32,317 bases of DNA, taken from assembly GCA_025927655.1 (NCBI GenBank), contig JAICKY010000009.1, positions 1 through 32,317 on the forward strand. Direction: 5' to 3'. The notes beneath the pieces were generated by a model. That model had not been told where the DNA came from. It saw nothing but the letters and a program-made list of their open reading frames with translations, and searched no databases. This DNA is from Candidatus Saccharimonadota bacterium. Its GTDB lineage: Bacteria; Patescibacteriota; Saccharimonadia; Saccharimonadales; UBA4665. Of this stretch, positions 1 through 32,317 are shown in pieces (within the stretch, counting starts at the first letter, position 1; every line of letters begins with the position of its first letter). The translations under genes and the position numbers were made by a program.

Positions 1-1
1 A

Positions 2-3000
2 GAAATTCTAAATGGCCCGTTAAAGAATTTTTTGCCTCAGCAGTATTTTGATAAGGTGTTTAAGTTTATCGCAGATTCTGAAGCTGAAGAGAAAACAATG
101 CTTCCGATTGCTGATGACTTTATTGAAGAGCTATGGTCGTTAATTAGAGTTCAGTTGTCTAGCTTAGATGTGAAAGAGATATCTGAAGTACCTAGTTTTG
201 CGACCAGCATCATAGCAATCACTAATAAGACTAATCACTTTCTCGCGGAAGACCTAAAAGCTATCGCAGCACTAGAGGACGAAGACCTCCTTGAAACATC
301 ATTGGGCAGTTGGGTGTCTGATGAAGATATGGCAATTGAGCAATCGGTTTCTGATGATGGCAGTACGGAAATATTTTTCCCGTTTGATTATGATAAGTAC
401 CAGCTTAAAGTTTTAGGTATAACGGCAAATAAAGCGGTTATTGTTGAAGGCCCTCCAGGAACAGGTAAGTCGCAAACAATCTCAAACTTGTTAGTGCACC
501 TTGCTGCCACGGGAAAAAGAGTATTGTTCGCGAGCCAAAAAGACCAAGCTATACGTGGAGTAAAAGATAAGCTCAAGGCGTTAGATATACCATTTCTGTA
601 CGGCTACATACCAGACAAGACCTCCAAGCTCTACACTGAAGAAGATGAAAAAGACGGTGCTGCTAATACCCTTTTAGCACTTAATAGAGAGTTCCAAAAA
701 GGAAAAGTAGGTGACTTAAGAGAACCTCTGGCCTTACTCGCAAACCGTTCAAATATTTTTGTAGAGAACTTGAATAATGAACGTTCTATCTACGCCCTAT
801 TAGAAGAGCGCAGAAGTTTGAGTTATTTAGATTCCATTCATCCATATGATATCGATAGCGGTTGGTATAGTCAGTGTATTTTACTGGAAGACACTATTAG
901 TGGATTAGAGGCTAGTGTTAAGGAATACGAAACAGTACACGAGAAGTTTTTAAAAGCAGCAAACAAGAAGTTTCAGAATCTAGAGTTAGATTATCAAGAG
1001 ACTGTAGATTCCATTGAGAGCATCTACTCATACTTTAAAGAAAATATGCCTGAACGTTCTAGCTTTATAGGCGGTAAGGTCAATGGCTTGAAACTGCGCA
1101 ATGCTTTGAAAGAGCACGGCCGCAATCTCTTGCAAGAAATCTACGTGGAAGTGGAAAAGATATTGTTCTCTGATAATACTAAATCGGCTCGTCTGCAGCT
1201 ACTAGATAGCCTGTCAGATTACTTTGTATATGGCAGCGAGGCACAAGCTATTGTAGATAGCCGCACTTCCCTAAATGAACTACTTGCAAGTAAAGAGATA
1301 CCAGCAGCTACATACGGAAATCTTAAAAAGATAATCACAGAGAACGGCAAGGAAAAAGTATTTAGTGACTTTAGTAGGTATAACGAAATCTGTGAACAGG
1401 TAGATGAAATGTCGCTGTATTCGGCGAATGAACTCAATCGTGAAATCAAGGATATTCGTAAGTTTTATCGAACCAACGTTACGAACTATGTACGTAACCG
1501 CATCCTAACAAGAATTAACGAAGCCAATAGCGATAAACAAACGAGAGCAACATTAGCTCAGGTAGCAAGGGACTTATCCAAGAGTAAAAAGGCGAATAAG
1601 ACGTTTGACAGGCTGAAGCATAACCCAGAAAAGTTTGAAGCAATGAAGAAAGTATTGCCTATATGGATGATGAGCCTGGATGATGTTAGTCGAATAGTTC
1701 CGACCGAGAAGAACGCTTTTGATTATGTAATCATTGACGAAGCCTCACAATGTAACTTTGCTTATGCATTCCCCGCTATGTACCGTGCAGGTCATACTAT
1801 TTTCTTTGGCGATACGCTACAGATGCGTGACGACAATATTATGTTCAAATCGAACCAGCAGCTAAACGCTATCGCAAAGAAGCATAAGATTCCTGATGTC
1901 TACCAAATTAAGGCCGAAGAGGATACTGTGAAGTCCGTTATGGATATAGCACACCTCAATGGATTTAAGACAACGACACTCAAATACCACTATCGTTCAC
2001 CAAAAGAGCTGATAGGTTTCTCGAACCAGTCTTTCTATGAGCCAATCGGTAGAAAATTAGAGGCGATGAACGACAACATTGTCCCCTATAAGGACACTGG
2101 CCGCGTTCTCCTCACTCACATAGTAAAGCCAGATGATAATGAAGAGGTATCGGATAAAACAAACCTTGCAGAGGTGCGTAAAATTCAGGATTTGGTTGGA
2201 GAGATTAAGAATGACCCTGTCCTGAAGGATAAATCTATTGCAATCCTCACCTTCTTTAATGAACAGGCTGAATTGATACGAAGCACCATAAAAGACGAGG
2301 ACATCAAAGTAGCCATAATAGACGGCATACAAGGCGATGAGCGTGACATTATAATCTACTCATTTGTCATTAAAGACCCTGCGGACAAAAAGCGATATAT
2401 ATCAAGGACTGGTGAAGGTGGCGAGATTAATAAAGATATCGCAGCTGGACGCGTTAACGTTGCTTTTAGTCGTGCAAGAATGCAAGTTCATGCGGTTACA
2501 TCTTTAGCCCCTGAGTTATGGCCTGATGGTATATGGATTAAGAGGTATCTTGAATACATTGAAACCAATGGCATAGTGAACCGTCGACACAGTAAAACAG
2601 AACAGCAATTCGACTCCAATTTTGAAGAAAATGTATTTAGCTATTTGGCGAAAGAGTTAGACGCAAACGAGTACTCGCTAGAGACCCAGGTTGAATCTTT
2701 AGGTTTTAAGATTGATTTAGTAGTTTGCCGCAATGGCAAGAAGTTAGCTCTTGAAATGGACGGCCCTTCTCACTTTGTAGGTGGTGACGGTCAGGTGTAT
2801 GTAAAAGACGACTGGGAAAGGCAAGGCGCACTAGAAACTGCCGGATGGAACTTCTACCGCATTTCATATTTTGATTGGATACAAAACCAAGAGGCTGAGC
2901 AGAAAGCACTAATTGAGTATATAGAGCAGTACTTCTCTGATACAAAGACCACGTCTAAGACCACAGTACTGAGAGAGCTTGAGAAAGAAACGGTTGCACC

Positions 3001-3367
3001 AGAAGAAGCTCCTAAGGATATGTACGTCACTGACTTTTCGGATGAGAATGTTGATAACGTCACACCTGTCCGTGTCACGCCTGAAGCTAGTAGCGTAAAG
3101 CGAACCAATACTGCAAAGACCAAACCAGCTAAACCTACTTTCTCGATAGGAGACCGCGAGGTTAATCAAGATGATTTTGAGCGATACTTAAGCAGCCGCC
3201 AGCAGAGCTACATTGAGATACGCTATCAATCTATGCGGGCTGGGTCAGCAAAATACTGGCGAACTATACGTTTGGATGGTTATGATGGCACATACCTATT
3301 CTCTAAACAGGATAATGCACCTTACCCGATAAAGTATCGACGTGACAGGGTCATAGAGTTTAGATAA
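2..3367 (+). CDS. SF1 DNA/RNA helicase with C-terminal PD-(D/E)xK (Vsr/DUF559/MTES_1575-like) nuclease domain and WYL-like C-terminus; 5'-truncated by window edge
   Basis: Walker A GPPGTGKSQ, motif II VIIDEASQ, motifs V/VI QGDERDIIIYSF and GRVNVAFSRAR; nuclease-like IDLVV...LALEMDGPSHF...DDWERQGALETAGWNFYRISYFDW. The frame is open to the window start (EILNGPLKNFLPQQ...), so the TTG at 32 is probably not the true start. Confidence 0.85.
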   Translation, partial: EILNGPLKNFLPQQYFDKVFKFIADSEAEEKTMLPIADDFIEELWSLIRVQLSSLDVKEISEVPSFATSIIAITNKTNHFLAEDLKAIAALEDEDLLETSLGSWVSDEDMAIEQSVSDDGSTEIFFPFDYDKYQLKVLGITANKAVIVEGPPGTGKSQTISNLLVHLAATGKRVLFASQKDQAIRGVKDKLKALDIPFLYGYIPDKTSKLYTEEDEKDGAANTLLALNREFQKGKVGDLREPLALLANRSNIFVENLNNERSIYALLEERRSLSYLDSIHPYDIDSGWYSQCILLEDTISGLEASVKEYETVHEKFLKAANKKFQNLELDYQETVDSIESIYSYFKENMPERSSFIGGKVNGLKLRNALKEHGRNLLQEIYVEVEKILFSDNTKSARLQLLDSLSDYFVYGSEAQAIVDSRTSLNELLASKEIPAATYGNLKKIITENGKEKVFSDFSRYNEICEQVDEMSLYSANELNREIKDIRKFYRTNVTNYVRNRILTRINEANSDKQTRATLAQVARDLSKSKKANKTFDRLKHNPEKFEAMKKVLPIWMMSLDDVSRIVPTEKNAFDYVIIDEASQCNFAYAFPAMYRAGHTIFFGDTLQMRDDNIMFKSNQQLNAIAKKHKIPDVYQIKAEEDTVKSVMDIAHLNGFKTTTLKYHYRSPKELIGFSNQSFYEPIGRKLEAMNDNIVPYKDTGRVLLTHIVKPDDNEEVSDKTNLAEVRKIQDLVGEIKNDPVLKDKSIAILTFFNEQAELIRSTIKDEDIKVAIIDGIQGDERDIIIYSFVIKDPADKKRYISRTGEGGEINKDIAAGRVNVAFSRARMQVHAVTSLAPELWPDGIWIKRYLEYIETNGIVNRRHSKTEQQFDSNFEENVFSYLAKELDANEYSLETQVESLGFKIDLVVCRNGKKLALEMDGPSHFVGGDGQVYVKDDWERQGALETAGWNFYRISYFDWIQNQEAEQKALIEYIEQYFSDTKTTSKTTVLRELEKETVAPEEAPKDMYVTDFSDENVDNVTPVRVTPEASSVKRTNTAKTKPAKPTFSIGDREVNQDDFERYLSSRQQSYIEIRYQSMRAGSAKYWRTIRLDGYDGTYLFSKQDNAPYPIKYRRDRVIEFR

Positions 3368-3548
3368 TACTTGGTTGGTCGTTTGTATTGATTACTTTTT
3401 CTTGAAATGGGTTAATACTCATCTTTTATTTTCAAACGCAAAATAATTGACCAAATTAGTTAACTTTTTGCTAAAACCTGTTCATTTTACAACGTCATTG
3501 CTACAATCATCTTAATATTATGTGTCGTTATAGTTTGAGGAGAATTAT

Positions 3549-4190
3549 ATGGCGGAGGCAGTAAAGGCCACCGATGGTAAGGCGGCTTCGACCTTACTCA
3601 CCGTACTGAATGTAGTAGTAACATTGGTTGCAATAGGCGTAGGTAGGGCGTATCCGCTCCCTGTAGGCATAATTGCAGTAATTTACTTTTCTATCGTGCT
3701 CGGCATAACTATAAATAAACGAAACATCGCAAAGTCTAATGGCGAAGATGACAGTAGGCTTACAAAAGAAATTCGTGGGTATATAGCATGGATTATATTT
3801 ATCGCTGCCGTGCTAGGCCTACAAGTTTGGAGTGCAGGTGGTTTTCAGGCAAAAAGCTTAAATAGTTATCAATCACCCACCGAACTTGCCAGTGAAGGTG
3901 CACAGCAAGCAAAATCAAGCACAACCTTGCCTTACCAAGTTGATGAAGTAACTACCTTAACTGACATCACTTCAGCAGATAATACCATTCAGTATCACTA
4001 CACATTACACGATGCCGATACTAGCAGCCTGACTGACGAAGCACTTAAAAGCAGTATAAAACCAAGTGTTTGCGCAAATACTAGTACGACTAATTTATTG
4101 AGTAGAGGCGTTAATCTACAATACTTGTACGCAGTATCTGGTAGCGAGCAGTATTCCTTCACAGTTACACAAACCGATTGCCAAGGCTAA
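3549..4190 (+). CDS. Small membrane-anchored protein with extracytoplasmic domain, unknown function
   Basis: Two hydrophobic segments (TLLTVLNVVVTLVAIGVG..., YIAWIIFIAAVLGLQVW), then a soluble domain with a Cys pair; RBS-like gaggaga upstream of ATG. Confidence 0.65.
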   Translation: MAEAVKATDGKAASTLLTVLNVVVTLVAIGVGRAYPLPVGIIAVIYFSIVLGITINKRNIAKSNGEDDSRLTKEIRGYIAWIIFIAAVLGLQVWSAGGFQAKSLNSYQSPTELASEGAQQAKSSTTLPYQVDEVTTLTDITSADNTIQYHYTLHDADTSSLTDEALKSSIKPSVCANTSTTNLLSRGVNLQYLYAVSGSEQYSFTVTQTDCQG

Positions 4191-4472
4191 GATAGATACA
4201 AATATCCATAGTGTTAGCATGATAATGCTCCATAATTAGATGCTCTTTATTGCATATATTTATAGATAACCAAAAACTGCTAGAATTCGCGGATTGTAAG
4301 GTGTAAAGGTATGGATATTTCATTTTATTGCTTATGTTATGCTTATTGCAATAAAGTTACCCATTAAACAGAACTTACGCCGCTAGGCATGTTTGCGCCT
4401 ACCACACCCCACGTACACAGCTAGCATAAATACAAAACATTAGGTTCGACATTTTTCTCGTTAGTAAAAGTA

Positions 4473-4673
4473 TTATTTCTTCGAGCGAACAATGTCAGTG
4501 TTTTTAGGACGCTTTATCTTTTTTCGTTCAGGGGCATTGAGTATCATCTCACGCCGTTCTTTGTTTTTAATAATATTATCTACGCTTTTCACTACAGGAG
4601 TGGTAAACACCTTATTATCCCAATTAGAGGTGTCTGCAGGCGAAGTTTGAGGTGGTAACTGTACATCACTCAT
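4473..4673 (-). CDS. Small basic hypothetical protein (66 aa)
   Basis: ORF with AAAGG-like motif just upstream of ATG; no recognisable domain. Confidence 0.35.
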   Translation of the reverse strand: MSDVQLPPQTSPADTSNWDNKVFTTPVVKSVDNIIKNKERREMILNAPERKKIKRPKNTDIVRSKK

Positions 4674-4876
4674 CTACCTTTACTATAACAAAAAGTCCAT
4701 TGTAGCAGCACGTTCTGAGCGTATAGGGTCTGCCAGCCTTGCACTAAGTTTATCCAGTCCGTCTTTGATGTCGTGGAATTGCAACAGTAGTATATGCAGA
4801 CTTTGTATAGCAGGTTCGTTAACAGTACCTACTCCCCATCGAGTTTATTTCCTGACCCAAGCTTGGTTCTAAACTA

Positions 4877-4905
4877 TTGATAACTTTATAAAGAATTGAT
4901 ATAGT
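4877..4905 (+). promoter_or_regulatory. Sigma70-like promoter of the HTH-Fic gene (TTGATA-N17-TATAGT)
   Basis: TTGATA 4877-4882, 17-bp spacer, TATAGT 4900-4905; ATG at 4915. Confidence 0.6.
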
Positions 4906-4916
4906 TATAAAGTTAT
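4880..4916. repeat. 12-bp perfect inverted repeat (ATAACTTTATAA / TTATAAAGTTAT) across the -10/start of the fic gene; putative operator
   Basis: Arms 4880-4891 and 4905-4916 are exact reverse complements with a 13-bp spacer. Confidence 0.6.
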
Positions 4917-5829
4917 GAACTATCAAACGCAACTGAAATCAATTCTCCAAGCAAGTGGCTGGTCTCAAGAAGAGTTGGCGCGTCGTCTTGACGTATCCTT
5001 TGTCACGCTTAACACGTGGGTTAATGCTAAGTCGGAACCTCGTAAGAAAGCACAGGATTCCATCCAAGCGCTTTACTTTGATATTGTTGGTTTCGATAGT
5101 GTCGATCGAGAGGAACTGGACGGTCGGAAAAAGATTGCCGCTTCACTACACACTTCTGTCCGAGCAATTGCAGGCGACGAGCTGGCTCTTAATAAGCTAA
5201 TCCTTTATCTCACTTACCATACGAACACGATTGAGGGTAGTACGATGACCTTGGCTGACACGGAAGAAGTCCTCTTTAATAATCAAGTTCTTACAAATCG
5301 CACCCAGGTCGAACAGGCCGAAGCTCGTAACCACCAAGCCGCACTGCTATGGCTGCTCGGTGAGTTACGAAAGAAAGACTTTGTTTTAACGGAGGATACA
5401 ATCAAAGGTCTCCATCTGCGGCTTATGAATGGCATACTAAGCGACGCGGGGCAATACCGACGCCACAGTGTGCGAATTATGGGCACGCAGGTTGCAGTAG
5501 CCAACTACCTAAAAGTACCTAGCGCTATGAGCGAATTATTAAGCGTGACTATCAATGAGTACGGTGATATCGTTACACGTCTTGCAAGGGTGCACGCGGC
5601 CTTTGAGAAGATTCATCCATTCAGTGATGGTAACGGGCGTGTTGGTCGTTTGCTCATGCTTGCACAAGCGTTACGGTCTGGTATTGTCCCTCCTCTTGTA
5701 GTCAAAGAAAAAAGGCGTGCTTACTATAAATATTTAGAAATGGCTCAAACCAAAGAAGAATTTGGTCCGCTTGAGTTCTTCGTAGCAGAGTCAATCTACG
5801 CATCAAACCAGCTGCTATTTGATGCGTAG
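4915..5829 (+). CDS. Fic/DOC family protein with N-terminal HTH domain
   Basis: Fic motif HPFSDGNGRVGRLL; N-terminal HTH (GWSQEELARRLDVSFVTLNTWVN); putative inhibitory motif TNTIEG ([S/T]xxxE[G/N]). Confidence 0.9.
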   Translation: MNYQTQLKSILQASGWSQEELARRLDVSFVTLNTWVNAKSEPRKKAQDSIQALYFDIVGFDSVDREELDGRKKIAASLHTSVRAIAGDELALNKLILYLTYHTNTIEGSTMTLADTEEVLFNNQVLTNRTQVEQAEARNHQAALLWLLGELRKKDFVLTEDTIKGLHLRLMNGILSDAGQYRRHSVRIMGTQVAVANYLKVPSAMSELLSVTINEYGDIVTRLARVHAAFEKIHPFSDGNGRVGRLLMLAQALRSGIVPPLVVKEKRRAYYKYLEMAQTKEEFGPLEFFVAESIYASNQLLFDA

Positions 5830-7204
5830 GCCCCGTGTGATCGGCCGAGTTCACATGTTGGTGGCCACTTTTAAACAATGGTTGCGCCAAGTACTATCAC
5901 GAATTTCTCATACTACTGAGGACCGCGGTGATCCCGCCTTAAGCGATGAGCAGCTGGCCGTTTACATTACATTAGAAGACTCCCAAACACACGCTTTTGT
6001 TACGGGGAAAGCGGGTACTGGTAAGTCTGTTTTGCTGCGGTACTTTGCTGCACACACGAAAAAGATAGTAGTGAAGGTTGCGCCTACCGGTATTGCGGCG
6101 CTCAACGTTCAGGGGCAGACTGTCCATTCACTTTTCAGGCTACCAACTGGCTTCATAGATCCTAGAAATGTCAACGTATCTAGGGAAACTCAAGAAATTT
6201 TGCAGCATGTAGATACAATTATCATTGATGAGATTTCAATGGTTCGTGCCGATACGATAGACGCGATCGATCAGATACTGCGTATCGCCAAAGCTAGTGA
6301 GCTACCTTTCGGTGGCACACAGATTGTTGCGTTTGGTGATGTATACCAACTGCCACCCGTCGTAGTCGGCGCTCAGCTACAGAGTTACTTTCTGGCAAAG
6401 TATGGTGGTGCCTATTTCTTTAATGCACATGTATGGAAGAAGACAGCACTTACCATCTATGAGTTACAGACGGTTTTTAGGCAATCGGACGAAGATTTTA
6501 GGGATTTGCTGAACGCAATTAGGAACGGTTCACACACTAAAGGTATGTTAAGCGAGTTAGCCTTACGGGTGGTTTCGCCAACTAGTGTTCCGGCAGATAC
6601 GATCACGCTCACCAGCACTAATAAGGCGGCTGAAGAGATCAATCGAGCTCGCCTGGTAGTGCTGCGCGGTAAGATGCGTACCTATAGTGCAGTTATAACT
6701 GGTGAGATGCCAAACGGTTCTTTGCCCACTGATGAGAGCCTAAGCCTACGGATTGGTGCTCAGGTAATATTCATAAAAAACGACCCTGATGGAAAATGGG
6801 TCAATGGCACGACTGGTGTAATTAAGTCTCTGAAGAAGGACTGTATACGTGTGAAGTGCGGCAGCGTAGTGCACAATGTTGTACCTACTCTGTGGGAGCG
6901 GTCGAGTTACATATACGACGAGGAGCTGGATGGTATGCGGCAAGAAGTAACAGGAACCTTTACCCAGTTTCCTATAAAGCTTGCTTGGGCGATAACTATC
7001 CATAAGTCACAAGGTTGTACGTATGACAAGGTAGCGGTTGATCTTAGGCGCGGAGCATTTGCGCATGGTCAGGCATATGTGGCATTGAGTAGGTGTCGCT
7101 CGCGGGAAGGGCTCTACTTGCTCAGTAGCGTCAAACCACAAGATATAATAATTGATCCAGTTGTTACAAAGTTTATGGAACGGGTACAATTGATTTGCCG
7201 GTAA
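5822..7204 (+). CDS. Pif1/RecD-like SF1B helicase
   Basis: VTGKAGTGKSVLLRYF, PTGIAALNVQGQTVHSLF, IIIDEISMV, VAFGDVYQLPPV, AITIHKSQG, AYVALSRCR. Start overlaps the fic 3' end (TTG 5819 / ATG 5822). Confidence 0.88.
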   Translation: MRRPRVIGRVHMLVATFKQWLRQVLSRISHTTEDRGDPALSDEQLAVYITLEDSQTHAFVTGKAGTGKSVLLRYFAAHTKKIVVKVAPTGIAALNVQGQTVHSLFRLPTGFIDPRNVNVSRETQEILQHVDTIIIDEISMVRADTIDAIDQILRIAKASELPFGGTQIVAFGDVYQLPPVVVGAQLQSYFLAKYGGAYFFNAHVWKKTALTIYELQTVFRQSDEDFRDLLNAIRNGSHTKGMLSELALRVVSPTSVPADTITLTSTNKAAEEINRARLVVLRGKMRTYSAVITGEMPNGSLPTDESLSLRIGAQVIFIKNDPDGKWVNGTTGVIKSLKKDCIRVKCGSVVHNVVPTLWERSSYIYDEELDGMRQEVTGTFTQFPIKLAWAITIHKSQGCTYDKVAVDLRRGAFAHGQAYVALSRCRSREGLYLLSSVKPQDIIIDPVVTKFMERVQLICR

Positions 7205-7354
7205 GGTGGAATCCCTCTGCCCTAGCCACACCGCATCCATTTGATTTTTTAAGCCAGAATAATTCCTATCAGTTTGCAAAGTAGCTCATCTGGATGGAAT
7301 TGTAGTACAGTAATCTCTATATGATACGCCAGTTAGTCCCAGAGGTATGTTCAA

Positions 7355-8272
7355 CTATTGTTCTAGGTAGCCGTAGATAAGTTTAGATAGGTCGGCGAGC
7401 GGTTGTGTGCTGCTGCTATTGGTCATAATGACCAGTGTGTAGGTGCTTTTGGGGCCGTAGACTATGGCGGCATCGTTTTGGACGTTTTCGCCGTCCCCCT
7501 CGGCCACGGTTAGCCAGCCGGGTTTGTCGGCTACTGCGATGCCGCTGGGTACACCAGCTGGAACTCGTTCGCGCCAGACCTGATTTTTCATAAGCCCCAG
7601 CAGCAGTTGCGTGTCCGAGGCATTGAGTAGAGCGCCCTGCTGTAGTTTAGTAACCATGGTGGTAAGGTCGGCGGCAGTACTGTGTTTGTCGCCATTGGCC
7701 GGATTGCCAGAACTATCGTAGTTATTGATATCGGTGCGGGCGGCTCCCGCATTGGCGGCTAGCTGATCCACGCGGTCCCAGCCGACCAGGAACCCAAGCG
7801 CTTCGGCGCTATCATTATTGGATTGCAGAATCATTTTTTGCAGTGCGCTGCTAACGGTTTGACCAGTGCGGGTAACAGTATTCATAGAGTAGGTTCCCTG
7901 CTCTACTTCGTGCAGCGTGGCATAGGCGACGTAAATTTTGTAGGTGCTGGCGGTGACCATTTGCGCAGTACTGTTCCGGCTGGCGGTGCGAAAGCTACCG
8001 TTAGTTTCGGCAACTACGACCGATGAGCTGAACGAATGCTGCGCTGCCCAGGTATCGATGATCTGTTGTAACTGCATGTCGGTGTGCGGCGCGGTTGCAT
8101 GAGTGTCAGTCGAGCCGGGACTGCTATTCGCGGAGGCTGTTCGGGTGGCTTTTGCAACTTTGATATGGCTGGGCGTGTGGTGCACGTGCAGGTATCCAAA
8201 ACCAATAGCCACTACGAGCAGTGCAATACTAAGCGGTTTTATGTACGACCGGCTGCGGGGTTGCTTCCTCAT
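7355..8272 (-). CDS. Class A beta-lactamase-like serine hydrolase, exported
   Basis: STYK (SxxK), SNN (SxN), KPG in place of KTG; N-terminal hydrophobic signal/anchor. Start overlaps the stop of the upstream gene (ATGA). Confidence 0.8.
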   Translation of the reverse strand: MRKQPRSRSYIKPLSIALLVVAIGFGYLHVHHTPSHIKVAKATRTASANSSPGSTDTHATAPHTDMQLQQIIDTWAAQHSFSSSVVVAETNGSFRTASRNSTAQMVTASTYKIYVAYATLHEVEQGTYSMNTVTRTGQTVSSALQKMILQSNNDSAEALGFLVGWDRVDQLAANAGAARTDINNYDSSGNPANGDKHSTAADLTTMVTKLQQGALLNASDTQLLLGLMKNQVWRERVPAGVPSGIAVADKPGWLTVAEGDGENVQNDAAIVYGPKSTYTLVIMTNSSSTQPLADLSKLIYGYLEQ

Positions 8273-9000
8273 GATACTGGTTTGTACGTTGCTCCGCCCG
8301 ATACGTTAAAAAACTGCTCTAACGTGGGGATGTTTTCTTTGTGCAGTTCGGTACTTAGGCTGGTGCCGACATAGCGGAAATGCCATGCCTCGGCGCTATA
8401 GCCGGTGGCCGCGCTGTCTGCCTGCGTATATCGCAAAATAAAGCCATATTTCCAGGCGTTGGTTTGTGCCCACTTGCCTGCGGGCAATGTGCCAAAACAA
8501 TCTGCCACGTTGCAATTGCCGGAGCCGATGTCGACTGCCCAACCGGTTTGATGTTCGCTGTAACCTGGACGAGCGCTGACCGTGTCGGCATAGGTTTGGC
8601 CGTATGCTTTTACCAGGCTGCCGTAGGCTGCCACTTGGTCGCTGTACGAGCGATACCCGCTGTCGGCGACAAGTGTGTAGCCAGCGGTTTTTGCGTCTGC
8701 GAACATCTGCGACAAGGCTGCGGCAGCTTCGGCGCGCATGAGCTGGCTATTCCCTACCGATGTTAAGTCTGTTGGCGCATAGGTTTGCGGGTTGATAGGG
8801 TGCTGCTTGTTTACGATTGCCCAGAGACTGGCCGGGTCAGTAGTGGAGTATTTTGTTTTATCGAAAGAAGTCTGGTGGGTATTTGTTTTTGAAGACGATG
8901 GAGCCGGGGCATTAGTATGTTGCGCGTGTAGGGCAAGGCCAGCCGCCAGTGCTACTGTGACCAACCCTGTTATTAGCAACAATCGTGTACGCTGCATCAT
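8269..9000 (-). CDS. D-alanyl-D-alanine carboxypeptidase, VanY family
   Basis: SGYRSYSDQ, SEHQTGWAVDIG, EAWHFRYVG motifs; N-terminal signal. Consecutive GTG/ATG/ATG start candidates at 9003/9000/8997. Confidence 0.85.
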   Translation of the reverse strand: MMQRTRLLLITGLVTVALAAGLALHAQHTNAPAPSSSKTNTHQTSFDKTKYSTTDPASLWAIVNKQHPINPQTYAPTDLTSVGNSQLMRAEAAAALSQMFADAKTAGYTLVADSGYRSYSDQVAAYGSLVKAYGQTYADTVSARPGYSEHQTGWAVDIGSGNCNVADCFGTLPAGKWAQTNAWKYGFILRYTQADSAATGYSAEAWHFRYVGTSLSTELHKENIPTLEQFFNVSGGATYKPVS

Positions 9001-9073
9001 CACCTAGTATACCAGCCGGAGCGTTGTGAAATCCTGCAGAAGGCTTGCCTGCGGCTTGGCTATTGCCGTATGG

Positions 9074-9235
9074 TAGACCTTCCCCCGATCTACCCCTATC
9101 AAAACTAATTCCCGGCAGCATCCCGTGCCGGTTTTACTCGTCAGTGTACCGTATGGTACACTTCCTCCTAAGAACCACCACGTTATACTACCGGGCAATC
9201 AGCTTTGCCAACGGGGTAGATCGGGGGAAGGTCTA
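9074..9235. repeat. 162-bp imperfect palindrome with perfect 23-bp terminal inverted repeats in a divergent promoter region
   Basis: tagaccttcccccgatctacccc (9074-9096) is the exact reverse complement of 9213-9235; inner hairpins CCGGCA...TGCCGG (9112-9131) and GTGTACC-GTAT-GGTACAC (9144-9161). Confidence 0.85.
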
Positions 9236-9258
9236 ATCATTTAGTAATTACTTTCGTT

Positions 9259-10194
9259 ATGGCCAAAACACCACAAAATCCAGCTGATTACATCCAGCCG
9301 TTAAATATGAATGGGCTTAATGGCCGTATGCTGCATGCTCCGGCGACTGGAAAGGCTGACCGCGAAATGCTGCTTGTATATGGACACCATGCGCTACTAG
9401 AGCGCTGGTGGGGATTGGTGGAGAGTCTGCGGGATTTTGGGTCTGTGACGATGCCCGATCTGCCCGGTTTTGGTGGAATGGACAGTTTTCGTACCATCGG
9501 CCGAACGCCCACTATCGATGAATATGCCGACTATCTGGCGGCGTTTGTAAAAATGCGGTATCGGCGTAAACGGGTTACGGTTATCGGTATATCCTTCGGA
9601 TTTGTAGTGGCGACGCGTATGCTGCAGCGGTACCCCGAACTCACCAAAAAAGTCGACCTGGTGGTGAGCATGGTGGGTTTTATGCACAAGACAGATTTCC
9701 TGTTTACGCCCCGGCGGCGCACGCAAATACATGTGCTTAGTAGGATGTTTTCCTGGCCGGCCGTCGCGTGGTTTATACGGTATTGCTGCTTGAATACCTT
9801 TGTCATAAAACACATATATATTCGGATGCCGGCCGGCCGCCGCCGGTTCCTGGAAATGGACCCCATGACATTTTCGACGCTGATGGATTTTGAAGTCAAG
9901 CTCTGGCAGGCTAACGATGTACAGACGCATTGGCGCACTACGAGCGAATTTTTATACCTGGATAACTGCGGCAAACAGATTGATTTGCCGGTGTGGCATG
10001 TAGCATCGAAGGGCGACCATTATTTTGATAACCAGATTGTGGAGCAGCACATGCGGGTTGTGTTCAATGATTACCAACAGGGTGTTATGGACTCCAAAGC
10101 ACATACTCCAAGCGTGCTTGGCGACAAAAAAGAGCTGAGTATTATGATTCCGGCAAAGCTCCGGAAGGTACTGCGTAAGCCGGTCGGTGCATAA
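9259..10194 (+). CDS. Alpha/beta hydrolase
   Basis: LLVYGHHALLERWW, LPGFGGMDS, nucleophile elbow GISFG. Confidence 0.75.
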   Translation: MAKTPQNPADYIQPLNMNGLNGRMLHAPATGKADREMLLVYGHHALLERWWGLVESLRDFGSVTMPDLPGFGGMDSFRTIGRTPTIDEYADYLAAFVKMRYRRKRVTVIGISFGFVVATRMLQRYPELTKKVDLVVSMVGFMHKTDFLFTPRRRTQIHVLSRMFSWPAVAWFIRYCCLNTFVIKHIYIRMPAGRRRFLEMDPMTFSTLMDFEVKLWQANDVQTHWRTTSEFLYLDNCGKQIDLPVWHVASKGDHYFDNQIVEQHMRVVFNDYQQGVMDSKAHTPSVLGDKKELSIMIPAKLRKVLRKPVGA

Positions 10195-10202
10195 AGAGAT
10201 GG

Positions 10203-10208
10203 TATACT
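10203..10208 (+). promoter_or_regulatory. Extended -10 (TGGTATACT) 9 nt upstream of ATG
   Basis: tggTATACTaggccttatATG. Confidence 0.5.
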
Positions 10209-10217
10209 AGGCCTTAT

Positions 10218-11357
10218 ATGAAGATTGGACTGGTGCTGCCATATAACATAACCAAGGGTGGGGGCGTAAAAGAGCATGTTCTAGCGCAACAGACTGAACT
10301 GGTGCGAAGGGGGCATGATGTAGTTATCGTTACGCCACAACCGCGCGAACCCTATACTCCTGATGATCGTAAAGTTGCTTTTCTGGGCACTGCGGCAGAG
10401 TTTAAGTCGCCGCTTAACACAACTGCTCAGCTGAGTGCCAGTATGCTGACCGACGAAATCGACACCATGCTCGAACAGGAGCAGTTTGATATTTTGCACT
10501 TTCATGAGCCGTGGGTGCCAGTGCTGAGCCGTCAGATATTGAGCCGTAGTAAAGCGGTGAACGTGGCGACATTCCACGCCAAACTGCCCGAAACTATCGT
10601 TAGCCGTACAATGGCGAAGGTCATTACTCCGTACACCAAGCCCCTGTTACGCCATATTGACGCATTTACGGCTGTTTCTGATGCTGCTGCCGAATACTTG
10701 CTGACACTCGCGGATGTGTCGGTAGAGATTATTCCAAATGGAATCAACCTGAAGCAATTCCGTAAACCGGCTACTGTGGTGACGAAGAAAAAGGGTCCTA
10801 AAACCATTCTGTACGTTGGTCGCCTGGAACACCGGAAGGGTGTGAAATATCTGTTACAGGCATTTGCAGAATTACAGGTGCGCGAGCCGAATGTCCGGCT
10901 GTTGCTAGCAGGAGATGGCGTCGACCGCGAGAAGCTGGAAGCAGAGGCTGAGGAGTTAGGACTGCAGCACGTTGAATTTCTAGGCTATGTAGATGAAGCA
11001 ACCAAGAAAGAGCTGCTCCACACCTCTGACCTGTTCTGTTCCCCTGCTCTGTTCGGTGAGAGTTTTGGCATTGTCTTGCTGGAAGCTATGGCAAGTGGCC
11101 TGGTGACGGTCGCGGGTGATAACCCAGGCTATGAGAGCGTAATGCAGGGTCTGGGCAAGTTGTCGCTGATCAACCCCAAGGACACTTCCCTGTTCGCGCA
11201 TCGATTGCAACTGCTGTTGTTCGACGAGGATTTGCGTACGCTTTGGCAAAAATGGGCCAAAGATTATGTACGCCAGTTCGATTATCCAAAGGTAGTTAAC
11301 CGGTACGAAGCAGTCTACGAAACCGCGCTTGCTACGGCGGCAAAGAACCAGGAATAG
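10218..11357 (+). CDS. GT4-family glycosyltransferase (PimA-like)
   Basis: GGGVKEHVLAQQTELVRRGHDV; ILYVGRLEHRKGVKYLLQAF; PALFGESFGIVLLEAMASG. Confidence 0.88.
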   Translation: MKIGLVLPYNITKGGGVKEHVLAQQTELVRRGHDVVIVTPQPREPYTPDDRKVAFLGTAAEFKSPLNTTAQLSASMLTDEIDTMLEQEQFDILHFHEPWVPVLSRQILSRSKAVNVATFHAKLPETIVSRTMAKVITPYTKPLLRHIDAFTAVSDAAAEYLLTLADVSVEIIPNGINLKQFRKPATVVTKKKGPKTILYVGRLEHRKGVKYLLQAFAELQVREPNVRLLLAGDGVDREKLEAEAEELGLQHVEFLGYVDEATKKELLHTSDLFCSPALFGESFGIVLLEAMASGLVTVAGDNPGYESVMQGLGKLSLINPKDTSLFAHRLQLLLFDEDLRTLWQKWAKDYVRQFDYPKVVNRYEAVYETALATAAKNQE

Positions 11358-11358
11358 C

Positions 11359-12483
11359 ATGAAAATAGGCATGGTGCTGGACGACACGCTCGACACGCCG
11401 GACGGCGTACAACAGTATGTTCTGAACGTTGGTAGCTGGCTGAGCACACAAGGGCACGACGTGCACTATCTGGTAGGAGCTACCACGCGGACGGACATAT
11501 CCAATCTGCATAGCCTCAGCCGCAACATGCATGTGCGTTTTAACGGTAACCGTATGTCTATGCCCTTGCCGGCGGATAGTTCCAAACTCCGCGTGTTTTT
11601 GGCGGAAATGCAGTTCGACGTACTGCATGTGCAGGTACCGTATAGCCCATTTATGGCCGGGCGATTAGTGATGGTAGCGCCGAAAACCACCGCGGTAGTC
11701 GGCACGTTTCATATTTTGCCTTACTCGAAACTGGTCGTTTTAGCGAACAGGCTGCTGGGCCTGATGAACTATCGCTCGGGTAAACGATTTGACTATATGA
11801 TGGCGGTTTCGGGGCCTGCCCAGAAGTTTGCCCGGGAAGTTTATGGGTACGATGCAACGGTACTGCCGAACCCCATCAGGCTTTCGCAGTTTATTGGTGC
11901 CACGAATAACAGCCAGACACTGAATATCGTGTTCTTGGGTCGTCTAGTTGAGCGCAAGGGCTCCTTGCTGCTGTTGCAGGCCGTGGCCTATATGCGCGAT
12001 CATCAGCTTTCAGATGACGCATTCCATGTGGTTATCGGCGGCAAGGGCGAGCTGCTCCCCGAACTCCAGCGTTTCGTAGCCGCGCACCGCTTAAGTGATA
12101 TTGTAGAATTCCATGGTTTTGTGGATGAGGCAGAAAAAGGCACGTTTTTGGCCCAGGCGGATATAGCAGTGTATCCAAGCGTGGGCGGCGAGAGCTTCGG
12201 CATTGTGTTGCTGGAAGGCTTGGCGGCGGCGCGCGGCGTGGTGCTGGCCGGTAATAACCCCGGCTATGCCTCGGTCATGCAGCCCTATCCAGACCAATTG
12301 TTTGACCCGCAAGACATAGTGGGGTTTGCCGAAAAGCTGGCATGGTATTTGAACCACCCTATGGGACGCGCCAGGGCTACAGAGTTACAAAGACAGTATG
12401 TGCAGCATTTTGATATTAGCGTGGTGGGCAGCGAGTTGCTAAACGTGTACACCAAGGCTTTGCAAAGCCGGCGCGAATCGTGA
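11359..12483 (+). CDS. GT4-family glycosyltransferase (second, adjacent)
   Basis: DGVQQYVLNVGSWLSTQGHDV; IVFLGRLVERKGSLLLLQAV; PSVGGESFGIVLLEGLAA. Internal ATG at 11359 just after the upstream stop is preferred. Confidence 0.87.
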   Translation: MKIGMVLDDTLDTPDGVQQYVLNVGSWLSTQGHDVHYLVGATTRTDISNLHSLSRNMHVRFNGNRMSMPLPADSSKLRVFLAEMQFDVLHVQVPYSPFMAGRLVMVAPKTTAVVGTFHILPYSKLVVLANRLLGLMNYRSGKRFDYMMAVSGPAQKFAREVYGYDATVLPNPIRLSQFIGATNNSQTLNIVFLGRLVERKGSLLLLQAVAYMRDHQLSDDAFHVVIGGKGELLPELQRFVAAHRLSDIVEFHGFVDEAEKGTFLAQADIAVYPSVGGESFGIVLLEGLAAARGVVLAGNNPGYASVMQPYPDQLFDPQDIVGFAEKLAWYLNHPMGRARATELQRQYVQHFDISVVGSELLNVYTKALQSRRES

Positions 12484-12495
12484 GATACTACGATT

Positions 12496-13620
12496 ATGTT
12501 ACATTCTAATATTCCAGACGCTTCGGAAGAAGTTGAATTTATCATTTCAAATCGTACTATTTTTCGGATTATTGTTGCGGCGCTTCTGGCGATTCTCTTT
12601 TTTGCCGCTGTCCGCCGTAGCGTGCACACACTGACGCTGATTGGCGTGTCGCTGTTTTTGAGCCTAGCCCTCAATGGACCGGTGCATTGGCTGGCCGACC
12701 ACCTGCCGGGTAAACGCCGCGGTAATCGTGGCCTGGCCACTGGTTTGTCTATCGGCATCGTGCTGGTTCTGCTGGGCTCCTTTTTGGCGCTTATTGTGCC
12801 GCCTTTGGTGGATCAGACCAGCACGTTTGTGCACCAAGCCCCGGGACTCGTAGAGCAAGTGCACGATCAGAACTCCAGTGTCGGTAAATTTATCCGCCAG
12901 CACCATCTACAAGATCAGGTCGACAAGTTTTCGCATCAGCTTTCCGGAAGGGTCGATGATGTCACGGGTTCGGCTATCACCACGGTTTCACGCATCGGCA
13001 GCAGTTTGTTCGCGACACTTACTGTTATAGTTTTGACGGTTATGATGTTGGCAGAAGGCCCGCGCTGGCGGCGTATCTTGGAACAGCTGGTGCCGCAACG
13101 GCACAGTGAACGAACCCAACGGCTAGCCCGCGACATGAACCGGGTTATTCGAGGCTATGTGAACGGTCAGGTGTTGCTGGCGGCTATCGCATCGCTGCTT
13201 ATTGTGCCAATGTTGTTTATATTGCACATATCAAACCCTCTGGCGTTGATGGTTGTAGTGTTTGTGTGCGGGTTGATACCGATGGTTGGACACACGATTG
13301 GGGCTATCATCGTAACTATAGTTGCCCTGTTCCACTCGTTTACGGCGGCGATTATTATTTTGGCATACTATATTTTGTATCAACAGATTGAAAATTATGT
13401 CGTGCAACCACGCATCCAGGCAAATGCCACCAATATGTCGGCGCTATTGGTGTTCGTGTCGGTCATAGTGGGTGCAAACTTCGGCGGTTTGCTTGGCGCG
13501 TTGGTGGCGATTCCAATTGCTGGCTGCCTGCGGGTGATCGTGCTGGACTATCTGGAAGACCGCAACATACTCAAACACCAGACTGTTGAACGGGCTAAGA
13601 CCGGCAAAGCCTCAGTGTAG
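12496..13620 (+). CDS. AI-2E family transporter (PerM/YdiK-like)
   Basis: Multi-TM protein with the C-terminal pattern YYILYQQIENYVVQPRIQ...GGLLGALVAIPIAG. Confidence 0.88.
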   Translation: MLHSNIPDASEEVEFIISNRTIFRIIVAALLAILFFAAVRRSVHTLTLIGVSLFLSLALNGPVHWLADHLPGKRRGNRGLATGLSIGIVLVLLGSFLALIVPPLVDQTSTFVHQAPGLVEQVHDQNSSVGKFIRQHHLQDQVDKFSHQLSGRVDDVTGSAITTVSRIGSSLFATLTVIVLTVMMLAEGPRWRRILEQLVPQRHSERTQRLARDMNRVIRGYVNGQVLLAAIASLLIVPMLFILHISNPLALMVVVFVCGLIPMVGHTIGAIIVTIVALFHSFTAAIIILAYYILYQQIENYVVQPRIQANATNMSALLVFVSVIVGANFGGLLGALVAIPIAGCLRVIVLDYLEDRNILKHQTVERAKTGKASV

Positions 13621-13622
13621 TC

Positions 13623-15050
13623 CTACAGCCGGTACCAAACGGCACCGTGAGAAGTATCGCGCAGGCCAATTCCCTGCTTGGCTAGCTGGTCGCGCAGCTC
13701 GTCCGACTTTGCCCAGTCTTTGGCGGTGCGTGCTGCTTCTCTGTGGGCGATCAACTGCTTGATCTCATCATCAACATCTTTCGATACGAGCAGGCGCAGA
13801 CCGAGCACGTCATCAATATATTCTAAGAAAGCGTTAAAGTTTTCAATTTCGCCGTTCGTAATAGGCTCTTGGACGCTACCTGCCTCGGCTCCACTGATTA
13901 TTGCCAAGGCTCTTGGGGTATTGAGGTCGTCATGCAATGCTCTTTGGACGTCTCCCAGATATGCCATGTAGTCAGGCCCCGTATAGTCATCGGTGTTCAG
14001 AGCCTGAAAGCGTAAATCGGCAAAAGCCTGCCAGCTCTTCAGGCGGTTCTGAGCGGCCTGCAAGCTGTCCCAGCTGAACTTACTCTGTGATCGGTAGTGA
14101 CTCTCTAGCACGTGCAGGCGGAATGCTTCCAGGCTAATTCCCTTTGCTTCAATATCTTCAAGCGTGATGCCGTTGCCTAGCGATTTGCTGATTTTCTCGC
14201 CATCAATAGTAATGTGGTTGCTGTGCATCCAGTGGCGGGAGAATTGTTTGCCAGTAGCGGCTTCGCTCTGGGCGATTTCGTTCGTGTGGTGTACGGGCAG
14301 ATGATCGATACCACCGGCATGGATATCGAGCGTTTCGCCGAGGTATTTCATGCTCATGGCCGAGCATTCTATATGCCAACCCGGGAAGCCTTTTCTACTG
14401 CCTTCTGGGGCGCCTGGCGGCGTCCACGGGCTGTCCCACTCCATGTCACGTTTACGATCGGCGGGGCTGAACTTCCACAAGGCAAAATCGCCTACATTGC
14501 GTTTTTCGGTGTTAAACTGCACGCGCTTGCCAGCTTCCTGTTCATCTAGATCTAGCCGGGCCAAGTCTGCGTAACTGGGGAATTTGGAAGTGTCGTAGTA
14601 CACGCCATCTGAAATGGTGTAGGTATAGCCCTTTTCTTCCAGCTTTTTGATGAGTTCAATTTGCTCTGCAATGTGTTCGGTAGCTCTTGGCAAATGGTCG
14701 GGCTGTACAATATTGAGCCGCTCCAATCCCTTTTCGAAGTAAGCGGTGTAGAATTTAGCTACATCCCAAGCCGTTTTCCCTTCGCGCCGGGCACCTTTTT
14801 CCAGTTTGTCCTCGCCGTCGTCGGCGTCGCTTACCAAGTGTCCGACATCGGTAATGTTCATGACCCATTTCGGTTTGAAGCCGCTAGCTAGTAGCGTACG
14901 TATAAGCGTGTCTTCCCGGACGTACGTGAACCAGTTGCCGACGTGCAGGTAATCATAAACGGTGGGACCGCAGGTGTACACGGTGACTTCCGGTGCGTGC
15001 AGCGGCTTAAGTTCTTCGACGTTACGAGTCAGTGTGTTGTAGAGTTTCAT
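13623..15050 (-). CDS. cysS: Cysteinyl-tRNA synthetase
   Basis: MKLYNTLTRNVEE, TVYTCGPTVYDYLHVGN, GWHIECSAMSMKYLG, HHTNEIAQSEA, KISKSLGN. Confidence 0.95.
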   Translation of the reverse strand: MKLYNTLTRNVEELKPLHAPEVTVYTCGPTVYDYLHVGNWFTYVREDTLIRTLLASGFKPKWVMNITDVGHLVSDADDGEDKLEKGARREGKTAWDVAKFYTAYFEKGLERLNIVQPDHLPRATEHIAEQIELIKKLEEKGYTYTISDGVYYDTSKFPSYADLARLDLDEQEAGKRVQFNTEKRNVGDFALWKFSPADRKRDMEWDSPWTPPGAPEGSRKGFPGWHIECSAMSMKYLGETLDIHAGGIDHLPVHHTNEIAQSEAATGKQFSRHWMHSNHITIDGEKISKSLGNGITLEDIEAKGISLEAFRLHVLESHYRSQSKFSWDSLQAAQNRLKSWQAFADLRFQALNTDDYTGPDYMAYLGDVQRALHDDLNTPRALAIISGAEAGSVQEPITNGEIENFNAFLEYIDDVLGLRLLVSKDVDDEIKQLIAHREAARTAKDWAKSDELRDQLAKQGIGLRDTSHGAVWYRL

Positions 15051-16056
15051 CGGTGTTTTCCTGTCCAAAATTTGTGAGTAATTCGGTAGCGTAGCGTAAA
15101 CACTCCGACTTTACTTCGTTGAACGGTCTCCCGTCCCCTATTTTGAACCCACTGGCGTAATCGTGGCCCCCGCCGCCCAAGTGCTCAGCTAGTTTGGCGG
15201 CCAGGGGCGTGCCGTTGTTGGCACGGATAGCGCCGGTAACATGACCGTCGTCATAGTGTTTGAATACGATGCTCAGGCGGACATCTTTCACCTGTAGCAT
15301 ATCGAATTGTACTAACGGGCCGGGGTTGTAGAGCGGGCTGTATTCGTTGATTTCTTCCTGGGGGACGGTTACGTGCGCGATTGCGCCGCTGGCTGCGAAT
15401 TCGGTGCGGCCTATCAGGGTGCCTTTATAGGTATAAATAACCTCGGGCATTTTGCTGTATTCACGGCGCAGTTCTTCCAGCTGTGCCCGGTTGGCACCCA
15501 GATCGGTCAGATCTGCCATGGTCCGGTACGTACTGGCCTGGGTGAGCGAGTTCATCAGCCCTTGAGTATCACCTAAAATAGAGCTCATGATGTGTTCTGC
15601 AGCTTCGGTACTTATTTGCCAGCCGTTTTGGTTGCTCAGGTGGAATAGTAATTCACCAGTGGAAGCGACAGTGCTGTCGACGAGCATGGCTGCGGCAAAA
15701 TCGATTGGCTTTTCGACCGTCCCGTGGTGGTCTAGTACGACGCAGGGTTTGCTTTTGAGCCGGCTGAACTGGCCTGATTTTTCCAACTGGTCGAACAACG
15801 TGTAGGTGCTGGCATCGACGATGATGCTCAGGTCGAAATTGCTAGGCAGCTCGCCAAGTACTCGGTCCCAACCGGATAAATAGCGAAGATAGGTGGGCAT
15901 GTCGACCCCACAGTACATATACACATCTTTACCGAGGTCACCCAAAATGTGTTCCAGCGCCAGCGCACTGCCCAGGCTGTCGGCATCGGGGTTGTCAGCC
16001 TGCACAACTACAATTTTCTGGGCTTCGCTGACCAGCTGTTTGATTTTTTCCTGCAT
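15022..16056 (-). CDS. DHH-family phosphoesterase (NrnA-like)
   Basis: DNPDADSLGSALAL, VLDHHGTV, LGGGGHDYASGF. Confidence 0.88.
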   Translation of the reverse strand: MQEKIKQLVSEAQKIVVVQADNPDADSLGSALALEHILGDLGKDVYMYCGVDMPTYLRYLSGWDRVLGELPSNFDLSIIVDASTYTLFDQLEKSGQFSRLKSKPCVVLDHHGTVEKPIDFAAAMLVDSTVASTGELLFHLSNQNGWQISTEAAEHIMSSILGDTQGLMNSLTQASTYRTMADLTDLGANRAQLEELRREYSKMPEVIYTYKGTLIGRTEFAASGAIAHVTVPQEEINEYSPLYNPGPLVQFDMLQVKDVRLSIVFKHYDDGHVTGAIRANNGTPLAAKLAEHLGGGGHDYASGFKIGDGRPFNEVKSECLRYATELLTNFGQENTDETLQHTDS

Positions 16057-16117
16057 GGTACTGTTATTTTACCAGTTTTACTGCCTAATAGCTCTGCCAG
16101 ATATAAAACCAGGCTGT

Positions 16118-16729
16118 TTATAGGGTTTGCCTGCCTTCCAGGGCGCGGCTGAGAGTGATCTGGTCGGCGTATTCCAGGTCTACGCCGATGGGCAGTCCAC
16201 GAGCCAGGCGTGTAACCTTCACGGTGCGGTCTGGGCCGATCTGCTGTTGAATGTAGAGTGCAGTTGATTCGCCCTCGACACTGGCATTGGTGGCCAGGAT
16301 GATCTCTTCTACTGTATCTTCGTCAATGCGCCCCACTAGTTCGCGTATGTGTAGCTGCTCCGGGCCGATGCCGTCGATGGGGCTGACCAGCCCGCCGAGC
16401 ACATGATAGGTGCCATGGAACTCATTGGTTTTTTCCAGGGAGATGATATCGAGCGGTTCGGCTACGACGGCGATTGTTTTTTTATCGCGCCGCGGGTCGC
16501 TATAGAGTGGTGAGACATCTTCGTCGCTGGAGATAAGCGCGAAGGTCTTCGGGCAGTACTGTATGCCGCTATGCAGGCCGGTAAGAGCGCTCGCTAGCTG
16601 TTCTGCTTTGGCGGGTTCCCGGCGCACCAAGTAATATGCGTACCGCTCGGCCGTGCGCGGACCAACACCCGGCAGATTGCCGAGTGCCTCAATAAGTTTG
16701 GTCAGGGCTGGCGGTAGCAGTTCGGCCAT
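16118..16729 (-). CDS. recR: Recombination protein RecR, zinc-finger cysteines lost
   Basis: LIEALGNLPGVGPRTAERYAYYL; SDPRRDKKTIAVV; Toprim-like segment FHGTYHVLGGLVSPIDGIGPEQL; C-terminal VTRLARGLPIGVDLEYADQITLSRALEGR. Confidence 0.93.
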   Translation of the reverse strand: MAELLPPALTKLIEALGNLPGVGPRTAERYAYYLVRREPAKAEQLASALTGLHSGIQYCPKTFALISSDEDVSPLYSDPRRDKKTIAVVAEPLDIISLEKTNEFHGTYHVLGGLVSPIDGIGPEQLHIRELVGRIDEDTVEEIILATNASVEGESTALYIQQQIGPDRTVKVTRLARGLPIGVDLEYADQITLSRALEGRQTL

Positions 16730-16733
16730 GTAC

Positions 16734-17027
16734 CTATAGACCGAGATCACCGAGCGCGCCCATCATAGGCTGCATTTTCTCGGCGGCAATTTTTTGGCTT
16801 TGCTGTATAGCATCTTTGACGGCATCTTCAATCCAACGCTCCAGCTGGCCGATGTCACCAAGGTCGACTGCTTTGGCGTCGATGTGCACCTTTTTGATCT
16901 TCTGCTCGCCGGTGATTTCGACACGTACCGCGCCATCACCCTGCTCTACCGTAATCACCTGTTTTTGGAGTTCTTTTTGGATTTTTTTAACACGCATTAG
17001 CATCTTGGCTTGATCGAAACGACTCAT
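16734..17027 (-). CDS. YbaB/EbfC family nucleoid-associated protein
   Basis: MSRFDQAKMLMRVKKIQKELQ...VEITGEQKIKKVHID; RBS aaggaga before the internal ATG at 17027. Confidence 0.88.
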   Translation of the reverse strand: MSRFDQAKMLMRVKKIQKELQKQVITVEQGDGAVRVEITGEQKIKKVHIDAKAVDLGDIGQLERWIEDAVKDAIQQSQKIAAEKMQPMMGALGDLGL

Positions 17028-17074
17028 ACGAAACTCTCCTTCTATTATAAAACTATTGTAACAGATTGGCCGGG

Positions 17075-18262
17075 CTATGGCTGCGTCAGATTGAATGTTT
17101 GCCGTGCAGCCATTGTGTGCGGCCAGGCTACAAAATATATGCGGGTCTGATACAACACCGAGAAAAATAGCATCAGGCATAGTACGGCTATGCCAGCGCC
17201 CCGGGCAATCGGGTTGCGGGGAAAAATTGTAAACCATTGGTCCAGCAGGCTGCTTAGACCGTGCGCTATAAACAAATACAGCAACGGTATTAGTGCGGCG
17301 AAGCCAACGCTACCGCCCAGACTAATGAGCGCGACACTGATGATAACCGAACCTGTCAGAAATGTTGCCCGTATGGTCCGGTGCTGCGCCAGATAGTAGT
17401 AACACCCTAGAGCGCCCAATACCAACTCGGCTGCATCAAGAAGCGGCGTATGCCCGACCCACATGGCAGGGTCGCCATTACTACGGATACCAATAGACAA
17501 CACAGCGTTCAGAAGACCGCTTCCAACGTGTGTGAGACTGTGCAGATTCTGGGGTAGCCCGCCAGCAATTAGCAGTGTGTGAGGGCGGTGAATACTGGCG
17601 ACAGCAAGCGGTGCAATGACGGCAATAAATAGTGCGCTCCAGCCTGCAAGGTGGACCTTGTGCAACCCTTGTAATTGTCGGCGTACCGTCGGCCAGAGTA
17701 GAACAACTCCAAACAATTCAAACCACGCCATGCCTGGCACATATACCAGCAGCGCAAAAAGACTTGCTGCGGCGTACCCGATCAGAATCCGGTGTTTTTT
17801 GGCACGGCGATACCATACTATGACAGCTACGAGCAGCAGTACGCTCATCTGTAGGACCTGTGCAGTGCCCAGGCGTGCGACATGCAGAAAACCAGCCGAA
17901 GTTGCGAACAGGAGCGTGGCAAAGAATGCTATCCGGTATGAGTACCAGGGTCGAATAATGGCAAAGAACAAGAGTACTGCCAGCACGCCGAAGCTTGCTG
18001 ACACGACCCGTGTCATGAATATACCATGGTGGGCGACGGCCGTGAGCAGCCAGACAAGAGCTTTGTACGGCGCATTTACGGGGTTATGCGCAATAGAATG
18101 CCAGTTTACCGCGCTTATGTAAGCGCTCCGTTCGGCCGCGCTATAGCCCGGCAGTAGCGTGCCTAGGCGATGAAAATACAGTACGTATGCAATTAGTGCC
18201 AAGCTTAAAACCAACAGCCCCGGTCGCCATGCCCGCAAGTATATTTTTGTTACGGTATTCAT
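17075..18262 (-). CDS. Polytopic membrane protein, GT39/ArnT-like glycosyltransferase
   Basis: About 10 hydrophobic segments; N-terminal layout RLGTLLPGYSAAERSAYISA resembles PMT/ArnT families. Confidence 0.55.
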   Translation of the reverse strand: MNTVTKIYLRAWRPGLLVLSLALIAYVLYFHRLGTLLPGYSAAERSAYISAVNWHSIAHNPVNAPYKALVWLLTAVAHHGIFMTRVVSASFGVLAVLLFFAIIRPWYSYRIAFFATLLFATSAGFLHVARLGTAQVLQMSVLLLVAVIVWYRRAKKHRILIGYAAASLFALLVYVPGMAWFELFGVVLLWPTVRRQLQGLHKVHLAGWSALFIAVIAPLAVASIHRPHTLLIAGGLPQNLHSLTHVGSGLLNAVLSIGIRSNGDPAMWVGHTPLLDAAELVLGALGCYYYLAQHRTIRATFLTGSVIISVALISLGGSVGFAALIPLLYLFIAHGLSSLLDQWFTIFPRNPIARGAGIAVLCLMLFFSVLYQTRIYFVAWPHTMAARQTFNLTQP

Positions 18263-18350
18263 AGTTCTTACCAGGTAGTATACACCAGATTGTGCTGGTA
18301 TTGTCTCGCTTGCCGGTACTGTTCCCAGTGGCTAAAATACATGCTTAAAG

Positions 18351-19709
18351 CTAATCACCAAACGGGTTTGACGCATGGTTGGTATCGAGCGAGCGGAAGC
18401 GCTGCTTATCGCGGTCGAAGTACAATTCGACATTGCGTAGCGCACCGTTACGGTGCTTTTTGATAAGGATATCGGCGATGTTCTGGCGCTCGGTTTCCGG
18501 GTTGTAGTAGTCTTCGCGGTAAATGAAGGCTACGATGTCGGCATCCTGCTCGATTGATCCGGATTCACGCAGGTCGGACAACTGTGGAATCTGCGGGCTG
18601 CGGTTTTCGACTGAACGGCTGAGCTGACTCAGGGCAATGACCGGTGCGTTTAACTCGCGGGCAACTCCTTTCAGTCCGCGCGAGATCTCGGAGATTTCTT
18701 GTACGCGGTTACCTTCCCCGGCAAATCGGCTGCCGCCGCTCATCAGCTGCAAGTAGTCGACTACAATCAAACCGGGTTGGCGCATGTGTGCTTCGCGACG
18801 GGCCTTGGTACGCAGATCGCTGACCGTGATGCCGGGCGTGTCGTCGATGTAGATGGGCGCTTCGCCGAGCACGCCCATGGCATCTGCCAGTTTTTCGAAG
18901 TCATTATCGGTTAGATTGCCCGTGCGGAGGGCCCAGGCGTCCACGCCAGACTGCATAGACAACAAGCGGTCAACCAGCTGTTCTTTGCTCATTTCCAGGC
19001 TAAAGATAATTACGGGTTCTTTGGCATCGACAGCAACATTGTGCGCCAGGTTAAGCACGAAAGCTGTCTTACCCATAGATGGACGGGCAGCCAGAATGAA
19101 GAGGTCGGACCGTTGCAGGCCGGCCAGCGTTTCATCTATGTCACGGTAGCCGGTGGGGATACCGCGGATTTTATTTTTATCCTTGTGCAGGTCATCCAGA
19201 CGCTCAAAACTGGCAGTCAGGATCTCATCTATCCCAACGACGGTCTGCTTGACATGCTGCTGGCTGACCGCAAACAGGCGGGTTTCTGCCTCTTCGATAA
19301 GCTCTTTGAGCGGTTTTGATTCGTCCTGCCCCAGATCTGCCATTTCGGCACTGACCGTGATAAGCCGGCGACGGAGCGCCTTTTGGGCGACGATATCGGC
19401 GTATTGCTCCACATGTGACGCAGTCGGTACGTAATTAGTGAGTTCAGTCAGATACGCTGGGCCGCCCACCATGTCCAAGAAACCCGTGCCTTTCAACTGG
19501 TCGGCCAGGGTCAGCACATCGATGGAAGCACGGCGTTCATAGAGCGCAAGCAGGGCTTCGTAGATGCGGGCATGGCGAGCGTCATAGAAATCGTCTACCG
19601 ATACCGCATCGGCAATCTTAACGATGGCGTCGGTATCGATCAGGATGGCACCGAGCAGCGAAGCTTCTGCGTCGGTATTTTGCGGAGGAGTTTGATTTGT
19701 TTGCGTCAT
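18351..19709 (-). CDS. dnaB: Replicative DNA helicase
   Basis: PPQNTDAEASLLGAILID, LAARPSMGKTAFVLNLA, IIFSLEMSKEQLVDRL, LIVVDYLQLMSG, LSQLSRSVENR. Confidence 0.96.
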   Translation of the reverse strand: MTQTNQTPPQNTDAEASLLGAILIDTDAIVKIADAVSVDDFYDARHARIYEALLALYERRASIDVLTLADQLKGTGFLDMVGGPAYLTELTNYVPTASHVEQYADIVAQKALRRRLITVSAEMADLGQDESKPLKELIEEAETRLFAVSQQHVKQTVVGIDEILTASFERLDDLHKDKNKIRGIPTGYRDIDETLAGLQRSDLFILAARPSMGKTAFVLNLAHNVAVDAKEPVIIFSLEMSKEQLVDRLLSMQSGVDAWALRTGNLTDNDFEKLADAMGVLGEAPIYIDDTPGITVSDLRTKARREAHMRQPGLIVVDYLQLMSGGSRFAGEGNRVQEISEISRGLKGVARELNAPVIALSQLSRSVENRSPQIPQLSDLRESGSIEQDADIVAFIYREDYYNPETERQNIADILIKKHRNGALRNVELYFDRDKQRFRSLDTNHASNPFGD

Positions 19710-19747
19710 AGTTACAGTGCTCTCGTTAATGGCCTCATACAGATGGT

Positions 19748-19860
19748 GCGTCTTTGAGTGCAGTTTGAGATGAAAATCGGGGACCGTAAGCGAGCCGTAC
19801 TAAAAGTACGGCGAGCGCGGACTGGAACGATTCGTTCAAAATGTGCCAAATGGGTAGCCG
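19748..19860. repeat. Imperfect palindrome with a perfect 8-bp core (GCCGTACT-AAA-AGTACGGC) between dnaX and dnaB
   Basis: Core 19794-19801 / 19805-19812; flanks continue imperfectly complementary. Confidence 0.55.
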
Positions 19861-19863
19861 CTG

Positions 19864-21399
19864 TCATGATTCTAGCAGTTCGGCCCCACCGAAGATATTG
19901 CTTATGCTAGTGACATCCGGTTTTTCAGCGGGCGCAGGCTCGGCTTCGGCGGTAACGCAGACGATTTCTACGGGTTGCCCGTACAGGCGTTCGATAACAT
20001 CTGCAAAGATTTTGCGGTTTCTGACTTCGTTGAGTCTTTTCTGGTGAAAGGCAAATTTTAGGCTGAGCGTCAGCGTGTGCCCGTCGAATTCGGTGTGAGC
20101 CATGCGGGCAATGCCGTACAGCGTGTTGTATTGTTTTTTAATCTCGTCGAGTGTTTGTCCCCAAAGCTCGGTTATGTCGGTGAGAGCGGTGGCGGTACTG
20201 GCTGTGGCTCCGGCAGGGGCGGTCACTTCTGAATTTGATGCTTCCGGGGCGGGGTCTTTGGCTGTATCCGGGGCGGCGGGTCCGGCGTCGTTAGCAGGAG
20301 GTTTGGGCGCGTTAGGAATTGCAACTGGCACGGGCGGAGCTTTTTCGGTAATGGCCGCAGGCTTAGGTGGCTCCACTGGTCCCGGCGAGGTTTTTGGCGC
20401 TTTGGTATGCAGGGGTGATATAGCGGGCTGAACAGGCATGGCTGCGGCTGGCAGCGCCGACTGGAGCAATACAATTTCGAGCAGTTGTTTTGGGCTGCGG
20501 GCTGCCGGCACGTCCAGGAGCTTCTGCAGCAGTTCCAGGCTCGCGTGCGGATCGGCCGCGCTGCCAGCTAGAACGGCTTCGCGAAGAGTGGCGCTCAGCT
20601 GGCGCGAAACCATGGCCGGCTCGAAACCCGATGCGTACAATTCGGCCAGGGTGCTGACGATATCGGCACTGCTGGCTTGTGCGACTGCGCTGGCGAGCCG
20701 GGTAATGTATTGGTCTGGCGCCAGACCTAAAATGCGCTCGACATCGGTCTTGGTAATGTGATCGGCACTGCTGCTGGCTTGGTCGAGCAAGCTGATGCTA
20801 TCGCGAAAACTGCCTTCGCCGTGTTGTGCAATGAGCGCCAGGGCGTCGTCGTCTATGTGTAACTTTTCGCCTTTGGCGATTTCACGCAGGTGGGCCACAA
20901 CCTGATCCTGAGGGACGGGGCGCAAGCTGTACCGCTGGGTGCGGCTAATAATGGTCTCGGGCAGTTTGTGTGCTTCTGTGGTAGCCAATATAAACACCAC
21001 ATGTGCCGGTGGCTCCTCGAGCGTTTTAAGCAGCGCGTTAAACGCTTCTTTGGTGAGCATGTGTACTTCGTCGATGATGTACACTTTGTATTTGGCGTGG
21101 GCTGGCGCGGTATTTACGCGATCGCGCAGGTCGCGTATTTCGTCGATGCGACGGTTGCTGGCGGCATCGATTTCGATAACATCCAGATGGGCTTCGTCGT
21201 CATACGGCAAGCCATTGATTTCGTGCGCCAAGATGCGGGCGATGGATGTTTTACCAGTACCTCGAGGCCCGCTTAGCAGGTATGCGTGGCTAATACGCCC
21301 TGCCTTCAGTGCGTTTTTGAGCGTGGTCGTGACGTGTTCTTGCCCGACCACCTCGTCCAGCGATTTCGACCGGTATTTCCGGTAGAGTGCTTGCCCCAT
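19864..21399 (-). CDS. dnaX: DNA polymerase III subunit gamma/tau
   Basis: QALYRKYRSKSLDEVVGQEHV, SGPRGTGKTSIARILA, VIEIDAASNRRIDEIRDLRD, YIIDEVHMLTKEAFNALLKTLEEPP; Pro/Ala-rich linker and C-terminal domain. Confidence 0.96.
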   Translation of the reverse strand: MGQALYRKYRSKSLDEVVGQEHVTTTLKNALKAGRISHAYLLSGPRGTGKTSIARILAHEINGLPYDDEAHLDVIEIDAASNRRIDEIRDLRDRVNTAPAHAKYKVYIIDEVHMLTKEAFNALLKTLEEPPAHVVFILATTEAHKLPETIISRTQRYSLRPVPQDQVVAHLREIAKGEKLHIDDDALALIAQHGEGSFRDSISLLDQASSSADHITKTDVERILGLAPDQYITRLASAVAQASSADIVSTLAELYASGFEPAMVSRQLSATLREAVLAGSAADPHASLELLQKLLDVPAARSPKQLLEIVLLQSALPAAAMPVQPAISPLHTKAPKTSPGPVEPPKPAAITEKAPPVPVAIPNAPKPPANDAGPAAPDTAKDPAPEASNSEVTAPAGATASTATALTDITELWGQTLDEIKKQYNTLYGIARMAHTEFDGHTLTLSLKFAFHQKRLNEVRNRKIFADVIERLYGQPVEIVCVTAEAEPAPAEKPDVTSISNIFGGAELLES

Positions 21400-21409
21400 A
21401 GTTACACCT

Positions 21410-21415
21410 ATTATA
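21410..21415 (-). promoter_or_regulatory. -10 box TATAAT 10 nt upstream of the dnaX ATG
   Basis: Minus strand: TATAATaggtgtaactATG. Confidence 0.5.
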
Positions 21416-21446
21416 CGCGTTTAGGGAACGGCGGTCTGCTGTAAAA

Positions 21447-22031
21447 TTAGCTGTTCGCGCTCTGAAGTACGAGCTTTTTATAATCTGCCGCACACAAGGC
21501 TTCGTATTCGATATTGTCTTGATCTTCGATAGCTATCTGGCTGCCTTCATTCACGAATACACCATTCAATTTACGGCCGTTTAAAACGGCTTTTTTGCCG
21601 CATCGGCACACGGTTCTTAGCTCTTGCAGCTCATGAGCCAGCTCTAGAAGCCGGGTGGAACCGGGAAATCCGTGAGTCTGGAAATCGGTACGCAGACCGT
21701 AGGCAATCACCGGTACATCTGCGTCTACCGCGAACCAAAAGAGTTCTTCGACCTGTTCTGGGGTCAAAAACTGAGCTTCGTCAACCAGCACACAACTAAC
21801 TTTTGGTTGAGCGGACAATAGCACATCTATAGAATCATCGGGGTGGACTAGCACATCCACCTTGCGTTCGATGCCAAGCCGCGAGATGACGGCATCTTCT
21901 CCTTTAGTGTCGACAGCTGGTTTTAGGACCAGTGCCTTCATACCGCGCTCTTCATAGTTATATGCGGTCTGGATAAGCGCTGTTGTTTTGCCGCTGTTCA
22001 TCACGCTATACCGGAAATATAGTTTTGCCAC
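21447..22031 (-). CDS. tdk: Thymidine kinase
   Basis: RYSVMNSGKTTALIQTAYNYEERG, VLVDEAQFLTPEQVEEL, VIAYGLRTDFQTHGFPGS; GTG start with aggagg RBS. Confidence 0.92.
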   Translation of the reverse strand: MAKLYFRYSVMNSGKTTALIQTAYNYEERGMKALVLKPAVDTKGEDAVISRLGIERKVDVLVHPDDSIDVLLSAQPKVSCVLVDEAQFLTPEQVEELFWFAVDADVPVIAYGLRTDFQTHGFPGSTRLLELAHELQELRTVCRCGKKAVLNGRKLNGVFVNEGSQIAIEDQDNIEYEALCAADYKKLVLQSANS

Positions 22032-22141
22032 GTACTCCTCCTAATTGTTTCTAGTATAGCAAATGGCTCTAGGGCCATACGTTTAGTAGTAAGTGTAGCT
22101 TCGCGGGCGTAAAAAACCAACGGTGCACTATTCGTGTTAGT

Positions 22142-22651
22142 TTATAGTGCGGCTTCGAGTGCTGCCCACTCGGCGGTAGAGTCATCTTCCGGAACGTTCA
22201 CGCTTACCTGGTCGCCTGGTTTTGCCTTGAAGTAGGTAACGCTGGCGAGCAGTACACGGAAATCACGCGTTCCCACGCTGACAAAGTAATGCCCACCTTC
22301 GAGTTTGAGCTGGCCAACCACCTGTTTGCGTGGAATAGGACCGATCTGCTTGTATAAAAATGCGCCGTCATCGGCAATGGTGAGCTTTAGGATGTCGCCC
22401 TGCACTAGCTTGGATTTGCTGGCGTAGTTAGCAGGTACGGGGTAAGTTTTGCTGTCGCTGCCGACCATGTTTTGGCCGTCGAAGACACCCTCTATAACTT
22501 TGCCCAGTACGTCATCGGTAGCTATAGCCTGTACTTTTTCGTCGTCTCCGACCAGGCTAACGAGTAATTCGTTAGCTGCGGCCAAATTAGTCTCGGCCTC
22601 TTGTATAAGTGCCCGGAGTCGTTTAACTTGCTTTTCTGGTACATCTGCCAT
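22142..22651 (-). CDS. Conserved-looking hypothetical protein, N-terminal coiled-coil
   Basis: 169-aa ORF with helical N-terminus and beta-rich C-terminus; no recognised family. Confidence 0.6.
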   Translation of the reverse strand: MADVPEKQVKRLRALIQEAETNLAAANELLVSLVGDDEKVQAIATDDVLGKVIEGVFDGQNMVGSDSKTYPVPANYASKSKLVQGDILKLTIADDGAFLYKQIGPIPRKQVVGQLKLEGGHYFVSVGTRDFRVLLASVTYFKAKPGDQVSVNVPEDDSTAEWAALEAAL

Positions 22652-22779
22652 AATTTTGTCTCGTTTTCTATCTCACCTACCGTATTTATCTAAGTATGCT
22701 CCACACCTTACCCTAACCGTACCATACTACAATTCGCAAGTCAAAGCTATATGACTACCGCAGAAACCTGTGGATAAAT

Positions 22780-22809
22780 CAACACCTCCGTAAAACTACG
22801 GAGGTGTTG
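22780..22809 (-). terminator. Strong hairpin downstream of rplL, probable operon terminator
   Basis: CAACACCTCCGTA-AAAC-TACGGAGGTGTTG, perfect 13-bp stem; weak T-rich tail on the minus strand (ATTTAT). Confidence 0.65.
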
Positions 22810-22874
22810 AACAACTGAGTCGTACTAGACCAGTTTTACTCTAGGAGTACTCCGCAAGCGGAGGACGCTTGAGT

Positions 22875-22897
22875 GGTAGAACTAAACTAGTTCTACC
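22875..22897 (-). other. 10-bp perfect hairpin overlapping the rplL stop codon
   Basis: GGTAGAACTA-AAC-TAGTTCTACC. Confidence 0.55.
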
Positions 22898-23259
22898 GTA
22901 GCGCCAGCTTCTTCCAAAGCTTTCTTGGCGCTTTCAGCGGCATCCTTAGCAGCCTTTTCCAGGACTACCTTTGGTGCGCCATCGACGAGAGCCTTAGCTT
23001 CGCCCAGACCCAAGCCAGTCAGGTCCTTAACAGCCTTGATGACAGCAACTTTCTGAGCGCCTGCATCTTTCAGCATAACGTCGTATTCGCTCTTGCCTTC
23101 ATCAGCAGCAGCTTCACCAGCGGCAGCCGGGCCGGCAACAGCAACAGCTGCGGCAGCTGGCTCGATGCCGTATTCATCCTTCAGGATGGTCTTGAGTTCG
23201 TTTACTTCGAGGACAGTCAGCTTCGTAAGCTCTTCTGCCAATTTCTTAATATCAGCCAT
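22882..23259 (-). CDS. rplL: 50S ribosomal protein L7/L12
   Basis: [25 protein letters not shown]...[56 protein letters not shown]. Confidence 0.97.
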
Positions 23260-23285
23260 TTTAAATTCTCCTTTAAGAATGGTTG

Positions 23286-23403
23286 CAACACATTTCTTTG
23301 GCGCATTTCGGGCGTTGGCCTGCGCTCATCGGCTCATGTACCTAAGTACGTTCAAGCCTCGAACTTGTCCAACACTCCAAGCTGCACTCAAACAAATGCG
23401 TTG
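23286..23403. repeat. ~118-bp imperfect palindrome between rplJ and rplL
   Basis: Outer arms caacacatttctttg (23286-23300) and caaacaaatgcgttg (23389-23403) complementary at 13/15; centre gtacctaagtac (23338-23349). Confidence 0.6.
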
Positions 23404-23442
23404 TCGTAGACTAGTTAATTGTTAAGCGGTTGTATCGCCTTC

Positions 23443-23967
23443 TTATGCTGTCGCTTTGGCTTCTACACCGTCGAGCAGCGCGTGCAGATTGCCGGAAAGC
23501 GCGTTGGTAACATCGTGTACAGGTGACAGTAATGTCGCAACAACTTGGGCAATGAGCTCGTTCTTGCTTGGCAGGTCAGCCAATGCCTTGACGTCATCGC
23601 TGCCGATAAATTTGCCTTCGCCGGTCAGGGCGCCTACGAACTCCAGTGTCGGGTTCTTCTTGGCAAAGGTGCTCAAAATCTGAGCAGGCGCGACTTCGTC
23701 GTCGGCGTTAAAGGCATACAGAAGCATGCCTTGCAGGCTGCTGGTATCAGCGTCTTTCAGTGTGTCGTTAGCCTGTACAGCTTTGATAACCAAGCGGTTT
23801 TTAACAACCTTTACCTTGGTACCGTTGCTGCGGGCATCGCGGCGCAATGTCTGCAAAGCTTTTACCGTTGTGCCCTGGTATTTGGCGACAACAGTCATTT
23901 TTGATGACTTTAGCAGGTCCGATACCTCGGTAACTACTGCGTCTTTTTCAGCTTTTTTTAATGCCAT
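23443..23967 (-). CDS. rplJ: 50S ribosomal protein L10
   Basis: MALKKAEKDAVVTEVSDLLKSSKMTVVAKYQGTTVKALQTLRRDARSNGTKVKVVKNRL; located upstream of rplL. Confidence 0.94.
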   Translation of the reverse strand: MALKKAEKDAVVTEVSDLLKSSKMTVVAKYQGTTVKALQTLRRDARSNGTKVKVVKNRLVIKAVQANDTLKDADTSSLQGMLLYAFNADDEVAPAQILSTFAKKNPTLEFVGALTGEGKFIGSDDVKALADLPSKNELIAQVVATLLSPVHDVTNALSGNLHALLDGVEAKATA

Positions 23968-24134
23968 ATGTAATATCCGGGTAATGGAGACAAACCTTGC
24001 GGTTTTTCTCATCGCACGGAGCGTCGGAATAAATCCGCCGACTCCGGCTGCTCTTTTCCCTTACCCCGGGTTGAGCTTTAGTTTATTTCCTCAGGATTCC
24101 ATCGACCTTTTATCCTGAGTGATCTGTTACAAAG

Positions 24135-24166
24135 AAAGAGCCTTTGGTGTGTACCAAAGGCTCTTT
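24135..24166 (-). other. 14-bp perfect hairpin in the rplJ leader; candidate attenuator or L10-leader element
   Basis: AAAGAGCCTTTGGT-GTGT-ACCAAAGGCTCTTT; on the minus strand followed by CTTTGTAAC. Confidence 0.6.
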
Positions 24167-24269
24167 ACAGTTTGAGTGCTCGAAAAACAAAAAGATTTCG
24201 TATGCCTCGGTGACAAATTAAGGTATAGATTGAATCTATAGTCCAGTCACTGTCTTTGGTAACTTGAAC

Positions 24270-24298
24270 AGTATAGCAAACAGAGGTGTTATCGTCAA
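24270..24298 (-). promoter_or_regulatory. Sigma70-like promoter of the rplJL operon
   Basis: Minus strand TTGACG-N17-TATACT, about 300 nt upstream of the rplJ ATG. Confidence 0.7.
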
Positions 24299-24302
24299 CA
24301 AA

Positions 24303-25139
24303 CTACAGGGTAATGAACTCACGGGTGGCAGCAAAGCCGCAGTATGTCTTTGTGCGATCCTCACGGTACGAACGTGGCCCTGTACCTAAGAATAATGGAT
24401 AGTATGCGTCACCGTTTCTAGGTGAGTATAACTCAAAATTTTTTACATCCAGGCCGGGGTCTTCTGATTTAGGAATGGGCCTTCCTACGGTGAAGACTTC
24501 GCGTACAAACGGCTCGTGCGGGGGTTTGCCCGTTATGAGCGCCTCGATAGTACGGATAGTCTCGTCAACTCCCTCATCGGTCAGCTCCATCTGATATTCT
24601 AGGGTGACTGCGCGGCCCAATGGCTCGCCAATGAGACAGTCTTGAGACACCTCCGGCGTCATAAGGAGAATACGATCAAGTACTGAAGCAGCCAAAATAT
24701 CTCGAACGGCACCGGTGTGTGCAAATCGTTGGTCAGCAATGGCTATTTTGCCAAAATTGGGGCTGACAGTGTTGTGGGGGTCTACCACATAGCGCGCACG
24801 TTCAATTGCCCGTAAGATATGTGCCGCCCGAGTCTGTTCATAAGTAGGCGTAGCGCCTACCTTCTGTGTGTCAAAACTCCGATTTAAGTCATTGTTGTTG
24901 AACCCTCTTGCAGGGTCATTCTGGGCGGTTATAGGATCTCCGCATATGTAATTTACGTATGGTGCTAAATCCGGACGTTCTGTATATAGCCTGTGAGCGA
25001 CCCGTGGAGCATGGGGCTCGTTAGTGTGGAGCCACGTGACGGCCACAGTAGGCTCGGATGTCATGATGACTTCTTCTACGGTTCCATTTAGAAAGTCACC
25101 GATCTCAGGTATTTGTTCAAGTTGTGTAATTCTTGTCAT
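24303..25139 (-). CDS. Succinylglutamate desuccinylase/aspartoacylase (AstE/AspA) family protein
   Basis: TWLHTNEPHAPRVAH, NNNDLNRSFD, YVVDPHNTVSPNFG match the GTHGNEP / DLNRxF / DLHNT motifs. Confidence 0.7.
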   Translation of the reverse strand: MTRITQLEQIPEIGDFLNGTVEEVIMTSEPTVAVTWLHTNEPHAPRVAHRLYTERPDLAPYVNYICGDPITAQNDPARGFNNNDLNRSFDTQKVGATPTYEQTRAAHILRAIERARYVVDPHNTVSPNFGKIAIADQRFAHTGAVRDILAASVLDRILLMTPEVSQDCLIGEPLGRAVTLEYQMELTDEGVDETIRTIEALITGKPPHEPFVREVFTVGRPIPKSEDPGLDVKNFELYSPRNGDAYYPLFLGTGPRSYREDRTKTYCGFAATREFITL

Positions 25140-25357
25140 TGCAATAAAGCTCTACTTAGTGTCAGAATCCCTCCCTCGGCTGCTAGGTGCAGGGTGCTTG
25201 CCCTGACGTATCTTTCCACTGTTGCCCTCCGCTACTCTATCTATACGGGGCGTTTTTCCGGCGATTTCGTTACTGTAATAATACTCACGGGTGGCTGGCA
25301 GGTCAAGCTGCGGCTTTTATCTGCATGAACCACTTTAGCCTGGTTGTCTGTAGTGCG

Positions 25358-27670
25358 TTATGTTTTGGACGGGGTCGGCTCAGTTGCCTTAGTCGTCTCT
25401 ACGAAAGACATAGCTTCGGCTAGTAACGGATGGACTTCGGTAATTTTGTCGTACATTTGCAGGGCGATCTTGCGGCAATCCTTGTCGCTCTCCGGTGCGG
25501 TATACAACTCCAACATTCGAAACGCTTCGCGTGCGTTTACCGTTACCTGCCAACGTACGTTGTGGCCGTGGAGGACGGCGTACTGAGCCAGCAGCGGGCC
25601 TTTGGCCGCTTGCAGGGCGCTGTACAGTTCCAGGCTTAAGTCAAAGCAGTGCTCGAATGATTCGGCTAGGCCCGCGTCTATCACTAGCTGCGGGACGTCG
25701 TAACCGAGCCGGGGGGTACATTCCTGTGATGATGGGTTGTCCACCATGTGATGGCGCTGTAACTCTTTGAATACCCCATATTTGGCTGTCAGGTCGAAGC
25801 TGTAGTGGATTTTTTCGAGCGGTCTTCCCGGCCGCTGGTATTTGCTGGGCCGGTCGCCCATGTATGCCGCGAAAACATCAAGCTTTTGCTGATATGACCA
25901 CTGGGAAACCTGCTGCAGGAGCGCTTCCAGTGGGAGATCGCTGTGGGGATAGAGCATGTCGGCTACGATATCGAGTTCGTTACGCGGCCAATATGCAGCT
26001 AATCCAACCGGCCCTGTAGCGGCTGTGTAGTTTGTTGGCAAAAGAGTATTCGCCAGATTTTTTACTGTTTCCCGGGTGGTTGTCCGGTATGTAAGGGCGG
26101 CTTTATTCTGGCCCGTTTCGGCGGTACCCTCCAGAAATACCGGAATAATTTTACGGGCTTCGATGAGAAGCGCTGCTCCAGCGGTCCGCAGTTCGGCTAG
26201 TTCGTCATTTTGCAGATGCAGGATAAGGTTTTCGAGCGCCTGTCCCGAAGCAAATATGCCGACCGTAGTTTTAGCTGCTAACGGCAACGCATCTTGCAAA
26301 ATGCTGCGCGCTTGGACGCTGGTGGCGCTTTGCCATGCAGCTCCCCGTCCCGATTTTGCCGCGGATGAATTTTTGCGAATGTATTCGGCCAGTGTGCCGA
26401 CCATACTGGCGTATGTGCCGAATATGTCATTCATGCTGCGGATGTACTGGCTCCGCACCTTGCCTGTAAGCTCGGCCGGTATGTAGAATTTGTAATTCCC
26501 GTTCGTATTTTTTTGGTCGAACTGGACATATGGGGCAGCCTGCTCTGTATATGATGCTAGCCGTCCCAATTCGAGACCCCTGGCCAGTAGCGCGCTGGCC
26601 CCTTCGGCAATAAAATGCCTGCCCGCCAATTGCTGCACAGCATCGTCACTGTAGGCATTGATTGTCTGGCTGAGTAGTTGCTGGTCGGTGGCCATCTTCT
26701 CTATTGAACCATCGAGTAGCATGGTGTGCATGTCGCTGTTGCTATGGCTGAGCCGGGCCATAGCGGCGGCGATAACAACCGGCGGCAAGGTGTTTGTGAA
26801 CCCATATATCGGGCTGTCGGCATTGGTGATGTACGTCGCTAGATCGGGCTTGGTAGTCTCCGCCGTACTTGTAGCTTTGCTTTCTGTCTCTTTGACTTCG
26901 GGATGGATAGCTGCCGGTGTTTCGGGCGCTGGTGCGTCAGCGGTAAGTACGGGCGGTTCTACAGCGGCCGCTTGTACGATTGGCTTGGTTGCCAGCACCT
27001 CGCCAACAGATTGGGGCTTTGACGCAGCGGTATCACCGGTGCGAAGCGCTAAGGTGCTGGTTACGTGCTGCCAGACGTGCTTAAACACGGTCTCGACGTC
27101 TTCATTGGCGTAGACTACGGGCAGGTTACGCTGCTTGGCTTCCCAGAGGTAGCCAGCACGGACTCGTTCCAGAAATGCCTCGTCCAGATTGTCAAAGCGT
27201 TCGGCATTAGAACGTACCCGGACGCGTTCTTTCAGGGTGCTGGCCGGCGCATCCAGGACAAGCATAAGATCTGGCTGCATATCACCAACGGCAAAATTTA
27301 TGATGTCGTTAATGGCGGTGTAGTCCGGCACGTCTCCCCGGCCGTAGTATTGAATGGCCAGCGTAGTAAGGTAGCTGCGGTCTACCAGGCAAATGACGCC
27401 GTTGGCCACCGCAGTACGGATAACCTCGAGTGATTGCGAGCGCGCAGCGTTGTACAGCAGTACCTCAGTGCGGGTACTCATGGGGTAGCGCGGGTCTTGG
27501 GTGAGTCTGCGAATCGCGCGGGCGGTCAGGTCGTTTTGACTGTCTGGCTCTCGCAGGATTTTTACCGGCAGCTGCGCGGCCTGAAGCTGGGCAGCAAGCA
27601 TTTGTACGATGGTGGTTTTGCCGACGCCCTCGGCCCCTTCGATGACGATATATTTACCCAAGACGCTCAT
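25358..27670 (-). CDS. Fusion protein: N-terminal thymidylate kinase plus two tandem ThyX-like domains
   Basis: Tmk: YIVIEGAEGVGKTTIVQML, DRSYLTTLAIQYYG. ThyX-like copy 1: GRHFIAEGASALLARGLELGRLASYTEQAAPYVQF. Copy 2: GVFKELQRHHMVDNPSSQECTPRLGY...WQVTVNAREAFRMLELYTAPESDKDCRKIALQMYDKI. Confidence 0.82.
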   Translation of the reverse strand: MSVLGKYIVIEGAEGVGKTTIVQMLAAQLQAAQLPVKILREPDSQNDLTARAIRRLTQDPRYPMSTRTEVLLYNAARSQSLEVIRTAVANGVICLVDRSYLTTLAIQYYGRGDVPDYTAINDIINFAVGDMQPDLMLVLDAPASTLKERVRVRSNAERFDNLDEAFLERVRAGYLWEAKQRNLPVVYANEDVETVFKHVWQHVTSTLALRTGDTAASKPQSVGEVLATKPIVQAAAVEPPVLTADAPAPETPAAIHPEVKETESKATSTAETTKPDLATYITNADSPIYGFTNTLPPVVIAAAMARLSHSNSDMHTMLLDGSIEKMATDQQLLSQTINAYSDDAVQQLAGRHFIAEGASALLARGLELGRLASYTEQAAPYVQFDQKNTNGNYKFYIPAELTGKVRSQYIRSMNDIFGTYASMVGTLAEYIRKNSSAAKSGRGAAWQSATSVQARSILQDALPLAAKTTVGIFASGQALENLILHLQNDELAELRTAGAALLIEARKIIPVFLEGTAETGQNKAALTYRTTTRETVKNLANTLLPTNYTAATGPVGLAAYWPRNELDIVADMLYPHSDLPLEALLQQVSQWSYQQKLDVFAAYMGDRPSKYQRPGRPLEKIHYSFDLTAKYGVFKELQRHHMVDNPSSQECTPRLGYDVPQLVIDAGLAESFEHCFDLSLELYSALQAAKGPLLAQYAVLHGHNVRWQVTVNAREAFRMLELYTAPESDKDCRKIALQMYDKITEVHPLLAEAMSFVETTKATEPTPSKT

Positions 27671-27825
27671 ACTACCTCACTTTCCCTGCTACGACAGACC
27701 AGATCACGCGTTCCGTAACCTTTTTGCTTGTCGCCATAGCTACTGCTATGCCTTCGCACAAGAAAAGTCGCGGCTCGCACGATCTGCCCCGTTTCACTTA
27801 CGGGAAATGAGCTACTATGAGCGTC
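27662..27825 (-). repeat. 164-nt imperfect palindrome between the dcd-like gene and tmk-thyX; would sequester the tmk-thyX RBS and start codon in mRNA
   Basis: Outer arms 27662-27686 and 27802-27825; middle arms 27700-27710 / 27776-27786; core CATAGC-TACT-GCTATG 27735-27750; all concentric. Confidence 0.8.
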
Positions 27826-28537
27826 ATTCATAGCTCATACCTTCGATTTTGCGCGGCATGCTGCGCTGATCTTTCCAGGCTTGCGGCAGCATCAGGCTTG
27901 GCGACCAGGTTTTGATAAGTGTTTCCAGATCGGTGCCGCTTTGGTATTTGTTGGCGGAGCGGCTGGATAGGTGCTTGCCATAGCTGCCATCGACTTCGCC
28001 GGTCTCATGGAACACTACCTGGGCGATTCGTTCGCCTATAGGTAACAGGACGGTCTCTCGCTCGTTTAAGTTATGGACGGTAAACGTGAGCCTGTTAATG
28101 TAACCGGGGTTAATCCAGCCGGCGTCAAGTGCAACGGCGACGCCATTACGCCCCCAGCTGCTGCGGCTTTTTACTTCACAGGCCCCTGGCGGTTTTATAC
28201 CGAAAAATTCGTGCGTATGCGCCAGGATGTGTTCGCCGGGTTTTAGGGCGATTACGGGGTGGTCATCGGGGATGCCGGCCAGCGGCTTGAATCCATTTAG
28301 GTTGCACCATTCCAGATGTGGCATGGCTTTGTATGGGCCGTCGAAATAGCGTTCCACGTCTTCGCGGTCAAAAGGGTTGTAGATAGTCCGTTCGTTGGCG
28401 AGCTCGATCCGGTAGTAATAATACCCGAGCGTGACATCCAGACTGGCATGGGCCACGTTTTCTGGATCAAACGGATGACAGACGATGTGATCGTCTGCTA
28501 TATACTGCCGGATTTGCGTGTTACTGAGTACGCTCAT
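27824..28537 (-). CDS. dCTP deaminase/dUTPase (Dcd) family protein
   Basis: MSVLSNTQIRQYI, ASLDVTLG, SRSSWGRNGVAVALDAGWINPGYINRLTFTVHN, IGERIAQVVF. Confidence 0.85.
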   Translation of the reverse strand: MSVLSNTQIRQYIADDHIVCHPFDPENVAHASLDVTLGYYYYRIELANERTIYNPFDREDVERYFDGPYKAMPHLEWCNLNGFKPLAGIPDDHPVIALKPGEHILAHTHEFFGIKPPGACEVKSRSSWGRNGVAVALDAGWINPGYINRLTFTVHNLNERETVLLPIGERIAQVVFHETGEVDGSYGKHLSSRSANKYQSGTDLETLIKTWSPSLMLPQAWKDQRSMPRKIEGMSYE

Positions 28538-28658
28538 AATCGCGCCTGCTACCCTCCTTACACCGCCGCGCCCGACCCGCTTCGTTAGATATCATTGTAC
28601 GGTTATGGCTGTTGCTCAGCAAGCCCCAAGGTAAGTTTTACAATAAAGCTGCCACAAG

Positions 28659-29162
28659 CTACGCGGCTGCGAATTGCTTGCCTACGATGTTGCCTGGTGC
28701 ATCTTTGTTAAAGAGGACCTCGCTATCCTCTAGCAGATATACATGCTGGATACCGGCCGCCAACATAGCGTTCCAACATGGCTCGCAGCACCACCAGTGC
28801 CCCCACATATAAAGTTCGCCTCCTGCAATGTCGGTATTGTGGTCACTAGCATTTTGAATGGTGCGTGCTTCGCAATGGTTTTTAGGGCCACAGCCTTCGC
28901 AGAGGTCATAGTCTTGACCTGTCGGACTGCCGAGGCGAACGCGCTCACAGCCATGTGCCATATGATATGGGCTGAGTCGTACTCCGCGCGCAATAACTTT
29001 TCCGTCTTTAACGATGACACCGCCGATCGGTTGCGCACCGTCGTTAGATTCCTTACAAGCAATTTCTTTGGCCGCCTGCATGAACTCGTTATCCGCGGGC
29101 ACATAGTCAATAGTACCCGCCGCAGGCATATACGGATAGTTGATGTGTTTTTTGCTATTCAC
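28659..29162 (-). CDS. dCMP/cytidine deaminase family zinc enzyme
   Basis: GGVIVKDGKVIARG, HCEARTIQNA (HxE), CEPCWNAMLAAGIQHVY (CxxC); GTG start. Confidence 0.82.
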   Translation of the reverse strand: MNSKKHINYPYMPAAGTIDYVPADNEFMQAAKEIACKESNDGAQPIGGVIVKDGKVIARGVRLSPYHMAHGCERVRLGSPTGQDYDLCEGCGPKNHCEARTIQNASDHNTDIAGGELYMWGHWWCCEPCWNAMLAAGIQHVYLLEDSEVLFNKDAPGNIVGKQFAAA

Positions 29163-29207
29163 CTCGTAAGACTCCTCGTTACTGTAGCAATCTTATACTT
29201 GTTTGCA

Positions 29208-29213
29208 TATAAT
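29208..29213 (+). promoter_or_regulatory. -10 box TATAAT 9 nt upstream of the ThyA-family ATG
   Basis: TATAATcagcaagtaATG. Confidence 0.5.
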
Positions 29214-29222
29214 CAGCAAGTA

Positions 29223-30059
29223 ATGGCGACGTTTGACGGGATATATCAGAAGCTGCTTACAGATATTATGCAGCACGGCGTGCGCGAAGTTAACCAGCGC
29301 ACTGGGCACGAGACGGCGGGTTTGCCCGGCGTGAGTTTTTCAGTGGATGTCGAGAAGGATGGCTTCCCACTGCTCTCGCTGCGTAAAATTCCCACCAAAA
29401 TCTTTATTGCGGAGCAGATCTGGTTTATTTCCGGCGCCCGTAAACCGGAAGTGTTCTTACGTAACTTTACGAAAATTTGGGATGATTTCACGAACCCCGG
29501 CGATGTCGTAACGGTAGCATACGGCTACCGCTGGCGGCGGCATTTTGGGCGTGACCAGCTGGGTATGCTGGTAGAATTACTGCAAAAGGACCCGTCTTCG
29601 CGGCAGGGGGTGGTAGTTACGTGGGACCCGTCCAGCGATGGCTTAGGCGGGGCCAGCAAGGCCAATGTGCCCTGCCCGTATACCTTTACGGTCAATATTA
29701 TGGGCGGCCGGCTCAACATGATGAATGTCGTGCGTTCCAATGATGTGATTTTAGGCCTGCCGCACGATGTTGCGGGATTTTGCCTGCTACAGCTGGTACT
29801 CGCGCAGAAGTTAGGGGTAAAACCTGGCATCTACACCCACACCATTGCCAATGCTCATGTGTATGATATCCACTATGATGCTGCCAACGAGATGATTGGC
29901 CGCGCTGCCGACGCGCCGAAAGTCACGCTGCAATTGCCGGACGACACCTATGGCCGTGCCGAGGCTAAAGATGTGAGCCTGGTAGACGACATCGACACGC
30001 CGCTGCAAGCGCAGTACAAGCCCGGCGAAGCCATAAAAGGCCTAAGGATCGTACTGTAA
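29223..30059 (+). CDS. Thymidylate synthase (ThyA) superfamily protein; active-site Asn replaced by Asp, possible dCMP methylase/hydroxymethylase-like enzyme
   Basis: RTGHETAGLPG, DGFPLLSLRKI, AEQIWFISG, VPCPYTF (Cys), RSNDVILGLPHDVAGFCLL, IANAHVYDIHYD. Confidence 0.88.
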   Translation: MATFDGIYQKLLTDIMQHGVREVNQRTGHETAGLPGVSFSVDVEKDGFPLLSLRKIPTKIFIAEQIWFISGARKPEVFLRNFTKIWDDFTNPGDVVTVAYGYRWRRHFGRDQLGMLVELLQKDPSSRQGVVVTWDPSSDGLGGASKANVPCPYTFTVNIMGGRLNMMNVVRSNDVILGLPHDVAGFCLLQLVLAQKLGVKPGIYTHTIANAHVYDIHYDAANEMIGRAADAPKVTLQLPDDTYGRAEAKDVSLVDDIDTPLQAQYKPGEAIKGLRIVL

Positions 30060-30553
30060 TGAGAACGTTTATTATTGCCGCGATCTCTGCCGATGGTTTC
30101 ATTGCGCGCAGCAGCGATGAACTGGCAGACTGGACCAGCAAAGAGGACAAGAAACTGTTCGTAGAGCTTACCAAGCGGGCTGGCGTGATGGTTATGGGAA
30201 ATACTACGTTTAAAACTATCGGCCGCGCACTGCCTGATCGCCAAACCATCGTGTATAGCCGCCAAGACTTGCCGTATGACGATGTAGAGGTAACCAGTGA
30301 AGACCCGGTTGATTTAGTTGCACGACTAAATAAAGCCGGGCAAGCAGAGCTGGCTATTTGCGGCGGCAGTACCATATATAGCTTGTTTATGCAGGCTGGT
30401 GTGGTGGACGAACTGTACTTAACCGTAGAGCCGTGTCTGCTCGGCGGCGGTGTACCCCTGTTCGACGCTGCACTTGATGCCAAACTGAAACTGCTGGAAA
30501 CGCGGCAGCTCAATGAAAACGTACTATTATTACATTACGAGGTTCAAAAATAA
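30059..30553 (+). CDS. Dihydrofolate reductase family protein
   Basis: IIAAISADGFIARSS, VMVMGNTTFKTIGRALPDRQTIVYSR, ICGGSTIYSLFM; TAATG overlap with the upstream gene. Confidence 0.85.
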   Translation: MRTFIIAAISADGFIARSSDELADWTSKEDKKLFVELTKRAGVMVMGNTTFKTIGRALPDRQTIVYSRQDLPYDDVEVTSEDPVDLVARLNKAGQAELAICGGSTIYSLFMQAGVVDELYLTVEPCLLGGGVPLFDAALDAKLKLLETRQLNENVLLLHYEVQK

Positions 30554-31197
30554 TGTCAGTACTCACCCGTCAGGAAATTTTAGAACATGTAGCTACCGGG
30601 AAAGTAGCGTTTAATCCGGCGCTGGACGTATTTCAGTTGCAGGCACATTCAGTAGATTTACGGTTAGGGTTCACCTTTTTGGTGCCCAAATCATGGCACA
30701 TGACTAAAAAGGGCCGTGAAGCATTGCACATGGATTATTTTGCCGAAGACCGGCCGGAATATTTTGACATTGTGGAACTAGAACAGGGGCAGTTTTTTGA
30801 TCTGCTCCCCGGCGAGCATATTCTGGTGTCGTCGCTGGAATCTATCAAGATTCCCGAGGATTTGATGGCCGTTATGTACCCGCGCAGCAGCACGAACCGT
30901 AAAGGCATATCGGTAGACCTCACGGGGATTATCGATAGCGGCTACGAAGGCCAGTTAGTTATTCCAGTGCGCAATAACACGCAGTCTCAGACCGTGCGGT
31001 TGTATCCTGGTGAGCGTTTTTGCCAGGTTGTGTTCCAAAAACTAAGCCACAACGTAGACGCGCGTAAAAGCCGCTATCACCAGCGCGATATCATTGATGG
31101 CGTCGATGTCGATAGCTTGGAATCGGAGCGTAACACAGAGATCGAACTGATTCGATCTGGTGATATGAAAAAACTCAAGAACGACCACGCGGCGTAA
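30553..31197 (+). CDS. dCTP deaminase/dUTPase family protein (second paralogue)
   Basis: MSVLTRQEILEHV, HSVDLRLG, YPRSSTNRKGISVDLTGIIDSGYEGQLVIPVRNN, PGERFCQVVF; overlaps the DHFR stop. Confidence 0.86.
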   Translation: MSVLTRQEILEHVATGKVAFNPALDVFQLQAHSVDLRLGFTFLVPKSWHMTKKGREALHMDYFAEDRPEYFDIVELEQGQFFDLLPGEHILVSSLESIKIPEDLMAVMYPRSSTNRKGISVDLTGIIDSGYEGQLVIPVRNNTQSQTVRLYPGERFCQVVFQKLSHNVDARKSRYHQRDIIDGVDVDSLESERNTEIELIRSGDMKKLKNDHAA

Positions 31198-31235
31198 TCG
31201 GTTTGGCTGCTGTGCTATAGTGCAGCGTGATCGCC

Positions 31236-32177
31236 TCAGGTGTGGAGCGCTACACCGCCGAGTCTGAGTAGCTCCCGTACAGTAGGCATAATGGGCATAT
31301 CCCCCAGATATTGTTCGAGAAAAGCATGCGCCTGTTGCAGTGATTCCAAGGGTGTGCGAGCATGAAAACTATCAGAATCATATGGAAAATGTGATGCGAG
31401 CCTCGGTTGGAAGGTTGCTACGGCCAACTGATCTGGATGTGTCTGCAACGCAGCACGTACCTTGGTGGTGTTGAATATAAGGTCGTCAATGTGTACTGCC
31501 GCCATACCTGGCGTGGTGCCCGCAAAGTTCATGACATTCAGTGCGGCTTGCCCTTTGTCGGCTAATTGGTAGTGGCCACTCGTAATTACTATACCGTCAC
31601 AGTTTCGAGGGAAGTGTTTGCCTAAGAAATCGATGGCCGACAGCTCGGCGCCTTCTATGGAGGAGCTGATGACGGCTGTGAATACACCGGCGCGTCGACA
31701 GGCTGCAACAATTTTACCCATCTCGTCAATATCTTCGTCGGGGATCAGGCCATATTCGTTTTTAACGAGGCGGATAAGCGCCTGTTTGGTGCGGGTGTCC
31801 CGTGCTTTGTTTTCATCGGTAACACATCTGTCACCAAAAAACATGCCCTCTCCGTAATCATGGTAGCTTGCACGAACGTGTCCGCTGGCAGCATCTTGCT
31901 CCTCCGTGTGCATAACCCGGCGGAGTGTGGTACTCAGCGGTCCCAATAGATCATCCATGTCCAAGAACAAATATGCGGTTGGTATTTTGTCGACTGGTCG
32001 CAGTGCGGCCAGGCTATTTCCCAGCGTTACAATGTCTCCTTGTCCCGACCAGACGGAATCGGCGAAATGTTTGCGGAATTGATCGGGAGTAACGGCCTCG
32101 GCTGGCACTACCAGCTCCTCCGCCGGTGTCCACAGCACCGAGGGTACCGATAGCGCATTTTCCTCATGTCTTGTCAT
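31236..32177 (-). CDS. HAD-like hydrolase (putative)
   Basis: YLFLDMDDLLGPL (motif I-like), TAVISSS (motif II-like), VHIDD (motif IV-like). Confidence 0.5.
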   Translation of the reverse strand: MTRHEENALSVPSVLWTPAEELVVPAEAVTPDQFRKHFADSVWSGQGDIVTLGNSLAALRPVDKIPTAYLFLDMDDLLGPLSTTLRRVMHTEEQDAASGHVRASYHDYGEGMFFGDRCVTDENKARDTRTKQALIRLVKNEYGLIPDEDIDEMGKIVAACRRAGVFTAVISSSIEGAELSAIDFLGKHFPRNCDGIVITSGHYQLADKGQAALNVMNFAGTTPGMAAVHIDDLIFNTTKVRAALQTHPDQLAVATFQPRLASHFPYDSDSFHARTPLESLQQAHAFLEQYLGDMPIMPTVRELLRLGGVALHT

Positions 32178-32317
32178 GATTGCAGGTCGCCTAACAGATC
32201 GTCCCAGTCTGTAATGACGGTTTCCGGCTCGTACTGCAACATGGCTTCTTTGTCATATATACGCTGATGGCTGGGCGGGAAGAACAATATGGCGTCTATG
32301 CCGGCAATATGGGCGGC
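32174..32317 (-). CDS. 3' end of an upstream CDS, truncated by window edge, ATGA overlap with the HAD-like gene
   Basis: Open frame AAHIAGIDAILFFPPSHQRIYDKEAMLQYEPETVITDWDDLLGDLQS*. Confidence 0.55.
   Translation of the reverse strand, partial: AAHIAGIDAILFFPPSHQRIYDKEAMLQYEPETVITDWDDLLGDLQS

Follow-up and report, generated by a model that had tools for sequence, protein, structure and literature searches.

How does a thymidylate kinase (Tmk) come to carry two degenerate copies of the thymidylate synthase ThyX, and which of its parts still work? The question is raised by one open reading frame of Candidatus Saccharimonadota bacterium (assembly GCA_025927655.1), in a window that is the whole stretch of DNA analysed here, positions 1-32,317 of contig JAICKY010000009.1. 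The original prediction, made from the letters of this DNA, described a 770-aa product consisting of a normal Tmk, a linker and two ThyX-like units, and offered two readings of the ThyX part: an intramolecular pseudo-dimer with one composite site, or a non-catalytic ThyX-derived scaffold feeding Tmk. The gene, its parts and the thymidylate genes around it are listed in Table 1.

Table 1. Features of the fusion gene and of the neighbouring thymidylate genes (window coordinates; residues of the fusion protein where given)
Feature	Position	Strand	Evidence or remark
Tmk-ThyX-ThyX fusion gene, 770 aa	25358..27670	-	ATG to TAA, internal stops absent; orthologous fusions exist
Tmk domain, residues 1-207, intact	27050..27670	-	TIGR00041 106 bits; Z 23.7 to 4s2e; 74/74 invariant residues
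Low-complexity linker, residues 208-269	26864..27049	-	pLDDT <50 over most of 212-261
ThyX-like copy 1, residues 270-540, degenerate	26051..26863	-	PF02511 46.9 bits; 63/99 invariant residues; canonical-ThyX profile match
Copy 1 active-site motif ELGRLASYTEQAAPYVQF, residues 367-384	26519..26572	-	alignment with relatives
ThyX-like copy 2, residues 541-760, degenerate	25391..26050	-	PF02511 50.6 bits; 53/83 invariant residues
Copy 2 RHR region LQRHHMVDNPSSQECTPRLGY, residues 637-657	25700..25762	-	alignment with relatives
Thymidine kinase (salvage)	21447..22031	-	NF003300 246 bits, cut-off 195
Dcd2, dCTP-deaminase homologue adjoining the fusion	27824..28537	-	Thr in place of the catalytic Glu (E. 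coli E138), Asn in place of D128
PF00383 zinc deaminase, divergent from the ThyA gene	28659..29162	-	42 bits
ThyA-type synthase, 278 aa, D177/P147/V165	29223..30059	+	TIGR03284 119.2 bits; start chosen by homology
Dihydrofolate reductase, overlapping the ThyA stop	30059..30553	+	PF00186 59.4 bits
Dcd1, Dcd/dUTPase-fold protein, Pro at the catalytic Glu position	30553..31197	+	residue comparison

The predicted layout held up, in that the Tmk part and both ThyX-like units exceed the cut-offs of their families and the two motifs quoted in the prediction are present (Table 1). The Tmk part scores 106.1 bits against TIGR00041 (curated cut-off 83.25) over residues 5-197, a domain-wide match, and 93.5 bits against PF02223, and it has the P-loop GAEGVGKTT. 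Matches to PF02511 (Thy1; Pfam cut-off 24.8) lie at 26138-26773 for copy 1 (profile positions 12-191) and at 25427-25834 for copy 2 (profile positions 49-190), and alignment of each copy to canonical ThyX with hhalign gave E values of 1.8e-8 and 1.6e-12, respectively. When the profiles of the two copies were compared directly, the match was weak (E 0.0015, probability 17%); hence, the kinship of the copies rests on the match of each to canonical ThyX. The matches listed by a structure search with the model of the fusion protein are all to Tmk, the Z of 23.7 being to the A. aeolicus enzyme, and the search is uninformative on the ThyX halves. An intact tandem from a relative (JAQBRT010000001.1) was modelled with AlphaFold (mean pLDDT 83), and its C-terminal half, copy 2, superposes on T. 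maritima ThyX (1o26) with Z 16.6 and 2.5 A over 192 residues. The ThyX fold expected of both halves is thus supported structurally for copy 2 of an intact relative, and for copy 1 by its Pfam and profile matches. Alignment indicates that the length of the linker differs between relatives.

The fusion is real and old, and it is conserved across the order Saccharibacteria, as the survey of relatives proposed in the original prediction made plain. Matches were found in 30 of 31 genomes searched, the window's own included, mostly as one stop-free open reading frame of 740-820 aa. When the window protein was used as a single-sequence query against public contigs we obtained zero matches, and a scan of public genomes based on an alignment of relatives identified 153. 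Nearly all of the best 80 of these 153 are named Saccharibacteria, or unclassified bacteria or Patescibacteria, and among the 80 every contig of sufficient length shows the fusion. An even sample of 294 genomes of the order yielded Thy1 in 175, mainly as two stretches within such reading frames. We considered an assembly or frameshift artefact joining separate genes, an idea that a draft genome in 34 contigs invites, and rejected it: the same stop-free architecture recurs in independent genomes, namely nearly all of the 30 relatives and, contig permitting, the best 80 of the 153 public ones. The fusion also lies beside rplJ in the neighbourhoods checked. In the window it is upstream of the rplJ-rplL region (22882-24012), as it is in two relatives (L242 and L244), a shared neighbourhood that counts against misbinning of the contig. 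An artefact is therefore a negligible prospect.

Outside the order, Patescibacteria mostly have the double ThyX alone, as a protein of about 460-620 aa. Unfused doubles were also found on plasmids of Parabacteroides, Euzebya and Miltoncostaea, with 36-38% identity over more than 90% of the intact tandem, and more distant ones on plasmids of Bacillus and Paenibacillus and in one jumbo phage (L188-L190). Most unfused doubles are already annotated as FAD-dependent thymidylate synthase. The double ThyX is thus a known, though unremarked, kind of protein, and the fusion to Tmk is the lineage-specific part. The prediction knew of no characterised protein of this architecture, and our literature search likewise found no paper on a Tmk-ThyX-ThyX fusion or on a double-domain ThyX; a fusion of two consecutive thymidylate enzymes, conserved in a large bacterial lineage, appears undescribed.

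Among the fusions the N-terminal Tmk is of two types, the REPDS type and the DFPQY type, which means that fusion or exchange of the kinase happened more than one time. Many relatives (L018-L020, L022-L026 and others) have the DFPQY type joined to this same double ThyX. As a separate observation, one genome (G009, L031) has, besides an unfused intact double ThyX and a free-standing Tmk, a second fusion that has diverged (about 796 aa).

To read the ThyX halves we mapped site residues by profile alignment and then read them across about 100 sequences; residue numbers are those of T. maritima ThyX. In PBCV-1 ThyX, two different monomers contribute the conserved Arg182 and Ser88 (PMC3498832); we read this Arg182 as equivalent to T. 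maritima R174. In the T. maritima enzyme S88, R90, Y91 and R174 matter (PMC8316439, PMC11940539): the reaction is slowed by changes at S88, R90 and Y91, and dUMP is activated by R174 (PMC8316439). S88, R90, Y91 and R147 are retained in copy 1 of intact relatives, where R78, H79, N163, R165 and R174 have been lost; copy 2 keeps R78-H-R80, N163, R165 and R174 and is variable at its own S88, R90 and Y91. This partition holds in all full-tail fused relatives lacking ThyA and in the unfused cellular doubles checked, and so spans fused and unfused proteins from several phyla. The exceptions are the Bacillus, Paenibacillus and phage doubles, which keep 5-6 of eight core residues (S88, R90 and Y91 in copy 1; R78, R80, N163, R165 and R174 in copy 2). 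The partition mirrors the way in which the subunits of solved ThyX structures share the site residues (PMC3498832), and supports a composite pseudo-dimer in this family, with one complete ThyX site per pair of halves. The halves would then illustrate how a homotetramer with shared sites becomes one chain with divided labour. On this evidence the ancestor would have been a bifunctional Saccharibacteria enzyme with Tmk at its N-terminus and, at its C-terminus, a double-domain ThyX in which the halves paired like two ThyX subunits, copy 1 giving the S88/R90/Y91/R147 side and copy 2 the RHR, N163/R165 and R174 side. One such chain could have carried dUMP to dTMP and on to dTDP, the composite site being suggested by the residue partition.

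The window protein departs from this pattern. The prediction that neither copy has an intact RHRx7S signature was correct, and its cause is double. Even in intact relatives the whole signature is present in neither half; beyond that, the window protein has lost residues retained by almost every ThyA-negative relative. In copy 1 we found S88A (residue 378), R90P (residue 380) and R147Q (residue 459), and R78/H79 are also missing there. In copy 2 we found R80H (residue 641, where the motif reads R-H-H) and R174Y (residue 723, 25502-25504). What is kept comprises R78, H79, N163, R165 and the Y91 of copy 1, and of the eight core residues four remain. The C-terminal RLAAERYTQFKL helix is absent, and the score against the NCBIfam thyX equivalog TIGR02170 is 38.8 bits, below the cut-off of 87.9. 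The window protein retains all 74 family-invariant residues of the Tmk part, 63 of 99 in copy 1 and 53 of 83 in copy 2, against 73-74, 96-97 and 82-83, respectively, in two congeners. Likewise, its terminal branch in the ThyX tree is 1.24 substitutions per site, the longest of 39 (median 0.26), and that in the Tmk tree is the median, 0.166. Since residues were lost on both sides of the composite site, ThyX activity is almost certainly gone from the window protein; its Tmk is inferred to be a working kinase. The pseudo-dimer with one composite site thus stands for the family, where the halves carry complementary residues, and fails for the window protein, which the non-catalytic scaffold reading fits better, with its feeding of Tmk a conjecture.

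A tandem that still forms a working site from non-canonical residues, and hence a bifunctional enzyme running from dUMP to dTDP, would account for the full-length, uninterrupted reading frame, for the five retained site residues, and for structural residues having been kept at 61 of 85 positions and charged ones at 29 of 56. However, S88, R90, R147, R80 and R174 are all replaced, and unfragmented ThyA-negative relatives, apart from two genomes (G211 and G215), keep them. In T. maritima ThyX, S88A and R90A each leave the enzyme strongly impaired (PMC8316439). The ThyX branch is about five times the median while the Tmk branch is at the median, and a ThyA/DHFR pair lies alongside. We consider a working site very unlikely.

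That neighbouring pair points to the fate of ThyX. We compared 71 usable tails across the order, from 50 ThyA-negative and 21 ThyA-positive genomes. The full set of eight core residues occurs in 48 of the 50 ThyA-negative genomes and in 4 of the 21 ThyA-positive ones (Fisher p 8.5e-11, a value that ignores kinship). The degenerate ThyA-positive cases span 13 genera and 6 families, a spread which indicates that loss of ThyX recurred. Order-wide, 23 genomes are listed with both Thy1 and PF00303, compared with about 71 expected under independence, and in 6 of these 23 the PF00303 matches are short and weak. Where ThyA and the fusion share a contig they are usually 1-7 kb apart (one family, f36, is an exception at 25-41 kb), a closeness that points to replacement at the same site; for the window, the distance from the fusion to the start of the ThyA-type gene is 1.55 kb. 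Other ThyA-positive lineages have fusions shrunk to 464-690 aa, the shortest of them cut by contig ends. That four ThyA-positive genomes retain all core residues means that replacement does not destroy ThyX at once. The two ThyA-negative genomes with a degenerate tail are G211 and G215. Together with G164 of the same genus (L091, L093 and L096 for the three), these have a degenerate fusion remnant and a separate Tmk, and ThyA was not found in them.

The degeneracy of the window's ThyX is probably explained by such a local replacement, with the proviso that its genome is 87% complete, so that another synthase could be missing from view. Within that 87% we found no second Tmk or Thy1 protein besides the fusion. 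We put at roughly 0.82 the probability that the gene encodes a formerly bifunctional Tmk-ThyX in which the kinase was kept, ThyX was replaced by the neighbouring ThyA, and the tail was, most likely, retained as a structural part. The kinase is intact and the only dTMP kinase found; the ThyX tail would no longer make dTMP, and the job of ThyX would have been taken over by a ThyA-type synthase and a DHFR inserted beside the fusion, as repeatedly in the order. Across the order ThyX has given way to ThyA many times, and these events are seen at different stages, often at the same chromosomal locus, with the kinase half serving as an internal control.

The tail's role is the softer part of this account. 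If the uninterrupted 500 aa serve the kinase as a folded structural element, selection would have held them open; if they are debris on its way out, they would contribute nothing. We simulated neutral decay to 36% amino-acid change and obtained 8.3 stops on average, with 0 of 300 runs free of stops. Thus, neutral decay predicts stops where the window gene has neither stop nor frameshift, which argues that selection kept the frame open, and the open frame, together with the better keeping of structural than of charged residues, favours a retained structural part. Tails several hundred residues long are also still found in many ThyA-positive lineages whose genomes are compact. For debris speak the loss of about 36% of family-invariant positions, the C-terminal helix that is already gone, the existence of one genome (G043) with a separate Tmk and no Thy1, and the truncated versions in other ThyA-positive lineages, from which it follows that much of the tail is dispensable. 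Debris strikes us as doubtful, about a one-in-three prospect, and retention of the tail as a structural part as the most likely outcome, although not a secure one.

What replaced ThyX is the next question. The window ThyA-type protein exceeds the TIGR03284 cut-off (119.2 against 108.35 bits), and the catalytic Cys146 as well as R166, S167, D169, H207 and Y209 are all present. ThyA converts tetrahydrofolate to dihydrofolate, and ThyX does not; a DHFR gene beside ThyA fits, since ThyA yields dihydrofolate. At three positions, D177, P147 and V165 stand in place of the ordinary N, H and Q, so that the N177 expected for dUMP preference is missing. Positions 177 and 147 best separate cytosine-modifying from ordinary thymidylate synthases, and N177D turns the enzyme into a dCMP methylase (PMC8670742). 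The supply of dUMP also appears altered. The catalytic Glu of Dcd2 was kept in 116 of 116 other copies checked and is Thr in the window, whose Dcd2 is otherwise well conserved (80 of 87 invariant positions) and may have been repurposed rather than be decaying. Dcd1 has Pro at that position, as do 13 of 13 other copies checked, and looks more like a dUTPase than a deaminase. With Glu missing from both homologues, the usual Dcd route to dUMP looks blocked, and in the window both steps towards dTMP by way of dUMP, Dcd2 and ThyX, appear to be gone. The PF00383 deaminase is the only PF00383 gene found in its genome. We found no sequence match for it in the PDB, and phage matches were weak.

Is this gene set particular to the window? 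Among 26 ThyA genes read from the order, D177 occurs in three, those of the window, G043 and G089, and a phylum-wide search added 14 further genomes; D177 ThyA thus occurs in 16 Patescibacteria genomes other than the window's. Leaving aside the window and G089, Thy1 is absent from all 15. Around the 17 D177 loci (window included) we found a PF00383-type deaminase nearby in 11, DHFR in 10 and Dcd1 in 14. Around 80 intact fusions the corresponding counts are ThyA 0, DHFR 1 and deaminase 1, with an adjacent Dcd2 in 75. In the ThyX-less genome G043, a separate Tmk gene follows that of the deaminase. Among phages, the closest relatives of the window's ThyA, including PaMx28, combine D177/P147 with a deaminase and DHFR alongside. 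Phage XP12 makes dTTP by deamination of 5-methyl-dCTP, and dCMP deaminase accepts 5-methyl-dCMP (PMC12088426).

These observations suggest a cytosine-first route, in the window and in the ThyX-less Patescibacteria of this set, in which the D177/P147 ThyA with DHFR would turn dCMP into 5-methyl-dCMP, the PF00383 deaminase would convert this to dTMP, and Tmk would phosphorylate it; with the Dcd2/ThyX dUMP route dead in the window cluster, the kinase would be left with an inactive ThyX tail. We hold this tentatively, at clearly less than even odds. An ordinary dUMP methylase, that is, one dUMP-based synthase swapped for another, would equally pass the TIGR03284 cut-off and adjoin DHFR, and the PF00383 deaminase can also feed it dUMP from dCMP. 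The 15 other D177 genomes lack ThyX, so their D177 enzyme probably makes their dTMP, although a second, ordinary ThyA may be present in those outside the order. Against it are D177, the residue that switches preference from dUMP to dCMP, and P147 at the second discriminating position (PMC8670742), together with the missing Glu of both window Dcd homologues; we rate the ordinary methylase a little short of an even bet. Salvage of thymidine is also open to this organism through its thymidine kinase. In the literature we found a cytosine-first thymidylate route for XP12 infection only. If the cytosine-first reading were true, a cellular organism would make the thymine of its DNA by a route known only from a phage, and we regard this cluster as the lead most worth following.

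Comparison with known systems sets the fusion apart. Tmk enzymes (TIGR00041; A. aeolicus 4s2e) share the full domain and its invariant residues with the window protein, and the 560-residue extension is present only in the fusion. T. maritima ThyX (TM0449, 1o26) is homologous to both halves of that extension; however, it has four identical subunits, whereas the fusion family has two diverged, fused copies between which the site residues are split, and in the window protein the site is destroyed. The unfused double-domain ThyX proteins of Parabacteroides, Euzebya and Miltoncostaea plasmids and of many Patescibacteria have the same two-copy layout and partition, but their sites are intact and they have no kinase domain. 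Protozoan DHFR-TS also fuses consecutive enzymes of the thymidylate pathway, with different partners, in an unrelated lineage and with no ThyX. The same is true of the baculovirus Tmk-Dut fusion (PMC4895240), again with other partners, an unrelated lineage and no ThyX. According to PDB entry titles (3ge9, 3fnn), ThyX of C. glutamicum is not required and thymidylate comes from ThyA, a situation comparable to that in the window, but this ThyX is single-domain, unfused and not degenerate in the way of the window's. The nearest likeness to the neighbouring cluster is the XP12 route through 5-methyl-dCMP and then a 5-methyl-dCTP deaminase: PaMx28, a Pamexvirus and thus of the XP12 genus, and other phages share with the window the D177/P147 synthase, the deaminase and DHFR. 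XP12, however, is a phage and deaminates the triphosphate, whereas the window is cellular and its deaminase is only distantly related to those of the phages.

What the first reader, a model, noticed from the sequence alone, without database searches (positions are those of the whole stretch)
27662..27825. 164-nt intercistronic mRNA hairpin that would bury the tmk-thyX RBS and AUG
In the minus-strand mRNA, 5'-GACGCUCAUAGUAGCUCAUUUCCC (just after the dcd-like stop) pairs with 5'-GGGAAAGUGAGGUAGUAUGAGCGUC, which contains the GAGGU RBS and the AUG AGC GUC start of tmk-thyX. About 22 of 24 positions pair, with two G-G mismatches and one bulge. Inner arms (CAGAUCGUGCG / CGCGUGAUCUG with G-U pairs) and the core hairpin are concentric around 27743. 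This looks like a translational switch, possibly opened by ribosomes finishing the dcd-like gene or by a ligand.
Basis: partly seen in the sequence, partly recalled or inferred. Interest (0 to 1): 0.75.

Follow-up and report, generated by a model that had tools for sequence, protein, structure and literature searches.

The report
Dispersed 164-bp palindrome at tmk-thyX start
The hairpin over the start of the tmk-thyX gene is real, but it is one copy of an apparently undescribed family of about 163-base palindromic repeats scattered through small (Saccharibacteria-type) bacterial genomes, many of them at gene starts, rather than a switch made for this gene.

Summary
In detail: window 27662-27825 (minus strand) folds into one 164-nt hairpin (-82.5 kcal/mol, z -9.5) that buries the tmk-thyX SD and AUG. 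The 'translational switch' reading is not supported. In 27 of 29 sampled relatives dcd and tmk-thyX overlap or abut without the hairpin; only the non-sister genome G017 carries a homologous 164-nt copy there, with 12 compensatory base-pair changes. A tip-motif search and covariance model show the hairpin is dispersed: 6 hits in this genome (including the window's other long hairpin, 9074-9235), up to 12 (E<=1e-3) in other Saccharibacteria, and 18 of 380 genomes sampled across the phylum. Copies span 158-172 nt, are near-perfect palindromes, differ in stem sequence but share a tip (8-bp stem, 4-nt loop, 5x5 internal loop GAGRA/GACGA), lie in both orientations, and often adjoin gene starts (22/41 vs 15-19% null). 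In tmk and topA the element's end supplies the start codon; in G065 copies lie in-frame inside genes. Best reading: a mobile, RPE/REP/MITE-like palindromic repeat that replaced an overlapping start/stop junction. Translation of tmk-thyX then probably relies on dcd ribosomes melting the stem base or on RNase III; this is inferred. Mobiliser unknown.

The parts
27662..27825 (-). Full palindromic element (164 nt), tip strand = gene-sense strand
27802..27825 (-). Outer 5' arm (GACGCTCATAGTAGCTCATTTCCC); its first GA completes the dcd stop codon UGA (27824-27826)
27662..27685 (-). Outer 3' arm, holds SD and start codon of tmk-thyX (terminal repeat ...ATGAGCGTC)
27674..27678 (-). SD-like GAGGT, paired in the hairpin
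27714..27771 (-). Conserved tip with inner stem (covariance model R1 match, E 2.3e-12 in the genome)
27727..27752 (-). Tip motif GGCATAGCAGTAGCTATGGCGACAAG (8-bp stem, 4-nt loop, conserved GACRA side)
27824..28537 (-). Upstream gene, dCTP deaminase/dUTPase-like (dcd)
   Evidence: Pfam PF22769 E 8e-32
25358..27670 (-). Downstream gene, thymidylate kinase-ThyX fusion
   Evidence: Pfam PF02223 and PF02511
9074..9235 (-). Second, divergent copy of the element (162 nt) in the window; tip match 9124-9182
   Evidence: E 0.019; E 0.0014

Best explanation
The hairpin is one copy of a dispersed, non-coding, roughly 163-bp palindromic repeat (RPE/REP/MITE-like) found sporadically in Saccharibacteria and other Patescibacteria. 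A copy entered the overlapping dcd/tmk-thyX junction in an ancestor; its ends regenerated the dcd stop codon (UGA) and gave tmk-thyX a new SD and AUG. Pairing has been kept since, by selection on the element or the transcript or by arm-to-arm correction of the palindrome. On the mRNA the stem hides the tmk-thyX start; translation most likely relies on ribosomes terminating at the dcd UGA at the base of the stem and/or on RNase III cutting the stem. Shown: dispersal, near-fixed span, shared tip, covariation, in-frame and gene-start positions, empty sites in relatives. Inferred: mobility and its agent (unknown), route of translation.
For: Relatives overlap or abut dcd/tmk-thyX without an insert; only G000 and G017 have it. 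Second copy in G017 at topA. Tip pattern finds copies at unrelated loci, reversed-pattern control 0 in 93 genomes and 1 in 393; genome-wide scan gives 30 contigs where about 2 are expected by chance (own estimate). Covariance model: 6 hits in G000, 10 in G065, 9 in G044, 13 in an Uhrbacteria bin (E<=0.05); 44/393 genomes of the order; 18/380 of the phylum. Full copies 158-168 nt in 23 cases, 158-172 in further ones. Tip covariation 0.43 vs 0.22 shuffled. G065 copies 79-88% identical at four unlinked loci, direct AAT at both ends, in-frame in crtB-, pilin- and PriA-like ORFs. topA starts M-x-K-N-L-V in relatives but MSSKNLV with element-supplied start in G017 and G029, in opposite element orientations. 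Gene-start adjacency 22/41 vs 15-19%. A ribosome covering 15 nt past the dcd stop cuts the opening cost of SD-AUG from 12.5 to 3.3 kcal/mol.
Against: No autonomous parent or transposase identified; Y1/RAYT genes are absent from several element-bearing genomes, and those checked carry other palindromes. No clear target duplication at dcd/tmk. G000 copies are mutually diverged (at most 0.66 identity), so recent transposition in this genome is not shown. Model E-values are rough and three G000 copies (C1, C11, 9124) are weak hits supported by span and fold. No transcript data.
Confidence: 0.75

Rival explanations
1. A dedicated cis-regulatory RNA (translational switch, attenuator or ligand sensor) of tmk-thyX, opened by dcd translation or a ligand.
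For: SD and AUG are buried; pairing at the locus conserved with 12 compensatory changes between G000 and G017; dcd stop lies at the stem base and ribosome occupancy would free the start.
Against: Absent from 27 of 29 sampled loci including the two same-genus genomes; same element at topA, pyruvate kinase, crtB, PriA-like and other genes; both orientations, so antisense copies place the complement of the tip in the mRNA; no Rfam match. Only one tmk match in this 87%-complete genome, so strong silencing would be costly.
Confidence: 0.12
2. A structural element acquired by insertion but now selected in situ for mRNA processing (an RNase III site separating the dcd and tmk messages).
For: Pairing kept at dcd/tmk in two lineages whose tmk-thyX proteins are about 53% identical; diverged G000 copies remain near-perfect palindromes; Correia and ERIC elements are known to affect transcripts, Correia through RNase III (PMC10969869; PMC2649163 abstract).
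Against: No transcript data; absent in most relatives; arm correction by template switching could also keep the palindrome; no excess of G-U over A-C on the mRNA strand (81 vs 73).
Confidence: 0.3
3. A RAYT-mobilised REP/REPIN of the usual kind.
For: Tip on the complementary strand reads CGTC-8 bp stem-4 nt loop, the published CGTC-REP layout; Y1 transposase in 21/35 element-positive vs 10/35 element-free genomes.
Against: Groups not matched for phylogeny; PF01797 absent from G017, G029, G041, G111; RAYT genes checked in G000, G044 and G065 lie beside other palindromes; no model hit near 10 RAYT loci; stem lacks the AT start and CCA tail.
Confidence: 0.15

Closest known systems
Rickettsia palindromic elements (RPE)
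   Same: About 150-bp palindromes dispersed at unrelated loci, some in-frame inside ORFs with a conserved peptide (PMC10969869); intragenic copies in G065 likewise
   Different: Other phylum; frequent gene-start position; span kept at 158-172 nt while stem sequence drifts; no RPE sequence was compared here
CGTC-tagged REPs (Di Nocera et al. 2013, PMC3733652)
   Same: CGTC tag on one side, 8-bp stem, 4-nt loop; no dedicated transposase known
   Different: REPs are 20-40 bp, mostly downstream of genes, stem starts AT, tail CCA; here the hairpin is the tip of a 163-bp palindrome
Bacterial MITEs of similar size (Correia/NEMIS/CREE, ERIC, YPAL)
   Same: 70-300 bp, inverted terminal repeats, next to genes, form strong RNA stems, some processed by RNase III
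   Different: Different hosts and layout; near-complete palindrome with conserved tip; ends contribute stop and start codons; no transposase match found

Membership tests
MITE | 70-300 bp, non-coding, terminal inverted repeats, several unlinked copies per genome | tested here: met
   158-172 nt, palindromic ends, 6 hits in G000, 10 in G065
MITE | Target-site duplication and TIRs shared with a known transposase element | tested here: inconclusive
   AAT direct repeats at 4/4 G065 copies; none clear at dcd/tmk; no parent element found
Rickettsia palindromic element | Long palindrome lying in-frame in genes, encoding a conserved peptide | tested here: met
   G065 crtB-, pilin- and PriA-like ORFs carry xATPTxxxAF-type peptides
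Rickettsia palindromic element | Sequence homology to RPE families | not tested
   No RPE sequence was used
CGTC-REP | CGTC tag, 8-9 bp stem, 4-5 nt loop | tested here: met
   Consensus of 15 copies, reverse strand
CGTC-REP | Stem begins with AT pairs and tail fits CCA | tested here: not met
   Stem begins with purines, tail TCC/TTC
RAYT-mobilised REP | Element flanks or accompanies a RAYT gene | tested here: not met
   No model hit at 10 RAYT loci; RAYT absent in several element-bearing genomes
Known riboswitch/leader family | Match to an Rfam model | tested here: not met
   No hit up to E 10
Cis-regulatory switch of tmk-thyX | Conserved at tmk-thyX across relatives | tested here: not met
   2 of 29 loci
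Cis-regulatory switch of tmk-thyX | Condition-dependent change of translation | not testable with these tools
   Needs reporter or probing experiments

The most novel reading that the evidence does not exclude
A phylum-wide mobile hairpin that propagates through a single-stranded intermediate of fixed length (about 163 nt, tip recognised by an unknown enzyme), so that stem sequence is free but span and pairing are fixed, and whose ends act as portable stop and start codons that let it enter overlapping operon junctions, where it adds RNase III- or ribosome-dependent control to the downstream gene.
Probability: 0.2. Interest if true: 0.75.

Novelty: new variant of a known kind. Interest (0 to 1): 0.55.

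Why it matters
Repeated palindromes of this kind appear not to have been described in Patescibacteria, whose tiny, tightly packed genomes would be expected to exclude them (two searches of the held open-access library gave nothing; this is not exhaustive). The family shows how an insertion can be made tolerable at an overlapping gene junction by supplying a new stop and start codon, warns that strong hairpins over start codons in such genomes need not be switches, and gives a model and tip motif for finding further copies and the enzyme that moves them.

Tried and rejected
Rfam at gathering and E 10: nothing. Whole-element BLAST in own genome: single copy, misleading because stems drift; the tip motif and covariance model were needed. 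Viral contigs: short-pattern hits look like chance, full tip pattern none. Sulfurovum hits L131/L146: a peptidase coding motif without the long hairpin, chance. Protein scan of genome contigs found nothing. G-U versus A-C mispair test for strand-specific selection: 299 vs 136 on the tip strand, but base composition at other mismatches predicts a 2.9-fold excess and 2.15 is seen outside the tip, so inconclusive. RAYT as mobiliser: weak association only, own palindromes at RAYT genes. PriA-like ORF of G065: in-frame element seen, but spacing to the helicase domain is not longer than in solved PriA, so an added segment is not proven there. Internal promoter between the arms: none by consensus; the topA copy of G017 does have TGGTATAAT in its 5' arm. 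A Pfam call on host genes failed for wrong frames; gene names other than dcd, tmk-thyX, thyA, DHFR and PriA rest on recognisable sequence motifs.

Full report
OBSERVATION. The SD (27674-27678) and AUG (27668-27670) of tmk-thyX are in the 3' arm; opening -16..+9 costs 22.5 kcal/mol with the full transcript and 8.5 with the 3' arm alone. The dcd stop UGA shares its last two bases with the first two of the hairpin. Pfam confirms dcd and the Tmk-ThyX fusion. Rfam has nothing.

IT IS AN INSERT. tmk-thyX was found in 56 of 60 relatives; in the upstream regions of 29 loci compared, 27 show dcd and tmk-thyX overlapping or nearly abutting (for example TATGAATAAAGGTAAATAC), and only G000 and G017 have about 160 nt between them. 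The two inserts are both 164 nt, align end to end (0.67 identity, mutual best; shuffled background 0.51 +/- 0.03) and share an 83% identical core. G000 groups with the element-free G001 and G002, G017 falls elsewhere, so either one old insertion was lost many times or the same site was entered twice. Of 62 pairs, 12 changed on both sides and still pair (null 3.5, maximum 9 in 2000) and 4 are broken (null 14.9).

IT IS DISPERSED. G017 has a further copy directly before topA. A scan of 257 Gb gives 30 contigs, with about two expected by chance (own estimate): Saccharibacteria, an Uhrbacteria bin, a Bacteroidetes bin with many copies, and single Flavobacteriales, Sulfurimonas, Alphaproteobacteria, Rhodospirillaceae and Bacteroidia MAGs; two Sulfurovum-type hits are chance. 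The tip aligned over 15 copies has 74.5% of cells paired and covariation 0.43 (shuffled 61.8%, 0.22; slid versions lower). The model built from it finds 6 hits in G000, one being the window's other hairpin 9074-9235 (E 0.0014 in the smaller search). 44 of 393 genomes of the order have hits at E 1e-3, and 18 of 380 sampled over the phylum at 1e-4.

ANATOMY. 23 hand-delimited copies are 158-168 nt long; further copies from other families and classes (for example G608, G424, G451) span 158-172, while some hits have other spans and the Bacteroidetes copies may be a separate subfamily. Shared features: 8-bp stem with a 4-nt loop, a 5x5 internal loop (GAGRA/GACGA), then a long stem whose sequence varies between copies, and ends often resembling TAGA-CTCAT...ATGAG-TCTA. 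One G065 subfamily is 79-88% identical at four unlinked loci, with direct AAT at both ends.

POSITION. An ORF of at least 100 codons opens outward within -75..+15 of an element end in 22 of 41 copies, against 15% (all positions) or 19% (outside ORFs) of random placements in the same loci. At topA, relatives begin M-x-K-N-L-V right after a promoter-like stretch, while G017 and G029 begin MSSKNLV with the ATGAG(C/T)TCT of the element end, and the two elements lie in opposite orientations. At crtI/crtB of G065 the element supplies the crtI stop codon TAG and runs in frame into crtB. The PriA-like ORF of G065 carries a copy in frame.

MECHANISM. Both orientations occur relative to the gene, the host genes are unrelated, and most relatives lack the copy, so a gene-specific switch is unlikely. 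The stem should nevertheless matter wherever it is transcribed. At dcd/tmk-thyX a ribosome ending on dcd stands at the base of the stem: covering 15 nt past the stop lowers the SD-AUG opening cost from 12.5 to 3.3 kcal/mol in G000 and from about 22 to 9 in G017 (the G017 stop is placed one base off in that script). RNase III cutting, known for Correia elements (PMC10969869), would have a similar effect. Which applies is not known. Only one Tmk match exists in this 87%-complete genome, which argues against permanent silencing.

STRAND TEST. G-T mispairs exceed A-C on the tip strand (299 vs 136), but mismatches on that strand are G-rich overall (expected ratio 2.9, seen 2.15 outside the tip), so this does not prove RNA-level selection. 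On the gene-sense strand there is no excess (81 vs 73).

COMPARISON. It works like, and looks like, RPEs, CGTC-REPs and MITEs. The CGTC tag, stem and loop lengths fit CGTC-REPs, but the AT stem start and CCA tail do not (PMC3733652), so it is not filed there. RAYTs are not consistently present and those examined carry different palindromes. It is best called a new palindromic repeat family of the RPE/MITE kind. Two literature searches for such repeats in Saccharibacteria or the candidate phyla radiation returned nothing, within an incomplete library.

LIMITS. The tip pattern was derived from the first copies found; model E-values are rough; genomes are MAGs; no expression data exist; in-situ maintenance of pairing could be selection or template-switch correction; the mobilising enzyme is unknown.

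Noticed in passing
window 9074-9235: Second long hairpin (162 nt, z -11.1 in a 171-nt fold) between divergent genes; shares the GAGGA/GACGA tip layout and is a divergent copy of the same element.
   Followed up: yes
window 25358-31197: Nucleotide cluster with both ThyX (fused to Tmk, minus strand) and ThyA, DHFR and a second dcd-like gene (plus strand 28743-31197).
   Followed up: partly
window 24123-24277 (-): L10 ribosomal protein leader by Rfam (RF00557, E 2.7e-5).
   Followed up: no
L175 1204-2045, L182 1163-2020, L167 1934-1972, L168 1266-1974: RAYT-like genes of Saccharibacteria flanked by or near their own palindromes, several with a GGACGGACC or similar motif: apparently ordinary REPtrons.
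   Followed up: partly
G393 (JAJRSY, Bacteroidetes Dive96_bin1.168) and G398 (Flavobacteriales QIJL): 58 and 35 model hits (E<=0.05), a high-copy related palindrome family with a fully paired tip region (TTATCGGCATAGCCGTAGCTACGGCGATAA), sometimes next to a CCTGCCTGCCGGCAGGCAGG repeat.
   Followed up: partly
L062 1425-1450 (G017 topA copy): TGGTATAAT, an extended -10-like site, in the 5' arm of the element.
   Followed up: no

Follow-up and report, generated by a model that had tools for sequence, protein, structure and literature searches.

A ThyA-family protein with aspartate at the pyrimidine-selecting position as a putative dCMP 5-methylase of Patescibacteria

INTRODUCTION

Which pyrimidine is methylated by a thymidylate synthase (TS) homologue that has lost the Asn by which such enzymes select their substrate? 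The question is raised by a 32,317-nucleotide stretch of a Candidatus Saccharimonadota genome (hereafter, the window), which encodes a ThyA-family protein, TS-D, with Asp at this position. Thymidylate is needed by DNA-based cells. To our knowledge, there are no de novo thymidylate enzymes other than ThyA and ThyX, both of which act on dUMP. In vitro, TS became a dCMP methylase upon an Asn-to-Asp change at this position (Liu & Santi 1992; Hardy & Nalivaika 1992, cited from PMC8670742), and in the Escherichia coli and Lactobacillus casei enzymes the change favors dCMP (PMC8670742). In the MetaGPA study of phage contigs that had been selected for modified cytosine, positions 177 and 147 were the two with the strongest link to modification (PMC8670742), and the Pamexvirus Xp12 carries 5-methylcytosine (5mC) in place of all cytosines in its DNA (PMC9206674).

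Here, we show the residues and the fold of TS-D, a conserved gene cluster around it, and an almost complete lack of further thymidylate synthases among the genomes that encode it. We infer, with a balance of evidence that leans only modestly this way, that TS-D is a folate-dependent dCMP 5-methylase in a route that leads from dCMP via 5-methyl-dCMP to dTMP; the substrate, the product, the activity, the order of the steps, and the reaction of the Dcd-like partner DCD2 are all inferred from sequence.

RESULTS

TS-D combines a TS fold with an altered pyrimidine site

Translation and profile search identified TS-D as a 278-amino acid ThyA-family protein (173.9 bits for PF00303, against a curated cutoff of 24.3; Table 1), the only PF00303 gene in the 871-kb genome of the window (G000). 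A sequence-only reading of the locus had claimed that residue 182 is an Asp in the E. coli N177 column, and that the catalytic Cys (VPCPYTF), the HxY motif, and the RTG phosphate loop are kept, so that the protein would be active and cytosine-directed. We aligned TS-D by MAFFT with E. coli ThyA and T4 gp42, whose sequences were taken from their genomes; Asp182 (codon GAT) indeed fell into the columns of E. coli Asn177 and T4 Asp179. The protein contains RSNDVILGLPHDVA and VPCPYTF, and it keeps Cys151, Glu64, Tyr100, Arg127, Arg171-Ser172, Asp174, His212, and Tyr214, which correspond to the E. coli catalytic Cys, Glu58, Tyr94, Arg126, Arg166-Ser167, Asp169, His207, and Tyr209. The claims on the Cys and on HxY (His212 and Tyr214) thus held as well. 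The Arg equivalent to E. coli R126 is kept, and the column of E. coli R127 is Gln. Cytosine direction was supported by every sequence-level test, with the activity itself inferred from sequence alone.

The exchange at position 177 is one of several. Directly after the catalytic Cys, in the place of the His147 of TS, stands a Pro; relative to ThyA we further observed Leu143 to Asn, Gln165 to Val, Phe176 to His, Trp83 to Phe, and Arg127 to Gln. Accordingly, the Asn177 and His147 of dUMP-specific TS were not found in the aligned TS-D, which has Asp and Pro instead, and the combination expected for an Xp12-type dCMP methylase, Asp177 with a residue other than His at 147, is present. TS-D also has a TS-like C-terminal tail. 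Its AlphaFold model (pLDDT 86) adopts the TS fold, with TS structures as the top Foldseek matches (TM 0.8), and its matches in the Protein Data Bank include 1njc, the complex of L. casei N229D with dCMP.

Table 1. Features of the window that bear on TS-D, with positions counted from its first nucleotide.
Feature	Position	Strand	Evidence or note
TS-D, proposed dCMP 5-methylase	29223..30059	+	PF00303 4.9e-51; alignment; AlphaFold TS fold
Asp182 codon, GAT	29766..29768	+	E. coli N177 / T4 D179 column
Dihydrofolate reductase (DHFR/RibD_C fold)	30059..30553	+	PF00186 4.4e-16; PF01872 2.5e-18
DCD2, dCTP-deaminase/dUTPase fold, deaminase Glu138 to Pro	30553..31197	+	PF22769 3.8e-34
Zn-dependent cytidylate-type deaminase (P0002; HxE, CxxC), divergent from TS-D	28659..29162	-	PF00383 8.9e-11
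DCD1, second Dcd-like paralogue, Glu138 to Thr	27824..28537	-	PF22769 8.2e-32
Thymidylate kinase fused to two ThyX-like domains	25358..27670	-	PF02223 1.7e-26; PF02511 1.6e-27
Thymidine kinase (dTMP salvage in G000)	21447..22031	-	PF00265 7.5e-36

TS-D lies in a conserved chromosomal cluster

TS-D, DHFR, and DCD2 form one operon with two TAATG overlaps, one between TS-D and DHFR, as the sequence-only reading had claimed, and a second that joins DHFR to DCD2. Beyond TS-D follow the divergent deaminase, DCD1, and the fusion of thymidylate kinase with ThyX-like domains, and in G+C the genes of the cluster resemble the window's housekeeping genes. Within the class, the nearest homologues are those of G334 (74%) and G135 (70%), which belong to two further families; both share the arrangement of the window, with the deaminase facing TS-D-DHFR-DCD2, followed by tmk, rplJ, rplL, dnaX, and dnaB. 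DCD1, which also lacks the Asp of the IDxGY motif (Asn instead), was not found as a separate gene in these two syntenic relatives.

We made some further observations on the surroundings. The ThyX signature (RHRxxSxNExSxRY) is degenerate in both of the tandem ThyX-like domains; open reading frames of 750 to 830 amino acids resembling this fusion are common in the family of the window's genome, and many genomes of that family have no ThyA match. Elsewhere in the window, at 4915-5829 (+), 5819-7204 (+), and 7355-9003 (-), a Fic protein with an HTH overlaps a PIF1-like helicase, and a class-A-beta-lactamase-like hydrolase adjoins a VanY-type carboxypeptidase.

Aspartate is invariant across a deep cellular clade

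With an alignment as the query, 84,980 species genomes yielded 150 relatives, of which we analyzed the best 80. These came mostly from Parcubacteria-type lineages (Kaiser-, Taylor-, Nomura-, Doudna-, Uhr-, Harrison-, Dojka-, and Woesebacteria, among others), and all 80 carried Asp177 and Asn143, with Pro147 in 78. One of the two search patterns contained Asp177, a bias that we checked by a whole-protein search of 381 Patescibacteria genomes. This yielded 15 high-scoring TS-D genes, the window's own included; the other 14 all had Asp177, whereas each of 20 ordinary synthases drawn from the same sample had Asn177 and His147. The N177 column is thus Asp across the clade, and this invariance in both sets, as against Asn in the ordinary enzymes, excludes a chance origin of Asp182.

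In a tree built with a quick method without bootstrap, the cellular TS-D sequences (SH-aLRT 89) and the Asp-type enzymes of phages (93) each formed a clade of their own, separate from the Asn-type synthases and with neither nested in the other; the sequence of Xp12 itself was not part of this comparison. Three TS-D genes (L178, L207, and L224) sat on contigs labeled Saprospiraceae, Ktedonobacterales, and Chloroflexi, possibly through binning errors. Separately, we noted a clade of ordinary Asn177 synthases in the window's class (L008, L016-L025, and others) in which Lys126 and Ala or Gly127 replace two phosphate-binding arginines.

TS-D takes the place of other thymidylate synthases

Exactly one ThyA-family gene was present in 61 of 62 distinct TS-D genomes (67 handles minus 5 duplicates), and 60 of the 62 had no ThyX. 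The two with ThyX-like domains were the window's own genome and G334, so TS-D is not the sole synthase in either. Among the 381 Patescibacteria genomes, no co-occurrence of Asp-type and Asn-type enzymes was found in the 15 with TS-D, where ~7.4 would be expected (P ~3e-5). In G135, which is 99% complete, another ThyA, a ThyX, and a PF00265 thymidine kinase were all not found, and the PF00265 thymidine kinase was absent from G334, too. As this near-total absence of other synthases shows, TS-D behaves as their replacement and is a Patescibacteria-wide, usually sole enzyme of its family. The sequence-only reading had missed this distribution, as well as the linkage to a deaminase and the Dcd-like partner without its catalytic Glu (see below). 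In the Woesebacteria genome G771 (L199), a second ThyA-like gene that scored below threshold (C28:2264-2647) lies ~2 kb from TS-D.

Some reservations apply. Most of the genomes surveyed were incomplete metagenome-assembled genomes (MAGs). At least 17 of 393 genomes of the class had neither ThyA nor ThyX; import of dTMP is therefore possible, and the sole presence of TS-D is no proof that it supplies dTMP. Because the window's genome encodes both the ThyX-like fusion and a thymidine kinase, the TS-D route is probably one of several there, perhaps a redundant one.

A divergent deaminase and a Dcd-like protein without its catalytic Glu accompany TS-D

The deaminase was found in 70 of the 80 analyzed loci (immediately divergent in 58), DCD2 in 62, and a DHFR match in 49. 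In the phylum sample, a P0002-type deaminase lay near TS-D in 9 of 14 loci versus 0 of 20 near Asn-type synthases, and within the class it occurred in all three TS-D genomes versus 2 of 390 others. Genomes of the G606 type, which lack a nearby deaminase, were considered as counterexamples to the pathway; this was dropped when a reading of ~860 kb of G606 located the deaminase elsewhere, overlapping DCD2. Two genomes that have no ThyA-family match, G061 and G374, also carry a P0002-type deaminase. The one of G061 adjoins a tandem ThyX-like gene (C21:48507-50484), which suggests that this deaminase type may act on dCMP itself and may serve a dUMP route.

The model of the deaminase was closest to T4 dCMP deaminase (1vq2, Foldseek). 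In its HxE and CxxC zinc motif and its fold, it meets the criteria of the dCMP deaminase family and resembles T4 Cd, human DCTD, and the S-TIM5 enzyme, yet it differs from that family by a GHWWCxxC motif, a Cys-rich insertion, and the lack of an aromatic residue in the allosteric G(Y/W)N(A/G) motif. dCMP deaminases of the DCTD type can use 5-methyl-dCMP as a substrate (PMC12088426).

Glu138 was replaced by Pro in the DCD2 of every TS-D locus examined, whereas the Dcd proteins near Asn-type synthases kept Glu (5/5). Given this loss of the catalytic residue, we rejected DCD2 as a source of dUMP by dCTP deamination. A separate dUTPase-like gene is present in G135 and G606, from which we infer that DCD2 may act on dCTP or 5-methyl-dCTP. 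The Glu138 loss and the deaminase linkage together suggest that TS-D lineages no longer deaminate dCTP at this locus but depend on a deaminase that works at the monophosphate level.

The closest noncellular relatives are phage enzymes

Viral relatives of TS-D emerged with the alignment query but not when viral contigs were scanned with a single sequence. The best phage matches were enzymes of Pamexvirus, Bradleyvirinae, and roseophage-like phages, and the residue signature of Asp177, Pro147, and Asn143 without Gln165 is common to TS-D and the Xp12-type, Pamexvirus, and Bradleyvirinae (PaMx28, AXL1), RcRudolph, and Tedan enzymes. The usual setting of the phage Asp-type genes is a cassette that also encodes a MazG-type pyrophosphohydrolase, a dCMP deaminase, and DHFR; the genes of PaMx28, AXL1, RcRudolph, and Tedan, 35 to 42% identical to TS-D, share with it the dCMP deaminase neighbor and usually the DHFR. 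TS-D, in contrast, is chromosomal, forms a clade of its own, and has a Dcd-like partner where the phage-borne type usually has the MazG-type enzyme. The neighboring deaminase, too, is of another type (20 to 26% identity to those of the phages), and the full 5mC of Xp12 DNA sets that phage apart from the chromosomal TS-D. In Rhodobacter phage RcRudolph, the gene at 7965-8855 (L035) is annotated as a ThyX-like thymidylate synthase and is actually a ThyA-family Asp177 enzyme.

Canonical ThyA (E. coli, L. casei) shares with TS-D the fold, the catalytic Cys, the Glu, Arg-Ser, His, and Tyr, the C-terminal tail, and the coupling to DHFR, but is only ~29% identical, with Asn177 to Asp and the exchanges at positions 147, 143, 165, 83, and 127 among the differences. 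T4 gp42 (~25% identity) has the Asp at the pyrimidine-selecting position in common with TS-D and differs in Ser94, Asp145, Val85, and the lack of a tail, where TS-D has Val98, Asn148, Phe, and a tail. The CMP hydroxymethylases MilA and BcmA carry Asp at the same position (PMC5175136), yet they have Ala for the ribose-selecting Ser, which TS-D keeps (Ser172, in RSND), as expected for a deoxyribose substrate; TS-D thus lacks the substitution that marks the MilA type. The engineered N229D and N177D dCMP methylases (1njc) share the single switch residue with TS-D, but these are laboratory mutants, whereas TS-D adds several co-adapted changes and a natural deaminase partner.

DISCUSSION

A putative route from dCMP to dTMP

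We regard TS-D as a cellular branch of the dCMP-methylase kind, an activity that is inferred from sequence. In the proposed mechanism, Cys151 would attack C6 of dCMP, Asp182 would recognize and protonate the cytosine (N3/N4), and methylene-tetrahydrofolate would give both the carbon and the hydride, yielding 5-methyl-dCMP and dihydrofolate, the latter to be recycled by the adjacent DHFR. The divergent zinc deaminase would convert 5-methyl-dCMP to dTMP in one step, and thymidylate kinase would phosphorylate this dTMP. DCD2, without the deaminase Glu, would be a pyrimidine dNTP diphosphatase that trims dCTP and/or dUTP to the monophosphates. The methyl group would thus be added before the amino group is lost, which inverts the textbook order. 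This inverted order rests on the Asp rule, the co-adapted residues, and the phage link to 5mC. Sequence alone cannot fix it, since a TS-D that used dUMP would need the same partners. If TS-D acts on dCMP, cells of the G135 type have yet to convert its product into dTMP, a step for which the linked deaminase would suffice.

Alternative explanations

The most serious alternative, which remains possible, is that TS-D is an ordinary dUMP-dependent TS that tolerates Asp, with the deaminase and the Dcd-like protein feeding dUMP along the textbook route. This reading agrees with TS-D as the sole synthase of 60 out of 62 genomes and also with its partners, for a dCMP-type deaminase, a dUTPase-like DCD2, DHFR, and Tmk are those of the classic route. 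Against it, the Asp is invariant over a deep clade and never reverts to Asn, it is joined by Pro147 and Asn143 in the signature of the 5mC-type phages, the same change favors dCMP in the E. coli and L. casei enzymes (PMC8670742), and the separate, true-looking dUTPase of G135 and G606 implies that DCD2 is not simply their dUTPase. A different use of the same product, in which 5-methyl-dCMP would become 5-methyl-dCTP for an Xp12-like, globally 5mC-containing chromosome while dTMP came from salvage, import, or ThyX, appears unlikely. It can point to the 5mC-type phages as the nearest noncellular relatives of TS-D (PMC9206674) and to the ThyX-like domains and thymidine kinase of the window's genome as sources of dTMP. 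However, G135 lacks ThyX, another ThyA, and the thymidine kinase, the strict replacement of Asn-type synthases suggests a supply of dTMP, and the nucleotide meant for DNA would be broken down by the linked deaminase.

We consider it very unlikely that TS-D is a dCMP hydroxymethylase like T4 gp42, although it has Asp at the T4 Asp179 column and a polar Asn, unlike the Leu of TS, at that of T4 Asp145. The T4 enzyme needs Ser94 and Asp145 to place a water molecule (PMC6400193), and these are Val98 and Asn148 in TS-D; in addition, the C-terminal tail of TS is kept, DHFR is translationally coupled, and identity to gp42 is low. The sequence-only reading had preferred a methylase on the basis of the DHFR coupling, and this preference is supported, now also by Val98/Asn148 and the tail. 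That the gene is a phage remnant or belongs to a misbinned contig is all but excluded. The enzyme type is known from phages and some MAG bins are doubtful (those of L178, L207, and L224), but synteny with rplJ, rplL, dnaX, and dnaB extends over three genomes of three families that were assembled independently, the cellular and phage clades are distinct, and the cluster has the G+C of its chromosomal surroundings in the window.

Implications

In the open-access literature that we searched, we saw no description of such an enzyme from Patescibacteria; subscription papers were outside the search. A bolder reading, that a large part of the Patescibacteria/CPR has a third de novo route to dTMP in which dUMP is bypassed, is likewise inferred, without activity data, and we see it as no more probable than its opposite. 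A route to dTMP that methylates and then deaminates would be new. If the dCMP-methylase reading is true, dTMP synthesis would follow another order and pass through another intermediate, which also serves as the precursor of DNA 5-methylcytosine, and an enzyme type known from phages would have a cellular home. Metabolic models would change accordingly for a major bacterial radiation whose copies of the gene are likely annotated simply as thymidylate synthase.
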